Shown piece after piece: positions 1 through 64,000 of a DNA stretch of 64,000 nucleotides. Each line of letters opens with the position of its first letter. The stretch's first letter is position 1. A program made the position numbers and the translations under genes. A model generated the notes under the pieces. That model made no database searches and was not told the DNA's origin. It saw only the letters and a program-made list of their open reading frames with translations. Source of the DNA: Providencia rettgeri (GTDB lineage Bacteria > Pseudomonadota > Gammaproteobacteria > Enterobacterales > Enterobacteriaceae); NCBI RefSeq assembly GCF_041075285.1, contig NZ_CP163512.1, forward strand, positions 1,860,001 to 1,924,000, read 5' to 3'.

Positions 1-216
1 GAGGTGGCTAGGGATATAGCAGAACAAATCAAAGATGGTTCGACCGCAATTAGCGGCGTGATGGCCGAAAGCTTTTTAATAGAAGGTGCACAAAAAGTCA
101 GTACTGAGCAGCCATTAGTATATGGCCAATCAATTACAGATCCTTGTCTTGGCTGGGATGACACAAAACAATTGATTGAAATTCTCTCACAAGCTGTAGA
201 TTATCGTTTTAAATAG
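1..216 (+). CDS. aroH: DAHP synthase, AroH type (C-terminal part)
   Basis: This is the C-terminal 71 residues of 3-deoxy-7-phosphoheptulonate synthase, which condenses phosphoenolpyruvate and erythrose 4-phosphate at the entry to the shikimate pathway. The 5' end lies outside the window, so the frame is open from base 1. The stretch containing GVMAESFLIEG and the tail YGQSITDPCLGWDDT match the Trp-sensitive isozyme AroH better than AroF or AroG (compared from memory). The frame stops at a TAG at 214-216, and the protein ends in VDYRFK. Nothing can be said about its promoter or feedback site because they are outside the window. Confidence 0.88.
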   Translation, partial: EVARDIAEQIKDGSTAISGVMAESFLIEGAQKVSTEQPLVYGQSITDPCLGWDDTKQLIEILSQAVDYRFK

Positions 217-391
217 CCTAACCTATATTTAATATCTTCTTCGCCTTGGTTGTTTTCCGACCAAGGCAACCACAAATCATCACCCCTAGAAATAAATAAA
301 TTAAATTCATATCACTAGCGATATTAATAACTGCCAATTTTAAATTATCATCCCGTTTATTCTAAAAAAGCCTTGACCACCACCTGCTTAA
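217..391. other. aroH 3' spacer with weak hairpin
   Basis: This stretch lies between aroH and the heme locus. An inverted repeat, GCCTTGGT (243-250) and ACCAAGGC (260-267), could fold downstream of aroH. It lacks a clear run of T after the stem, so it is only a weak terminator candidate. The rest is AT-rich, with no reading frame I can support. Confidence 0.4.
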
Positions 392-406
392 CGATAATAA
401 TTCTCA
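392..406 (+). promoter_or_regulatory. Fur box upstream of heme locus
   Basis: The sequence CGATAATAATTCTCA matches the 7-1-7 Fur core TGATAAT-N-ATTATCA at 12 of 14 positions. It lies 43 bp upstream of the hemP start, where iron repression of hemP, the receptor gene and hemS would be expected. The match is seen directly; Fur binding is inferred. Confidence 0.72.
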
Positions 407-448
407 CTCAAACAAACTATTCGTTAGACGACACATGAGAGAAATATT

Positions 449-682
449 ATGGGCTCATTAACAGTCAAAAACAGCATGGGATCAAAAAGCGTTTTCTTCA
501 CCACAGGGGCTCCGTCACTTTCCGTAGCACTCGAGGCAAAGCCCGCCCTAGCGCTCTTTAAAACACCTACTGTGAATAGCCATAAATTACTCAATATAGA
601 CGGCAGGGTTTCTATTTTACAGCGTGGTGGATTTTACCCATGAAAAGACACCCGCGCCGGTAAACTGCTCCTAACGAAATAA
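449..682 (+). pseudogene. hemP: HemP hemin uptake protein, interrupted by in-frame TGA
   Basis: This is a small HemP/HmuP-family protein, usually encoded just upstream of a heme receptor. The frame starts at ATG 449 and reaches ...RGGFYP, where codon 65 is TGA (641-643). The same frame then continues KDTRAGKLLLTK and stops at TAA 680-682. The downstream piece is the conserved HemP tail (TRxGKLILTK), and the TGA sits where family members have Leu, so one T-to-G change (TTA to TGA) explains it. No frameshift is needed. It could be a recent nonsense mutation, tolerated read-through, or a sequence error. Without read-through the 64-residue product lacks the most conserved motif. The family assignment is from memory of HemP sequences. 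Confidence 0.8.
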
Positions 683-768
683 ACATATTTACCGTAAATT
701 TGTAGCACGCCACCCAGATGCAAAATCAAGGCAGCCAGCTTTCACTAAACATAAGGAAAGGATTTCCT

Positions 769-2919
769 ATGCCATTTACACTGATACCTGCATCAACGCG
801 CAATACTCACTCTCACCATAAACTGCCTTTTTCACTCCTCGCGACCACTTTGGCTATCTCGAGTACCAGCCATACGGCTCTCGCTCAAAATGAAACTAAA
901 GACATTATGCATGTGTCTCAATCACCATTTGGTCATGAAAATATTCCAGTAGCCCAGCAAGTTGAGGTTATTGATAGCCAAGCCCCCGAATTACAATCTG
1001 CGGCTTCCCCGTTAGATTTACTCAAAGGTCAAGCTGGAATACTCGTCACTGGCGCGGGGAGTACATATGGTCAAAGCATTCAAATGCGGGGCTATGATCA
1101 GCGAGGGGTGAAAATTACTGTTGATAATGTCACTCAAGATTTCTATTCGGGTTTATTTGATGCCACATTTATCGATCCTACACTGACCAAAAAAATCACT
1201 GTACATAAAGGTGGCGGATCACTCCATCATGGTAATGGCGCATTAGCGGGTGTCGTATCCATAAAAACCCTCAATGCATCAGATTTTTTAAAACCAGGGC
1301 AGCGCTTTGGTGGTCGTGTCATATCGGGTATAAATAAAAATGACCATAGTTACCACGCAGGCGCCACATTATTCAGCCGTATTGATACCTTCGATACCCT
1401 GCTAAGTTACCAGCAACGAAAAATTCAACTTGATAACCCATACAAAGAGCAAGGTCTCGATACGAATGAACAAATTCATAACTGGATGCTAAAAACCACT
1501 TGGTTTGCTCAGCCTTCATATCAGGCAGCGATACAACTTAGAGAGTACCATAACAACAGCCTAACGCAGAAACAACCTAGTGAATCTTTTGCTCAAACGC
1601 AGTTTCCAAACACGCCTCATGAGCGAAGCACACGACAACGCGATCTCGTTATTCACCAGCATTTTTCCCCCACTAATGCGCTTAATTGGCAAGCAAACTG
1701 GGATGTATACTACACAAGTATCGCACTTAACCAATTAGATTTGGTTAAAATTAAGAAGAGCCCAAACGCGTACAGCGAAGAGGATAGAAAGCAATACACC
1801 TATGGAACCAAGTTCACTAATGATTTAGTGCTACCTATACATAATTGGGCTAATAACACCATTCAAAGTGGGTTTGAATATTACCAACAAGAACAAAAGC
1901 CGAATGAATATTCAATTAGTTACCCTAAAGCTAAGTTATCAAATGGTTCTGGCTGGTTAAATAACGACCTAACATTACAGCATCTCCCTATTACATTATC
2001 AGCCGGAACTCGTTTCACTTATTATAAAACCTCACGCAAAGAAATTGCCGAAAGTAGCCATACAAATTGGTCGTCACGGTTCGCTGTCAGTGCAACACCA
2101 TCACACTGGCTGAGTCTATTTTCGTCCTACTCCGAAGGCTACCGCACACCTCGTATGGCAGAACTTTATAACAATTCCCTTCACTTCCGTGTTCCGGGTG
2201 TTGGTTATACATCAGACTTTATGCCTTCCCCTGATTTAAAACCAGAAAGTAATAAAACGGTTGAAGCCGGTATGAAATTTAGTTTTGATGAATTGGCCTT
2301 TGCAGGGGATTCGCTTCAGTTTGGTACAACGTTGTTTCATACCAAAGCTAAAAACCATATCGCTGTTCATGCTAAATATAAGAAGAAAATCGGTCGGGAT
2401 TTAAGATATTTTTGGTTACCCGAAAAGGTTTATTACATCAATGTTCCTTCCGCCACAATCAAAGGTATTGATAGCTTTATTCATTATAAAACACATTGGT
2501 TTGATCTAAACATTAACCATAACTTTACTGTTGGAAAGGAGGATGAAGCACATCATTCTCTTTCTTCACTTCGTCCTAATACGTTAGTTACTCGCTTTAA
2601 TGCGCCAATAACAAATACAGGGTTCCATCTCGGCTGGGTGGGTGAATTCGCATCGCGAACCCAATTTGATGGGGATGATACTTACTTGTTATCAGATCAT
2701 AAATCGGTAGAAAAATTAAACCGCTACCGCCGAGAAGTCATTCAGTATTCAGGCTATAGCCTTCATGATTTTTATGTTAGCTACCAAGCAGATCAATTTA
2801 TTAAAGGGTTAAGCAGTACTTTAGCACTCAAAAATGCATTTGATAGGCAGTACGTTTCTTCAATGGGCGTTCCTCAAGAAGGTCGTAATATTTATTTGAG
2901 TGTGAGTTATCAATGGTAG
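769..2919 (+). CDS. hemR: TonB-dependent heme/hemoglobin receptor
   Basis: This outer membrane receptor imports heme using TonB energy. I chose ATG 769 because AAGGAAAGG (753-761) lies 7 bases upstream and the protein then opens with a signal peptide cleaved near ALA (about residue 38); the in-frame ATG at 718 has no such site. DIMHVS near residue 45 is the likely TonB box. A plug domain follows (about 75-190; LDLLKGQAGILV, GQSIQMRGYDQRG). The heme-receptor signature FRAP/NPNL appears as YRTPRMAELY (458-467) and MPSPDLKPE (485-493). The 716-residue length is somewhat over HemR size. The C-terminus ends in Trp rather than the usual Phe. It is expressed after hemP and before hemS, presumably under the Fur box at 392-406. 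Confidence 0.88.
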   Translation: MPFTLIPASTRNTHSHHKLPFSLLATTLAISSTSHTALAQNETKDIMHVSQSPFGHENIPVAQQVEVIDSQAPELQSAASPLDLLKGQAGILVTGAGSTYGQSIQMRGYDQRGVKITVDNVTQDFYSGLFDATFIDPTLTKKITVHKGGGSLHHGNGALAGVVSIKTLNASDFLKPGQRFGGRVISGINKNDHSYHAGATLFSRIDTFDTLLSYQQRKIQLDNPYKEQGLDTNEQIHNWMLKTTWFAQPSYQAAIQLREYHNNSLTQKQPSESFAQTQFPNTPHERSTRQRDLVIHQHFSPTNALNWQANWDVYYTSIALNQLDLVKIKKSPNAYSEEDRKQYTYGTKFTNDLVLPIHNWANNTIQSGFEYYQQEQKPNEYSISYPKAKLSNGSGWLNNDLTLQHLPITLSAGTRFTYYKTSRKEIAESSHTNWSSRFAVSATPSHWLSLFSSYSEGYRTPRMAELYNNSLHFRVPGVGYTSDFMPSPDLKPESNKTVEAGMKFSFDELAFAGDSLQFGTTLFHTKAKNHIAVHAKYKKKIGRDLRYFWLPEKVYYINVPSATIKGIDSFIHYKTHWFDLNINHNFTVGKEDEAHHSLSSLRPNTLVTRFNAPITNTGFHLGWVGEFASRTQFDGDDTYLLSDHKSVEKLNRYRREVIQYSGYSLHDFYVSYQADQFIKGLSSTLALKNAFDRQYVSSMGVPQEGRNIYLSVSYQW

Positions 2920-2944
2920 AGAGGGAGTTAAACCAGTGATTTTG

Positions 2945-2979
2945 GGCCTATCTGCTCATCTTACAATGGTAGATAGGCC
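2945..2979 (+). repeat. Inverted repeat between receptor and hemS
   Basis: GGCCTATCT (2945-2953) and AGATAGGCC (2971-2979) are perfect 9-bp arms around a 17-base loop. No T run follows. The hairpin could limit read-through from the receptor gene into hemS or stabilise processed mRNA ends. Confidence 0.5.
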
Positions 2980-3022
2980 AGCTAACATCATGATTATAAA
3001 ATAGACAATCAAGGAGATGAAC

Positions 3023-4072
3023 ATGAATTCAATATGTTTTAAAGACTACCTGCAATTAAAACAGCAATTCCCTGATATGCACGCTCGCGACTTAGCCGTG
3101 CAACTGAATACAACAGAGGCTGAACTTTTATATTGCCGTGTGGATCATGATGGGACAAAACGGCTTTCCGGTCATTTAGCTGAATTACTGCATGCCCTCT
3201 CAACCATTGGTCAGGCAAAAGCCATTACTCGTAATAATTACGTCGTAAATATACAAACAGGTCGATATGATAATCCACGATTTAGTGATCATGCTGGTCT
3301 ATTCTTAAATCCTGGACAATTAGATTTAAGAATGTTTTTTGCCCAATGGGATTCGATGTTTGCCCTTGCAGAGCAAGTTGGAAGTCAAATTCAACGAAGC
3401 ATTCAGTTTTTTGATAAGCATGGCGACGCTATACATAAAGTTTATGCTTGTGAGCATACTGATATGAAAGCATGGCAAGATATTGTTGACCACTATACGT
3501 CCACAGACAATCCCCCGTTACAATTAGACGCGATTGCTACCTTTTCAACTCGCGAAATTAGTGACGATATTAAGCAACAAATTGAGCAACAGTGGCGTGA
3601 TATGTCAGATGTGCATCAATTCTTCACCTTATTAAAAGCACACAATTTAAGTCGCCAACAAGCTTTTCGCATAGTCAGTAATGAGCTTGCTTGGCAAGTT
3701 TCCACTGATTCACTTTCACAAATACTCTCCCTTGCACACCAAGCACAAAATGAAATTATGCTTTTTGTTGGCAATCGAGGGTGCGTACAAATTTTTACTG
3801 GTGTAATCAATACGCTCTCACCACTTAAAATGGAAAGTAGCGAGATAGACTGGCTTAATGTCTCTAGCACTAATTTTAATTTGCATATTGTCGAAAATGG
3901 CATTTCAGAATGTTGGGTAACAAGAAAACCGACACAAGACGGATTCGTAACGAGTTTAGAAGTCTTTGATAACCAAGGTAACCAAATCATACAAGTGTAT
4001 GGGCGGCGTACTGAAGGGCTCCCTGAACAAACGCAGTGGAATCAACAAATACTTTCGTTACCTCGCATTTAA
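3023..4072 (+). CDS. hemS: Hemin-degrading / heme transport factor HemS
   Basis: This is a cytoplasmic HemS/HmuS-family protein that takes up imported heme and, in characterised members, helps release its iron. ATG 3023 is chosen because the ribosome site AAGGAG (3011-3016) abuts the earlier ATG at 3017 but sits at good spacing from 3023. The protein is about 349 residues with two homologous halves, roughly 30-180 and 200-340, as is normal for the family. Key similarity is in FPDMHARDLAVQL and GRYDNPRFSDHAGLFLNPG. It sits 103 bp after the receptor gene. Unlike many enterobacterial heme loci, no hemTUV permease follows, so the inner membrane step must be encoded elsewhere. Confidence 0.88.
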   Translation: MNSICFKDYLQLKQQFPDMHARDLAVQLNTTEAELLYCRVDHDGTKRLSGHLAELLHALSTIGQAKAITRNNYVVNIQTGRYDNPRFSDHAGLFLNPGQLDLRMFFAQWDSMFALAEQVGSQIQRSIQFFDKHGDAIHKVYACEHTDMKAWQDIVDHYTSTDNPPLQLDAIATFSTREISDDIKQQIEQQWRDMSDVHQFFTLLKAHNLSRQQAFRIVSNELAWQVSTDSLSQILSLAHQAQNEIMLFVGNRGCVQIFTGVINTLSPLKMESSEIDWLNVSSTNFNLHIVENGISECWVTRKPTQDGFVTSLEVFDNQGNQIIQVYGRRTEGLPEQTQWNQQILSLPRI

Positions 4073-4165
4073 TTAGGGACGCCGCTGTATACAGTATTGG
4101 CCTCTAGCATTTTGTATTTGCGCTATTACACATCAAAAGAGGGCATCACTATCTAGTCACTGCGA

Positions 4166-4202
4166 TATCACCGAAATTATTGTTTGCTTAATTTCGGTGA
4201 TA
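4166..4202 (+). repeat. Perfect 14-bp inverted repeat after hemS
   Basis: TATCACCGAAATTA (4166-4179) and TAATTTCGGTGATA (4189-4202) pair perfectly around a 9-base loop. The hairpin lies about 90 bp after the hemS stop. It lacks a T run on either strand, so it may protect the 3' end of the heme mRNA rather than act as a classical terminator. Confidence 0.6.
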
Positions 4203-4511
4203 CTATCATAACGCAAAATTAAAGGTATCTAACCCCTAAGCTGCTGGTAGCCGACACTGCAAGTCCAAAAAACAACCTAAAATATTATCGCGACTCAGTC
4301 ATCTTCCCTATGACTTATTACTGTCATACCGCAAGGGTTTAATTTTTTTATGTCAAATACAGATAATGAAAGTTCACGCTTGAAACTCAGCATTATCACA
4401 TATCGACCAAGTTAACGTTAATTATTTCAAAATTGTTAAAAAATATAATATTTAATCTTAATTACACTCCATTCCCAGTTATTTTCACTATTATAGTTAA
4501 CTCGGAATTTC

Positions 4512-4538
4512 CTGTCTATTGTGCTATAAAATAGACAG
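4512..4538. repeat. 9-bp inverted repeat in regulator upstream region
   Basis: CTGTCTATT (4512-4520) and AATAGACAG (4530-4538) are perfect arms separated by 9 bases. The role is unknown. It resembles an operator more than a terminator because no T run follows. Confidence 0.45.
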
Positions 4539-4670
4539 CATAATTTTTCAATTATTTACTTGGTTAATAAAATCGAATACCTTAAACAAAAATTTTGAAT
4601 AACCGATTTTAAGTTGATTTTTATTGCATAAATCATACAATAAAAAAACATAACATTTTGTATTTAAAGA

Positions 4671-4702
4671 ATTTTAAACATACATCAATGTATGTTTAAA
4701 AT
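4671..4702. repeat. Perfect 15-bp palindrome
   Basis: ATTTTAAACATACAT (4671-4685) and ATGTATGTTTAAAAT (4688-4702) form 15 perfect base pairs with only two bases (CA) between the arms. Such a tight DNA palindrome suits a dimeric regulator better than an RNA loop. It lies about 160 bp ahead of the AraC-type gene. Confidence 0.6.
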
Positions 4703-4714
4703 ATTGATTTTTTC

Positions 4715-4739
4715 AATAGCTATCGTACCGATAGCTATT
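4715..4739. repeat. Perfect 11-bp palindrome
   Basis: AATAGCTATCG (4715-4725) and CGATAGCTATT (4729-4739) are perfect arms around TAC. This is the repeat closest to the AraC-type regulator gene, about 120 bp upstream of its start, and may belong to its promoter or leader. Confidence 0.55.
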
Positions 4740-4861
4740 TCCATTAAAAAAAAGCACTTTTAGCCTATCGATATATCGGAAAAAAAGGAAGAATAGACTC
4801 TAATTTCGTGAGTTATTATTAGTTATTAATGAACAATAGCCTACTTGAGTAGGAGGTAAAT

Positions 4862-5233
4862 ATGTCAGAAAGTGTAGTCAACGATATCGTGAAATGGTTA
4901 GAAAGCCAGTTGCAACGCAATGAAGGCATTAAAATCGACACGATAGCCGATAAAAGCGGTTATTCTAAATGGCATTTACAGCGTGTTTTCAAAGAAATGA
5001 AGGGATGCACGCTTGGCGAATACGTCCGTAAACGTCGTTTATTAGAAGCTGCGAAATCATTACGTGAAGGCAACTTACCTATTCTTGATATTGCTTTGCA
5101 ATATGGATTTAGTTCACAAGCGACATTTACACGTATCTTTAAAAAACATTTTGATACCACACCAGCAAAATTCCGCCAAACCGGTGAGCTGCCAGAATGC
5201 AAAAGTTTTATGGCATGCAATAGCCATAACTAA
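4862..5233 (+). CDS. aarP: AraC-family regulator, MarA/SoxS/AarP/PqrA type
   Basis: This is a 123-residue, stand-alone AraC-type DNA-binding protein with no ligand domain. Two helix-turn-helix units are visible: GYSKWHLQRVFKE (about 38-50) and the second around ILDIALQYGFSSQATFTRIFKK (about 78-100). That architecture is shared by MarA, SoxS and Rob, and by AarP of Providencia and PqrA of Proteus, activators of multidrug and aminoglycoside resistance genes. A strong ribosome site, AGGAGG, precedes ATG 4862. The long upstream spacer and palindromes suggest complex control. The symbol aarP is given by family and likely genus; I cannot exclude a paralogue. Confidence 0.7.
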   Translation: MSESVVNDIVKWLESQLQRNEGIKIDTIADKSGYSKWHLQRVFKEMKGCTLGEYVRKRRLLEAAKSLREGNLPILDIALQYGFSSQATFTRIFKKHFDTTPAKFRQTGELPECKSFMACNSHN

Positions 5234-5294
5234 TTAGTTTTATTACAAAATCATTCCTCCTTATTAGTTTTTAGTACTTTTGAGGTCTATGTCT

Positions 5295-5320
5295 GAGCCG
5301 ACAATGTCGGCTCATTTTTT
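5295..5320 (+). terminator. Rho-independent terminator after AraC-type gene
   Basis: GAGCCGAC (5295-5302) and GTCGGCTC (5306-5313) form a perfect GC-rich stem with an AAT loop, followed by ATTTTTT. It ends the regulator transcript exactly where the convergent lplA gene ends. Confidence 0.9.
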
Positions 5321-6335
5321 AACTCAATTCATGTACTAACCAATTCTCTAAATCGCTGAGTTGATCTTGTAGAAGAGGCCACAGTTGCTTCATCTCGCGA
5401 CATAATATTTTAATCGTTTCAGTTTGATAAACCTTCCCCAACAGTTGCTCCCTTAACCACTCAAGAGGTGTTGGCTCTAGGCTATCAGTGAAAAATTGGC
5501 AACGGTTAATAACCCCTTTTTCAATGTCAAAGTGAAACTCAACCCCTCCCCAAGGGAAACGAGTATCTAAATAATGGGAAAATGCAGGTGCTTGGCCAAA
5601 GTTCCATTCCCAACTACTTTGCTTAGCAAATGTTTCTGTAAAATTAGGTAGATCAGGTAATTTTTCAGGGGAGATGTATTCCGCTTCAACCGTTTCACCA
5701 AAATGGTTAAAAAAGCTTTTGATCACACCTTCACAAACAATTTCATGAGTAATGTTAGGAACAAGCTCCGAAAGATTAGCTACGCGAGAACGTACCGATG
5801 TAATGCCCTTTGCCTGTAATTTTTTAGGATCTGGATTAAGGTAATTAGCCAGTCGGCTTAAATCGGCATTAATCAATAGCGTACCATGATGAAACCCGCG
5901 ATCTTTGGTTTCACGATAGGCTGATCCAGAAATTTTGCGCGGACCATTTTCTGTGTTAAGCACTAAATCATTCCGCCCTGAAACTTCAGCGGTGATCCCA
6001 ACGTTCGCTAGACCATCGACAATAATTTGCGTAGAAACTGTTTTATCATACTCCGGCTTACCTGCCATAAAGGTAAAACAGGTATTTCCTAAATCATGAA
6101 ACACCGCCCCACCCCCACTGCTACGGCGAGCTAAACGAACATTGTCCTCTTCCATTCGGCGAGTGTTACATTCTTTCCACGGGTTTTGTGCACGACCAAT
6201 CACCACCGTATCAGCATTACGCCATAAAAACATCACACGCTGCTCGGCAGACATTTGCCTAAAAATAGTTTCTTCAACTGCCAGGTTAAACCAAGGATCA
6301 AAAGATTCTGAGATGAGTAAACGTAATGTCGACAT
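5319..6335 (-). CDS. lplA: Lipoate-protein ligase A
   Basis: This cytoplasmic enzyme activates free lipoate with ATP and attaches it to lysines of the lipoyl domains of 2-oxoacid dehydrogenases and of GcvH. At 338 residues it equals E. coli LplA in length. The signature [15 protein letters not shown] (70-84) and the lipoyl-AMP lysine in [11 protein letters not shown] (K134) are present. A second C-terminal domain (about 245-338) is also as in LplA. It is a single gene on the minus strand, converging on the AraC-type regulator. Confidence 0.95.
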
Positions 6336-6398
6336 GAAGCTATCCTAAAAACAAAACTTGCCCCTAAGATAGCATAATCACTGAAGAAAATAGCGATT

Positions 6399-6887
6399 TT
6401 AAATGCGCCTTGCTTGCCAAAACACTTTTCGCCAATACACATTATCCATGGATGAACGGATCACCCCTTTACTGGTTGAGGCGTGGATAAAGGTATTATC
6501 CGTATCATAAATACCAACATGTAATCCATTTTCACCTGAGCCAGTTTTAAAAAAGACTAAGTCTCCCGGCATCAGATCCGTTTTATCAATACGCGTACCG
6601 AGTTGTGTTTGGTCTACTGTGGTTCGAGGTAATTGAATGGCAAAGCGATCATGAAAAGTACGATAAACAAAACCTGAGCAATCCACCCCACTTTGGCTCA
6701 TTCCACCATAGTGATAAGGTGTGCCATACCATTGTTCTAGCTGGTCTTTTAACTGAGCTATCGTCATGATAGGGTCTGATAACTGAGTTTTTAGCGGCGG
6801 CGGTGCTGTGCGCTTAACGGAAGTTGACGAACAACCAATTAAAACCAAGCACAATAATAGCGGTAAGTGTTGTATTTTAATCCCCAT
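6399..6887 (-). CDS. nlpC: NlpC/P60 lipoprotein endopeptidase
   Basis: This is a lipid-anchored cell wall peptidase of the NlpC/P60 family, expected to cut peptide cross-links in murein from the periplasmic face. A lipobox LIGC places the lipidated Cys at residue 19. The catalytic set is visible as C70 (VDCSG), H123 (GLHVG) and H135 (FIHAS). The C-terminus HASTSKGVIRSSMDNVYW is nearly that of E. coli NlpC. In E. coli nlpC follows btuD directly; here the arn operon lies between them. Confidence 0.92.
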   Translation of the reverse strand: MGIKIQHLPLLLCLVLIGCSSTSVKRTAPPPLKTQLSDPIMTIAQLKDQLEQWYGTPYHYGGMSQSGVDCSGFVYRTFHDRFAIQLPRTTVDQTQLGTRIDKTDLMPGDLVFFKTGSGENGLHVGIYDTDNTFIHASTSKGVIRSSMDNVYWRKVFWQARRI

Positions 6888-6974
6888 AAAGCACCCTATT
6901 CACCTATCTTTTTGCTATATTTAACTTATAGCATAACCTGAAGCGAATAAAAAACAATTCATCTCATTATGCGA

Positions 6975-7376
6975 TTAATGCGTGCCTTGCGATTTAACTG
7001 GGCGGCTGATCAACCAAACCCCGAGCAAGATAAAAGCAATTCCACTCACTTTCAACCATGAGGCTGGCTCATTAAACCAAGGCAAGACAACGGCTAAGAT
7101 ATAAACAAATACATAGCTCAGGCTAATTAATGGGTATGCTTTATTTAATGCAATATATTTTAATGCGAAAAGCCAACATAGCATCGATAAGGCATAACAC
7201 ACTAACCCTAAGAAGATAATGCTTAAACTGGTGATATTTGCTAACAACCAATCAACTTGCAACCAGTGCCATCCCAAAGAAAAAGAGGGGAGCTCAACAA
7301 CGCCCATCTTTAAACTGAGCTGAGCGACTGTCACCAATAAGGCGCTGCCAATCACCCATAAATAGCCTTTATTCAT
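6975..7376 (-). CDS. arnF: L-Ara4N-phosphoundecaprenol flippase subunit ArnF
   Basis: This is a small four-helix membrane protein of the drug/metabolite transporter superfamily. With ArnE it is thought to flip undecaprenyl phosphate-L-Ara4N across the inner membrane. The length of 133 residues, the start [23 protein letters not shown] and its position as the last arn gene match the family. It overlaps arnE by four bases (start at 7376, arnE end at 7373), so translation is probably coupled. Confidence 0.9.
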
Positions 7377-7720
7377 ACACTAATACTCATGAGTAATATC
7401 CCAATCATAATGGCAACAACACCGAGCCAGTGGTTTAACCCTGTTTTCTCTTTGTATACGAACTGACCAATCAGGGTAATTAACACAAAGTTAATGCTTA
7501 ACATTGGGTATGCAATACTAAGGGGCATGACCTCAAGCAGTTTTAACCAAAACAACATGCCCAGCCCTAACATTAACACAGCAAGCACCAGCCACTTAAA
7601 GGCTGATGCCGCTTTATTTGCTTTTCCCCTTTGCCAGTTGACGACCGCTTGTTTTTGGGCAACTTGCCCTATACAGGTCAGCACACTGACAAGTAATAGC
7701 AGTAATAGTTGTGCAATCAT
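7373..7720 (-). CDS. arnE: L-Ara4N-phosphoundecaprenol flippase subunit ArnE
   Basis: This is the partner of ArnF in moving the aminoarabinose lipid carrier to the periplasmic face. It has 115 residues, four predicted membrane segments and the EamA-like motif [19 protein letters not shown]. It overlaps the end of arnT by four bases and the start of arnF by four bases, showing a tightly packed operon. Confidence 0.9.
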
Positions 7721-9375
7721 TGTTGATGGTAAACCACAATCGCCATACGTGAATTTTTGATCACTTCATCGGGTTTGGGAATATCGGGAAGATCTTCATT
7801 ACGCCCCAACAAAAAGACCACGGTGACTTGCCCTTCTTTACGCGCATTTGCTAACCATTGTGCAAATTCCGCAGGTTTAACTAAGCGATGCTGGCTATCT
7901 GGATAGTCTAAACCGTAACTGAGCTCACCACTGCTATTGTACAAATAGATATTGGCATTTTGTGTTTCCCACGCTAGCCCCGCCGCGACACCAACATTGC
8001 TGGCCATTAGATACCGGCTATTCATTAATAAGTCATGGTTTTGATGAATAAAGTTTTGCGGCAATTTAGAATCAATCGTGTTATTTGGCAAAGCACTACC
8101 AATGCATAGACTGATAGCGAGCGAGCATGAGGCCGCCCACAACCAATATTTGGCATTTAGCACCGTACACAAATAACCGATTATCGCCCAAATAGAGAAT
8201 GCAACCACGCCTAATACCATTTTTGACCATTCATCTGGCTCATATAACGGCTTTTTGATCATCGTGCTCACAACAATCACGGCAATAACCGCAGCTATCC
8301 CCAATACAACATTAATAATACCGTTAATTTTCAGTGCTCGCATAGTGCCATTTCTCACACAATCGACACCATACTTCGCCATCAATAACGCCAATGGTGC
8401 CATAAATGGCAGCATGTAAGTGGGTAATTTACCACGCGAAATGCTGAAAAATAGCACAGGGACAACAAACCAACAGAGTAAGAAGAACATATCAGGGCTT
8501 GACTTACGCTCTTTCCAACCTTTTATTAATGATCCAGGGACGAGTCCAGCCCATGGAAGCGCCCCCAGTAAAATGATTGGAATATAATACCAAAACGGCG
8601 CAACGTGCTGTGCATCATCAGCAGTAAAACGCTTAATATGCTCCACCCAGAAGAAGTAATTCCAGTAGTCAGGCTCTTGTTTAGCGATTGCTAAAGCCCA
8701 GGGTAAGCTAATGATAACGGCAAAAATAATGGCAAGTGGACCATATTTAATTAGCTCAAGAAAACGTTTTTGATAAATGGTGACGGGTAACATGACAATA
8801 ACAGGAATAGCGAGGGCTAAAAAGCCTTTGGTCATAAATGCCATGCCACAGGCTAATCCTAAGCAAGCCCATGCCGCAAGCTTGGTCTTAATCTCCCTTG
8901 CCTTCATTGCCCATAGGCAACAAAACATACTCGCGGCTATCCACAATGATAACATTGGATCAAGTACACTGTATGTTCCGATTGAAAACACGAGGAACAT
9001 TGAGATATAAATTAAACTGGCGACATAGGCAACGTGGTTATTACGCCACATCATTTTTGCCATGCGATAGACAAGTAATGCACTAAGAAGAATACAAAAA
9101 ACAGAGCCAAACCGAACCGCGAAATTGGTTTCGCCAAAAATCATTTGGCTAATGTTATTTATCCAATACCCTGCAACAGGTTTTTCAAAATAACGCACAT
9201 CTAACATATAAGGGACAATCCAATCCCCACGTTGGAGCATTTCCCGACTAATTTCCGCATAGCGAGTTTCATCCGGTTGCCAAAGTAAACGGCTATTCAA
9301 CGGCAACAAATAGGTTAGGATAAAAAAAAGAGCCAGCAGAGAGGCTCCAACTTTGCTCGCTCGATTATTTAACAT
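7717..9375 (-). CDS. arnT: Lipid A L-Ara4N transferase ArnT
   Basis: This inner membrane glycosyltransferase moves 4-amino-4-deoxy-L-arabinose from the undecaprenyl carrier to lipid A phosphates, lowering surface negative charge and giving polymyxin resistance. The 552-residue protein has about a dozen hydrophobic segments. Near the N-terminus it carries the acidic motif [13 protein letters not shown] (D35, E36), expected in the first periplasmic loop of GT-C/GT83 enzymes. The C-terminal part is a soluble periplasmic domain. The gene sits 7 bases after arnD. Confidence 0.95.
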
Positions 9376-9382
9376 AGCGTGT

Positions 9383-10276
9383 TTATTCCTCTTCTTGGCA
9401 ACCTAGCCAACCTTCACGCCCTGGGAATGGTGCTCTAACCACTCGCCCTTTTGGTAATGAATTCAGATCGTCAGGTAGCAATTCGCTTAATGTACAGAAT
9501 TGGATTTCTTCTTGTGAAATTCGTTCCAATAATTGTGAAAATTGTGCTGACTTGGACATTCCTTCCACTTCGGTGTGAATAGTATAGACTGGAACGCCGC
9601 TATCATCCTTAATGGCCTGAAGAATATAATCATTAAACGCTTCATCACTGACAATTGTACCAACGACTTCGTCATAAGTGGGTAATGTCACCGGAATTTG
9701 CACTGTTCCTAACGAACCATCACGCAAGATAGGCCTAAAAGGGTACTTTCCACGGCAGTCACTGTTATAGTCAAAATTAAACGTTTGTTTAACTTCTAAA
9801 ACGCGCTCATCACCTCGCCATCCCGCAACCGCAGAGCATTTAACGCGCTGCCCAATTGCACATTCAAGCGCATCCACACCTAACTTCACCTGTTCAGCTA
9901 GCTGCGTTTCACTCCATTTAGCCACCTTGGCTTGCCACCCCTGATGATCCCATGCATGTAAGCCAACTTCATGACCTGCATCCAAAGTTTGTTTCATCAA
10001 GTAGCCTAAATCTTTAGCAATTTTTTTGCCCGGCCATGCCGTGCCGGCTAATAAAATATCTAACCCATAGAGGGATGCCGCATTAGACCTGAGCATTTTC
10101 CACAGAAATTTAGGACGCAAAAGGCGCCATAAATGGCGCCCCATATTATCGGGTCCTACACTGAAGAAAAAGCTGGCCTGAATGTTGTGCTCTTTAAGCA
10201 CTTTGAGTAACTGTGGAACCCCTTTTAATGTACCTTGGTAGGTATCCACATCAATTCTCAAGCCAACTTTTTTCAT
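9383..10276 (-). CDS. arnD: Undecaprenyl-phosphate L-Ara4FN deformylase ArnD
   Basis: This NodB-type polysaccharide deacetylase-like enzyme removes the formyl group from the undecaprenyl-linked L-Ara4N precursor. The NodB entry motif is [10 protein letters not shown] (residues 6-15), and HAWDHQGWQ, near residue 107, provides the second metal-ligand segment. The length of 297 residues is normal. It shares its start with the end of arnA (10276), consistent with coupled translation. Confidence 0.94.
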
Positions 10277-12261
10277 TAGTCTTTGTTACCTAACTCTTCT
10301 ACAGCACCTTGTAAGAAGAAATCTAATGTTTCTTCGATGGTATCTTTCATGTCGATAGTCGGCACCCAGTCAAGTAAACGACGCGCGTTTTCAACACTTG
10401 GTTTGCGATGTTCAACATCTTGATAGCCTTGGCCGTAGTAGCTGCTGCTTTCAATTTCACGGAAGCCTGCAAATGGTGGGAATTTGCTACGCTGCGGGTG
10501 ATTTTCAAAACTTTCTAGTAACATTTCCGCCAGTTCACGAATACTGGCTTCATTTGTTGGGTTACCGATATTGATGATTTGTCCATCACATTTGCCATCT
10601 TTGTTTTCGATAATACGGAACAATGCTTCGATACCGTCTTTAATATCAGTAAAGCAACGTTTTTGTGCACCACCGTCAACCAATTTGATTGGCGAACCTT
10701 CAACTAAGTTTAAAATCAGCTGAGTAATCGCACGTGAACTACCGATACGCGCTGAGTTCAGGCTGTCTAAACGTGGCCCCATCCAGTTGAATGGACGGAA
10801 TAAGGTAAATTTCAGACCTTCTTTCGCACCGTATGCCCAAATAACTCGGTCAAGTAACTGTTTAGATACAGAGTAAATCCAACGTTGTTTGTTGATTGGT
10901 CCCACGATTAAACGTGATTCATCTTCATCAAACTCTTTATCGTCACACATACCGTAAACTTCTGAGGTAGATGGGAAAATAATACGTTTGTTGTATTTCA
11001 CGCAGTAACGAACTATCTTCAGGTTTTCCTCGAAGTCTAATTCAAAGACACGCAGCGGATTACGGGTATATTCAATTGGTGTCGCAATGGCCACCAGAGG
11101 TAAAATAACATCACATTTTTTGATGTGGTACTCAATCCACTCAGTGTGAATGCTGACGTCACCTTCGATAAAGTGGAAACGTGGGTTACCAATGAAACGC
11201 TCAATAGCGGATGAACCGATATCCATACCATAGATATCATAGTTGCCATCTTTTAGCAGACGTTCAGTTAAATGGTTACCAATAAACCCATTCACACCTA
11301 AAATTAATACGCGAGTACGGCGTTTAACTTGTGCTGTTGGTTTAGCGCCAACGCGAACATCGGTGACGATGCCCATTTCGTTTGCAAGACGGTTACCTTG
11401 CATGTATAGGCCCGTTTCGCTTTGACCGCTAATGACTTCAATTGCACCTTCTCCACACGCAATACGCAGTGGATCATTAGACAGAACAGTACCCGCCGTT
11501 TTGCCTTGGTTATCGTCTAACACGCGAGCGCGCCAAATCACCATTTTACGGGCACCTAAATAAGTAAATGCACCTGGGTATGGTTCAGTCACTGCACGGA
11601 TCAGGCAGTTAATTTCTTTTGCGCTACGGTTCCAATCAATTTGGCCATCTTCCGCCGTACGACGACCAAAGTAAGTTGCTTGGCTTTCGTCTTGAGGAAC
11701 CGCTTTATAGCTACCTGCTTCAATCAGTGGCAATGTTTTGTCTAATAACACTTCTGCTGCATCACGGACTTTTGCATGTAATGTTAAGCCGGTGTCAGTC
11801 TCTGTGATTGCGACTTTCTCTTGAGCCACGATATCGCCAGCGTCTGCTTTCGCAACCATTTTATGTAAGGTTACACCGGTTTCACTTTCACCATTTAACA
11901 ATGCCCAATTAATTGGCGCACGACCACGGTATTTCGGTAATAATGAACCATGCAAGTTGAATGCGCCTTTCGGTGCGATTGCCAGTAATTCTTCACTTAA
12001 CATATCGCGATAGTAGAAAGAAAAAATCACATCAGGTTTCATTTCACGAATACGTTCAATCCATAAAGGATGATTGACGTTTTCTGGCGCAAAAACAGGA
12101 AGCTCCATGTCAGCGCTAACGCGTGCTACGGAAGAGTAAAAATGGTTTTCATTAGGGTCATCAGTGTGTGTAAATACCGCCTGAATATCAAAACCCGCTT
12201 TTTTAAGCGCTTTTAGCCCTACGCAGCCAATATCATGATAGGCAAAAACAATAGCTTTCAT
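10276..12261 (-). CDS. arnA: Bifunctional UDP-L-Ara4N formyltransferase / UDP-GlcA oxidase ArnA
   Basis: This two-domain cytoplasmic enzyme combines an N-terminal formyltransferase with a C-terminal UDP-glucuronate oxidative decarboxylase. In the first domain N102, H104 ([13 protein letters not shown]) and D140 occupy the E. coli active-site positions. The second domain begins with the NAD motif [10 protein letters not shown] near residue 324 and includes a short-chain dehydrogenase YSVSK motif. At 661 residues it is full length. It overlaps both arnC and arnD by one base. Confidence 0.95.
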
Positions 12262-13253
12262 TAGTCTTCTTCCTGATTTTTGTCGGATTTAACATCTGCA
12301 CCGACGACTTTTTGAATAAAATAACGAGGTCTCGCACGTACATCATTGTAAATTCGACCGATGTATTCGCCCAGTAGCCCCATAGCAACAAATTGTGCAC
12401 CGATAAACATAAATAACACAGCGAATAGAGTAAATACGCCATCTGCGGCCCATTCTGCGCCAAGAATCAAGCGTAATGCAATCAATAGCACCGCAAGTAA
12501 GAACCCCCCTACGGCAATCACACTCCCGACAACGCTGAGTAAACGCAACGGTGCTGTCGTTAAACAAGTCAGTAAGTCATACATTAAGTTAATCAGCTTC
12601 ATAAAGCTGTACTTAGAATCACCAAATTCACGTTCCGCATGCGCTACATCAATTTCGATGGTTCTACGAGCAAATGTATTCGCTAAAATCGGTATAAATG
12701 TACTTCTCTCATGGCATTGTAACATCGCTTGAATAATATGACGGCGATATGCGCGTAACATACAGCCATAATCCCCCATTGAGCGACCTGTCGCTTTGGT
12801 GATCATGGCGTTGATCATCTTAGACGCTGTTTTACGGAACCAAGAGTCTTGTCGATTCGCACGACGAGTCCCAACAACATCATAACCTTGCATCGCTGTT
12901 TGCACTAAGCGAGGAATTTCTTCTGGTGGGTTTTGTAAGTCTGCATCCAAGGTGATGACTAAGTCCCCATCCGCTTGGTTAAACCCAGCCATAATCGCAG
13001 AATGTTGACCATAATTGCGATTAAGGATGATCGCAATCACATGATTGTCAGGATTTTCTGCGGCTTGTGTTAGCATTGCGGCTGAACGGTCACTACTACC
13101 GTCATCCACTAAAATAAGTTCATAACTTTGCGTTAATTGTTTGCACGATTTAATAGTGCGTTCAAGTAATTGCGGTAAGCTCTGCTCTTCATTATAGACA
13201 GGGATTACCACTGAGACTTTTTTAATCTCATCAAATTCATCTGCGTGTGACAC
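12261..13253 (-). CDS. arnC: Undecaprenyl-phosphate L-Ara4FN transferase ArnC
   Basis: This GT2-family glycosyltransferase attaches the formylated aminoarabinose to undecaprenyl phosphate on the cytoplasmic face. The GT-A fold starts with [13 protein letters not shown] (about 15-27) and the nucleotide motif LVDDGSSD (49-55). [11 protein letters not shown] is the metal-binding DxD region. Two membrane helices lie at about 235-290, as in other polyprenyl-phosphate transferases. It overlaps arnB and arnA by one base each. Confidence 0.95.
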
Positions 13254-14398
13254 TATTTTGACTCCAAAAGAACTGCTTCTACCGCGTTAACTACCCGTTC
13301 AACATCTGCATACGTCATATCTGGGAATAAAGGCAACGAACACAAAGTCGCACTATTCCATGTTGATTCTGGCAGCGTTAATTCAGGGTATTTTTCACGG
13401 TAATATTTTTGCGTATGTGCTGCACGGAAATGTAGCCCCGTCCCAATATCCCGTGCTTTTAATTTTTCCATGAATGTATCACGGTCAATACCACAAATAT
13501 CTTTATCTACACGTACCATAAATAAGTGGTTAGCATGCAAATGCGGATAATCAGGGACACTGAGCATTTGTAATGGGGAATTTTTCAGCAATTCGCGATA
13601 ATGCGCGGTTAATTCAGCGCGACGTTGGTTCAACGTTTCCACTCGGGACAGTTGCACAACGGCTATCGCTGCATGAATATCAGATAAGTTATATTTAAAA
13701 CCTGGCTCAACAACTTCAGCTTGTGGTTTGCGCCCTTGCATTTGCCTATCAAATGCATCAACCCCTAAACCATGAAATTTAAGTGTACGCACACGTTGAG
13801 CAAGCTCGTCATCGTCCGTTGCAACCAAGCCACCTTCTGCACATGTCACATTTTTAATCGCATGAAATGAAAAAATAGACGTGCCTTTTTCGCCGATCCA
13901 CTCATTTTTATAGCGTGTCCCCACTGCATGAGCGGCATCTTCAATTAATGCAACGCCTGCTTTTTTTGCAATTGAACGCAATGCGTCTAAATCACAAGGG
14001 GCACCTGCATAATGAACGGGAATAATCGCTTTTGTTTTTTCTGTTAAGGCCTGTTCTACGGCGTCAGGTTGGATCATAAGTGTATTGCGATCAACATCAA
14101 TCATGACGGGGGTTGCACCTAGCAACTCAATCATATTAATGGTCGATACCCATGTTTGTGAAGGCGTGATCACTTCATCCCCAGGACCAATCCCTAATGC
14201 CATCAAAACTACGTGCATGCCAGCAGTTGCAGAGGACAATGCAATTGCATGTTTACAGCCATAACGTTGGCAAAAATCTTCTTCTAACTGATGGTTCTGA
14301 GGACCTGTTGTGATCCAGCCTGAACGCAGAACCTTTTCGACTGCCTTGACCTCTTCATCACCGATAGCGGGTTTTGAAAATGGTAAGAAATTGCTCAT
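13253..14398 (-). CDS. arnB: UDP-L-Ara4O aminotransferase ArnB
   Basis: This PLP-dependent aminotransferase (DegT/DnrJ/EryC1 family) converts the 4-keto sugar nucleotide made by ArnA to UDP-L-Ara4N using glutamate. The Schiff-base lysine is K182 in [28 protein letters not shown] near residue 151 holds the PLP-contacting Asp. The length of 381 residues is typical. It is the first gene of arnBCADTEF; its upstream DNA carries a PmrA-like repeat. Confidence 0.95.
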
Positions 14399-14439
14399 AT
14401 TGTTTATAGCCTAGTTTTCATTGTGAATAGAATATTCTA

Positions 14440-14456
14440 GTTAATTGTACTTTAAC
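14440..14456 (-). promoter_or_regulatory. Candidate PmrA-like box upstream of arnB
   Basis: On the minus strand the sequence GTTAAA-GTACA-ATTAAC gives two TTAA half-sites with a 5-base spacer, the layout of a PmrA box (YTTAAK-N5-YTTAAK). It ends about 41 bases ahead of the arnB start, with a TATTCT-like -10 downstream. The outer half-site bases differ from consensus, so this is only a suggestion. Confidence 0.35.
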
Positions 14457-14526
14457 CGAAGCTCAACATCGACAAACATTGCTGCATTATCCCGCATAAA
14501 AACGAGTGATTAAAACAACTTTTTGG

Positions 14527-15294
14527 CTAATCGTCAAAATTTATAATGTGCCATTGTCTATAGGATGTATTCTGACTTAGCTTAATTTCCGTTTTATAAA
14601 TGCCAGATAAATTATTTTCCGTCATCACATCAGTGGGTTTTCCTGAAGCAAATAATTGCCCTTGCTCTAATAGCCAAATTCGCGATGCATTTTTATAGGA
14701 ATGATCTAGGTCATGCCCACTCATTATAACGGTTCCTAGGCAATCACAAAAATATTTAATCCATTTATCTAACATTGCCTGTTGAACAATATCCAAATTA
14801 TTCATCGGTTCATCAAATAAAATAATTTTCCCCGTTAAATCGTTTTCACTCCACAGTTGTAAAAATACCGCACAAACCCTTACACGCTGCCATTCTCCCC
14901 CAGAAAGTTGGTAAATCCCTTTATGTAAAAGTGCAGACAATTGAAAGTCACGACATAATCGTTCAAAAATATCCGCAGCAACCGCTGATGATGAAAGAAA
15001 TAGCTCGAAATATTGAAAAACTTTTAAGATCGGGGTATTACTCGCAAGCTGAGCGAAATAAGCCCGCTTTTTAGCTAACTGTGCAATAGAACAATCATCA
15101 ATATTTTCTCCATTGAAGCAAATTTCGCCTTTAACGGGAAGGTAACCACTTAACGCAGAAAGTAACGTACTTTTACCAGCACCATTAGCCCCTAAAAGAT
15201 GAATTTGTTCACCCGCATACACTCGCTCAGTAAAATTTATTAGGCGGTTTTCTGCGCTAATATTTTTAATATCAATAATCATCTGAGTATGCAT
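14527..15294 (-). CDS. btuD: Vitamin B12 ABC transporter ATPase BtuD
   Basis: This is the ATP-binding subunit of the BtuCDF cobalamin importer. I use ATG 15294 (about 255 residues) because E. coli BtuD is about 249 residues and the longer frame only runs back into btuC. Walker A is GANGAGKS (35-42). The ABC signature LSGGEWQRVRV, Walker B IILFDEPMNNLD and a switch His in MSGHDLDHS follow. It starts 5 bases after the btuC stop, so E. coli's intervening btuE is absent here. Confidence 0.9.
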   Translation of the reverse strand: MHTQMIIDIKNISAENRLINFTERVYAGEQIHLLGANGAGKSTLLSALSGYLPVKGEICFNGENIDDCSIAQLAKKRAYFAQLASNTPILKVFQYFELFLSSSAVAADIFERLCRDFQLSALLHKGIYQLSGGEWQRVRVCAVFLQLWSENDLTGKIILFDEPMNNLDIVQQAMLDKWIKYFCDCLGTVIMSGHDLDHSYKNASRIWLLEQGQLFASGKPTDVMTENNLSGIYKTEIKLSQNTSYRQWHIINFDD

Positions 15295-15299
15295 TCGTT

Positions 15300-16301
15300 T
15301 TACCGCCTTTGTTGATGGCGAATAAGTAACAGAATAAATACTGGTGCGCCTAATGTGGCGGTAATAACACCAATCGGGATTTCTGCATTCGCCATTAATA
15401 GCCGTGATAATAGATCTGCCAATAATAGACCTAATGCTCCAGCTATAGCGCATGCGGGTATTAACAAACGATTATTGGTTAAACCACTTAACCGCAAAAT
15501 ATGGGGGATCACTAAGCCAATAAAACTGATAGCCCCAGCAATAGCGACACTCAAACCAATTAAGACACCACTAATAATAATCAGAATAATACGCCATTTA
15601 TGTACTGATATACCTAATTGATAAGCTTGGAGGGCGCCGAGAGACAGGTAATTTAATACGTTTCCTTGGTAAGTCACCCAAACTAAAAAGGGTATACAAA
15701 CGACGACTAAACTCATTTGTCGCCAATCAACGCCACTAAAGCTCCCCATCATCCAATATAACAATTGGCGCAAATCGAGGTTGCTGCTCATATACACCAT
15801 CCATGTCATACAAGCGCCACTCAACACACCGAGAGCCACACCAACGAGTAATAAACTGGCATTATTTAGGTTTTTGCGCTTAGCAAAATAGAGTAATAAC
15901 GATGTAAGTAACAAAGCCCCAATAATCGCACTGGCACTTAATACTCCATAATGTGTAACACCCGATGACATTAACACGGTGAATACTACCGCAACGCCAG
16001 CACCATTACTGATCCCTAATAACCCAGGCTCCGCGAGAGGATTTTCAAATAAGGCCTGCATAATCGCCCCGGTTACCGCCAACCCCGCGCCCACCACGAT
16101 CACTGCAAGCATTCTTGGCAAACGAATTTGCCAGACAAACAGCCGGGCTGCGTCATCCATCCATTGATTAGGCCAGTACCATGTTTCGCCAGCACACAGA
16201 GACACTCCCCCAACAATGCAAAGGGAAAAAAGTAAGAAAGCCATCACGCGGATATCAGATTTATTTTGTTGTTTCTGTAGCTGTTTTAATGAAAAGTGCA
16301 T
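15300..16301 (-). CDS. btuC: Vitamin B12 ABC transporter permease BtuC
   Basis: This is the membrane channel subunit (FecCD/BtuC type) that moves cobalamin across the inner membrane with BtuD and BtuF. It has about ten helices and strongly conserved blocks GAVMQALFENPLAEPGLLG-like (here GAIMQALFENPLAEPGLLG) and GAISFIGLVIPHILRL. I start at ATG 16301, giving 333 residues; the longer frame begins at a TTG. No clear ribosome site is visible. No B12 riboswitch is recognisable upstream; the divergent RhoGAP gene starts only about 116 bp away. Confidence 0.9.
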   Translation of the reverse strand: MHFSLKQLQKQQNKSDIRVMAFLLFSLCIVGGVSLCAGETWYWPNQWMDDAARLFVWQIRLPRMLAVIVVGAGLAVTGAIMQALFENPLAEPGLLGISNGAGVAVVFTVLMSSGVTHYGVLSASAIIGALLLTSLLLYFAKRKNLNNASLLLVGVALGVLSGACMTWMVYMSSNLDLRQLLYWMMGSFSGVDWRQMSLVVVCIPFLVWVTYQGNVLNYLSLGALQAYQLGISVHKWRIILIIISGVLIGLSVAIAGAISFIGLVIPHILRLSGLTNNRLLIPACAIAGALGLLLADLLSRLLMANAEIPIGVITATLGAPVFILLLIRHQQRR

Positions 16302-16417
16302 GGCATTTATAGTGCTTATTAGTCGATGAAAAAACAAGCTCGTTTTCTATAAGAGAGAGCACAAGGAAAATTTTAAACTACTGCCAATTTTTATTCTAAC
16401 TATATGAAGGTGTTAAC

Positions 16418-17575
16418 ATGGCACAAAACCCAATTAACAATCAACCAAAACCACAACTCTCCCCATACAGCACAAATGAGGCTAACCTAGAGGGAAATAA
16501 GACTGGCAGCAATTTTAAAGCATTTCTAAAAAAGATAACGCCATCATTTATTAGCTTTTTTTCGTTACTTTTTAGTTGCCAGAACAAACATTCAGCAGGC
16601 AAAAAAAAAGCATTTTCTGAAGAAAGCTTTGTTATTATTCCCCCTATAAACAAAACGATACCCACAAGGACAATATCCTTTAGTGATGACAGTGTCGCCA
16701 AAATCCCAGCCACCCAAAATGAAATCATTCCGAAAGAAGGCTTAACCGGGAATCCACGCGTTGATGCTGCGCGAAAGGTTGCATTACAAGTCATAGCCCA
16801 ACATAAAGCGCAACGGGCAGAAAAATTACGAAAAAATGAAGCCGATAAGCTGCAAAAAAACAATGCAGTGCTGATTGATAACTATGATGGCTTATCAAAT
16901 ATGGATAGAGAAAAAAACCATCTGATTAATCGGTTAGGCTGCATTATTTTAACCCATAAAGAATACACGAATAGTATTGGTCCTTTGCGTATTGAAGGCC
17001 TGAAGAATGAGGTCAATCAACTACTCGAAAGAATAAATGTTCCTGACTCTGCCCATGATTTTTTATCGCAACTCCATAACGACTCACTACCAACAATAAC
17101 GAGCGCCTTTAAAAAGATAGCCGCTGATTTATTGAAAAAAAGCAACAATATCGACTTTAAATCCCCCGTTTCATTTAATGACCTACAAGCATGCGCTGAT
17201 GCTGTAAAAAACAAAGAAGATATTATTCAGCAAATTAAAAGTAATGAGCAATTGAAAAATAAAGCGCCTGCAATTTTAAAAAATACCGACAATAGGATCT
17301 GTAAAGCACTCGATAGGTTGGCTCCCCCTCCATTGGCCTTACAGCTTGTTATCCGCTTCTGTGCCCTTATTGCCAATGATGAAGACACGCATCGAATGTC
17401 AGTGAAAAATTTAGCCACTATATTCGCACCACATTTAACGGATACTTCCTCACTGAATATATCAACAACAAAAACTCCATTCTCAATCAACGAGGAGGAA
17501 GCAACCAACCAGCTAGCTATAAGTTATATTGCTGCATTAATCCATCGAGAAAGAAGCCCATTTCATCACGCTTAA
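16418..17575 (+). CDS. Eukaryotic-type RhoGAP-domain protein, putative secreted effector
   Basis: This 385-residue protein has a C-terminal RhoGAP-like domain (about 165-375), normally found in eukaryotic proteins that switch off Rho GTPases. The arginine-finger block is IGPLRIEGLKNEVNQLLE, with R191 as the candidate finger. ITSAFKKIAADLL (227-239) matches the conserved helix with a key Lys. The block MSVKNLATIFAPHL (327-340) matches MxxxNLAxxFxPxL, with conserved N331. The first ~40 residues are polar, Asn/Ser/Pro-rich and disordered-looking, as in type III effectors. A short hydrophobic patch (42-54) could be a membrane-localising segment. A Lys/Arg/Glu-rich helix spans 112-148. The gene stands alone, opposite in direction to its core neighbours btuC and ihfA, suggesting insertion. 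Activity and secretion are inference. Confidence 0.75.
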   Translation: MAQNPINNQPKPQLSPYSTNEANLEGNKTGSNFKAFLKKITPSFISFFSLLFSCQNKHSAGKKKAFSEESFVIIPPINKTIPTRTISFSDDSVAKIPATQNEIIPKEGLTGNPRVDAARKVALQVIAQHKAQRAEKLRKNEADKLQKNNAVLIDNYDGLSNMDREKNHLINRLGCIILTHKEYTNSIGPLRIEGLKNEVNQLLERINVPDSAHDFLSQLHNDSLPTITSAFKKIAADLLKKSNNIDFKSPVSFNDLQACADAVKNKEDIIQQIKSNEQLKNKAPAILKNTDNRICKALDRLAPPPLALQLVIRFCALIANDEDTHRMSVKNLATIFAPHLTDTSSLNISTTKTPFSINEEEATNQLAISYIAALIHRERSPFHHA

Positions 17576-17596
17576 CCCTATTTCTTAGTCAAAAAC

Positions 17597-17624
17597 AAAG
17601 ACCGCCTAAACGGCGGTCTTTTTA
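17597..17624. terminator. Bidirectional terminator between RhoGAP gene and ihfA
   Basis: AAAGACCGCC (17597-17606) and GGCGGTCTTT (17612-17621) form a perfect 10-bp stem with a TAAAC loop. A-rich bases on the left and T-rich bases on the right allow use by both converging transcripts. Confidence 0.9.
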
Positions 17625-17645
17625 TACCAAATTCAATTGATATGA

Positions 17646-17942
17646 TTACTCTTTTGGCGTTGCTTTTTCCACACGGCTTTTTAATTTTTGCCCTGGGCGG
17701 AAAGTAACAACACGGCGGGCAGTAATTGGAATATCTTCCCCAGTTTTTGGGTTACGTCCGGGACGTTGATTTTTATCACGTAAATCAAAGTTACCGAATC
17801 CAGATAATTTTACTTGCTCACCATTTTCTAAGGAAAGGCGAACCTCTTCAAAGAAAGTTTCGACAAGGTCTTTAGCATCACGTTTGCTAACACCCAGTTT
17901 TTCAAACAAATTTTCTGACATTTCAGCTTTAGTAAGCGCCAT
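17646..17942 (-). CDS. ihfA: Integration host factor subunit alpha
   Basis: This 98-residue HU/IHF-family protein pairs with IhfB to bend DNA at specific sites in recombination, replication and transcription. The β-arm tip, with the minor-groove intercalating Pro, lies in [19 protein letters not shown] (about 55-73). The start [17 protein letters not shown] is that of IhfA rather than IhfB. It follows pheT with a 4-base gap, as in E. coli. Confidence 0.96.
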
Positions 17943-17946
17943 AGGT

Positions 17947-20334
17947 TTAGTCCCTCAAGGAGGCTTGGAATCGCTGTTTTAACGCAGCAACACACAGATC
18001 AACGGTAGCGGTAATCTCTTCTTCTTCCATCGTACGTTGGGTATCTTGGAAGACGAGACTGATAGCAAGGCTCTTATAGCCCTCAGCTATCCCTTCACCA
18101 CAATACACATCAAACAAGTTTATGCCAACTATATGATTTATGCCAACTTTTTTGCACTCTGCCAAAACTTCTGCAGCGGCTACATTTTCAGGCACGACCA
18201 CAGCGATGTCACGGCGGTTCGATGGATAGCGTGAAATCGCCTTAGCTTCAGGGATGACACGTTGTGCTATCGCATCACTACGAACCTCAAACACCACCGT
18301 ACGACCATTTAAATCGAGTTTACGTTCTAATTCTGGATGAACAACACCAATAAAACCTATATGTTCATTTTCCAGATAAATCCCAGCACTTTGACCTGGA
18401 TGTAATGCAGGATGTGCCTCAGATTTAAATGTAATTTGATTTAGTTTCCCAGTCAATTCAAAAACAGCTTCAAGATCACCTTTTAAATCAAAGAAGTCAA
18501 CAACTTGTTTATCTAATGACCAATGTTCTTCAAATCTATTGCCCGTGATCACACCTGCGAGCATAGATTCTTGGCGAATTCCATATTCTGCTTGATTATC
18601 AGGAATAAAGCGTAGACCTGTTTCAAATAAACGAATTCGGTTCTGTTGACGATTTTGATTGTAAACCACCGTACCCAATAAACCAGTTAGTAGCGATAAA
18701 CGCATTGCAGACATATCTGCTGAAATTGGGTTTGGTAACAGCAATGCCTCTTGTGCTGGATGCAATAAAGCCTGAATTTTCGGGTCAACAAAGCTATAGG
18801 TAATCGCTTCTTGGTAACCACGGTCAACTAACATCGCTTTAACGCGTTTTAGCGGCAAGTGGGCTTCTTTGTGATCCGTCATAACCAGATCAGCACGTAA
18901 TGGCACATCAGGAATGCTGTTGTAACCATAAATGCGCGCAACTTCTTCAACTAAATCTTCTTCGATTTGCATATCGAATCGCCAGCTTGGTGCGACGACA
19001 TCCCACGTGTTTTCCGAGGCAGTCACTTTACAGCCTAAACGCGTTAAAATGTCGGTGACTAAATCATCAGCGATCACATGACCAATCAGACGGTCTAATT
19101 TATGCCGTGTCAGTTTAATATTCGCCGCTTTTGGTAAATGCGCTTCGCTAGTGACATCGATAATCTCACCCACTTCGCCACCACAAATTTCCACGATCAA
19201 CGCGGTTGCTCGCTCAATCGCTTTAAATTGCAGTTGAGGATCTACACCACGTTCAAAACGGTGTGATGCATCGGTATGCAGACCATAGTTACGTGCACGC
19301 CCCGTAATGGATAACGGATTAAAGAACGCACACTCTAACAGGATATTTTTTGTCTCAGTATTCACACCTGAGTGCTCACCGCCAAAAATACCGGCAATAC
19401 CGAGTGCTTTTGATTCATCTGCAATCACTAAAGTGTCTGATTTAAGCGTTGCTTCGCTGCCATCTAACAGCACCAGCTTTTCACCTTCTTTTGCCATACG
19501 CGCAATAATTGCACCGTCTAAACGGTCTAAATCATACGCATGCTGCGGCTGACCCATTTCCAGTAAAACATAGTTGGTGATATCAACTACCGCATCGATA
19601 GAACGGATACCGCCACGGCGCAGTTTTTCTTTCATCCATAATGGTGTTGGTGCTGAAACATCGATATTTTTGATCACACGACCAACAAATCGTGGACACG
19701 CTTCTGGCGCTTCAACACGAATTGGGAAAGTGTCTTTTGTGGTTACTGGAACTGCATTAATGACAGGTTCAGTTAGTGCTAATTTATTGATAACCGCAAC
19801 ATCACGTGCAACACCTAAGATACTTAAGCAATCTGCACGATTGGATGTAATGCTGATTTCAATCGCATTATCATCCAATTTTAAATATTCCCGGATATCA
19901 GTACCAATAGTTGCATCAAGTGGCAATTCAATAATACCACTGTGGTCATCGGAAATGCCCAGCTCTGAATAGGAGCACAGCATACCTTCGGATGGCTCAC
20001 CACGTAGTTTAGCGGCTTTAATTTTAAAATCACCCGGTAATACCGCACCTACGGTTGCAACGGCAACTTTGAGGCCTTGACGGCAGTTAGGCGCACCACA
20101 AACGATATCAAGTAAACGCTCACCGCCGACATTGACTTTTGTCACGCGCAGTTTGTCAGCATTTGGATGCTGACCACATTCAACCACTTCACCAACAACA
20201 ACACCGTGAAATTGCCCCGCAACACCTTCGACGCCATCAACTTCAAGGCCTGCCATGGTGATTTGGTCTGATAATGCTTCGCTACTGATCGCCGGGTTCA
20301 CCCATTCGCGTAACCAGAGTTCACTGAATTTCAT
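17947..20334 (-). CDS. pheT: Phenylalanyl-tRNA synthetase beta subunit
   Basis: This is the large subunit of the (αβ)2 enzyme that charges tRNA-Phe; it carries the editing site. The 795-residue protein has an N-terminal tRNA-binding OB fold (about 40-150: [19 protein letters not shown]), the B3/B4 and B5 domains, the catalytic-like core, and a C-terminal ferredoxin-like anticodon-binding domain ([16 protein letters not shown]). It lies 14 bases after pheS and is controlled with it through the pheM attenuator. Confidence 0.96.
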
Positions 20335-20348
20335 GAGATAAACCCGCC

Positions 20349-21371
<1,023 letters not shown>

Positions 21372-21450
21372 TCATTAAATTTATTAAGCCCCCCACTCCA
21401 TTAAGTATGGATGAGTACTTAACTGATTTTACTGTATTTAATCTTAAACT

Positions 21451-21480
21451 AAAAACAAAAAAGCCTCCCTAAGGAGGCTT
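21451..21480 (-). terminator. pheST attenuator terminator
   Basis: On the minus strand AAGCCTCC-TTAG-GGAGGCTT is followed by a T-rich run (plus-strand 21451-21460). It lies between pheM and pheS. Together with the Phe-codon-rich leader this is the classical transcription attenuator that responds to charged tRNA-Phe. Confidence 0.92.
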
Positions 21481-21530
21481 TAGCGTAACTTTTCGTTTCT
21501 TCTTTATTTACGCGAAAAAGCCCCCGAACC

Positions 21531-21575
21531 TCAGGTGCTAAAGTAAAAAAAGAAACGAAAAATAACAGCATACAT
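21531..21575 (-). CDS. pheM: pheST leader peptide PheM
   Basis: This 14-residue leader peptide, [14 protein letters not shown], differs from E. coli PheM ([14 protein letters not shown]) at only two residues near the start. Five Phe codons, including three in a row, let ribosome stalling sense Phe-tRNA shortage. The downstream terminator at 21451-21480 completes the attenuation module for pheST. Confidence 0.93.
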   Translation of the reverse strand: [14 protein letters not shown]

Positions 21576-21669
21576 GTGATAACTTTCCAATAAAGAACAT
21601 TATTAAATTAGTAACACAAAACACTATAAATGAAAAGAGGAAGTTACCTTCCTCTTTTCAAGCAAACAA

Positions 21670-22035
<366 letters not shown>

Positions 22036-22071
22036 CTATCGTCTTTTATCTTAATTAACTAAATTGTCTAC

Positions 22072-22308
<237 letters not shown>

Positions 22309-22364
22309 TTAACTAGGCGAATAACCTTCATATTGCTATAAATAGCTATTACTTGTAGGCCTAA

Positions 22365-22904
22365 TTATTTCTTCTTCGGTCCTAGCACCATGATCATCTG
22401 ACGACCTTCAATTTTTGAAGGGAAAGATTCCACAGATGCCAGTTCTTCAAGATCAGCTTTAATGCGGTTAAGCATTTCCAGACCAATCTGTTGGTGAGCC
22501 ATTTCACGACCACGAAAACGCAGCGTAACTTTAGCTTTATCACCATCTTCCAGAAAGCGTATCAGGTTGCGTAGTTTGACCTGATAGTCACCTTCATCTG
22601 TACCAGGGCGGAATTTAATTTCCTTCACCTGAACAACTTTTTGTTTCTTTTTTTGCTCTTTTTGAGATTTACTCTTCTCATAAAGGAATTTGCCGTAATC
22701 CATAATACGACAAACTGGCGGTTCAGCATTTGGGCTGATTTCAACCAGGTCTACACCTGCTTCTTCAGCTTTTTCAAGCGCTTCACGCGCGCTCATAATG
22801 CCTAGCTGTTCACCGTCTAAACCTGTTAAACGGACCTCAGGAACACGAATTTCATCATTAATACGATTTGCACGTGTTGTTGGGATTCTTTTTCCGCCTT
22901 TAAT
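22365..22904 (-). CDS. infC: Translation initiation factor IF-3, second tandem copy
   Basis: This is a full IF-3: N-domain, Lys-rich linker ([16 protein letters not shown]) and C-domain ending in GPKKK. IF-3 keeps ribosomal subunits apart and proofreads initiator tRNA and start codon. The true start is ATT at 22904, not an internal ATG, because the frame from ATT gives [20 protein letters not shown], matching the E. coli N-terminus; GGAGGAAT precedes it. The AUU start is the basis of IF-3 autoregulation. It has 179 residues and differs from the adjacent upstream copy at about 19 positions. It lies directly ahead of rpmI. Confidence 0.93.
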
Positions 22905-23275
22905 ACTTCATTCCTCCAATTGGATAAAGAGATTTGCATATTCTCTCAAGCAAGTACACCCGTTATTTTGTTAAAGATTAACGTGTATACAATATTCTTT
23001 GTTTGCCTGCGTTTATAAATAGCCGACAAATGATTCGACCGCGGATTCTAATGCTTCTTGGCCGATTACTCAAGTAAATCTTGAAATAAATCACACTAAA
23101 GTAATTGAATACGTGGCTTTTGCCTATGGGTTGTGGTCATAAATAGGGTAAAACCGTGTAGTTTATCCCCAAAGGGCAGTGTCTAGATGTAAACAACATT
23201 CATTCACATTGCGTGAAAACATACGTTAAACAGTGCCCAAATGGGCACTGTTTAACGATTACCATACTGGCTTAA
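22905..23275 (-). other. 371-bp spacer between the two infC copies
   Basis: No reading frame I can support lies here. Just after the first infC copy is a perfect hairpin (23225-23256). The end nearest the second copy repeats the ribosome-binding context of the first, GGAGGAAT followed by a similar 7-base stretch before ATT, so the duplicated unit included the Shine-Dalgarno region. A promoter for the second copy could lie here but I cannot name one. Confidence 0.6.
23225..23256 (-). terminator. Perfect 15-bp hairpin after first infC copy
   Basis: GTTAAACAGTGCCCA (23225-23239) and TGGGCACTGTTTAAC (23242-23256) pair completely around two bases, 19 bases beyond the stop of the first infC. Only a short T-rich stretch follows on the minus strand. 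It could partly end thrS-infC transcripts, separating the second copy. Confidence 0.55.
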
Positions 23276-23815
23276 TTATTTTTTCTTTGGTGCCAATACC
23301 ATGATCATCTGGCGTCCTTCAATTCTTGAAGGGAAAGACTCCACTGAAGCCAGTTCATCCAGATCAGTTTTAATGCGGTTAAGCACTTCCAGACCAATCT
23401 GTTGGTGTGCCATTTCACGACCACGAAAACGCAGCGTAACTTTAGCTTTGTCACCATCTTCCAAAAAGCGAATTAAACTACGCAGTTTAACTTGGTAGTC
23501 TCCTTCATCTGTTCCTGGTCGGAATTTAATTTCCTTCACTTGAACAACTTTTTGTTTTTTCTTCTGTTCTTTCTGAGACTTACTCTTCTCATAAAGATAT
23601 TTACCGTAGTCCATAATACGGCAAACTGGCGGCTCAGCATTTGGGCTGATTTCGACTAAGTCGACACCTGCTTCCTCTGCTTTAAAGAGTGCTTCTCGCA
23701 CGCTCATGACACCAAGTTGCTCACCGTCTAAACCAGTGACACGGATTTCAGTCGCACGGATCTCTTCGTTAATACGATTTGGACGTGCTGTTGGGAGTTT
23801 TTTTCCGCCTTTAAT
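23276..23815 (-). CDS. infC: Translation initiation factor IF-3, first tandem copy
   Basis: This complete IF-3 of 179 residues starts at ATT 23815, three bases after the thrS stop, with GGAGGAAT inside the thrS end as ribosome site. That is the same thrS-infC junction as in E. coli. The N-terminus [20 protein letters not shown] and the C-terminal block [16 protein letters not shown] are both intact. By position it is the ancestral copy. It keeps the AUU start used for IF-3 autoregulation, so both copies may respond to total IF-3 level. Confidence 0.93.
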
Positions 23816-23818
23816 ACC

Positions 23819-25747
23819 TTATTCCTCCATCTGATTGAGTTGACGACTGCGGATCTCTTTTAGCAGTTCAGTGGTGAATTCGTTGACATCAATGCTGCCT
23901 AAATCTTTACCACGACGGGTACGTACAGCAACTTTACCTGACTCAACTTCTTTATCACCACAGACTAACATATAAGGGACGCGGCGCAGCGTGTGTTCGC
24001 GGATCTTAAAGCCGATTTTCTCGTTACGTAAGTCCGCTTTTGCACGAATGCCAACACTTTGCAGCTTGCTTACCAATTCTTGAACATAGTCGGCTTGGCC
24101 GTCAGTAATGTTCATGACAACGACTTGTTGTGGTGCTAACCATGTTGGGAAGAAACCCGCATATTCTTCAGTCAAGATCCCGATGAAGCGTTCTAATGAA
24201 CCCAACACCGCACGGTGGATCATAACAGGGACGATGCGTTCGTTATTTTCACCCACATAGGAAGCCGTTAAGCGACCCGGTAAGAAAAAGTCTAACTGAA
24301 CAGTACCGCATTGCCATGCACGGTCAAGGCAGTCATACAGTGTAAACTCAATTTTCGGGCCATAGAATGCGCCTTCACCCGGTTGATATTCAAACTCAAT
24401 ACCTTTTGATTTCAACGCATTCGCTAAATCTTCCTCTGCCTTATCCCACATCTCATCAGTACCGATGCGTTTTTCAGGGCGAGTTGACAGTTTAACAACG
24501 ATTTTTTCGAAACCGAAAGTCGCGTAAACATCATAAATCATTTCAATACAGCTAGTGACTTCACTTAAGATTTGCTCTTCAGTACAGAAGATATGTGCAT
24601 CATCCTGAGTAAAGCCACGCACTCGCATTAAGCCGTGCAGTGCACCCGATGGTTCATTCCGGTGACAGCTACCAAATTCGGCCATACGCAGTGGTAGATC
24701 ACGGTACGATTTCAAACCTTGGTTGAAAATCTGCACATGACCTGGGCAATTCATTGGTTTAACACAATATTCACGATTTTCAGATGATGTTGTGAACATC
24801 GCATCTTTGTAGTTTTCCCAGTGACCGGTTTTTTCCCACAGTACACGGTCCATCATAAATGGCCCTTTCACTTCCTGATAATTATATTCTTTCAGTTTTG
24901 TACGTACGAAAGTTTCCAGTTCGCGGAAAATTGTCCAACCGTCGTTATGCCAGAATGCCATACCCGGCGCTTCTTCTTGCATATGGTATAAGTCTAATTG
25001 CTTACCAATTTTACGGTGGTCACGTTTCGCAGCTTCTTCTAAACGTAATAAATAAGCCGCTAATTGTTTTTTATCAGCCCATGCTGTGCCGTAAATACGT
25101 TGCAGCATTTTATTGTCGCTGTTACCGCGCCAGTAGGCACCTGCCACTTTTTGTAATTTAAAGTGGTGGCAAAAACGCATATTCGGAACGTGCGGACCAC
25201 GGCACATATCCACATATTCTTGGTGATGATATAAACCAGGGCGGTCATCTTGACTAATATTTTGATCCAAGATTTCGACTTTATAGTCTTCGCCACGAGC
25301 AACAAATGTTTCACGTGCCTCAGCCCAAGAAACACGCTTTTTCACCACGTCATAATCTGTTTTGGCAAGCTCAAGCATACGCTTTTCAAGCTTTTCCAAG
25401 TCTTCCTGCGTCAGCATATGGTCTAAATCGATATCATAGTAAAAACCGTTATCGATAGTAGGACCAATAGCCATTTTAGTGTTTGGCCATAATTGTTTGA
25501 TGGCATGCCCTAATAAATGGGCACAAGAGTGACGAATAATTTCGAGTCCGTCATCATCTTTACTCGTAATAATGGACAGGTTTGCATCGTGTTCAATCAT
25601 TTCACATGCATCAACACGTTCACCATTGATACGACCAGCGATACATGCTTTTGCTAAACCCGCGCCAATATCGCGAGCCACGTCCATCACAGAAACAGGA
25701 TGGTCAAACTGACGCTGACTTCCATCAGGAAGAGTAATAACAGGCAT
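23819..25747 (-). CDS. thrS: Threonyl-tRNA synthetase
   Basis: This class II enzyme charges tRNA-Thr. ATG 25747 ([16 protein letters not shown]) with AAGGA upstream gives 642 residues, the E. coli length; the longer frame adds 11 non-conserved residues. Domains in order: TGS (1-62), editing domain with [14 protein letters not shown] (zinc-type motif), class II core with CPGHVQIF and motif 2 region, and anticodon-binding domain (about 535-642). It is expected to repress its own mRNA through its leader; see the upstream hairpin and repeats. Confidence 0.96.
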
Positions 25748-25838
25748 TAAAAAATCCTTATCAGCAGTGGTGACCCACACGCCAGATCACTTGCTTGATT
25801 ATTCCAAAGTTTATAAATCAATACGTTACGTTTAATTT

Positions 25839-25902
25839 CTCGCTTCACAATGCGAGGTATGTACACAAGTATGTACACAAACTTCAAAACTACTATGTAC
25901 AT
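25839..25902 (-). promoter_or_regulatory. thrS leader: hairpin and tandem 12-bp repeats
   Basis: CTCGC and GCGAG arms (25839-25856) can form a stem with an 8-base loop about 92 bases ahead of thrS, a position where E. coli thrS has its tRNA-mimicking operator. Right beside it lie two perfect tandem copies of GTATGTACACAA (25857-25868 and 25869-25880) and a third partial TATGTACAT (25894-25902). The function of the repeats is unknown; they could be a protein-binding site. Confidence 0.4.
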
Positions 25903-25934
25903 TAAAAGTAACTCAAACGAAATAATAACACAGA

Positions 25935-26183
25935 CTAGATTATTAGCGATAGAAAAGAGGGGATTATCCAGCGCGATTCAGGTACGTCACACGGTTCGTA
26001 GTTTTCGAAGTAAACAGGCACACCTTTTTTATCAAAGTGCTTAATGCGCTTGTTCTGGAAACGTTCTGGCATACCTGCGTTCTGTTGGTGGAAAACAAAG
26101 ACTTCAATATTACCGTCTGGTCTCACCCCGTAATCAATGAGGACCATGTTTTTACCCTTATGATCTTGAGGAATAAATTTCAA
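25935..26183 (-). CDS. Small hypothetical protein, probably phage-derived
   Basis: This 82-residue frame (core: NMVLIDYGVRPDGNIEVF, HQQNAGMPERFQNKRIKHF) overlaps the end of the phage tail fragment by 26 bases in another frame, an arrangement common for small genes following tail-tip genes in lambdoid phages. I do not recognise the family. No strong ribosome site is visible, and its intactness is uncertain. Confidence 0.45.
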   Translation of the reverse strand: MKFIPQDHKGKNMVLIDYGVRPDGNIEVFVFHQQNAGMPERFQNKRIKHFDKKGVPVYFENYEPCDVPESRWIIPSFLSLII

Positions 26184-26460
26184 CTATTCCGTTGATCATA
26201 CCTATTCTTGAGCCTACCCGTTTAACAGGGTCATAGTTTTTAGAGCGCAAATCACTCCCCACAATGATTTTTTCAATCGTTGCTTTATTGATAACGGCTT
26301 CATTGATAAAGGCTTCATTGATAAACACTTGTCCATTTTCAACAAAGAAAACAGGCTCTAACTTGACGCTTGATGGATTGAAAACACCAAAGGTATCAGC
26401 GCTATTTTGAATTGTTATATCTTGAGCAACTAAACGACCTGCCTGCCTCACAGGCTTTTT
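26158..26460 (-). pseudogene. C-terminal fragment of phage tail tip (J-like) protein
   Basis: The segment with NSADTFGVFNPSS, KLEPVFFVENGQVFINEA and repeated INEA/INKA steps resembles the C-terminal end of lambda J-like host specificity proteins (DUF1983 region). Those proteins exceed 1000 residues, so only about 100 remain. The open frame extends back to 26511, but the part before about 26460 overlaps the Sel1-repeat gene and is probably not part of the phage gene. It marks a prophage remnant downstream of thrS. Confidence 0.6.
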
Positions 26461-26878
26461 TAAAGTATTCATATGCCAGCGTTTCATTCTCATCAACTCC
26501 ACGCCCATCATAATACATGACTCCTAGCATTTCTTTTGCGTAATCATCACCTTGTTTATCTGCCTCGGTAAACCAATGAAATGACTTACTATAGTCTTGC
26601 TCAACACCTTTCCCACGATAATACATTTCACCAATCATTGTCTGAGCGTCAACATTTCCACTTAAAGCCGCTTTTTCACCCCAATAAAATGCCTTGTTAT
26701 AATCTGGTTCGCTATAATCTCCCTCATAATATATTGCAGCCAACTCTATTTGAGATTTTGTAATGCCGTTCTCAGCATAAAAGCATAGCAACTTATCGCT
26801 TACATCACAGGATACCTCAGACTCGTAACATCCGGATAAAAGTGAAGTCAATATCCCTATCATTAGTACTCTTTTCAT
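26402..26878 (-). CDS. Sel1-repeat lipoprotein
   Basis: This 158-residue protein has a lipoprotein signal (MKRVLMIGILTSLLSGC, lipidated Cys at 17), then about three Sel1-like repeats with the pattern A-x3-LG-x2-Y-x2-G-x-GV (for example YYRGKGVEQDYSKSFHWFTEA and MYYDGRGVDENETLAYEYFKKA). Sel1 repeats form helical scaffolds for protein contacts, so an envelope interaction role is likely. It lies beside the phage fragment and its 3' end overlaps that fragment's frame. Confidence 0.8.
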   Translation of the reverse strand: MKRVLMIGILTSLLSGCYESEVSCDVSDKLLCFYAENGITKSQIELAAIYYEGDYSEPDYNKAFYWGEKAALSGNVDAQTMIGEMYYRGKGVEQDYSKSFHWFTEADKQGDDYAKEMLGVMYYDGRGVDENETLAYEYFKKACEAGRSFSCSRYNNSK

Positions 26879-26941
26879 CTCACCATCCCATCAATTAGTT
26901 TCAGTAATGTTAGCTTAGCGGGAGTGCAAATTGAAGCAAAC

Positions 26942-26963
26942 AAAAAACCTGCTTCGGCAGGTT
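26942..26963 (-). terminator. Terminator of the 91-residue secreted protein gene
   Basis: On the minus strand AACCTGC-CGAA-GCAGGTT is followed by TTTTTTG. It lies 23 bases after the stop of the gene at 26986-27261. Confidence 0.9.
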
Positions 26964-26985
26964 CATCTTCTTATCTTTCATAATG

Positions 26986-27261
26986 CTACTTAGTTAGCCC
27001 CATCCAAAAACTAGCGAATCTTCGACACTCTTTAGACAATGAACCGCTTTCTTCCTCTTCTGAGCATTTCGCAAGCATGGCACCATCTAAAAACAAAACT
27101 GACTGCATTAATTGATTTAGCTCATCCTCACACTCATCTGGCTCTGAGCTTTTTTCACATATTGCATCCCTTCTATCTAGATAATCAGTGTATCTATCTG
27201 AGGAAGCAAAAGTAAACGTACTAATTAAAATCAGTGTTATTGCTATAATTCCCTTTTTCAT
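26986..27261 (-). CDS. Small secreted protein of unknown function
   Basis: This 91-residue protein has a clear Sec signal peptide (MKKGIIAITLILISTFTFASS), cleaved around residue 19-20. The mature part has four Cys residues (in AICEKSSEPDECEDE, AKCSEEEE and KECRRF), suggesting two disulfides in the periplasm. I recognise no family. It has its own terminator, so it is a one-gene unit in the accessory stretch. Confidence 0.7.
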   Translation of the reverse strand: MKKGIIAITLILISTFTFASSDRYTDYLDRRDAICEKSSEPDECEDELNQLMQSVLFLDGAMLAKCSEEEESGSLSKECRRFASFWMGLTK

Positions 27262-27320
27262 ACATCACCATATTTAAGTTAAGTACATAAATACTAGGAT
27301 ATATGCAAATCTTAGGCAAT

Positions 27321-27342
27321 AAAAAACCCACCGGAGTGGGTT
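27321..27342 (-). terminator. Terminator of small membrane protein operon
   Basis: AACCCAC-TCCG-GTGGGTT followed by TTTT on the minus strand lies one base after the stop codon of the 49-residue gene at 27344-27493. Confidence 0.9.
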
Positions 27343-27343
27343 G

Positions 27344-27493
27344 TTAGCCTTTCTTTTCTTTAAAGTAATAACCTATGATAAAACCTAACGATGTGCCGAG
27401 GGCGCTTATAATGATTGATAAAACTTTATCTAGCTCAAGCAAAGAAACCTTACTTGCTGCCTCGACCATTCCTTTTTCACTCAATGACTCCAT
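27344..27493 (-). CDS. 49-residue membrane protein
   Basis: The frame MESLSEKGMVEAASKVSL... ends ...GYYFKEKKG and contains one hydrophobic helix (LSIIISALGTSLGFIIGYYF). Its ATG lies inside the last codons of the preceding gene (13-base overlap), so translation is probably coupled. A terminator follows directly. Size and topology recall phage or toxin-like small membrane proteins, but I recognise no family. Confidence 0.6.
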   Translation of the reverse strand: MESLSEKGMVEAASKVSLLELDKVLSIIISALGTSLGFIIGYYFKEKKG

Positions 27494-27714
27494 CCATAAA
27501 ACCGCACAATAATTATAAAAAAGAACAAAGATACAGCCACCCGCAATTGAAAGAAAAAACCTCGGATAAAAAATGTCGTTAGCTTCCCTCTGGCTTCATT
27601 ATCTGCTCTAGACATTTCTTTTTGTTGGTCTGCATCCATCTCAGCAAAGTTTGATTCCTTTACATGAATCAATCTATCAAACCCGTCAAGAGCTTTATTA
27701 ACAGAATCAGTCAT
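27481..27714 (-). CDS. 77-residue membrane protein of unknown function
   Basis: A soluble charged N-terminal half (VNKALDGFDRLIHVKESNFAEMDADQQKEM) is followed by one hydrophobic helix (FFFQLRVAVSLFFFIIIVRF). GAGGGATGG precedes the ATG. It is the middle gene of a three-gene set with the 131- and 49-residue proteins; start and stop spacings are 10 bases and a 13-base overlap. Confidence 0.6.
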   Translation of the reverse strand: MTDSVNKALDGFDRLIHVKESNFAEMDADQQKEMSRADNEARGKLTTFFIRGFFFQLRVAVSLFFFIIIVRFYGWSH

Positions 27715-27724
27715 CCACCATCCC

Positions 27725-28120
27725 TCAACTCTTGCCGATTTTCTTCAATGCTTGTCCATAATCTTTTAGTAATGAATCAGCATATTCATTAGAGTGAACA
27801 GTTGCCTCCATAACTTTCTCAGCAAATTGATTGATTTTTTCTATAAGCACTCGATCTTCTTCAGTGCCAAGCTGCTTTAGTCTTTGCTCAATCTCTGACA
27901 TTAGCCTTAACGCTGATGTAGATACATCGTATAAGTCTTTATATAAAACGTCACCTTTTGACCTGTACCGAACTAAGTCTTCAAGTATTTCTTTTTTACT
28001 AGCCAGATGTACTTTCCAGAACATCCAAATTGTAATTAATGGAAAAAATATAACATGTAAAAAAAATTTACCCAGATCTTTTATCTGCGACTTTATAACG
28101 TTGGGACATGAAACAGCCAT
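27725..28120 (-). CDS. 131-residue membrane-anchored coiled-coil protein
   Basis: One membrane helix (about 18-38, FFLHVIFFPLITIWMFWKV) is followed by a long charged, helical part (LRLMSEIEQRLKQLGTEEDRVLIEKINQFAEKVM) likely to form a coiled coil. It is the first gene of a three-gene operon ending at the terminator 27321-27342. I recognise no family. The location in accessory DNA next to a phage fragment suggests horizontal origin. Confidence 0.6.
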   Translation of the reverse strand: MAVSCPNVIKSQIKDLGKFFLHVIFFPLITIWMFWKVHLASKKEILEDLVRYRSKGDVLYKDLYDVSTSALRLMSEIEQRLKQLGTEEDRVLIEKINQFAEKVMEATVHSNEYADSLLKDYGQALKKIGKS

Positions 28121-28237
28121 AAATCCTTCTACTTCAATTTCCCACAGCGCAACTTATAGCGAACCCTGCCCATGTGGTAGCAGAGTTCGTTACGGGTTGG
28201 TGTAATAATTTTGAGAATACATCTCATTAATATCAAT

Positions 28238-28687
28238 TTATAGCCAACGCCGTGTTTGTTTGCGATAGCGTTCCCACTCTTCACTGAATGTTACCGCTAA
28301 AAAGCGCTCTTCTTGTGGAATGGTATACAGATCAGTCATCAGCCAAAAAACTAACCCTGACACTAAAAAGTAAGGTGAATGTGTAAAAAAAGCGAATGCT
28401 AGGCTCATGGAAGTAAATGCTAAATACATCGGGTTTCGAGATAGCCGATAAGGCCCATTAGTGACAAGGGAAGTTGCTCGAACGTTTGGATTTGGTGAGG
28501 TCTTATGTTTATAAAAATAAAATAAACTAGCGGCAATCCAACTAACACTTTCGAGGGCAACTAAAATGCCAAGAAGCCCCATCCACCCCGAAAACTGCCA
28601 TATAAAAGCATCGTGTTTGAATAGAAAATAAACGGCCAGACTATTAGCAACTAGCCAGTTTAATAATGGATATTTTAAAATTCTCAT
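28238..28687 (-). CDS. Isoprenylcysteine carboxyl methyltransferase-like membrane protein
   Basis: This 149-residue, four-helix membrane protein has the ICMT/PEMT-type C-terminal signature: TNGPYRLSRNPMYLAF (about 92-107) and EERFLAVTFSEEWERYRKQTRRWL (126-149). Family members use S-adenosylmethionine to methylate lipids or small thiols; the substrate here cannot be told. It is a single gene. Confidence 0.75.
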   Translation of the reverse strand: MRILKYPLLNWLVANSLAVYFLFKHDAFIWQFSGWMGLLGILVALESVSWIAASLFYFYKHKTSPNPNVRATSLVTNGPYRLSRNPMYLAFTSMSLAFAFFTHSPYFLVSGLVFWLMTDLYTIPQEERFLAVTFSEEWERYRKQTRRWL

Positions 28688-28785
28688 TATGCTACCTTAA
28701 ACTCAAAATGAGGTTAATTAGCATATCATAAAACAATACAGGAACTTGATACTATGTATGAAAGGTGAATTAACAGCTTCAATAA

Positions 28786-29190
28786 TTAATTACTGTGCCC
28801 TAAAGAGAATACACTTTTTAAACCTTCTAATTTGCTGTACTCCTGCTGGCACACCAAATTACGGACATCTGAAGGCATTGAATCCACCCTAGCTTGTATA
28901 TTAGCTAATTGCTCATCTAGGCTATTCATTCCTTTTATATCCACAATGTCCTGATTTACTTTTAAATAATCTGCAAAACTTTTTAGATTGTTTTCTAAGC
29001 TATCGCAAACATTGTTACTGACAAGCCCTTGGGGTAATACCGTACTTAGTGATTCAGGGAGCAGTTGTGCCAAACTAGGGTAAATACTTTGTTTCCATTG
29101 CATAGGAAAAACAATCAGCATTATCGCGATAGCTAAAATAAATAACATTGATGCCCCAGCAAACGTCGCTATCAGCTTTTTCATACCCAA
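28786..29190 (-). CDS. Hypothetical single-pass membrane protein
   Basis: This 134-residue protein has one N-terminal hydrophobic helix (about 5-28) and a soluble, mostly helical domain with two cysteines, C63 (NNVCDSLENNLKSF) and the other near residue 115 (LVCQQEYSKL), probably in the periplasm. I recognise no family with certainty. The start could be GMKK's ATG or the next ATG two codons on. Confidence 0.6.
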   Translation of the reverse strand: MGMKKLIATFAGASMLFILAIAIMLIVFPMQWKQSIYPSLAQLLPESLSTVLPQGLVSNNVCDSLENNLKSFADYLKVNQDIVDIKGMNSLDEQLANIQARVDSMPSDVRNLVCQQEYSKLEGLKSVFSLGHSN

Positions 29191-29509
29191 TCCTACGATT
29201 CAAAATCACCTGAGCATAGGATATACAACTGTGCGTAAAGCAATTTTTAAAATTAAAAATACTTTGTAAAGAAAACTCTAGCGATTTTCGGCTATTTAAA
29301 GAAACTTCACTTTCAGGTTTATTTAAACCATTTAAGCGAGCCGCTTATAAAATTTGGCAAAAATAGATACTTTTTTCTAGATGCGTCACAGCCAAAATGA
29401 GATGATTAATTCCACTTAACCTATTATTTTTCTCCCTTACTATGTCAAAAAATACCTTTTAATGAATTTACATAAGTTATCAGTAAATCACATTACAAAG
29501 AATATAATT

Positions 29510-29586
29510 TAGAACATATCAACATTAGACAACCAGTTAATAGATGCCCTTAACCTTTTTATACCCCTTATAAGAAGGTTTTTTTT
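29510..29586 (+). ncRNA. Candidate small RNA ending at orphan terminator
   Basis: A TATAAT box near 29501-29506 is followed about 45-80 bases later by a full intrinsic terminator. A transcript of about 70 bases would result. No known small RNA is recognised and the -35 element is poor, so this is a hypothesis based on the unassigned terminator. Confidence 0.3.
29552..29586 (+). terminator. Strong orphan plus-strand terminator
   Basis: AACCTTTTTATA (29552-29563) pairs with TATAAGAAGGTT (29569-29580), with one G-U pair, and eight T residues follow. All genes for several kilobases upstream are on the other strand, so it must serve an unannotated plus-strand transcript. Confidence 0.75.
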
Positions 29587-29652
29587 GCCTATCAAAATTG
29601 CATACTTTTAGCGCAAGAACCTATCCATCTGTAATTAAAGCATTAATATGGG

Positions 29653-29698
29653 TTATTCACAAACGAACAGGGCAGTTATCCACAGTTAATGTGAACAA
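29653..29698. other. Cluster of three DnaA-box-like sites
   Basis: TTATTCACA (29653-29661) and TTATCCACA (29676-29684) both fit the DnaA box TTWTNCACA, the second being the perfect high-affinity form. TGTGAACAA (29690-29698) is a reverse-orientation near match. Three within 46 bp suggests DnaA binding, perhaps for titration or transcription control. Confidence 0.5.
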
Positions 29699-29881
29699 CT
29701 CTATCTTTTCAGTAATGAATTATAGTGTGCACTTCCCGCTCATATTTATCGCATTAACTCCTATTGAATAATAAAACATTAACCTAATTAAACATGCTAA
29801 AATACAGAACAATAACAATTTTCGTTATTATTTAAGATAGGGAAACTTACTTACATTTATAGGAGCTTGGATTTAACTACT

Positions 29882-30586
29882 ATGACAAATTTCCTAGAAC
29901 TGTTTCAAGCCGTTGGTATTGGTCTTGTTTTGCTCCTCCCTCTTGCTAATCCCTTAACAGCAATTGCAGTCATGCTGAGCATTTCAGCAAATATGACTAA
30001 AGAGCAGCGCAATCATCAAGCCTTTCTCGCCTCGATTTATGTTTTCGCCATAATGACTATTGCGTTTTATGCGGGACAGCTCGTGATGAACACATTTGGC
30101 ATATCAATACCCGGTTTACGTATCGCGGGTGGGTTAATTGTTGCTTTTATTGGTTTTGGCATGCTATTTCCAAATCATGACCCATCGGATGACGCACCAA
30201 CAACGCCATTAGATGACCCGAATGTTTCCAAAAAACGCCAAGGATCACCCAATATCGCCTTTGTTCCCTTAGCGATGCCAAGCACTGCGGGACCTGGGAC
30301 AATTGCGATGATTATCAGTTCAACAGCATCTTTGCAAGGTAATGTGACGTTCGCTCCATGGGTGCTCAATGTCGCCCCTATCATTACTTTTTTATTGGCA
30401 AGCATGATTGTCTGGGTTGGGTTACGAGGTGCCACTTCCATTATGAGATGGTTAGGAAATAGTGGTATTGATGCAATTGCTCGCGTGATGGGTTTCTTAT
30501 TAATTTGTATGGGAGTGCAGTTTGTCATCAACGGGATCGTTGAAATTATTGCGCAACTCCCACATTTGTTAATGGAGCATCAATAA
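29882..30586 (+). CDS. marC: MarC-family inner membrane protein
   Basis: This six-helix membrane protein has the MarC/NAAT family blocks [38 protein letters not shown] and [23 protein letters not shown] start at ATG 29882 ([12 protein letters not shown]), giving 234 residues and matching E. coli MarC; a TTG at 29867 lies too close to AGGAG (29861-29865). The name comes from the E. coli mar locus, but no marRAB is present here and the transported substrate is unknown. It is convergent with emtA, overlapping it by seven bases. Confidence 0.88.
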
Positions 30587-31239
30587 GACATCGCTAAGGC
30601 ATTGTAGGCATTTTTGACTTTCCACAAGTAACGTGGCGCTTGTGGTGCTGGGTGTTTAGCTTGTACATGTTGATAAAACTCTTCAGGTGACAAGTTATTG
30701 ATCATCGCTATTGCCTTACCTTTATCATTATCAAAAGTCCTTAGCAATGCCCCTGCACCATTCACATATGCAACCACAGTTGCATAATACATTGTTTGGG
30801 GATGGGTGATCCCTGCAAGGTGTTGATCACGCAAAATCCGAATGTAGGCCGTACCAATATCAATATTTTTTTGCGGATCTTTTAAATCACTGGAACTGGG
30901 TTCCCCTGATTTACCTTGGAAACGATAAGCATCGCGCCCTGCTGTCGACGCTTTAATTTGCATCAAACCAATGGCATTCGATTTGCTCACCACTTCAGGC
31001 CTAAAATTAGACTCAACTTCAATAATTGCCCTAATAAGGGTTTCATCAACACTGTAGCGCGCAGCAGAGTCACGAATAAACTCATCAAAAGGTGTGCGTG
31101 GAAACGTGGTATTTTGTGCTATCGCTGGTAAAGTATTTCCATTATCTAACATCCGCGTTTTTGTTGTTTGCCTATCTGGCTCACTGGAGCAACCGGCAAG
31201 TAACAGTAGCACAAAAGCACCGCTGATTATTTTTTTCAC
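30580..31239 (-). CDS. emtA: Membrane-bound lytic murein transglycosylase (EmtA/MltE)
   Basis: This outer membrane lipoprotein cuts murein glycan strands from within. GTG 31239 is preferred: GAGG lies 8 bases upstream and the signal [17 protein letters not shown] then has the lipid Cys at 17; the longer frame begins with TTG. The SLT catalytic block is [26 protein letters not shown] with Glu about 76. The C-terminus [13 protein letters not shown] matches E. coli EmtA. Confidence 0.9.
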
Positions 31240-31416
31240 TATTGTATCCTCTGCTATCAAAGCCTCTGGGAGAATAACTAATCCTAAGAAAAATAAAATA
31301 ATTTTTACTTAACTTTTACTTCAGGACATGTTTTAGTCTACAAATTAATAATGAGTAATAAAAAATCATAGTCGCTATACCTACAATTCCCCACTTTTTA
31401 TAATTTTTTCATAAAC

Positions 31417-31435
31417 GATATTGATAATCATTATC
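31417..31435 (+). promoter_or_regulatory. Fur box upstream of yfeABCD
   Basis: GATATTGATAATCATTATC matches the 19-bp Fur consensus GATAATGATAATCATTATC at 18 positions. It lies 86 bp before the yfeA start. In Yersinia the yfe promoter is repressed by Fur with iron or manganese. Confidence 0.88.
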
Positions 31436-31521
31436 GTTTGAGATATAAAGTGAAGTTGTAATAAACCTTAACAACCATACAGTTAAAAATGCTAAGCCAA
31501 AAAATGTCAGGGTCAACTTTT

Positions 31522-32433
31522 ATGAAGAAAAATTTATTTCGATTATCTGCACCTCTACTTACCACAGCATTTGCATTAGTTGCAATGCTGTTTATTAGCC
31601 AACCGGCGTTCGCTAAAAAGTTTAAAGTGGTCACAACATTTACCATTATTCAAGATATTGCTCAAAATGTAGCCGGAGATGCGGCAATTGTCGAGTCAAT
31701 TACCAAACCAGGGGCTGAAATTCACGGATATCAACCCACGCCGAAAGATATTATGAAGGCTTATGATGCCGATTTAATCCTATGGAATGGTATGAATTTA
31801 GAAGTTTGGTTCCAACGTTTCTTTGAAAACTTTAAAAATGTCCCTGCGGTCGTTGTTACCGAAGGCATTGAGCCGATGCCAATTCGCGAAGGGGAATATA
31901 AAGATAACCCAAATCCGCATGCATGGATGTCACCTGCCAATGCCAAAATTTATATTGAAAATATTCGTCAAGCATTAGTTAAATATGATCCGGAAAATGC
32001 AGAAATCTATAATACCAATGCCAAAAATTACACACAGCAAATTGAAGACCTTGATGCTCCGCTGCGTGAACGTTTAAACCGTATTCCAGAAAATGAGCGC
32101 TGGTTGGTGTCCAGTGAGGGGGCTTTTAGCTACCTGACGAAAGATTATGGCTTTAAAGAAGTCTACTTATGGCCAATCAATGCGGAAGAGCAAGGTTCCC
32201 CACAGCAAGTCAAAAAAGTGATTGATACTGTGCGCCAACATAATATCCCTGTGGTCTTTAGTGAAAGCACCATTTCGGATAAGCCTGCTCGTCAAGTCAG
32301 TAAAGAAACGGGGGCTAAATATGGTGGGGTTTTATATGTGGATTCACTGTCCACCGCAGATGGTCCCGTACCGACTTATATCGACCTGTTAAAAACGACT
32401 GTAGACACGATAGCGAAAGGATTTTCACAGTAA
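31522..32433 (+). CDS. yfeA: Mn/Fe ABC transporter periplasmic binding protein YfeA/SitA
   Basis: This is the metal-binding lipoprotein-like receptor (cluster A-I) for chelated Mn and Fe import. ATG 31522 gives a Sec signal ending QPAFA (about residue 31). Metal ligands expected from the family are H68 ([11 protein letters not shown]), H133 (NPHAWMSP), Glu in SSEGAFSYL and Asp in [11 protein letters not shown]. The sequence resembles Yersinia YfeA ([28 protein letters not shown]) more than E. coli SitA. It is first of four genes. Confidence 0.92.
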
Positions 32434-32434
32434 T

Positions 32435-33325
32435 ATGAATCACTCTAATCAGTTTAAGCACCCAAATTTGGTCGTTGATAATGCAACTGTAACTTACAAC
32501 AACGGTCATACCGCAATTTATGATGCTAGTTTTACTATTACCGGAGGGTCTATTTGTGCTCTCGTGGGTGTGAATGGAAGTGGTAAATCGACACTCTTTA
32601 AGACCATTATGGGGTTAGTCACCCCATCAGCAGGAAGTGTCACACTAAATGCTCAACCTATTAAGGCCGCCTTAAAAGAGAACGTTATCGCCTATGTTCC
32701 TCAAACAGAGGAAGTTGACTGGAACTTCCCTGTTTTGGTATCCGATGTTGTCATGATGGGACGTTATGGAAAAATGGGTTTTTTCCGTATTCCTAAAAAA
32801 GAGGACAAAGACGCGGTAAAAATGGCACTCAAGCGTGTAGATCTTGCAGGTCTTGAACACCGGCAAATCGGTGAGCTTTCTGGTGGCCAGAAAAAACGGG
32901 TGTTTTTAGCACGCGCCCTTGCCCAACAAGGCAGAGTTTTACTTTTAGATGAGCCTTTTACGGGCGTTGACGTGAAAACAGAGAATGCCATCATTGACCT
33001 ACTTCGCAGCTTGCGTGATGAAGGTCATCTCATTTTGGTTTCCACCCATAACTTAGGAAGCGTTCCTGAGTTTTGCGACCACGTTATTTTGATTAACCGT
33101 ACCGTATTAGCCAGTGGACCAACTGAAACGACTTTTACACAAAAAAATCTTCAGAAAGCCTTTGGGGGTGTTTTGCGCCACATTAATCTGTCAGGGCAAG
33201 AACTGCATGACGATGATGATCCACGTTCCATTACGGTGATTACTGATGATGAAAGAGCTGCCGTTTTCTATGGTCATGACCACGATGCACCAGTGAGAAA
33301 AAATCAGCCTAAGGGTGAAGAATGA
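32435..33325 (+). CDS. yfeB: Mn/Fe ABC transporter ATPase YfeB/SitB
   Basis: This is the nucleotide-binding subunit. Walker A is GVNGSGKS (45-52), the signature is [15 protein letters not shown], Walker B is [12 protein letters not shown] and the switch is VSTHNLGS. It has 296 residues; the C-terminal extension ([24 protein letters not shown]) is rich in His and Asp, possibly metal binding. It starts one base after yfeA and overlaps yfeC by four bases. Confidence 0.93.
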
Positions 33326-34212
33326 TTGATTTGTTATTAGAGCCCTTTAAATACGATTTTATGATAAAAGCCATTTGGGTGAGCGCCATTGTCGGTGCTG
33401 TCTGTGCGTTTTTATCGGCGTATTTAATGTTAAAAGGCTGGTCATTAATGGGGGACGCCCTTTCCCACTCCGTCGTACCTGGCGTCGCTGGGGCTTATGC
33501 TTTGGGGTTACCTTATGCTGCGGGGGCTTTTTTTACCGGGATCCTCGCTGCATTTGCCATGACATTAATAAAACATTTAACTCGCCTGCGTGAAGATGCC
33601 GTTATTGGCTTTATCTTTTCCACTTTCTTTGCTGCGGGCCTATTAATTGTTTCACTAAATCCCACTTCCGTGAATGTACAAAGTATTATCTTCGGTAATA
33701 TTTTAGGTATTGCGGATGCGGATGTCCTTCAAGTCGAAATTATTATCGGTGTGACATTTATCGTTTTATTATGCTTATGGAAAGATCTATTAGCGGTCTT
33801 TTTCGATGAGAGCCACGCGCGGTCAATTGGTTTGAATCCATTACGCTTAAAAATCATTTTCTTTACGTTATTAAGCGCATGTACCGTTGCAGCATTGCAA
33901 ACTGTTGGTGCGATTTTAGTTATTGCAATGGTCGTGACGCCTGGCGCCACCGCATATTTATTGACCGACCAATTTAAGCGATTATTAGTCATCTCTGTTA
34001 GCATTGGTACGGTGACTAGCGCTGTTGGGGCCTATATCAGCTACTACCTAAATGGTGCAACGGGTGGACTGATCGTGACGTTACAGACCATTATTTTCTT
34101 ATTGGCTTTCTTCTTTGCACCGAAACACGGTTTTTTTGCCTCACGCCGTAAAGGCAAAAAAGACGTTGCTCAGTTGCAGCAGTCACACCAACAAGGAGCA
34201 TCCCATGAGTGA
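33322..34212 (+). CDS. yfeC: Mn/Fe ABC transporter permease YfeC/SitC
   Basis: This is a membrane subunit of the metal importer (ABC-3 family) with about eight helices. Conserved blocks are [25 protein letters not shown] and [24 protein letters not shown]. The C-terminus is Lys/Gln/His rich ([25 protein letters not shown]). It is joined to yfeB and yfeD by short overlaps. Confidence 0.93.
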
Positions 34213-35071
34213 TTTCATTGACTTATTGATGGCTCCCTTTGCGTTTCCTTTTATGCAAAAGGCACTGATCACCGCCATCGTAACGGGTACTGTATGCGCG
34301 ATTTTGTCTTGTTTTTTGGTTCTAAAAGGTTGGTCCCTCATGGGGGATGCGATTTCCCATGCAGTCTTACCGGGGATCATTATTGCCTCATTACTTGGTA
34401 TTCCTTTAGCGATTGGCGCATTCGCATCAGGGCTATTTTGTGCTGTCGCTACGGGGTATCTCAAAGAAAATAGCCGGATAAAAGAAGATACCGTCATGGG
34501 GATTGTATTTTCAGGGATGTTTGCTATCGGTTTAGTCATGTTTGCCAAAATCGATACAGAGCAACATCTCACACACATTTTATTTGGCGATATTTTAGGG
34601 ATCACCGACAACGAGTTTAAGCAAATTTTGCTGTTCGCGGGGATCACTATTGCGATTATTTTACTGAAGCGAAAAGACTTTATGTTGTATTGCTTCGACC
34701 CAAATCAAGCACGTGTAATTGGTTTACCCGTTAAGTTACTTCACTATGGGCTGCTGTCACTACTGGCTTTAACCATTGTGGCATCATTACAAGCCGTTGG
34801 GATCATACTTGTCATTGCCATGCTAATTTCACCAGGGATTATTGCGTTTGTTCTCTGTCGTAGTTTTGGCAAAATGCTCTTGGTTGCCATTATTGCATCG
34901 GTCACCTCAAGTGTGATTGGTACCATTCTTAGCTTTCACATTAATGCAACTACAGGGCCAACCATCGTTGTCACTCAAGCTGTTTATTTTGTTATTGCGT
35001 TAATCTATAGCAAGTGGGTGTTGGCGCGCAAACGGAACCAGATTAATCCACAAAGTATGCATACCGCTTAA
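34205..35071 (+). CDS. yfeD: Mn/Fe ABC transporter permease YfeD/SitD
   Basis: This is the second permease of the importer, paralogous to YfeC; together they form the channel. ATG 34205 ([12 protein letters not shown]) has AAGGAG nine bases upstream and overlaps yfeC by 8 bases; the longer frame is just yfeC sequence in another phase. Matching blocks are [19 protein letters not shown] and QAVGIILVIAMLISPGIIAFVL. The length is 288 residues. A terminator follows. Confidence 0.93.
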   Translation: MSDFIDLLMAPFAFPFMQKALITAIVTGTVCAILSCFLVLKGWSLMGDAISHAVLPGIIIASLLGIPLAIGAFASGLFCAVATGYLKENSRIKEDTVMGIVFSGMFAIGLVMFAKIDTEQHLTHILFGDILGITDNEFKQILLFAGITIAIILLKRKDFMLYCFDPNQARVIGLPVKLLHYGLLSLLALTIVASLQAVGIILVIAMLISPGIIAFVLCRSFGKMLLVAIIASVTSSVIGTILSFHINATTGPTIVVTQAVYFVIALIYSKWVLARKRNQINPQSMHTA

Positions 35072-35094
35072 TAAACTAGCCGCATTTTTATCAA

Positions 35095-35130
35095 AAAAGC
35101 TGAATTAACTCATGGTTAATCCAGCTTTTT
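35095..35130. terminator. Bidirectional terminator between yfeD and accessory operon
   Basis: AAAAGCTG (35095-35102) and CAGCTTTT (35122-35129) extend into a longer stem with ATTAAC/GTTAAT arms, with A and T runs outside. It can end yfeABCD on the plus strand and the accessory operon on the minus strand. Confidence 0.85.
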
Positions 35131-35154
35131 ATTTACAGCTAATTATACTATTCG

Positions 35155-36504
35155 TTATTTTTGTAAAGTCCGGGGTTGCTGGTGCACCGTGGTATTACGC
35201 TGTTGCCCTGCTTCTTCCATATCATAAACTTTCATTTCACTGCTACCTGCGGGTAAAGCCCGTTCTACCAACAGTTCTGCCCCCGATTGCGCAATTAAAT
35301 CTTGCAGTTGCTGATGCTGGCTACACCAAATGGCATCAATATCTTTGTCTCGTTGAAGATCTCTATTTGCAGATAGTGCCACTGTCCGTGTTTGAAAACG
35401 GGATTGTTTTCCACCCAATTCTAAGCCATAACCGGGCGTTGCCGGATGCCTGACCACGACTTTGCCTTCATCCATCCATGCTTGAACATCTGTTTCTTGA
35501 ACTTGATACCCCAGTTTACTTAAACCATCTAACACGGTTGTTCTTTGTGCTTTTGCAACAACAGTTTGTTCCGCCAAATTAATCTGTGCTGCTAATTGCT
35601 CAACCAATGACATTAACTCAGTCACTGAACTGGAATGCATGGCAGCGAGTGCCTTATCAACCATGACACTATTTTCATTATCTGTAAAAATAGCCAGTTG
35701 CGCGCACAATTGTTCAACTTTATCCATCAGCTCAATATGTTGCTGAGTTGATTTCAATTGTTGTGCCATGGTGAGGAGCAATGAATCCGCTCGCAAATGG
35801 CGCTGTGAGCTTTCATCCATAGCTTGAATTTCAACGAGTTGTTGCTGCGCACTCTGCGCCTCTGCCAAGCATCCCAACAACTTAAGCTTTTCAATCATCA
35901 GTAAAATTTGCTCGCATTGCTTGGCAAACGGCGATTGTGGAATGCCCTGCTGCCAAAATTGAGGGACATCTTCCGATTGTGCCTTTAGCTGACTCAATAA
36001 TTGATTTGCAAACGGTGAAAGTGGGTTTTGAAGGTGGTTTAATGCCTCTAATGCACGGAAAATTAATAAGTTTTCGGCCTTTTCTGTCATTAAATCGGTA
36101 TTTTCCAACTCTGCGATTAGCTGCTTTTCAAGGGGCAGTTTTTCTCGCACTAACGCCGCTAATGACTCAATATTATGTTGACGATGGGCTTTTGTGCGAG
36201 CCACCAGCGCCTGCTGTTCAAGTTGTTGTTCACGAACCGTTTGAATTTCTTGCTTTACTATTTCATTAAACTCAGCTAACTCACGCTGTAACGAGGTTAA
36301 GCGGCTCGCTGATAATGTGGTGATATCATGCGCCGATAGTTGCTGAAACAATGTCGCAATTTGCTCAACACGGGATTGGTGATATTGCGTTGTATTGGCT
36401 ATTTTTTGCCATTGTTGGAATATCTTACTGCTAACCGCTAGTTGCCGACGGCACTGGATCTCATTCATTTCTCTAACATTAATACGATGAACGGATGAAC
36501 TCAT
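35155..36504 (-). CDS. Coiled-coil protein, fourth gene of helicase operon
   Basis: This 449-residue protein is almost entirely helical, Gln/Leu/Glu-rich and predicted coiled coil (about 15-330). A small C-terminal globular part follows (about 335-420: LDGLSKLGYQVQETDVQAWMDEGKVVVRH, ...DIDAIWCSQHQQLQDLI). I recognise no named domain. It overlaps the end of the large helicase gene by four bases (start 36504, helicase end 36501), so the two are probably made together; a structural or adaptor role for the helicase is the simplest guess. Confidence 0.8.
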   Translation of the reverse strand: MSSSVHRINVREMNEIQCRRQLAVSSKIFQQWQKIANTTQYHQSRVEQIATLFQQLSAHDITTLSASRLTSLQRELAEFNEIVKQEIQTVREQQLEQQALVARTKAHRQHNIESLAALVREKLPLEKQLIAELENTDLMTEKAENLLIFRALEALNHLQNPLSPFANQLLSQLKAQSEDVPQFWQQGIPQSPFAKQCEQILLMIEKLKLLGCLAEAQSAQQQLVEIQAMDESSQRHLRADSLLLTMAQQLKSTQQHIELMDKVEQLCAQLAIFTDNENSVMVDKALAAMHSSSVTELMSLVEQLAAQINLAEQTVVAKAQRTTVLDGLSKLGYQVQETDVQAWMDEGKVVVRHPATPGYGLELGGKQSRFQTRTVALSANRDLQRDKDIDAIWCSQHQQLQDLIAQSGAELLVERALPAGSSEMKVYDMEEAGQQRNTTVHQQPRTLQK

Positions 36505-39500
36505 AATTCGCCTTCTTGGTTGGTCGTCACGCTCAGAGAGCCATTTAAACGTAATGATGCATCAACAATCGCATCCTGTAACCGCTGCTGCGCTAACGCT
36601 TTGTCATTGTACCATTCAATAATAGAAACACGGTGACGTTGTGGTATTACACGGCTTAAGATATGGCTGCGCCATAACTCCCGTGATCTGGCCGTTTGCA
36701 AAAGAGGGTGTGATGGCATATCGCATTCAATCCCCATTAATAATTGTCCGGTTACTTCATCTTCAATAATACAATCAAAATGAAACACTTCTTTTTGGGT
36801 TGATTTAGTGACTTGCCAGCCATTTTTTTCAATAAATTCAACCACTGACGCCACAAAAGCACTTTGCTCTTTATCTGCCTCTTGCAGGGCAAATTGTGTC
36901 TGGCACATACGATGAAGCAATTTTTGGTTCTCTTTTTGTTTTGTTGGGTCACACGCGTCCTTTGCATAGGCGAGATAACCTTGTAGATAATCTCGTGGGA
37001 TCTCAGGCTTGCGGTAGGTCGTTAATAAATCTGATATTTCTTCCACAGGCATTGATGTCATGATCACAACTTGTTGCTTTGCACGGGTGATAGCCACATT
37101 GAGACGGCGTTCCCCACCCGTTTGCCCTAGTACACCAAAGTTACGCCTAAACGTCCCTTGTGCATTGCGACCAAATGTGGTGGAAAACAAGATAATATCG
37201 CGCTCATCTCCTTGCACATTTTCCACATTTTTGACAAAGAAGGACATATCCTCTTCATCATGCATACGTTGGTTTTCTTCAATATAGGCAGCCAAAAAGT
37301 GGGCATCCTGTTCTGCTCGCAAACGGATATGCTGGTTAATCAGTGTGGTTTGTTTTTGGTTAAATGTCACAACCCCCACCGATGGACGCAGGGTAAATGG
37401 CAATTGCCACAATGTTGCGAGGTGGTCAACAACCGCAGCGGCTTCGGCCTCATTACTTTGGTTCACGTACACACCATTCACTGTTACAAGCTGCAACGGC
37501 TTAATTTTACTCACTAATTTTGCGGAGAACTGCGCTGGAATATTTAAGCGGTTTTCATAGAAGGCAAAATTTGAAAAGTTGATCAGCTCTCGATAAGCTG
37601 AACGGTAGTGAATATCAAGGGTATGTATAGGCAACACGGTACGCGCCAAATGCAACAAGTCAGGGCAATCAGTAATCTGCCGATAGTCCCACACTTCATC
37701 AGCTTCTTCTTGCTGTTCATCCACATCATCATTATTGTCTTCTTCAACTGGTTTCCCTGTGAAGAACTTCGATGGCGGCATTTGTTTCTCATCGCCGCTA
37801 ACAATCGCCTGCTTCGCTCTAAATAACGTCGATAATGCAAATTCAATCGGCATTTGTGATGCTTCATCATAAATCACACTATCAAACATCGCCGCTTGTA
37901 ATGGCAGCACTTGGCTTGCTACATCCGGTGTCATCAGCCAGATAGGACGCAATTGCATTAAACCAATTTCACGCCCTTCATTAATAAATTCCCTCAGTCG
38001 ACGTGCCCTTGGCCCCGTAAGCCGTGTGATTTCTTCCCATTCACGACGACTTCCTATTTGAGTCAAGTCATAGTTACAGGTCAGCGCTTGGCGGTTAAAC
38101 AGTTGCAGTTGTTTTTGTGCCTGTTCAAGTTCGGCTAAATCCGCCATAAATTGTGTGCTATTGGCTGAAAGTGCAGGTAATTTGATATCAAATTGTTTTT
38201 TGACAAAACGATAAAAGCCATAGTTAATCGTCTGGATCAACACCGTAACCCAATCTTTTTGGTGACTGTTGTCGTGAATATATTGCGTAACGGTAGGATG
38301 CAGTGTCGCTAATATTTGCCAATGTTGCTGAGTAAAATGCGCAGTAATTTCTCTAAATAATTGATACTTAAGTAAATTATCTTTCTCTTTAGCAATTTGA
38401 ATTAATTCATCGCTAAAAGATTGCCCCTGATTAATTGCCTGTTGGAAACGCTCAACAACTTGTACTGAAAAAACGGAACTCATCCGATTTAGTTGGTACG
38501 AACTTTCAAGTCTGGCTTTCACCCTCGCGATGGCAGATTGAACCTCATGGCACTGGCGCTCAAACCCAATTTGTTGTTCGTCTACAATAGCAGGTAAAAA
38601 ATGTGAAATTTCAGGGTATTGAACCAGTAATTGACTCGAACTTTCCACCCATTTTAATTGGGCGATTAATTGTGGTAAGTGGGTTCGCCAATCGGGCTGA
38701 AACACTAGGCCAATTTTTTGATAAATAGGCATAATTTCTTGTGCCAGTAACCGCCACTGTTGCTCAACACCGATCGTTTTTTGCAATATCGGCAGACGCT
38801 CCTGAGTTAACCCGCTTTCAGCAATCAATTGCTGTAACTGATTATATCGCCTGTAATAAAAAGGGTTGAAGAAACGTAACCACGAACCTTGCATTGACTC
38901 AGTAACGGCACGAGATAATTGCGCCAATTTAGTGGTTTCAATACCATCGAATAGCGGGAGCAACAAGGGGTCTATCTGAGCTTCATCAATCAATAATAAA
39001 CGCTGGTAACACCGTTCTAACGAGTCAATGACTGCTGTTCCCGTCGTAATAGAACCTTGTAAATTGATAAACAACCCTAACCACCGAGATAAGTCTTGCC
39101 ATTGCTCCTGTGTTTGTTGGCCAAAATGCGCCTTTAGCTGAGCCAATACAGGCTCATGATTTGTCAGCCTATCGAGTGTTATGCTTTGATTCGCGGATTG
39201 GTAAAGTTGATCCCGTTGTTTTTCCACCTCAATAAATGAGCTAATAACTTGATTAAATAGCGTATATTGATGGTCGTTCACAGAAAACTGTGCCAGTAGC
39301 TTTAGCGCACTATGCTCATAATCTAATTGCCACCATGTTTGAGCATGCTGTTTAATATCATCAATAAGTTGTGCAAATGTAGATTGATTAAATTCAGCAA
39401 ATACCTGTGCTAACGCCTCATCATTAAGGGGTAAGCGCTCTAAAGGTTCCACCTCAATTAACTTGTCGAGAATATATTTATAGGATAGCTGCCAATGGTC

Positions 39501-42500
39501 ATCAATATCATTGAGTGCGTGGTAATAACCATCGAGTTTTTGTTCAAAAAAGTGTACTCGACTGAGTAAACGAACGCGTTCTGCCTGCCAGTCTTGCCCA
39601 AATAGGGCGTTGTTCTCTTTACTCCACAGTTGCTCAATTTGTTCACGCACTGCCAAAATAACATCGCGGCCTTTTTGGTTCTGGTTGATAAGCAATGCTC
39701 TGTCCCCTAACCCACTAGCAACCAATCGCTTATATACCACCTCAAGCGCCGCAGGCTTTTGGCATACAACTAATACCGTTTGTTGGCGACCTAACGCGTC
39801 CGCAATTAGGCTAACAATTGTTTGACTTTTCCCTGTTCCTGGAGGCCCTTCAATTAATAACCCTGTTTGTTGTTGCGCAGCTTGCACGACCCGCTCTTGA
39901 GAAGGATCGGCAAGGGACAGCGCAAATGGGCTTAAGATATTTTCTTGATTAATAATAGGTTTAGGTAAATTCGCTGAATTAACATTTAGTAAAGTAGACA
40001 GTGCCGTTTGCGCAATGGAGGTGTGGGCGATTTGCTGTAGATCGCCACTCATCGCCTGACCAATAAATGATGTATGGAACAGCACCGCTGAGCAGACAAT
40101 CTGCGCGGTGTTTTCTTCAACAGGTTCCGCTAATGAAGGCAACGGAAGCAACTGAGCCCCCTGTATTGGCAGCAAAGCAGACAAACTCTCCATAATCTCG
40201 TCGATGCTTAGCCCCGCTTTAGACAATAAAGCCTCTAAAACGCTCTGCCATTTGTTCATCGCAGGGATCCCCGCAAAGCTTGCTAATGCGGGGTTAAGTC
40301 GAACAGCCCCGCGCTCATGGTCAAAACCCAATTGGAGAGGACTTTGCTGCGCAATAGCAGATTGTAATGCGATAGGCCATAAAAATAGTGGTGCAATCCG
40401 TGGCTTAATTTGGTTTGGCTGGGTATTTAAGACTAAAAAAGGGAACCCTAAATACATACCATTAATACCGGTATCCCGTTGATATAATTGTGTATCTGCT
40501 TGTAACATTCTTAAGCGAGTATTGACCCCTTTGCGCTGTAGCAGCATATCGCTATCAATGGTTATCATCCCTTTTTTACGGTTAAGTAGATGCTCCAATA
40601 ACGCACTTGCACTGCGCGCAACGCTACCACATTCGGTTAAATCAATACGCCCTGTATTGGGTGTTAAGCGCATGCGGACTAAATTCCCCCGCTGCGTCAC
40701 GGCGGTCAGCTTTTGGTTAAAAAAGCGCAAAACTTCTAAAATATATTTTTGTGACTCTGGAATTTGCCAGTGTTCAAGCGGTACAGCTAACAACACCAAT
40801 GTTTTCTCAAGAGAAAGCCTACGCATCAGTAAAAACTGGTCAACCCAACTGTCTAATACTGCCAATCCAACCCGTTTGAAATCACTTGTTCGATCACTGA
40901 GCTGTAAATATAACGCCTTACGTGGTAATAACAGCTGTTGTTTGGCTACTTCGCAGTCAAAGCTATGAATATCATTTTGTTGTGCAAGGTTAAAAGCTTG
41001 TTCAACCAAGGTTGATACCGAAATAAACTGACCAATATCCGCACTTAATAACAGAATATAATCAATTTCTTGTGGGTTTTGTTTATCAAATAGCCCTTGT
41101 AAACTTTCATTATGAGAATCCGGGAATTGCCCATGGAACAATGCCCATCTTGCTGACAATTGATTGATTGACGTAACGAGTAAATATAACCTGAGACTTT
41201 CTTCATTGAGGATAATATTGAGTTGATTTGCCCGTTCACGCACTAAGCATTGGCGATGATAAAGCTGTACTAACCAATGCTGTGGATCAATACGTTGAAT
41301 ATATTGGTTGATAGGTTCACTAATTAGCGCAAAGGCTAAATACGGATTTTCCAGCAACCATGCTGGGGTAATAATTTCACCGCGATAAATCAGCGGAATA
41401 TTGTCATTCAGGATTTTTAAGGCGAGGGTTAGTTTAATATCATCAACGTTTTCTTGTTGAAAATCCCCCTCAAGCAGTGTTTGCAATTTCGCCAATTGCC
41501 CTTGGCTATTTTCAAATTGGGCTAACCAAGAACTCACATCGCCACGCAATAAAAGTGGTAGTGCCTCATCCCAATGAGCCGCTTGTGCCGCTATTAGTGC
41601 GAAAGCCTCAGGTTGTTGCAATTGCTGCCCAGCAAACGCCAATGTGTGTAAATTGTTTGGGATAAGGGTTACTTGGCGCTGTGGTGCTTGCTGTGGTTTT
41701 CCTTGTAGCCACGCACTAACTTGTGGCCATTGCCAACGTAAAAAACGATCGCGACACAATAGCCCACGTAGTAATAATTGAATATTCGGGTGTAACTCTT
41801 CAGGCAGCTCAACACCGTTAGTCATCACTTGAATAAGAAACGCATTATCTTGAACATGCGCGAAACACTGCCCTCGCGTCAACTGCTCTAAAAGGATGAT
41901 CCCTAAACTCCACCAATCTGATGCGGCACTGACACCGCCAGCAAGGATTTCGGGGGCGGAGTAACGAGAAATATCGAGGGGTGTCACAATATCAAGGTCA
42001 AACTCGGATAAACAAGCTGAGCCGTATTCAATCACCGCAATATCAAGGGGGTGACGGCTACGAATTAGTAGATTAGCTGGACACAAATTACGGTGACGTA
42101 ACCCATGCTCCGCAAACGCAGCGATCGCCCGCCCCATTTCTTCCACAAGTTTCGCAATTTCATCTGCCTGCCAAAATTCACCTTGTTGGATAAATTGACT
42201 TAATGAACCGCCCTCAAGCATTTCGGTGACATGCCATGCGCGATTTTCAAAGCGGCCAGTGTCATAAAACTCAGGAACATGATCCGTTGGGATGCGTTTA
42301 AGCGTTTGGTAGACTGCGGGATCAGGCTCTTCTCCTTTTAGGTACAAGGTCAATACGCCACTTTTTTCTTCTTGATTATGTGTAACAAAATAACGTTCTC
42401 GCGGGCTATCAACACTGTTAATCCGCCTTTCGATACGCCAAGGCCCAATATATTGAACAGGTGACGACGAAACAACAGCCGCTGGCTCTACCGCCGCATC

Positions 42501-42785
42501 GGCCCCGCACTCAAGGCAGATAAAATCATCCTCTGCCATAGGGTGACCATTTTCACAGTAGCGTGCAGGTGCGTTTTCGGTTTCCTTTTCACCACGGGTT
42601 GGTACTTCGATGGGACTAACTTGTCTTGTTTCGGGACGCCAACCTTCAGGATGGATAGGCTCAAGGGTAAGATCCCAGCCACAAAGTTGAAATTTTGCCT
42701 GTTCGGTTTGAATTTGCCCCGCACAAAATATTTCAGTTAGCGGTCGTTCTGTTAAGCAATGTGGGCAAAAACGTATCATCGTCAT
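36501..42785 (-). CDS. Zinc ribbon / pseudokinase / SF1 helicase / nuclease-like fusion
   Basis: This 2094-residue multidomain protein has two Cys clusters at the N-terminus (C7, C10, C21, C35; C77, H81, C90, C93). A protein-kinase fold follows (about 112-330): the catalytic loop reads HRNLCPANLL (HRD is HRN at 231-233) and DFG is EYG (253-255), while APE and SDWWSLG remain, so it is probably a pseudokinase. Next comes a UPF1/COG1112-type superfamily 1 helicase, with Walker A GPPGTGKS (980-987), Walker B DEASQ (1640-1644) and motif VI AITRAKQQ near 1900. Motifs I and II are about 650 residues apart because of a long helical insert. The C-terminal domain (about 1990-2090), with FHFDCII and MGIECDMPSH, resembles the VSR/PD-(D/E)xK-like nuclease of COG1112 proteins. 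It is the third gene of the operon. It resembles Mokosh MkoA by kinase plus helicase; function is inferred. Confidence 0.82.
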   Translation of the reverse strand: MTMIRFCPHCLTERPLTEIFCAGQIQTEQAKFQLCGWDLTLEPIHPEGWRPETRQVSPIEVPTRGEKETENAPARYCENGHPMAEDDFICLECGADAAVEPAAVVSSSPVQYIGPWRIERRINSVDSPRERYFVTHNQEEKSGVLTLYLKGEEPDPAVYQTLKRIPTDHVPEFYDTGRFENRAWHVTEMLEGGSLSQFIQQGEFWQADEIAKLVEEMGRAIAAFAEHGLRHRNLCPANLLIRSRHPLDIAVIEYGSACLSEFDLDIVTPLDISRYSAPEILAGGVSAASDWWSLGIILLEQLTRGQCFAHVQDNAFLIQVMTNGVELPEELHPNIQLLLRGLLCRDRFLRWQWPQVSAWLQGKPQQAPQRQVTLIPNNLHTLAFAGQQLQQPEAFALIAAQAAHWDEALPLLLRGDVSSWLAQFENSQGQLAKLQTLLEGDFQQENVDDIKLTLALKILNDNIPLIYRGEIITPAWLLENPYLAFALISEPINQYIQRIDPQHWLVQLYHRQCLVRERANQLNIILNEESLRLYLLVTSINQLSARWALFHGQFPDSHNESLQGLFDKQNPQEIDYILLLSADIGQFISVSTLVEQAFNLAQQNDIHSFDCEVAKQQLLLPRKALYLQLSDRTSDFKRVGLAVLDSWVDQFLLMRRLSLEKTLVLLAVPLEHWQIPESQKYILEVLRFFNQKLTAVTQRGNLVRMRLTPNTGRIDLTECGSVARSASALLEHLLNRKKGMITIDSDMLLQRKGVNTRLRMLQADTQLYQRDTGINGMYLGFPFLVLNTQPNQIKPRIAPLFLWPIALQSAIAQQSPLQLGFDHERGAVRLNPALASFAGIPAMNKWQSVLEALLSKAGLSIDEIMESLSALLPIQGAQLLPLPSLAEPVEENTAQIVCSAVLFHTSFIGQAMSGDLQQIAHTSIAQTALSTLLNVNSANLPKPIINQENILSPFALSLADPSQERVVQAAQQQTGLLIEGPPGTGKSQTIVSLIADALGRQQTVLVVCQKPAALEVVYKRLVASGLGDRALLINQNQKGRDVILAVREQIEQLWSKENNALFGQDWQAERVRLLSRVHFFEQKLDGYYHALNDIDDHWQLSYKYILDKLIEVEPLERLPLNDEALAQVFAEFNQSTFAQLIDDIKQHAQTWWQLDYEHSALKLLAQFSVNDHQYTLFNQVISSFIEVEKQRDQLYQSANQSITLDRLTNHEPVLAQLKAHFGQQTQEQWQDLSRWLGLFINLQGSITTGTAVIDSLERCYQRLLLIDEAQIDPLLLPLFDGIETTKLAQLSRAVTESMQGSWLRFFNPFYYRRYNQLQQLIAESGLTQERLPILQKTIGVEQQWRLLAQEIMPIYQKIGLVFQPDWRTHLPQLIAQLKWVESSSQLLVQYPEISHFLPAIVDEQQIGFERQCHEVQSAIARVKARLESSYQLNRMSSVFSVQVVERFQQAINQGQSFSDELIQIAKEKDNLLKYQLFREITAHFTQQHWQILATLHPTVTQYIHDNSHQKDWVTVLIQTINYGFYRFVKKQFDIKLPALSANSTQFMADLAELEQAQKQLQLFNRQALTCNYDLTQIGSRREWEEITRLTGPRARRLREFINEGREIGLMQLRPIWLMTPDVASQVLPLQAAMFDSVIYDEASQMPIEFALSTLFRAKQAIVSGDEKQMPPSKFFTGKPVEEDNNDDVDEQQEEADEVWDYRQITDCPDLLHLARTVLPIHTLDIHYRSAYRELINFSNFAFYENRLNIPAQFSAKLVSKIKPLQLVTVNGVYVNQSNEAEAAAVVDHLATLWQLPFTLRPSVGVVTFNQKQTTLINQHIRLRAEQDAHFLAAYIEENQRMHDEEDMSFFVKNVENVQGDERDIILFSTTFGRNAQGTFRRNFGVLGQTGGERRLNVAITRAKQQVVIMTSMPVEEISDLLTTYRKPEIPRDYLQGYLAYAKDACDPTKQKENQKLLHRMCQTQFALQEADKEQSAFVASVVEFIEKNGWQVTKSTQKEVFHFDCIIEDEVTGQLLMGIECDMPSHPLLQTARSRELWRSHILSRVIPQRHRVSIIEWYNDKALAQQRLQDAIVDASLRLNGSLSVTTNQEGEL

Positions 42786-42801
42786 CCCTCTATCCCGTGA
42801 G

Positions 42802-43431
42802 TTATTTTTTAATTTGTTTTAGAGTACTGTCTTGTTGTGCAAGCAATTGGCTCAACCGCTGCATATCATCACGTTCGGGGATCCCCGCAATAAATAATCG
42901 TCCATGTTCATCAAAAGCCAAATCCAGTTTTTTATCTTCTGGCGTCCTAGTGCGTTGGTATTGTTTAAAAACTTCTTTTCCAAGTGGCGTGAAAAGATGC
43001 AGTTGTTGATTATCACTACCTCGCAGCACTAATGTTTGTGGTAGTTCAACTTTAAATGGCTCGCTAATTAATGCATCTATATATGGCGTCATTCGTTCAA
43101 CACACGCTTTGATGGCTTCCCATTCATAACCGCTATATACCAAGATATCTCCATGAAACTGCTGTTTTATTTCACGAATCAATGTGTATAAGGCATCTGG
43201 CTGCTCAAACGGTTCTCCCCCTGAGATAGTGATACCATCCGCGAAGGGAAGCCACTGTTGAATGTGCTCAATCAACTGTGCCACCGTAAAATAACTTTCT
43301 TTCTCATGCCACGTATCAGGGGATAAACACCCCTTGCAGCGCAATGAACAGCCTTGAAACCAAATACCGACCCGCTTCCCTGGCCCTAAAGTCGTAATCG
43401 GGAAATGGAGCCGTGAGACACGAATATTCAT
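42802..43431 (-). CDS. Radical SAM protein, NrdG/activase-like
   Basis: This 209-residue protein has the 4Fe-4S motif GCSLRCKGC (C28, C32, C35) and the SAM-contact motif ISGGEP (69-74). The short CxxxCxxC pattern and WFQGC context match anaerobic ribonucleotide reductase activases and related single-cluster enzymes. Those make glycyl radicals on partner proteins, but no glycyl radical enzyme is nearby. It starts 4 bases after the AAA+ gene and ends 16 bases before the helicase gene, so it belongs to the operon. Its substrate is unknown. Confidence 0.85.
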   Translation of the reverse strand: MNIRVSRLHFPITTLGPGKRVGIWFQGCSLRCKGCLSPDTWHEKESYFTVAQLIEHIQQWLPFADGITISGGEPFEQPDALYTLIREIKQQFHGDILVYSGYEWEAIKACVERMTPYIDALISEPFKVELPQTLVLRGSDNQQLHLFTPLGKEVFKQYQRTRTPEDKKLDLAFDEHGRLFIAGIPERDDMQRLSQLLAQQDSTLKQIKK

Positions 43432-43435
43432 TAGA

Positions 43436-45274
43436 TTAATGACCTAGCTCAGTGAGCGTGAGTTGCGTATTTTCCCCCATTTGTATATGCGTAATTTGGT
43501 AAGCACGGGTTGCCGATATATCGTGATCAAAGATTGCCCTTGATAACGGGTTAATTAAATGCATTTCTAATTGATTACGTATGCCACGTCCACCGTTGGA
43601 TAAATCCGCCAAACAACTCGCTTTTAATGCTTCTCTTACTTCCTGTGATATTGAAATGGTCAATGATTGTTTTTCTAAACCTGACAAGATGTTATTCACC
43701 ATTTGATCAAAGATTTGCTGTGCAATATCTGGACGAATAAAGTCAAAAACAATAATGTTTTCACCAATGCGATTGAGTAACTCCGGACGGTTAAGAACCA
43801 ATTTAAAGTGGCGCTCTATTTCATTTTTGACATTGCGCGTAACCGTTTCAAACGGTTCATGAGGTTGCACATTGGCCACTCTCTCCCCATTCGCATCTAA
43901 ACGGTAAATACCGAGGTTTGAAGTAAAAATAATCAAAGCTTCCGAGAAATAAACCCGATCACCACGTCCTGATGTTAAAACACCATCATCGATAATCTGT
44001 AAAAATTTATCCATCAAATGCGGATGCGCTTTTTCAATTTCATCAAACAACACCACACTAAAGGGTTTTTCACGGATCGCGTTGGTTAATTCCCCTCCTG
44101 AATCATAGCCAACATAACCTGGAGGCGCGCCAATAAGTCGCTGATCAGCATGTTCAGCACTAAATTCAGACATATCAAAGCGGATATAGGCACTTTCGTC
44201 ACCAAATAGTAACTGGGTAACTGTTTTAGCCAGTTCCGTTTTCCCTACGCCAGTTGGTCCAGCAAGGAACAACACACCACGGGGTCGCCCACCTTTATTG
44301 CTCCCCACCCCTGTCATTGCCCGTTTGATAATATCTAACAAATGTGTGACGGCATGCTGTTGACCTTTCACTCGTCGTGAAATCACCTCGGGGGCATTGT
44401 GAATTTTTTGCTTATCAATCTTTTTCCACGGATCTTCAGTGATCCCCACTTTGTATCGGCGAACGGCATCACTGATACAGCTTGCCGGCACCTGTTCAAT
44501 GCGGGCTAACTGTACAATTGCGGTTAAATCTAATAAAAGTAGCCCTTCAGTTTCATCAACAAAATCATTAAATAGTGAGGCCTTATCAGCCTCTTCAATG
44601 CATTTAAAATCCGCGAGGGAGGCTAATAAACTGGGGGCTAACAGACGGCGCATTTGCCCATCCGGTTTAGCAACAGGAATGACTCGAATCCGTGGGTTAT
44701 TTACCACAAACCAATCGGGTAAATCGGTCTCTTTTTCCACTATCCAAAAAATAGTATTAAAAAAGGGTTGGTTTTGTTCCCCCGCAGGTCTTGCTTTTCC
44801 TTGATGGGATGCCACTAGTGCACGGGTAAATAAACTGTGTTCTGCTGGAGTAAGGTTATCACGATGGGAGATCAAACAAGAGGCAAAATCAATACATAAT
44901 GCCATCGGCTGCTGTTTATCTTGAATAAATTTATCAAGCAGATGGTTAAGCATATCAATACCACCAGCGGCTTTGCCCTGCGAAACATTTAATCCAAGCC
45001 GTTGCATCACCGCATCCGTTTCTTGGCAATTTAACGCAGGATCCGCAACACATTGAAAACCGACCAATGGCGTATAAGTTAATACATATGCATAACCCAC
45101 TTTAAATAAGCTATTCAATAAGGATTGGTTAAATGGTAAAGGCGTTACAATCGAGGGAGCTAGTTCACTGGCTTGTAAATCCCGTACATTACCACATAAC
45201 ACAAACTGACTTTTCAGCGGAATAAATCGCAGTAAGTCCCTTAACCAACGTGGATTTTGAAAATCAGTATGCAT
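43436..45274 (-). CDS. ClpB-like AAA+ ATPase, first gene of helicase operon
   Basis: This 612-residue protein has a C-terminal ClpA/B-type AAA+ module. Walker A is GPTGVGKT (339-346); RFDMSEFSAEH and GAPPGYVGYDSGG are the substrate pore region; Walker B is FDEIEKAHP (about 410); FTSNLG is sensor 1; and a C-terminal ClpB D2-small domain ends the protein (GRGIRNQLEMHLINPLS). The N-terminal half (about 1-290; FVLCGNVRDL, PDWFVVNNPRIRVIPVAKPDGQMRRLL) looks like an AAA fold without Walker A. No ClpP-docking loop or protease domain is seen. It is transcribed first and divergent from yniA. Confidence 0.85.
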   Translation of the reverse strand: MHTDFQNPRWLRDLLRFIPLKSQFVLCGNVRDLQASELAPSIVTPLPFNQSLLNSLFKVGYAYVLTYTPLVGFQCVADPALNCQETDAVMQRLGLNVSQGKAAGGIDMLNHLLDKFIQDKQQPMALCIDFASCLISHRDNLTPAEHSLFTRALVASHQGKARPAGEQNQPFFNTIFWIVEKETDLPDWFVVNNPRIRVIPVAKPDGQMRRLLAPSLLASLADFKCIEEADKASLFNDFVDETEGLLLLDLTAIVQLARIEQVPASCISDAVRRYKVGITEDPWKKIDKQKIHNAPEVISRRVKGQQHAVTHLLDIIKRAMTGVGSNKGGRPRGVLFLAGPTGVGKTELAKTVTQLLFGDESAYIRFDMSEFSAEHADQRLIGAPPGYVGYDSGGELTNAIREKPFSVVLFDEIEKAHPHLMDKFLQIIDDGVLTSGRGDRVYFSEALIIFTSNLGIYRLDANGERVANVQPHEPFETVTRNVKNEIERHFKLVLNRPELLNRIGENIIVFDFIRPDIAQQIFDQMVNNILSGLEKQSLTISISQEVREALKASCLADLSNGGRGIRNQLEMHLINPLSRAIFDHDISATRAYQITHIQMGENTQLTLTELGH

Positions 45275-45543
45275 GGTTTTCCCTTGTTATTTAACTTTTT
45301 TGCAGTTTACCTGAATATCTCATACAACGCGCTGGTATATCACGATAACAAGCAAATATCTGAACATTCTCAATCTGATAAAAAGCCGCTAGCTTTTAAT
45401 TTACGATCATTTCTTTTTATACATAAAATGCCTAAATAACTATTTCGTGATAGGTGCTTCTTTTTAAACAATTATCACTGTTAATTCCTAAACTGTCGCT
45501 ATAGTATTATGATAATGAAGACCAAAGCAGAGCGAGGTGAGTC

Positions 45544-46410
45544 ATGTGGCAAGCAATGTGTCGTTTATTAAGTGAACACTTAGGTGAAGCGGAGCTGCGT
45601 AACAAAGTCATTCTCTCTGGTGGTGATATTCACCATACGTTAAGAATTGACTATGGTGAACATACCGTGTTTATCAAGCAAAATCGGCGAGAGTTTCTGC
45701 CGTTATTTAAGCAAGAAGCTGAACAGCTCGAAATGCTTGCCAAAAGCCAAACCATCACCGTTCCCAAGGTGTATGGTGTTGGCAGTAATAAACATCATAG
45801 TTTTCTTCTTCTCGAATATTTCCCGTTAAAGCCATTTGATACCACTAACGCTTGGCACTTTGGTCAGCAACTCGCCCGCTTACATCAATGGGAAGAGCAA
45901 CCCAGCTATGGCTTTGATTTTGACACCATGCTCAATACCATTGTTCAACCAAATGGCTGGGAAAAACGCTGGAGTTCATTCTTTGCAGAAAAACGCATTG
46001 GTTTGCAATTACAGCTAGCGTCTGAAAAGGGTATGGTATTTGGCGATATCCAGCAGCTTGTTGATATTGTCAAAAGTAAATTAGCAGGTCACCAACCTCA
46101 ACCCTCTTTATTACATGGCGATTTATGGCCCGCAAATTGTGCCATTACCCATCAAATTGATGGCGTTCTTTATGATCCAGCATGTTATTGGGGAGATAGG
46201 GAATGTGATATCGCGATGTTGCCTTTATATAAAGAAATTCCTATTCAAATTATTGATGGTTACCAAAGTGTTTGGCCATTACCACAGGGCTTTTTGGATA
46301 GACAACCTATTTACCAATTATATTATTTGCTCAACCAAGCTCATATTTTTGGTAATGAGCAGAGCTATTTGCAAGCCCAAAAAATCGTTGATTCGCTATT
46401 AAAGGAATAA
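45544..46410 (+). CDS. yniA: Fructosamine kinase family protein YniA
   Basis: This 288-residue aminoglycoside phosphotransferase-fold kinase belongs to the fructosamine/ketosamine-3-kinase family, which phosphorylates glycated amines for repair. The catalytic loop is SLLHGDLWPANC and the metal-binding motif is YDPACYWGDRECDIAM. The nucleotide lysine is in YGEHTVFIKQN. It matches E. coli YniA in size. yniB and hxpB (yniC) follow, as in E. coli, but yniB is inverted here. Confidence 0.9.
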   Translation: MWQAMCRLLSEHLGEAELRNKVILSGGDIHHTLRIDYGEHTVFIKQNRREFLPLFKQEAEQLEMLAKSQTITVPKVYGVGSNKHHSFLLLEYFPLKPFDTTNAWHFGQQLARLHQWEEQPSYGFDFDTMLNTIVQPNGWEKRWSSFFAEKRIGLQLQLASEKGMVFGDIQQLVDIVKSKLAGHQPQPSLLHGDLWPANCAITHQIDGVLYDPACYWGDRECDIAMLPLYKEIPIQIIDGYQSVWPLPQGFLDRQPIYQLYYLLNQAHIFGNEQSYLQAQKIVDSLLKE

Positions 46411-46480
46411 TTAAGCAAGGTACCCCAAGCTACCGAACAAAGCCAATATTAAGACAAGCTATAATATGGCAACACGTTAA
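46411..46480. repeat. Degenerate third copy of the 127-bp repeat (right half)
   Basis: The string CCCCAAGCTACCGAACAAAG with following GCCAAT and AAGCTATAATATGGC resembles the second half of the full repeat (46679-46729). It suggests a partial, older copy directly before the two better ones. Confidence 0.5.
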
Positions 46481-46607
46481 TTTTCTAAATAATTCGACCT
46501 GTAACAAGGCGGCGAATGAGGATAGCTTGGGGAGCATACACCAGTATGTGGCTAGCGTTAGCCAATCAAGATACCCCCCGCATAATGCAAAGTATGACGA
46601 AAACTTG
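46481..46607 (+). repeat. 127-bp intergenic repeat, copy A
   Basis: The copy begins TTTTCTAAATAATTCGACCT and carries CAAGGCGGCGAATGAGG and GGGGAGCATACACCAGTATG. Its first 70 bases match copy B with one difference; the second half has diverged except for AAGTATGACGAAAACT near the end. The AGCATA...AGTATGTG core and the GGCGGCG/AGCC edges resemble repeats found between genes in Yersinia, Serratia and Photorhabdus (from memory). Confidence 0.75.
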
Positions 46608-46734
46608 TTTTCTAAATAATTCGACCTGTAGCAAGGCGGCGAATGAGGATAGCTTGGGGAGCATACACCAGTATGTGACCCAAGTAGCCGAATGAAGCCA
46701 ACACCGCTACAGTTCGAAGTATGACGAAAACTAC
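46608..46734 (+). repeat. 127-bp intergenic repeat, copy B
   Basis: This is a tandem direct copy of 46481-46607, with the same start and the full right half (CCCAAGTAGCCGAATGAAGC ... TATGACGAAAACT). It ends inside the last codon of yniB. The full unit is imperfectly palindromic. Confidence 0.78.
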
Positions 46735-47270
46735 CAATTAAGGAACTTAAGGAGAAAAAACAACCCCACCAACAACACCACAGGCCAGAAATAAAGAATA
46801 AAGAACTGGGTAAAAATTGTGTGGCGTGGAATTGTGACATTTGCCTCTAGTTCTGCTTTTGAGAGTTCGATACCTTTGGCTCTTTCCAAAATCACGTGGT
46901 CTTCAAGGCTTTCACGAATAAATTTAATTTGTCGGTACATACGTAGCCCTGATGCACTGAGTGCTAATCCTACAAAAATAAAAATAAAAATGATAATAAA
47001 ACCGAGATTGCTACCTGAAAAACCATTAGCAACTTGCGGCACAGGCGAATTATTCCAGAAGAAATTTAAAAATGGCGTTGTTTGGCGGATCATTTCTGCC
47101 ATTAATTTAATAAAATCATTGGCAACGGCATTGATCCCCTCACCAGCCAATCCTTTCATCCCAGCGAGTTTAATTAAAGACGCCAACGTCGAAATTAATG
47201 CTACCAGAAAAACAACCCAACCCAGAATACGTTTGCCGATTGCGACATAATTAGCATTGTGGTAATTCAT
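46731..47270 (-). CDS. yniB: Membrane protein YniB
   Basis: This 179-residue membrane protein has three or four hydrophobic segments (about 12-32, 88-108, 150-175). Size and gene context (beside yniA and hxpB) match E. coli YniB, a protein of unknown function. The C-terminal helix FFILYFWPVVLLVGLFFLLKFLNW ends close to the repeat, whose edge forms its stop region. In E. coli it is co-oriented with yniA; here it is opposite. Confidence 0.8.
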   Translation of the reverse strand: MNYHNANYVAIGKRILGWVVFLVALISTLASLIKLAGMKGLAGEGINAVANDFIKLMAEMIRQTTPFLNFFWNNSPVPQVANGFSGSNLGFIIIFIFIFVGLALSASGLRMYRQIKFIRESLEDHVILERAKGIELSKAELEANVTIPRHTIFTQFFILYFWPVVLLVGLFFLLKFLNW

Positions 47271-47633
47271 TACTGCTCTTCCTCAGAGTTATTATTCTCG
47301 ATAAATTTTCAGGGTGACTTTTTTGGGATAATAATAGCTGAAATTATTAAATCCCTCCAAATTTACCTTGTAAAATGATGATGGGATATCGACTTTCAGA
47401 ACTTTAAACATTTTTAAAAACACATCGATAAATAACTTTCACTGTCTGTGCCTATGCGCTTTTGCTTTGAATTGTTACAATCACCTACTTAATTAATACG
47501 ACTACTTATCCCTTGCTGATATTATAGTCAGTCAGTGAATATTTACTGTCGTCGCTGGGCAAGTTCCCTCAATTCCTACTGCCAGATAGATAACACGCTG
47601 CGGCAATAGGGTTTACATGAATGGAGTTTTGAC
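47271..47633. other. 363-bp spacer upstream of hxpB
   Basis: No gene is supported. GGAG (47621-47624) lies at good distance from the hxpB start. I see no strong inverted repeat, tRNA or recognisable operator. Confidence 0.6.
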
Positions 47634-48299
47634 ATGTACCATAACCTTCCCATCCAATCAGTTATTTTTGATATGGATGGTTTATTGATCGACTCGGAAC
47701 CTTTTTGGGCGCAAGCTGAACTTGAGGTTTTTTCACAGTTGGGCGTTGACCTCGCGATCGCTGACACACTGCCTGATACTTTGGGTTTACGTATTGACCA
47801 TGTGGTTGAACTTTGGTACCAAGCTTCGCCGTGGCATGGATGCAGCCAACAAGAAGCGAAACAACGGATCATTGACCGCGTTGTGGGCTTAGTTGAAGAA
47901 ACCCGCCCTATTTTACCGGGCGTTCAACACGCAATGGAACTTTGTCGTTCAATGGACTTAAAAATCGCACTGGCATCGGCTTCTCCCCTGTACATGCTTG
48001 AGAAAGTACTAAATTTGCTGGATATTCGCGGCTATTTCTCTGCCGTCATTTCTGCCGCTGATTTACCCTTAAGTAAGCCGCATCCTGAAGTTTATCTAAA
48101 AGCGGCTTGTGCATTATCAACTCAGCCTATTCACTGCGTATCTTTAGAAGATTCATTTAATGGTATGATTTCAGCAAAAGCCGCCAGAATGCGCTCGATT
48201 GTTGTGCCTGATAGCAAACATTTTAATGACCCGCGCTTCGGTTTAGCCGATATTAAATTACGCTCTTTAAATGAATTAGAAGCAAAACATTTACGCTAG
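47634..48299 (+). CDS. hxpB: Hexitol phosphatase HxpB (YniC), HAD superfamily
   Basis: This 221-residue HAD phosphatase, in E. coli called HxpB/YniC, hydrolyses hexitol phosphates and 2-deoxyglucose 6-phosphate. Motif I is FDMDGLLIDSEP (D13, D15); motif II is LASASP; the motif III Lys is in LPLSKPHPEVY; motif IV is SLEDSFNG. The cap domain spans about 20-85. The upstream GGAG fits the start. Confidence 0.9.
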   Translation: MYHNLPIQSVIFDMDGLLIDSEPFWAQAELEVFSQLGVDLAIADTLPDTLGLRIDHVVELWYQASPWHGCSQQEAKQRIIDRVVGLVEETRPILPGVQHAMELCRSMDLKIALASASPLYMLEKVLNLLDIRGYFSAVISAADLPLSKPHPEVYLKAACALSTQPIHCVSLEDSFNGMISAKAARMRSIVVPDSKHFNDPRFGLADIKLRSLNELEAKHLR

Positions 48300-48458
48300 T
48301 TATCGCTAAATGTGTCATCTGTATTTTCCCCTATCTGACTTAGGTAGGGGAACTACCCCAAAAATATAAAATCCTTTCCTTATTTGCTAATAAATAAGAG
48401 TTTTTTTACCTTCCCCCCTCTATCATATTATTTTCAAACACTTTATACTGCCAATTAA

Positions 48459-48474
48459 CTGTATAGATAAACAG
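48459..48474 (+). promoter_or_regulatory. LexA (SOS) box upstream of ydjM
   Basis: CTGTATAGATAAACAG has the CTG-N10-CAG form with an A/T-rich centre, and ends 17 bases before the ydjM start. E. coli ydjM is a known LexA target, so the match is supported by orthology. Confidence 0.85.
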
Positions 48475-48491
48475 ATGGTATTTTATCCACC

Positions 48492-49067
48492 ATGACCGCT
48501 GAAGGGCATCTGCTTTTTTCCGTCGCCTCTTTGATAATGGCCCATAAACTCCAAGTTACCCCTGAGCTTGCTCAAGGTGATTGGCTGCACTTGGTGCCTG
48601 GCGCGTTGTTAGGTGCTTTATTGCCTGATATTGATCATCCGTCTTCGTTGCCCGGTCGGCTGCTACGCATTTTTTCGCTGCCTATTTCTAAGTTATGTGG
48701 TCATCGCGGTTTTACCCATAGTTTACTCGCATGGTTACTATTAATGCTGTCATGTTATCAGTGGATACCCCCGCAATGGTCAATTCCGACTGATCTTATT
48801 CAGGCGTTTTTATTGGGTTATTTAAGCCATTTAATCGCGGATATGCTAACACCATCCGGTGTGCCTTTTTTATGGCCATTACCTCAACGTTTCTGTTTTC
48901 CGGTTATTCGTGGGAAAAATAGCAAACGTGGTGAACGTTTTATTGCGGTCGTTTTGACGGTTTGTGCCTGTCTGTTACCTACCGGGTATCAATTTGATTT
49001 TTATACCCAAATAGAAATCACAATAAAATATATTAAAAATCAGCTAGATACACACTTCCCTACATAA
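48492..49067 (+). CDS. ydjM: SOS-regulated membrane hydrolase YdjM (DUF457)
   Basis: This 191-residue membrane protein of the YdjM/DUF457 metal-dependent hydrolase-like family has metal-type residues MTAEGHLLFS (H6), LLPDIDHPSS (D53, D55 or nearby, H56), GHRGFTHS and GYLSHLIADMLTPSG. Its biochemical role is unknown. The LexA box just upstream makes it a DNA-damage-induced gene. It precedes tcyP as in E. coli. Confidence 0.88.
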   Translation: MTAEGHLLFSVASLIMAHKLQVTPELAQGDWLHLVPGALLGALLPDIDHPSSLPGRLLRIFSLPISKLCGHRGFTHSLLAWLLLMLSCYQWIPPQWSIPTDLIQAFLLGYLSHLIADMLTPSGVPFLWPLPQRFCFPVIRGKNSKRGERFIAVVLTVCACLLPTGYQFDFYTQIEITIKYIKNQLDTHFPT

Positions 49068-49247
49068 TCTTCAGTTTTGTAATATAATGTAAGTATGAAT
49101 AGCACTATCTTATTACTATTTGATATAAGAAATGTGTTTTTTCTATTGATACCATATAACCAGTTGTTAGAAACAGCTAAATCCTTATAACCAATAAGGA
49201 TTAAAGGGCTAGTTACATACCATATAAAAAACAATTTGGAGTTCGGA

Positions 49248-50639
49248 ATGAATATTCCTCTAATTATTAATGTGCTCGTTTTTGTAGCACTGCTGATACT
49301 GTTAGCAAAACTGGGAACGAAAGGCTGGAGCCTGTCAAAAAAAGTGTTAGTCGGTCTAGTCTTCGGTGTCGCTTATGGTGTCGTGCTGCACTTGGTTTAT
49401 GGTAGTGGTCACCAGACAGTAAAAGACTCCATTCTGTGGTTTAACATTGTTGGTAATGGTTATGTGCAGCTATTACAAATGGTGATCATGCCATTAGTTT
49501 TCGCCTCCATTTTAAGTGCGGTTGCAAGACTGCATAAAGCCTCTTCACTCGGTAAAATTAGTTTCTTAACAATTGGCACATTACTGTTAACGACCGCAAT
49601 TGCCGCTTTAGTCGGTATTTTAATTGCCAACTTATTTGGTCTGACCGCCGAAGGTCTCGTACAAGGTCAGTCGGAAACCGCGCGCTTAAATGCCATCGAA
49701 ACCAACTACATTGGTAAAGTTTCTGACTTAACCGTGCCACAATTGATCTTATCGTTTATTCCTAAGAATCCATTTGCCGATTTAACGGGAGCAAACCCAA
49801 CATCAATCATTAGTGTTGTTATTTTTGCCGCTTTCTTAGGAGTAGCTGCATTACAACTGTTTAAAGATGATAAAGAGCGCGGCGAAAAAGCATTAGCCGC
49901 AATTGATGTTATGCAAGCTTGGGCTATGAAATTAGTTCGGTTGGTAATGCGTTTAACGCCTTATGGCGTCATGGCGCTAATGATCAAAGTGGTCGCAAGC
50001 TCTAATCTTCACGATATTATTAACTTAGGCACATTTGTTATCGCATCTTACGTGGCTCTCGGTATCATGTTTATTGTCCACGGTATTTTTGTCGCAACAA
50101 CCGGCTTAAACCCGATTAAATTCTTTAAAAAAGCAGGTCCGGTACTGACATTCGCCTTTACCAGCCGTTCAAGCGCTGCAAGTATTCCGCTGAATATTGA
50201 AACCCAAACACGCCGTTTCGGTATTCCTGAATCGATTGCCAGTTTCTCAGCATCATTTGGTGCAACTATTGGCCAAAATGGTTGTGCAGGTATTTACCCT
50301 GCAATGTTAGCCGTAATGGTGGCACCAACGATGGGAATTAATCCATTCGATCCACTGTGGATTGCAACATTAGTCGGTATTGTCACGGTGAGTTCAGCAG
50401 GTGTCGCAGGTGTCGGCGGTGGCGCAACATTTGCCGCGCTAATCGTACTGCCTGCCATGGGCTTACCTGTTACCTTGGTTGCTTTATTGATTTCAGTTGA
50501 GCCATTGATTGATATGGGTCGTACTGCCCTGAACGTAAGCGGTTCAATGACCGCAGGTACAGTCACTAGCCAATTGATGGGTGAAACAGATAAAGCTGTG
50601 TTTAATCAAGATGATGATGCTGAATTAAAACACGTTTAA
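49248..50639 (+). CDS. tcyP: L-cystine/sodium symporter TcyP
   Basis: This dicarboxylate/amino acid:cation symporter family (DAACS) protein imports cystine. ATG 49248 with GGAG (49239-49242) upstream is chosen over the TTG at 49236, giving 463 residues as in E. coli TcyP (YdjN). Conserved blocks are [34 protein letters not shown] (serine-rich HP1 loop) and [15 protein letters not shown] terminator follows. Confidence 0.93.
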
Positions 50640-50713
50640 TCCCTTAAGTTGCCTTTTAGTTGAAAAACCTATCCAACCTGCCGCCAAACATGTTATGTTT
50701 GTCAGCAGTCTGA

Positions 50714-50739
50714 AACCTGCCTACATGGCAGGTTTTTTT
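50714..50739 (+). terminator. tcyP terminator
   Basis: AACCTGCC-TACAT-GGCAGGTT followed by a T run. It lies 75 bases after the tcyP stop. Confidence 0.9.
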
Positions 50740-50936
50740 ATGACTAAAAATTGCCGTTTAATTTTATTTAAATTAGAAATAGAGATTTAAGCCAGTTTTT
50801 TCTGCTATAAGCTATTGCAATTCACTGGATTTACATCAGATAATAAAATCTGAGCAACGTTTTCTTGAGCTTCCTGCTTGTGTTGCGTCAACCCGAACTC
50901 TACGGGGTATTTCCAACATCAATATCTGGTTTTGTT

Positions 50937-51323
50937 ATGTCAAATATTCATATTCTAAAAACCGATGCTTCCGATAATCCTTGTGTAAGCTGCGGTGCTT
51001 GTTGCGCCTATTTTCGTGTCTCCTTTTATTGGGCAGAAGCAGAAAATGGCGGCGGCGTTGTACCTGAGCATTTAACCGAGCAAATCACACCTTTTATGAG
51101 TTGTATGCACGGCACCAACCAAAAGCAAAATACGCGCTGTACTGCGCTAAAAGGCACGATAGGGCAATGTGTGTCTTGCTCAATTTACGCTCAAAGACCA
51201 ACGCCTTGTCGTGAGTTTGAGCAGTCTTGGCAAAATGGTATCTATAATGAAGCCTGCGACCGCGCACGTGCCGCTCATGGATTGCCACCATTAGAACCAC
51301 ATCAACCGCAAATCGCTTGCTAA
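50937..51323 (+). CDS. YkgJ-family cysteine cluster protein
   Basis: This 128-residue protein belongs to the YkgJ/UPF0153 putative zinc- or iron-chelating family. ATG 50937 ([12 protein letters not shown]) is chosen because the family begins there; the longer frame adds unconserved residues. The Cys-rich pattern [17 protein letters not shown] and later [14 protein letters not shown] is typical of the family. The biological role is unknown. Confidence 0.85.
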
Positions 51324-51415
51324 CCCGTCAATGACCCAGAGCTTTTCTGGGTTATCTCTTTACTGTTTTATTAAATCCCCCTTGCTTCCTTGCAATTAGC
51401 TTTCTTTAAAATAAT

Positions 51416-52420
51416 TTAGCTTAATTCATTCATAACCTGCATAGCCAGTTCAAATGAATGTAGCCGCGATAGATGATCAAAAATTTGCCCATTAACCATG
51501 ATTTCATCCGCTTGCGTTTGACGTAAAATCGTTTCTAGTCCGTGACGAATTTTCGACTTATCCCCCACCAGCGACATCCCTAGCGCTTGCTGGACGCCAT
51601 ATTCTTCTGCTGGTGACCAAAGATTAGCCATGCTTTCAACAGGTGGCGGTAGCTGAGATGTTAGACCACGGCGCAACATCACAAACGCTTGTTGCATAGA
51701 GGTAAATAAAAACTCAGCTTCACGTTGCGTATCTGCGGCAATAATATTAATGCATACCATTGCATAAGGTTGGGAGAGTCTTTGCGATGGTTGGAAGTTG
51801 GTACGATAAACCTCAAGTGCTTGCAATAATAAATCCGGCGCAAAATGTGAGGCAAAAGCAAAAGGTAGGCCTAATTTTGCAGCAAGGGTGGCACTATAAA
51901 GGCTTGAGCCAAGTAACCAAACGGGAATTTTTTCACCAAATCCAGGAACCGGACGAACCGCCGGATCAGGGTTGGTTGCATCAAACCAGTTGACTATTTG
52001 GGCAACATCTTGTGGAAAATTGTCAATATCTGTGTTCATATGGCGGCGCAGTGCTTGCATGGTTTGTTGATTACTTCCCGGCGCACGCCCTATTCCCAAA
52101 TCAATACGTTCTGGATAAAGCGTATTGAGTGTTCCAAATTGCTCTGCAATCACTAAAGGGGAATGGTTCGGTAACATCACCCCACCTGAACCAAGTCGCA
52201 ATGATTGAGTATTCGCGGCCAAGTAGCCAATTAAGACTGATGTCGCCGCACTCGCAATCCCTATCATATTATGGTGCTCTGCAAGCCAATAACGGTGATA
52301 GCCTAGCTTTTCTGCCAATTTAGCAAGATCAAGAGAATGCGAAAAAGCCTCTTTTGCTGTTGACCCTTGAGTGATCGGGGCAAGATCAAGCAACGAAAGA
52401 GGGATTTTTTTATCTGACAT
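51416..52420 (-). CDS. Luciferase-like monooxygenase family oxidoreductase (YhbW type)
   Basis: This 334-residue TIM-barrel flavin-dependent protein of the bacterial luciferase superfamily shows the group blocks [36 protein letters not shown] and [13 protein letters not shown]. It is close to E. coli YhbW, whose substrate is unknown. It is a single gene, convergent with the YkgJ-type gene. Confidence 0.85.
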
Positions 52421-52694
52421 ACACGCTCACTTTGTTAGGATTTTGTGGATATACAACCTAATTATCCATCCTAGTCGATCGTGTACTAAGACGCCATAAC
52501 TGAAATAATCATTAGCACATCTGGAATAAAATGTCAGTTTTCGTTTACTAACTTACTGTTTTACCTAGATTATGAATTAAGCGTGAATAAAAAGTGCAGT
52601 AATTATGAAGCTTCAGTCAAGGGAAGTAAAAGCGATTGAGCCGCCAAAAAATTTGATAAATGATAGCTTTATCAACCATACAGAGGAGATGAAA

Positions 52695-53003
52695 ATGAAA
52701 AAATTACATGCCGGATTATTCGCTTTAGCGTTAATGTCAGTGGGATTTGCCGCTACCGCAGCCAATGTGGGGAATGGTCCTTTACCACGCCAACATATGG
52801 GTAATCATCATAATATGGTGTATAGCGTTGCAGAACAAACCACGACACCGAATGAAACAGTTAAAAAATTGGCGAATAATGCCCCTAAAATTGAAGAGGG
52901 TAAACGCTATGTCGTGAAAGTTGTAGTCATGGAAGTACCTGAATTTTCAAATAGTAATAATATGCCAGCACCAAAACCGGTTAATGCACCTGCCGCGCAA
53001 TAA
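52695..53003 (+). CDS. Small periplasmic protein of unknown function
   Basis: ATG 52695 is selected because GAGGAG (52683-52688) is 6 bases upstream and the protein then has a Sec signal (MKKLHAGLFALALMSVGFAATAA). The mature part of about 80 residues is polar, His/Asn-rich in the middle (QHMGNHHNMVY) and Pro/Asn-rich at the end. I recognise no family. It is transcribed alone; a terminator follows at 53136. Confidence 0.7.
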   Translation: MKKLHAGLFALALMSVGFAATAANVGNGPLPRQHMGNHHNMVYSVAEQTTTPNETVKKLANNAPKIEEGKRYVVKVVVMEVPEFSNSNNMPAPKPVNAPAAQ

Positions 53004-53135
53004 AAGGTAACACTGATTAGTGTTGGTGATGATATCGGTGAAACCTTTTTGATTGATAAGCAAAATCAAATAGCTTAATCAATTAGATACAGATATGTTG
53101 TATGGACAATAAAGAGTTCTATATATCCTACGATT

Positions 53136-53161
53136 GCCTCTGCTTATCAGAGGCTTTTTTT
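53136..53161 (+). terminator. Terminator after small periplasmic protein gene
   Basis: GCCTCTG-CTTAT-CAGAGGC followed by seven T residues. It lies 133 bases after the stop. Confidence 0.9.
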
Positions 53162-53290
53162 GTGGTTTCTCCTAAATGCTTTTCCTTCACTAGTCATAAT
53201 CCCTAAAAGCAGCTAATCTTTATTTAAGTAGAATTTTCTACTGACTTCCTTCACTACTTATTCGGTTTGATTTGAAATCTGGAGCTTACC

Positions 53291-53479
53291 ATGGGCTATT
53301 ATGAATTGAAAAAATCCACGAAAGATGTGGCTCAGCCTTATTACTTCGTATTAAAAGCTGCAAATCATGAAATTATTGCTACCAGTGAGATGTATGCCTC
53401 TAAACAATCCGCACTAAAAGGGATTGCATCTGTGCAAAAAAACGGTTCGTCAGAGACCATTAAAGACTTAACCGTTTAG
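53291..53479 (+). CDS. YegP/DUF1508 family protein
   Basis: This 62-residue protein (MGYYELKKSTKDVAQPYYFVLKAANHEIIATSEMYASK) has the one-unit YegP-like fold: YYFVLKAANHEIIATSExY, SKQSALKGIASVQKN. The family is small and of unknown function, often two units in one chain (E. coli YegP); here there is one. A terminator directly follows. Confidence 0.88.
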   Translation: MGYYELKKSTKDVAQPYYFVLKAANHEIIATSEMYASKQSALKGIASVQKNGSSETIKDLTV

Positions 53480-53482
53480 TTC

Positions 53483-53510
53483 ATTGCCCCTATTGATAGG
53501 GGCAATTTTT
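53483..53510 (+). terminator. Terminator after YegP-type gene
   Basis: ATTGCCCCTA-TTGA-TAGGGGCAAT followed by TTTTT. Four bases after the stop. Its right edge meets the end of azlD on the opposite strand. Confidence 0.9.
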
Positions 53511-53826
53511 AAATCAAGCGCAATAATGCCGTCACTACCGCAGCCGATAACACGATTAAGATAAACGGTTTTTTATACCAAGTCAGAATACCCGCAACCA
53601 ATACACCAACTACCTTAGGCCAATCCGAAAACGTATCCCCTGAAAATAACGTCGATGTGGTCGCAACAGAAAATAAAATCACAATTGCCGCCGCCGAAAA
53701 TAATGCTTTACTGTTTTCAGTAAGTTCCACCCGCCCTTTCAACAATGCCCCTGAGGCTCGCATAAGATAGGTACCAACCGCTAATATTACGATACCACTG
53801 AAAATCAGCCACGGATTATCCATCAT
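53509..53826 (-). CDS. AzlD-family branched-chain amino acid exporter subunit
   Basis: This four-helix membrane protein (about 105 residues) is the small subunit of an AzlCD-type exporter. ATG 53826 is chosen, with AAGGA upstream; the longer open frame runs back through azlC in the wrong phase. The sequence NPWLIFSGIVILAVGTYLMRASGALL is characteristic of the family. It starts 2 bases after azlC. Confidence 0.85.
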   Translation of the reverse strand: MMDNPWLIFSGIVILAVGTYLMRASGALLKGRVELTENSKALFSAAAIVILFSVATTSTLFSGDTFSDWPKVVGVLVAGILTWYKKPFILIVLSAAVVTALLRLI

Positions 53827-53828
53827 GA

Positions 53829-54497
53829 TTATTTCCTTATATAAAAAACTAAGCTCAATAATGCGAGCAAAACAGGGATCCCTGCGGGTAGATACGGTGT
53901 GGTTAACACCGCAATAATAGCCCCGATGATCGCGGTGATTCTCAATCGTTTGTCCGTTAACGCAGGTAATGAAAGCGCCAAAATAATAGCGGGGAACATC
54001 GCGTCCATACCAAGAATATGCGTGTCGCTGACAAAGCTTCCAAGCACCTCGCCAATTATCACGCCAGTCGGCCAACAAAGCAGGATCCCCACCCCACATA
54101 ACCAGAATGCCGCACGTTTTTCTTTCTCTGTTTCTTGTGCAAGACCAAAAACGACACTTTCATCATTCATAATATGATAGCCCAGCACTGCTTTCGCTCC
54201 TTTGCCCGTCAGATCCCCTACCGCAAAGCTAAATGGGATATGACGGGAATTCACCAACAGCCCGGCAAGAGCAGCAGAAATAGGGCTTCCCCCGGTAAAG
54301 ATCACACCGATAAATAAAAACTCCGAGGCACCTGCCAGCACTAAAATGGATAATGTTAAAGGCACCCAGAAATCAAAGCCCTGAGAATGCGCTAGCGCAC
54401 CGTAAGAAATACCCACAATTAAGTCAGCAAGACACACGAGAGCAATATTTTTCACTGTGCTATTATTAAGAGTAGAAAAGATAGTTGAAGTTAGCAT
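53829..54497 (-). CDS. AzlC-family branched-chain amino acid exporter
   Basis: This 222-residue membrane protein has about six helices, matching AzlC/YgaZ exporters. Typical blocks are LIVGISYGALAHSQGFDF, GASEFLFIGVIFTGG and VNSRHIPFSFAVG. E. coli YgaZH exports valine, so efflux of branched-chain or related amino acids is expected. It is divergent from the XRE/cupin regulator, which likely controls it. Confidence 0.87.
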   Translation of the reverse strand: MLTSTIFSTLNNSTVKNIALVCLADLIVGISYGALAHSQGFDFWVPLTLSILVLAGASEFLFIGVIFTGGSPISAALAGLLVNSRHIPFSFAVGDLTGKGAKAVLGYHIMNDESVVFGLAQETEKEKRAAFWLCGVGILLCWPTGVIIGEVLGSFVSDTHILGMDAMFPAIILALSLPALTDKRLRITAIIGAIIAVLTTPYLPAGIPVLLALLSLVFYIRK

Positions 54498-54578
54498 CCC
54501 TAAACCGTTCGATATATAATACGTTTGTTCATTATGTTGATCGCGATGGCAAAGTGCAATCTAAATAGGATATGAAAA

Positions 54579-55139
54579 TTGAATTTACCCACGCCTCCCA
54601 TTGAACTTATCTCAAAAGCGCTGGCTCGCGAACGGCAAAAAAGTGGGTTATCACTTTCTGAATTATCGCGTAAAGCAGGCATCGCCAAATCCACGCTTTC
54701 CCAATTAGAATCGGGTAGTGGTAACCCAAGTATTGAAACATTGTGGGCGATTTGTGTCGCCTTAGATATACCCTTTGCTCGTTTAATCGAAGAAAAACAA
54801 GATACTGTGACTGTTATTCGCCATGGTGAAGCCACCCCCGTCAGTGCCGAACATGCGAATTACTTAGCCTTTTTACTATCGTCCGCCCCTGATGATTCCC
54901 GCCGAGACATTTACACTGTGATTGCACAACCGGGACGTGATCGTATTTCCGAGCCTCACATGCGTGGTGTCAGTGAACATATTATTATTACCGCAGGTCG
55001 CGCCTTAGTTGGCCCATTGGATAACCCTGTTGAGTTAGCTGTTGGTGATTATATCCACTACCCCGGTGATGAACCCCATGTTATGCGAGCATTAGAGCCT
55101 AATACGATGGCAGTCATGATCATCGATAAACAGAACTAA
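54579..55139 (+). CDS. XRE-family regulator with cupin domain
   Basis: This 186-residue protein has an N-terminal Cro/CI-type helix-turn-helix (about 11-65; LSLSELSRKAGIAKSTLSQLESG) and a C-terminal cupin (about 110-180; GVSEHIIITAGRALVGP, GDYIHYPGDEPHVMRAL). Such cupins bind small ligands. The start is TTG at 54579, with AGGA about 9 bases upstream; no ATG in frame is near. It is divergent from azlCD with an 81-bp promoter space, which suggests local control of that exporter. Confidence 0.85.
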   Translation: MNLPTPPIELISKALARERQKSGLSLSELSRKAGIAKSTLSQLESGSGNPSIETLWAICVALDIPFARLIEEKQDTVTVIRHGEATPVSAEHANYLAFLLSSAPDDSRRDIYTVIAQPGRDRISEPHMRGVSEHIIITAGRALVGPLDNPVELAVGDYIHYPGDEPHVMRALEPNTMAVMIIDKQN

Positions 55140-55218
55140 TGGCATAACCAGTCAAAGATATTTTGCGTTATGATTAAGCCAAGTAAATATTAAAGTAAAA
55201 CCATTGGAGGTCGTGCCT

Positions 55219-55395
55219 ATGTCCCACTATGATGAAATTATTAAAAAAGTCGATTTACTACTTGATGAAAATTCAGTTCATAATATGAATGAAATGCTTA
55301 TGCAGCTTTCCCATGATGAGCAGCTTAATCAAGCGCAACGTTTCGAACAACAACAACGCTTAAGAGACGCTATTTTTACCCATCACAATGTTTAG
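55219..55395 (+). CDS. YdcY/DUF2526-family protein, short form
   Basis: ATG 55219 with GGAGG 9 bases upstream starts MSHYDEIIKKVDLLLDENSV. This resembles E. coli YdcY (MSHLDEVIARVDAAIEESVI) over about 55 residues, including RxxQQQRLRxAI. The chain stops at 58 residues where YdcY goes on to 77, so it is a naturally shortened or truncated form. Function unknown. Confidence 0.78.
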   Translation: MSHYDEIIKKVDLLLDENSVHNMNEMLMQLSHDEQLNQAQRFEQQQRLRDAIFTHHNV

Positions 55396-55654
55396 GGGAT
55401 GTTGATGGTTCCTGCTGATTATTTATCGCTCCCAAAGGCCAAAAAACAATCCTAAAAAAGGATAAATGTATCCGTCGTGCTGGCTGACGACGATTTGAAT
55501 CAACTATTGTGCCTAAACGCTGCTCCACGGGTTCGATTAAAACACATCACTTATTTGATGCTACATTGCGTGGCGCTTGCCTAAAACAGTATTGATTAGA
55601 TAAAAATACAACAAACTCTAGTGACTACAGTGTAGCCACTAGCATGAATTATTA

Positions 55655-56839
55655 TTAAAAATCAGATTGTTGTAAGTAGGCCCATGCATATTGTGCATGT
55701 AACTCTGCCCCAGTCACCATGGTATCTTCATCAATGTTAAAGCATCCGTGGTGATGTGCCCACTGTGTGTCTTTTTCTGCATTTCCAGTGCCTAGCAACG
55801 CAAAACAACCGGGGATATTTTCAATATAGAAACTGAAATCTTCCCCGCCCGGAGTGGGTCGTTCAGTGATCAATGCTTGCTCACCAAAAGCTTCGGCAAT
55901 GATGGATTGCGCCAGTAACGCACTTCGCTCTTCATTGATCACCGGCAGCGTACCATAGATATAGTCAACCTGCGCCGTCGCACCATAAATGGCAGCAGTA
56001 TGCTCAGCATAACGGCGGATCGCAGCTTCAATACGGTCACGGGTCGCGATATCAAAGCAACGAACCGTACCATCCAGCACTGCATTTTCCGCGATCACAT
56101 TAAAGCGTGTACCGACATCCATTTTACCAATTGTCACAACGGCAGAATCTAATGAAGAGGTTTCGCGGGAAACAATCGCTTGTAAATTCATCACAAAGGC
56201 AGACGCAACAACCGCCGCATCAATCGTTGCTTCTGGCATCGAACCATGCCCCCCACGCCCTTTGAAAGAGACTTTTAATAAATCGGCTGAAGCAAAGCTC
56301 CCTCCGACATTGCATGAAACTTTCCCTGAAGGTGTTGTCGTCCAAATATGCATGCCAAATACGTTATCAACATTTTCAATTGCCCCTTGCTTGATCATCG
56401 CCAATGCACCTTGGGCAATCTCTTCTGCGGGTTGGAAAATCAAGCGCACATTACCTGCCAATTCCTGTTTCACTTCAACCAACGCTTTTGCCGCCGTTAA
56501 TAACATGGCGGTGTGCGCATCATGACCACAGGCATGCATTTTGCCTTCAACCGTTGACTTATACTCTAAAGAATCATTCAGTTCCAAAACAGGTAATGCG
56601 TCAATATCTGCACGTAATGCGACCGTTTTTCCCGGTTTTCCCCCTTTAATTTCAGCAATCACCCCCGTTGGTTCGGTGAGTCGATATTCCACACCGATTT
56701 TATCTAACTCTTCGGCAATACGCTGTGTTGTTCGCACTTCTTCAAATGGCAATTCAGGGTGAGCATGTAGATCACGACGAAAAGCAATCATCTCTGGTGT
56801 ATATTTTTTGATTGCTGCTGTAATTGTTGAATTGATCAT
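55655..56839 (-). CDS. M20-family amidohydrolase (N-acyl amino acid/peptide type)
   Basis: This zinc-type aminoacylase/hippurate hydrolase-like enzyme (394 residues) has family blocks HAHPELPFEE (26-35), LRADIDALPV (75-84), MHACGHDAH with metal-ligand C104 and H106, QPAEE with E139 and E140, and the lid domain with SFKGRGGHGS. These enzymes free amino acids from N-acylated forms. It lies 51 bases after another M20 hydrolase gene and a transporter gene in the same direction. Confidence 0.85.
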   Translation of the reverse strand: MINSTITAAIKKYTPEMIAFRRDLHAHPELPFEEVRTTQRIAEELDKIGVEYRLTEPTGVIAEIKGGKPGKTVALRADIDALPVLELNDSLEYKSTVEGKMHACGHDAHTAMLLTAAKALVEVKQELAGNVRLIFQPAEEIAQGALAMIKQGAIENVDNVFGMHIWTTTPSGKVSCNVGGSFASADLLKVSFKGRGGHGSMPEATIDAAVVASAFVMNLQAIVSRETSSLDSAVVTIGKMDVGTRFNVIAENAVLDGTVRCFDIATRDRIEAAIRRYAEHTAAIYGATAQVDYIYGTLPVINEERSALLAQSIIAEAFGEQALITERPTPGGEDFSFYIENIPGCFALLGTGNAEKDTQWAHHHGCFNIDEDTMVTGAELHAQYAWAYLQQSDF

Positions 56840-56890
56840 TTTTCTACCTTTACCCTTTTCAATACTGTACTTTGGTGTTTTTCTTAATCT

Positions 56891-58132
56891 TTAACATTCA
56901 ATGAGTGACTTAACCGTAGCGAACATCACATCAGCTCCCCGAGCAATTTGCGCATAATCTGTCCATTCATCTGGGTGATGACTTAATCCATTACGGCTAG
57001 GCACAAAAATCAAGCCAGTCTGTGTGATCCCCGCAAAAATCATGGTGTCATGGCCTGCACCACTAACCATGGTTCTAAATTTTAACTTTTGCTCACTGGC
57101 ATGTTGTTGCATTAACCCAATGATCTGATTGTCTAACTCTGTCGGCTGAACATAAAGCGGTTGAATAATATCGCTCGCAATCCCTGCGGGTTCACTGGTT
57201 TTTTCTGTCAGCTCAATGATTTGTGCGATAACCTTACGTAATGCAGCATCATTTTTTGAACGAATATCGACACTGAATATCACTTCACTCGGAATAACAT
57301 TCGCGCCATTCGGTAAAACGTTTAGCCGCCCAACTGTTGCAACCGTATTATCCCCCGCCGCGTTCGCCAGCTCTGGAATTTGGCTGATAATATGTGATGC
57401 ACACACTAAAGCATCTGCACGCATATTCATCGGTGTCGTACCTGCATGTCCCGCTTTGCCTGTTAATTTAATTTCTAACTGACTGATACCTACGATGGTT
57501 TCTACGATACCGACATCTTCATTAGCCTGCTCAAGCACTGGGCCTTGTTCAATATGCAACTCAAGGAAAGCTTTGACTTTTTTCGCATCTAAAACGGCAT
57601 CAGCCGCTTTGTCCGCATTAAAACCAGCCGCCGCCATCCGCTGTGCTGCGCTAATACCTTGTCGGTCTTTAAGCTGATATAGCTCTTTGGTCCCGATCAA
57701 CCCCGTAATCACACTAGATGCCATTAAACCACGACCAAAACTGGTGCCTTCCTCTTCGACTAACGCAATCACTTCCAGTGGATACTTTGGTGTTAGGTTT
57801 TGTTCACGAATACGAGCAACCACATCTAACCCAGTCACTATCCCCGCAGGGCCATCAAATGCTCCACCATGGGGCACTGAGTCAAAATGTGAACCAATAA
57901 TCACCGCTGGCAAATCCGCTTGCTGGCCTTCTAGTCGACCATAAATATTACCTATCGTGTCTTCGCGAACCTGCAAACCGAGGGCGGTCATTTGCTGTTT
58001 TAAATATTGGCGCGCCTGTTTATCTTGTTCGCTATAACTCATACGCGTCGTCCCTTGGCCGGGTGTCGCGGTATATTCTGCCAATTGTTCTAAATGGCGT
58101 TGAATTCTTGATGCACTTGTTTCCATAATCAT
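56891..58132 (-). CDS. Zn-dependent hydrolase, carbamoylase/allantoate amidohydrolase type (M20)
   Basis: This M20/M28-superfamily amidase (413 residues) of the N-carbamoyl-L-amino acid hydrolase group has metal ligands in SHFDSVPHGGAFDG (H82, D93) and EEEGTSFG (E127/E128), with ELHIEQGPVLE and GAGHDTM. The two-zinc site hydrolyses carbamoyl or ureido groups. The start is directly after the stop of the transporter gene. Its substrate is not known; hydantoin- or carbamoyl-amino acid derivatives are possible. Confidence 0.85.
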   Translation of the reverse strand: MIMETSASRIQRHLEQLAEYTATPGQGTTRMSYSEQDKQARQYLKQQMTALGLQVREDTIGNIYGRLEGQQADLPAVIIGSHFDSVPHGGAFDGPAGIVTGLDVVARIREQNLTPKYPLEVIALVEEEGTSFGRGLMASSVITGLIGTKELYQLKDRQGISAAQRMAAAGFNADKAADAVLDAKKVKAFLELHIEQGPVLEQANEDVGIVETIVGISQLEIKLTGKAGHAGTTPMNMRADALVCASHIISQIPELANAAGDNTVATVGRLNVLPNGANVIPSEVIFSVDIRSKNDAALRKVIAQIIELTEKTSEPAGIASDIIQPLYVQPTELDNQIIGLMQQHASEQKLKFRTMVSGAGHDTMIFAGITQTGLIFVPSRNGLSHHPDEWTDYAQIARGADVMFATVKSLIEC

Positions 58133-59368
58133 TTACCCTGCAACTGGCACAATATAAGCAACCATAATACCCGCGAGTACAACGGAAACCATGGTGACTG
58201 AAATAAAGCCACCGACTAACATTGGTCCTAACATATGGCTGGTTAAAATTTGACGCTCTTTTTCGTCTTTCGTCAGCGCGTTAATCGCTTCGTTAGTAAT
58301 AATGTAATCTGCTGGAAAGCCATACAATGCGGTTAACGCCACCGCAAACGCCATCTCTTTAGTTACCCCCAACATTTTGCCAACTACCCATGATGCAAGG
58401 TACATCCCAAACACTGCCGCACTGATTAAGACCACCATGGGATAGACAAGGCGCAATAACATATCAGGCGTTGCATGATTGAGCGTATCAAAAATAAATA
58501 ACATTAATGCCATAATCGCAAAACCAAACCCATTGGCTTTCTGTAATGGTTGTCTTTCCAAGAAACCTAACGATGACGCGATCACCCCAAACAATAAGCA
58601 CAGAACAAACGGACTGATATTAACGTAAGGCGCAGCATAAGATGAGGCTAAGTACGCCAAATATCCCACAGCAGCTAAACGTAAGAATTTGAAATAACTC
58701 GTGTTATAATGGTTAGGAATTTTTTTAAACATCCGCGGCATTTCATCTTCTGATACCACTTTTTTCACGTCGACTTCTTTTGCACCTTCTTTTGGGTTGT
58801 CAACAGAGAGTGTTTCTTCCCACTGTCCATTGCGATATTTTTCAAGTACGCGACGCCCTTCTTTTTTCAGCATCACTGCCGTTAATGGATAACCCGCAAA
58901 TCCTTGCATAACATAAATTAAGATGGCGAAAACAGAGAGATCTAGCAGTCCCGCCTCCGCAGCACCTTTTGACATAATTAATGAGGAAACAATACCGCCC
59001 ACTAATGGAGGAACAGCAACTAATACGGTATTCATATCAAACAATGCAACACCGATAATAAAGGTGAGAAGAATGATGCCTAAAATACCAGCCAATGAAA
59101 TAAGAATGGTTTTCCATTGGCGTAATAACTCTTTCAGGGATAACAAGGTCCCCATATTGGTAATTAATAAATACATTAAGGCAACGGCAACAACCTGTGG
59201 GATACCAGCAATACTGACGATATCTTTCGGGAAGATAGTCCAATACCCTAACAAAAATAATACCGCACACACAAAAACGGACGGGATCCAAGCTTTGGTT
59301 CGTACTGCAACGGCATCCCCGATATATAATATTCCGACTATCAAAAACAGAGCTAACATCTGCGACAT
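58133..59368 (-). CDS. Predicted 10-12 helix transporter, unknown substrate
   Basis: This 411-residue membrane protein has hydrophobic helices throughout, with a charged cytoplasmic loop at about 185-225 (DNPKEGAKEVDVKKVVSEDEMP). Blocks such as VPPLVGGIVSSLIMSKGAAEAGLL and FPADYIITNEAI recall ion-coupled symporters of the GltS-like type, but I do not assign a family. It shares its operon with two M20 hydrolases, suggesting uptake of their substrate. Confidence 0.7.
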   Translation of the reverse strand: MSQMLALFLIVGILYIGDAVAVRTKAWIPSVFVCAVLFLLGYWTIFPKDIVSIAGIPQVVAVALMYLLITNMGTLLSLKELLRQWKTILISLAGILGIILLTFIIGVALFDMNTVLVAVPPLVGGIVSSLIMSKGAAEAGLLDLSVFAILIYVMQGFAGYPLTAVMLKKEGRRVLEKYRNGQWEETLSVDNPKEGAKEVDVKKVVSEDEMPRMFKKIPNHYNTSYFKFLRLAAVGYLAYLASSYAAPYVNISPFVLCLLFGVIASSLGFLERQPLQKANGFGFAIMALMLFIFDTLNHATPDMLLRLVYPMVVLISAAVFGMYLASWVVGKMLGVTKEMAFAVALTALYGFPADYIITNEAINALTKDEKERQILTSHMLGPMLVGGFISVTMVSVVLAGIMVAYIVPVAG

Positions 59369-59982
59369 AACTTTTTCCCCGCGTATATCTTTTTATTTGT
59401 TTATTTTTTTAGTATTAGAAGCTTTTAATATTAGTTAATCACTAATTTACAGCTTAATCATGAGTGATAAATCACCAATATAAAGAGTATTTCGCTACCA
59501 ACATACAAAAGCGCAACAAAATTCATCATAACATTGAAAATACAGATGTATAGATAACTGAACAGGATTAAATCAGATAGGAATAAAGGCAGAGAACTTA
59601 TTATGAAGTGAATTATTATGGAGTATATCAATTAGGCATAAGTATTCTTTTATTAACAACCCTCACAAACAATATAAAATAGCCTAATAGAGTAAAATAA
59701 AAGTTGGATTTACTTTAGCTTATTTTTTAATCTTTGAAATTATATTCTATTGCATAGGAAAACATTTTCAATAATTCACGCGAGCAGACACGAAAATACA
59801 TGATAAATTTGGTCTATATTTATATTTAAATAAAATATTCTACTTAATTTTATTATTACCCTATTTTCCTACAATTAGAAAGAATAAAGGCAGATAGCCC
59901 TTTATTCATGTACAGAATTATTGACAGAAAAGTAAAAACCCATAAATCACGCAGTATTTATGGGTTTAATATAAACATAAGT
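59369..59982. other. 614-bp AT-rich spacer
   Basis: No gene is supported between the transporter gene and the MFS gene. It contains GAATAAAGG (59882-59890) and CCTTTATTC (59899-59907), an inverted repeat without a T run, and the terminator 59934-59967. The remainder is very AT-rich and could hold promoters for the hydrolase operon. Confidence 0.6.
59934..59967 (-). terminator. Terminator of D-arabitol operon
   Basis: AAACCCATAAAT-ACTGCGTG-ATTTATGGGTTT on the minus strand, followed by TTTTT. It lies 16 bases after the MFS gene stop. Confidence 0.88.
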
Positions 59983-61272
59983 CTAGTTATTGGTTTGCTG
60001 CTCACCAAGCATTTTAGCTGATCTCATTTTGCGGTTATTTTCAAAACCTGGCTGAGGTACTTTAATCAAAAACGTCAGTACCCCCGCAAAAATGTAGAGC
60101 CCAGTATACGCCCAAACAACGCCAACAATATCGAAAAACGGCAAGACCAAACTCGCCACCGCAGGGGCGGCGAAGTTACTTAACCCCGCAGATAAGTTAT
60201 AAATCGAAACAGCGGCACCTTTATGGTGTGGCTCAATACTCGGGAATACCGCTGTCATTGGCACAAAAGCAGCAACAAAGATACCCAGTAAAATGGCAGG
60301 GATCAGGGCAATAGCGAAATTGTGGCCAAAATAAACCGGTAAGTAATAAAACAGCAGACTTGAAACAGCCATACCTAAACAACCAAACCATCTGACTTGG
60401 CGGATCCAGCCAATATGTTCCCCCACTATTCCCCAAAATATATTGGTAAAAATCGTCACAAAGAAGAACACTGCCCAGATTTGTAGCCACTCAGAAATCG
60501 TAAAGCCTAAACGATCAACAAATAACAGAGGCATAATAATCGCAAAACCAAATAATGAAATGGTATTGATAATGCGGATCAGACTTGCCATAAAGATATC
60601 TTTATTGGTAAATAAAATCGTCGCTGCACGTGATAGCTCCGCCATTTTATCTTTCATTGGCAAATCGACTTTCGAGCGATCAACTGGGATATGACGTAAG
60701 CTAAAGTAAGCTATTATACCGCCAATTGCCACCCAACCAATCGCCATCCAGAGTGTCCCCGTCTCCCCCATCATTGGGATAGAGAAACTCGGTAAATAGC
60801 TCCCTATGACGCCAATTCCCACAGAGTACATCGCCCAGAACCAGCCAGTGGCCGCCGCAAGGTGAGCTCTGGGAATAACCTGCACCAGCATCATCATAAA
60901 GGAATAAATAAACAGCGGGTAAGCTAAACCTCGGATACCATAAAACAGCAACATCATGCTGTAGCTTTTCATACCTAAGCCGAAAGCCATAAAGAATGTG
61001 TGCATCACAATCCATAAAACAAAACCGATCATCATGGCTTTTAATGGTGTAATAATTTCAGCGACAACACCTGAGGCCCAAGCCGCCACTGCGGCCATTA
61101 AACCATAAACCGTGAACACCATCGCGGATTGCGCTGGTGTAAAACCTAAATCCGTAATATGTTTCGATAAAAACGCCATTTCAAAGCCATCACCACTCAT
61201 AAAAATAGCGATAGCAATAAACCCCCAGAACAAATGCTTAGGTAAACCTAGCCAATACTGCTGTTGTTCCAT
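59983..61272 (-). CDS. dalT: Polyol MFS transporter, RbtT/DalT type
   Basis: This 429-residue twelve-helix major facilitator importer is similar to ribitol and D-arabitol transporters of Klebsiella (RbtT/DalT/CsbX group). Typical segments are DGFEMAFLSKHITDLGFTPAQSAM, GIRGLAYPLFIYSFMMMLV and FVPMTAVFPSIEPHHKGAA. The adjacent dalK and dalD make D-arabitol the most likely substrate. Confidence 0.85.
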   Translation of the reverse strand: MEQQQYWLGLPKHLFWGFIAIAIFMSGDGFEMAFLSKHITDLGFTPAQSAMVFTVYGLMAAVAAWASGVVAEIITPLKAMMIGFVLWIVMHTFFMAFGLGMKSYSMMLLFYGIRGLAYPLFIYSFMMMLVQVIPRAHLAAATGWFWAMYSVGIGVIGSYLPSFSIPMMGETGTLWMAIGWVAIGGIIAYFSLRHIPVDRSKVDLPMKDKMAELSRAATILFTNKDIFMASLIRIINTISLFGFAIIMPLLFVDRLGFTISEWLQIWAVFFFVTIFTNIFWGIVGEHIGWIRQVRWFGCLGMAVSSLLFYYLPVYFGHNFAIALIPAILLGIFVAAFVPMTAVFPSIEPHHKGAAVSIYNLSAGLSNFAAPAVASLVLPFFDIVGVVWAYTGLYIFAGVLTFLIKVPQPGFENNRKMRSAKMLGEQQTNN

Positions 61273-61327
61273 TGCAGTTTCCTCATTTTATATTGTTATT
61301 TTGATCGATTACCAAGAGAGAGCGATA

Positions 61328-61354
61328 AAGGCGGTAGGTAGGGAATACCGCCTT
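61328..61354 (-). terminator. Hairpin between dalK and transporter gene
   Basis: AAGGCGGTA (61328-61336) and TACCGCCTT (61346-61354) form a perfect 9-bp stem. Only a short TTT follows, so it may be a partial terminator or mRNA-stability element between dalK and dalT. Confidence 0.55.
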
Positions 61355-61360
61355 TTCGGC

Positions 61361-62830
61361 CTATTGCGGCATTAATTCTCTTGCTTGTTTTTGTTGCTGA
61401 TACAGTAAACGGAATACCTCAAGCCGTTGATTGAGTATCGGTTGATGAGTAGGCTGAGGAAGATAAGTGTTCAGCGTGTCAGGTTTCTGGCACACCATAT
61501 CCACATTGCCTCCATCAGCTAGCCATGCAAGGCGTGCTGCACCAAGTGCGCCAGAAGAGCTCGCGGGATGGGTTACAATCGGTACATTAATAACATCCGC
61601 AATTAATTGTGCCCAAATAGGGCTACGAGCACCGCCACCTGTTAGACTGCAACGTGGCATCTTGGTGCCTGTTTGTTGTAATACTTCCATGCCATCGGCT
61701 AAGGCAAAGGTGACGCCTTCAATGACGGCGTAACCCAATTCTGCGCGTGTCGTTTCATTACGCAGGGCAAAAAAAGAACCTGTCGCATATGGGTCATTAT
61801 GCGGTGTTCTTTCTCCTGAAAGATAGGGTAAAAAAATAGGTGCACGTTTTTTCTGTTCGTCCGTGAGTTGCCCTACTTCATCCATCAGTTGGTTTTCAGT
61901 CGTCGACAATAGCTGGCAGACCCAACGCAAACAGTTTGCTGCACTGAGCATCACACTCATTTGATGCCAACGGTTGGGTAAGGCATGTGCAAAAGCATGC
62001 ACACCATGTTGAGGGTCGGCTTGGAGCTGGTTATTCACCACAAAAATCACCCCAGAAGTACCCAACGAAATCAAAGCATCCCCTTCATAAATTGCCCCAA
62101 CACCGACGGCTGAAGCCGCATTATCACCACCTCCACCTGCAATAATGACATCCGCACTTAATCCCCAATGTGAGGCTAAGTCTGCCCGTAATACACCACT
62201 GATTTCGGCACCTTCAACTAAAGAAGGCATTTGTTCACGCGTTAAATTTGTGGCTGATAACAATTCATCAGACCAATCACGTTTCGCCACATCAAGCCAC
62301 AATGTCCCCGATGCGTCAGACATCTCACTGACAAACTGCCCCGTCATTTTCCAGCGTAAGTAATCCTTAGGTAACAGTACCTTGCCGATTTCACTAAAAA
62401 TTTGAGGTTCATGCCTCGCGACCCACAATAACTTTGGTGCGGTGAAACCCGGCATTACCAAGTTAGCGCCAACCGTCAAAAATTCTTGATGCTGTTCCAT
62501 CAACCATGCGCACTCTTTAGCGCTGCGGGTGTCATTCCACAAAATACAATCGCGCAACACTTGGTTTTGCTTATCCAACAAAACTGCACCATGCATTTGC
62601 CCCGATAGACCAATCCCTTTCACGGCAGCCCAAGCTTCAGGCGCTTTGTGCTTTAACGTTGCCACAGCCGCGTTAGTCGCTTCCCACCAGCTATCAGGGG
62701 ATTGTTCCGCCCACTGAGGATGCGGTCGCTGCACCGTCAATGCCATATGGCTTGAAGCAATAATTTCCCCTTGCCCGTTAATCAAAACAGCTTTGAGCTC
62801 AGAGGTGCCAAGGTCAATTCCAAGGTACAT
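61361..62830 (-). CDS. dalK: D-xylulokinase (arabitol pathway), DalK/XylB family
   Basis: This FGGY-family sugar kinase phosphorylates D-xylulose made from D-arabitol. ATG 62830 (MYLGIDLGTSELKAVLING) with AAGGAG upstream gives 489 residues; the longer frame adds 14 non-conserved residues. Key features are the N-terminal phosphate motif IDLGTSELK, the sugar-binding GLSGQMHG and LWNDTR blocks, and the C-terminal GGGARSPIWAQL. It lies 11 bases after dalD and is transcribed with it. Confidence 0.9.
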   Translation of the reverse strand: MYLGIDLGTSELKAVLINGQGEIIASSHMALTVQRPHPQWAEQSPDSWWEATNAAVATLKHKAPEAWAAVKGIGLSGQMHGAVLLDKQNQVLRDCILWNDTRSAKECAWLMEQHQEFLTVGANLVMPGFTAPKLLWVARHEPQIFSEIGKVLLPKDYLRWKMTGQFVSEMSDASGTLWLDVAKRDWSDELLSATNLTREQMPSLVEGAEISGVLRADLASHWGLSADVIIAGGGGDNAASAVGVGAIYEGDALISLGTSGVIFVVNNQLQADPQHGVHAFAHALPNRWHQMSVMLSAANCLRWVCQLLSTTENQLMDEVGQLTDEQKKRAPIFLPYLSGERTPHNDPYATGSFFALRNETTRAELGYAVIEGVTFALADGMEVLQQTGTKMPRCSLTGGGARSPIWAQLIADVINVPIVTHPASSSGALGAARLAWLADGGNVDMVCQKPDTLNTYLPQPTHQPILNQRLEVFRLLYQQQKQARELMPQ

Positions 62831-62841
62831 TGCCTTTCTCC

Positions 62842-64000
62842 TTACAGCGATTGCTGCTTCGATTTCAGCCAATTTTCAATGTTGGCGACAGTTTTACACA
62901 TTAATTGATGGAATTCTGGCGAATGGGCAAGCGAACCAAATAACATCTCGCTTGACACAAATTGTGTTAATGCATCCGATGAATTCAGCATATTTTGGTA
63001 ATATTCCACATCTAACACACCATCTTGGTACTCATAAGGCAATTCGCCCTTCGCCCAGCGCTGCAAATAAACGAAAAACAGCGCGGGTAATACCGCCGTT
63101 GCCTCAGGCGCTTGATTGCGTTGATAGCACTCTTGCAGTGTCGGTGTGATAAATCCAGGGATTTTTGATAAACCATCTGCAGCAACACGTTGGTTCGTAT
63201 CTTTAATGTAAGGGTTGCTAAAACGTTCGAGTACGACATCCCGATACTGTGCTAAATCCAACGGACTTGGTGACAATGAGGGGATCACATCTTGCGTCAC
63301 ATAATTCCATGCCATCTGTTTGATAGGTAGTTCACGGGTGCTGTCGTCGATATAATTCAAACCAATTAATGTCCCAGCCCAAGCAATACAACTGTGACTT
63401 GCATTCAAAATACGAATTTTCGCTTCTTCCCACGGCAGAACAGACTCCACCATTTCCACATCCACATTTTCCAATGCAGGACGCCCATTAATAAAGTCAT
63501 CTTCAATCACCCACTGAATAAAAGCTTCCCCCATCACGGGCGCTTTATCGTCCCAACCTGTGTGTTGTTTTACCCGTTCTGCAACATCAGGTGTTGGACG
63601 AGGTGTGATTCTATCTACCATGGTATTCGGCGAACGCGTGTGTTCTTTCACCCATTGATAGAGTTCATTTTCACCTTTTCGCTGTAAAAAGGATAAAAAA
63701 CCATGGCGAAAACGTTCACCGTTATGGCGCAAGTTGTCACAGTTTAATAAAGTGACGGCTTCCCCGTGAGCCGTGAGTCGCGCACGTAAGATAGCGGTTA
63801 ATGCCCCATAAATAGTGGTCATTTTCCCTGATAAATCAGCTTTGATATCCGGTTGTTGGATATCGAGTTCATGCTGTGGCGTTAAGTAATATCCTGCTTC
63901 AGTGACCGTAAAAGCTATCACGCGCGTGGCTTTATCACACCCTTGTTCAATAAGTTGACTTAAATTTTCATCCCAATGCAAAATTTTACGCACAGAGGTC
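62842..64000 (-). CDS. dalD: D-arabinitol 4-dehydrogenase (3' part in window)
   Basis: This long-chain mannitol dehydrogenase-family enzyme oxidises D-arabitol to D-xylulose. Only the C-terminal ~386 residues are here; the frame is open through base 64000 and the first ~70 residues (Rossmann start) are outside. Visible are [37 protein letters not shown] and [20 protein letters not shown], which match Klebsiella DalD. The operon order is dalD, dalK, dalT. Confidence 0.92.

Follow-up and report, generated by a model that had tools for sequence, protein, structure and literature searches.

The window – the whole 64,000-nucleotide stretch of Providencia rettgeri DNA that was analysed – contains four minus-strand ORFs at 35155-45274, with yfeABCD on one side and the gene for a fructosamine kinase on the other. 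Their packing is exactly that described in an earlier note on this DNA: according to the ORF calls the intergenic spacings are 4 and 16 bases, and one pair of genes overlaps by 4 bases. The position given in that note, between yfeABCD and yniA, is borne out by homologues on either side: the ORF at 31489-32433 is YfeA (approximately 476 bits against the solved YfeA) and the ORF at 45544-46410 is a fructosamine-kinase homologue. The names of the remaining yfe genes, and yniA for the latter gene, are those we presume to apply. A fifth partner gene was considered and rejected: across 80 loci no neighboring family occupies a constant place, and flanks are common only to related carriers. One near-flank family was seen at 7 of the 80 loci, mostly in Alphaproteobacteria and Simkania; its members are presumably TM0106-like nuclease-helicases.

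Predicted features of the four-gene operon (positions are those of the window).
Feature	Position	Strand	Basis or remark
Gene 1: ClpB/ClpC-type AAA+ unfoldase, 612 aa	43436..45274	-	
D1-like degenerate AAA module, residues 1-260	44495..45274	-	boundary approximate
D2 AAA module, residues 261-595	43490..44494	-	P-loop, Walker B, aromatic pore loop
Gene 2: NrdG-like radical SAM protein, 209 aa	42802..43431	-	
CxxxCxxC cluster-binding motif, residues 28-35	43327..43350	-	family alignment
Gene 3: zinc ribbons + pseudokinase + DUF4011/SF1 helicase + Vsr-type nuclease, 2094 aa	36501..42785	-	
Two zinc ribbons, residues 5-95	42501..42773	-	conserved cysteines
Pseudokinase domain, residues 113-360	41706..42449	-	Pfam Pkinase 160-356
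DUF4011 match, residues 748-835	40281..40544	-	Pfam 36.7 bits vs cut-off 22.2
SF1 (COG1112/UPF1-like) helicase core, residues 959-1911	37053..39911	-	split by long insertion
MTES_1575/Vsr-type REase domain, residues 1977-2073	36567..36857	-	PF18741 55.9 bits vs 38.2
Gene 4: coiled-coil protein, 449 aa	35155..36504	-	
Conserved C-terminal alpha/beta domain of gene 4, residues 331-430	35215..35514	-	KA1-like at borderline Z

The first gene had been described as a ClpB-like AAA+ ATPase; it matches the Pfam domains AAA_2 and ClpB_D2-small, and its predicted structure (range 5-612) aligns to D1 plus D2 of ClpC. The P-loop and the Walker B DE of D2 are kept in 78/78 family members, and the pore-loop GYVGY is found in 66 of these 78 (Y387 and Y390 in 100%). 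Unlike the ClpB, ClpC and ClpV unfoldases, however, no family member (0/78) has a P-loop in the first 260 residues. From these motifs gene 1 is predicted to have a single complete ring module, aromatic pore loops included, preceded by a degenerate one, in contrast to the two active rings of ClpB and ClpC; against ClpB it scores 260.6 bits, the curated cut-off being 1232. Partnership with ClpP was rejected, since the ClpP-type motif [ILV]G[FL] is present in 0/78 relatives (segment 453-486).

Gene 2 proved, as claimed, to be of the radical SAM type: Fer4_12 matches above its cut-off and Radical_SAM slightly below (28.8 vs 29.5), and both CxxxCxxC and GGEP are kept in 79/79 family members. Like the NrdG and PFL activating enzymes it also has GS.NQ, a motif that is a feature of NrdG. 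It differs from NrdG in score (95.7 bits, below the curated cut-off of 126.1), and from the activases in having a C-terminal extension of approximately 60 aa and no glycyl-radical enzyme among the operon's four genes. A glycyl-radical-like motif is not conserved in any of the three partners: there is none in the coiled-coil and ATPase families, and occurrences in the giant-protein family are scattered (24 in 80 sequences, counting the five commonest forms; none noticed in the window copy). Given the score and the partners, identity as an NrdG glycyl-radical activase was rejected.

The zinc ribbons, UPF1-type helicase and endonuclease-like C-terminus attributed to the 2094-residue product of gene 3 were all recovered; of the kinase, the fold stands (by the Pkinase match) but the catalytic residues do not. 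Among 80 family members the zinc-ribbon cysteines C7, C10, C21 and C35 are conserved in 100%, and C77, C90 and C93 in 99%. At residue 147, the column taken as VAIK, the kinase Lys is found in 0/80 (2/80 have one at 149 and 9/80 at 150), and the DFG Asp in just 3/80: an active Ser/Thr kinase was rejected on these grounds. The HRD Asp is kept in 70/80 and is Asn in the window copy. The domain is thus a predicted pseudokinase, with catalytic residues lost family-wide. The best stretches of the helicase halves AAA_11 and AAA_12 (Pfam) lie at 960-1076 and 1719-1911; GPPGTGKS and DEASQ are each present in 79/80 sequences, and the GGERRLNVA.TRA columns are conserved at 95-100%. With Walker A, DEAS and motif VI all in place the protein qualifies as a predicted SF1 helicase, and one that is SMUBP-2-like. 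At the C-terminus D2004 and E2020 are conserved in 80/80, D2022 in 78/80 and H2026 in 79/80: together with the domain match the acidic residues indicate a putative Vsr/MTES_1575 REase, and are candidate catalytic residues.

The protein encoded by gene 4 reaches no Pfam cut-off. Its AlphaFold model (pLDDT 87) consists chiefly of long helices plus an alpha/beta domain formed, in the model, by an N-terminal strand and a C-terminal sheet. In VIA-align borderline KA1 and eIF2-alpha rows are intermixed with helical rows, the best sequence match to a solved structure is a designed protein (E 0.017), and fold searches of the PDB and BFVD returned no match at E <= 0.001. The domain is perhaps KA1-like, a possibility that serves as a lead only.

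The earlier note had held the idea of a system to depend on the four genes travelling together and not being universal housekeeping neighbours. All four are present, in order and tightly spaced, at 73 of the 80 loci fetched (Proteobacteria, a Simkania MAG and Nonlabens), so the arrangement is more than chance, and the four genes are best read as one unit. Pairwise-distance correlations between the operon proteins range from 0.87 to 0.96, the highest (0.958; n=73) being that between the giant and the coiled-coil proteins. Within the genus the ATPase and giant genes occur in the identical 12 of 24 genomes; ten genomes carry a short empty site, and four have the operon at a second location. Possible remnants of the operon are visible in one empty site. 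Across the phylum the two genes are co-present in 4 of 398 genomes and missing from 394 (E 1e-200). One of the four carriers (G605) has the ATPase and radical SAM genes and a giant gene that is split over two frames and stops approximately two thirds along; no coiled-coil gene was found there (19.9 kb). Saezia (L089) has the giant gene; its whole genome, searched at E 1e-100, yielded no ATPase. The operon is also carried by megaplasmids of Rhizobium and Caballeronia. It is patchy and movable, and in the genus it is accessory rather than housekeeping; for this genus neither condition under which the earlier note would have abandoned the system idea applies. A phage or prophage origin was rejected: 50,697 phage records yielded one partial match (E <= 1e-20), and IMG/VR, searched with two peptide patterns, another. 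E. coli gave no DNA match to a 4,000-base stretch, a search to which a relative of 40% protein identity would be invisible.

Related ATPase and radical SAM genes also accompany other partners. On plasmids of five genera (7 of 20 plasmid records were inspected) they lie with a PIN protein and a Mokosh-like helicase; elsewhere they stand beside FHA and Ser/Thr kinase genes, with PP2C in two loci. The homologue of the pseudokinase is still an intact kinase in two of the FHA-type loci; an Aristaeella plasmid encodes the kinase and the helicase-nuclease in two distinct genes, both matched by the giant-protein profile (E 1.6e-27 and E 3.2e-75, respectively). These intact kinases and separate genes suggest that the giant protein probably arose as a fusion of kinase and helicase-nuclease. 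Equivalence of the coiled-coil proteins across operon types was significant in profile-profile comparison for the G257 variant only; comparisons with the PIN and G433/Aristaeella types, for which the opposing families comprised just 5 and 2 sequences, were not significant. The top match in the G257 comparison, decoy544, is a shortened 326-aa coiled-coil gene (from locus L057) that falls below the length filter. Other relatives are less complete: G176 has coiled-coil and ATPase genes and no radical SAM gene (blastp, 19.9 kb), and for the ATPase relatives in G427, G175 and G290 blastp found no partner gene in the 9-12 kb read.

The neighborhood was compared with PADLOC models using 118 of 190 near-flank ORFs (two genes per side, 63 dereplicated loci), a set hand-picked without a fixed rule and hence open to bias. 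It matched 170 models, a number inflated by many Gabija models; scanned singly, 5 of 20 members had matches. AbiEi was among the near-flank matches. Three loci gave strong defence matches: L053 and L062 have Gabija genes next to them, and L048 has PDC-S06. The control, drawn from genomes of the window's order and not taxon-matched to the test set, used 16 of 18 stretches and 123 of 133 ORFs and matched 16 models. The comparison supports no firm conclusion, and any enrichment of the near flanks in defence genes is not a clean one. The open-access literature contained no functional study of the operon and no phage experiment on any member.

A role in conflict or defence is, of the readings considered, the most likely, and we give about an even chance to the operon encoding one multi-protein machine directed against phages or mobile elements that works as follows. 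The giant protein would act as effector: it would unwind nucleic acid that is foreign or damaged and cleave it by means of its Vsr-type nuclease. The coiled-coil protein would hold the zinc ribbons and pseudokinase, which would form a switch that keeps the giant protein off or senses the target; the giant and coiled-coil proteins are the pair whose divergence is most strongly correlated. The NrdG-like protein may introduce a radical-based modification on an operon protein or host partner – its predicted substrate – and the unfoldase may pull on some component, either arming or dismantling the complex. The pseudokinase would descend from an active Ser/Thr kinase of the kind whose gene, in sister operons, is accompanied by FHA and at some loci also by PP2C: if so, phospho-signalling has been replaced by a fixed scaffold. 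This reading draws on the four genes forming a unit, their patchy and mobile distribution, the exchanged effectors beside related genes and the closeness of the helicase-nuclease half to conflict profiles. Weighing against it are the near-absence of the operon from phage and viral collections, the core status of the DUF4011 gene in P. aeruginosa, the unclear flank comparison, coiled-coil equivalence significant for G257 only, and ATPase relatives with no radical SAM gene in the stretch read.

More specifically, and more tentatively, a chassis of unfoldase (dead D1, live D2), radical SAM protein and coiled-coil adaptor (perhaps KA1-like) may control swappable nucleic-acid effectors and signalling parts. 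The giant protein would then be a kinase, once accompanied by FHA and PP2C, that was fused to a helicase-nuclease and afterwards lost catalysis, to serve now as scaffold. The association of related ATPase and radical SAM genes with different partners is new, and the system – as yet unnamed – is probably modular and defensive. To our knowledge no earlier defence system has radical SAM modification and an unfoldase jointly licensing a helicase-nuclease. If correct, the reading adds a defence-like system in which radical-SAM chemistry and protein unfolding are coupled to the cutting of nucleic acid, and an evolutionary series that starts with an active kinase partnered by FHA/PP2C and ends with a fused pseudokinase scaffold. 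It also gives concrete form to three questions: the substrate of the radical enzyme, the cargo of the unfoldase, and the reason for which effectors so unlike one another have partners in common.

Alternatively, the operon could be a repair or fork-processing machine that maintains the cell's own genome, in which protein-DNA blocks would be cleared away by the unfoldase and the helicase-nuclease would process the DNA. The SMUBP-2-like helicase is compatible with such a role, as are data from P. aeruginosa, in whose strain PAO1 we take PA2725-PA2728 to be the homologous operon. PMC4918941 assigns PA2727 and PA2728 to replication, recombination and repair, and PMC10250203 places the homologous DUF4011 gene, there a mere flank marker, in every isolate examined. 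Such core status is unusual for a typical defence gene; the position of the gene at the edge of the defence hotspot cDHS1 (PMC10250203), on the other hand, speaks for a role in defence. Nevertheless, the operon is missing from half of the genus genomes and nearly all of the phylum genomes, is horizontally scattered and present on megaplasmids, and its related ATPases accompany a PIN protein or kinases instead; we consider maintenance unlikely. Rather less probable still is a stress- or redox-responsive proteostasis-signalling system that controls host RNA or DNA and has no role against mobile elements. It would account for the FHA and Ser/Thr kinase genes, and the PP2C, of the sister loci and for an enzyme of the NrdG-like family, whose members are oxygen-sensitive. 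Against it, the effector of the window type is a helicase with a REase-fold nuclease, conflict proteins are the best profile matches of that half, and the distribution is patchy and mobile.

Mokosh comprises MkoA, a COG1112-type helicase with a kinase fold, and a PLD partner, MkoB, or else a fused-PLD MkoC. The operon could be a Mokosh-like system in which an MkoA-like kinase-helicase effector has gained extra partners: the giant protein likewise fuses kinase and helicase, and is matched by MkoA models (146 bits), as – harder – is the helicase of the PIN-type operons (320 bits). Yet the MkoA match to the giant protein (145.6 bits) has its best stretch in the C-terminal helicase part (profile 790-1077 of 1112), that of MkoC falls at residues 1633-1988, and ProA, PDC-S37 and Hhe all outscore MkoA. 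The matches listed include none to MkoB, and the four proteins lack a PLD domain (Pfam, PADLOC); moreover, the kinase residues are lost, the nuclease is of the REase fold and three extra genes are conserved. Membership was rejected, in agreement with the earlier note, and a Mokosh-like system is improbable. That the four genes are chance neighbours with unrelated functions – tight spacing alone could arise randomly – is refuted by the order and spacing at 73 of 80 distant loci whose flanks are otherwise mostly different.

With respect to other known systems, some variants of the vWA-MoxR/FtsH ternary conflict systems resemble the operon in combining ATPases with a radical SAM protein, as PMC7159879 describes; the four proteins, by contrast, have no vWA, MoxR or FtsH domain (Pfam). 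The closest defence profiles – PDC-S37, ProA and Hhe – cover chiefly the helicase-nuclease half of the giant protein. ProA (NF058533) and Hhe (NF042953) align over DUF4011, helicase and C-terminal nuclease region, but their scores (485.6 and 295.1 bits) are far under the curated cut-offs (1500 and 2000) and their entries name no radical SAM, unfoldase or coiled-coil partner: membership was rejected on both counts. The best PADLOC match is to PDC-S37, a phage-defence candidate that shares the SF1 helicase and REase (475 bits, best stretch residues 959-2080; a model for which PADLOC has no cut-off). That stretch spans profile positions 294-1345 of 1550 and leaves the zinc ribbons and pseudokinase outside. 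PDC-S37 is, judging from its name, presumably a single-gene candidate, whereas here four genes are conserved.

An open reading frame check of the window bore out the four genes described in the earlier note: strand, sizes and spacings all match. The genome is one 4.35-Mb contig, of which the window covers 1,860,001-1,924,000, and the closest relatives of the window's proteins come from Providencia. The left neighbour had been named yfeABCD; YfeA was confirmed, while the remaining genes are presumably the other members of that transporter. To the right lies a fructosamine-kinase homologue. G+C at the locus is not unusual, and ARAGORN found no tRNA in the 64-kb window. The sequence TATCTGAACATTCTCAATCTG, which may be a promoter or operator, recurs in slightly varied form upstream of the operon at five occupied Providencia sites (the window, L108, L109, L022 and L023; L108 and L021 are one genome, as are L109 and L023), and is partly retained at one empty site (L105).

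An alignment of the giant protein (16 homologues) and two peptide patterns were scanned against 84,980 species, one genome each; 303 of 337 pattern-matching stretches encode a relative (E <= 1e-3). The best 80 of the 303, retained for locus comparison, come from Alpha-, Beta- and Gammaproteobacteria, together with one Simkania MAG (Chlamydiota) and one Nonlabens (Bacteroidota). The suggestion that the four genes – ATPase, radical SAM, giant and coiled-coil (coil) – travel together held: order and strand are identical in 73 of these best 80 loci, with intergenic gaps of -26 to +34 bases in the 73 complete loci. Three of the seven exceptions are contig ends (L046, L060, L063). The giant gene is interrupted by an internal TGA in L029 (the same record as G013), the coil gene exists only as a 183-aa piece 778 bases further on in L044, about 1.6 kb separates radical SAM from giant gene in L100, and the giant gene stands alone in L089 (Saezia), where a genome search for the ATPase found none. 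Pairwise distances correlate strongly among the four families (r 0.87-0.96; giant versus coil 0.958, n=73), values reached by 0 of 999 permutations; because the matrices share organismal history, this reflects co-inheritance rather than contact. We conclude that the four genes almost certainly form one unit.

ATPase and giant gene occur in the same 12 of 24 genus genomes. The operon lies between yfeD and yniA (~10.5 kb) in eight of the 24; in ten that interval is just 0.2-0.44 kb; in four the operon is 0.37-0.40 Mb away and the interval holds 2.8-3.2 kb of other DNA; two are without the operon, yet have other DNA there. DNA of this 2.8-3.2 kb kind was seen in G001, G002, G009, G013, G019 and G021 (loci L110, L113, L114). 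Genome G011 is without the operon, though its flanking genes resemble the window's as closely as carriers' do. Its intergenic region has collinear matches of 15 and 21 bases to the ends of occupied sites (E 0.018 and 0.001), which fits operon loss, a weak reading because another 15-base match of equal E is not collinear.

The giant gene was found in 2 of 369 class genomes (even draw, E <= 1e-100) and 4 of 398 phylum genomes (E <= 1e-200), both counts including the window's genome and the latter a broken copy in G605, which adjoins genes for the ATPase and the radical SAM protein; the 19.9 kb read there yielded no coil gene. Ten plasmid records match the giant protein (E <= 1e-100), eight of which (seven Rhizobium, one Caballeronia) carry at least 80% of it and also bear the ATPase. 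A viral-collection contig (L141, IMGVR_UViG_3300031825_000373), whose viral label may be wrong, stops shortly past an ATPase with 59% identity to that of the window; the remainder of any operon would fall past its edge. This patchy occurrence contrasts with P. aeruginosa, where every isolate has the DUF4011 gene, which bounds core defence hotspot cDHS1 on the right and shares its flank with a radical SAM gene (PMC10250203). Two protein clusters that carry the P. aeruginosa name have 3,452 and 2,367 members.

Coordinates of sequence features
Feature	Record	Positions	Remarks
TATCTGAACATTCTCAATCTG	window	45357-45377	upstream of gene 1
Two FGE-sulfatase genes	L135 (G433 variant)	316-2984	adjoining, after kinase; formylglycine-generating-like
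Broken giant gene	L137 (G605)	9800-13962	two overlapping frames, ~profile positions 3-1264 of 2095
Helicase-PIN-coil-ATPase-radical SAM operon	L193 (Acinetobacter sp. WCHA55 plasmid pNDM1_010055)	1188-10907	NDM1 in plasmid name

Related ATPases also occur beside other partners. An ATPase-alignment search of the phylum (E <= 1e-130) returned the four carriers and G433, where one minus-strand gene run encodes coil, ATPase, radical SAM, zinc-ribbon FHA, PP2C, a Ser/Thr kinase with HRD and DFG intact, and two FGE-sulfatase-domain proteins. Both of these have hydrophobic N-terminal stretches that appear membrane-spanning. When plasmids were searched with the ATPase of G433, 20 records matched, 8 of them the window-type records described above; seven of the remainder were examined. 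The order helicase, PIN, hypothetical (~370 aa), ATPase, radical SAM is found in Moellerella, Polaromonas, Photobacterium, Leisingera and Acinetobacter; around the Acinetobacter operon in L193 lie IS elements, a gene for a TPR protein and another radical SAM gene. In Aristaeella lactis (Bacillota) the set comprises a DUF4011 protein, kinase, 430-aa protein, FHA, radical SAM, ATPase and PP2C, with a second kinase; Geminocystis has an ATPase, radical SAM and coil-like gene within one 20 kb. In genome G257 the genes are spread over ~11 kb with other ORFs interspersed: an ATPase at 45.7% identity and a radical SAM at 38.6%, along with FHA, a kinase whose HRD and DFG are intact, and a coil; this coil matches the window's at E 4.9e-15 (1,887-sequence database; C-terminal domain 8.1e-14). 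In an ATPase tree of 28 sequences the window-type proteins form a clade (100/99) adjoining G257 (100/99), with the caveat that the branch of G257 is long.

When E-values are scaled to 10,000 sequences, the giant profile matches the kinases of G257 (positions 113-467, E 3.1e-55), G433 (E 4.2e-32) and Aristaeella (positions 97-463, E 1.6e-27) and, in a separate hit, the DUF4011 protein of Aristaeella (1612-2090, E 3.2e-75; this protein lies partly within the stretch read). From these separate matches, the giant would most simply be a fusion of parts found elsewhere as separate genes. The window type has no FHA or PP2C gene within the four-gene unit, and we infer a sequence of fusion, partner loss and catalysis loss.

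Near-flank proteins gave strong Gabija/PDC-S06 matches at three loci, the control being not taxon-matched and also having PADLOC matches, so no enrichment is claimed. A RecB nuclease and SF1 helicase family, which we take to be TM0106-like, recurs no more than five genes away from the operon at 7 of the best 80 of 303 loci (L049, L062, L065, L075, L080, L081, L082; mostly Alphaproteobacteria plus Simkania). No functional study of the set was found in the open-access literature; we hold the chances of a conflict or defence role to be evenly balanced, and the detailed mechanism proposed for the unit to be doubtful.

None of the four proteins attains the cut-off of an NCBIfam model (June 2026), PADLOC 2023 matches span only parts of them, and no named system describing the whole set was found in NCBIfam, PADLOC or the open-access literature. 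The best defence-profile matches fall mainly on the helicase-nuclease half of the giant, as does PDC-S37 (475 bits); the giant falls below the cut-offs for ProA (485.6 bits against 1500) and Hhe (295.1 against 2000). Likeness to Mokosh is seen in the Acinetobacter PIN-type helicase (320 bits to MkoA) and, weakly, its PIN protein (22.9 bits to MkoB). The effector half belongs to a known kind, the SF1 helicase-nuclease conflict proteins; the four-gene set may represent a new class, defined by the ATPase and radical SAM partners that it shares with other operons.
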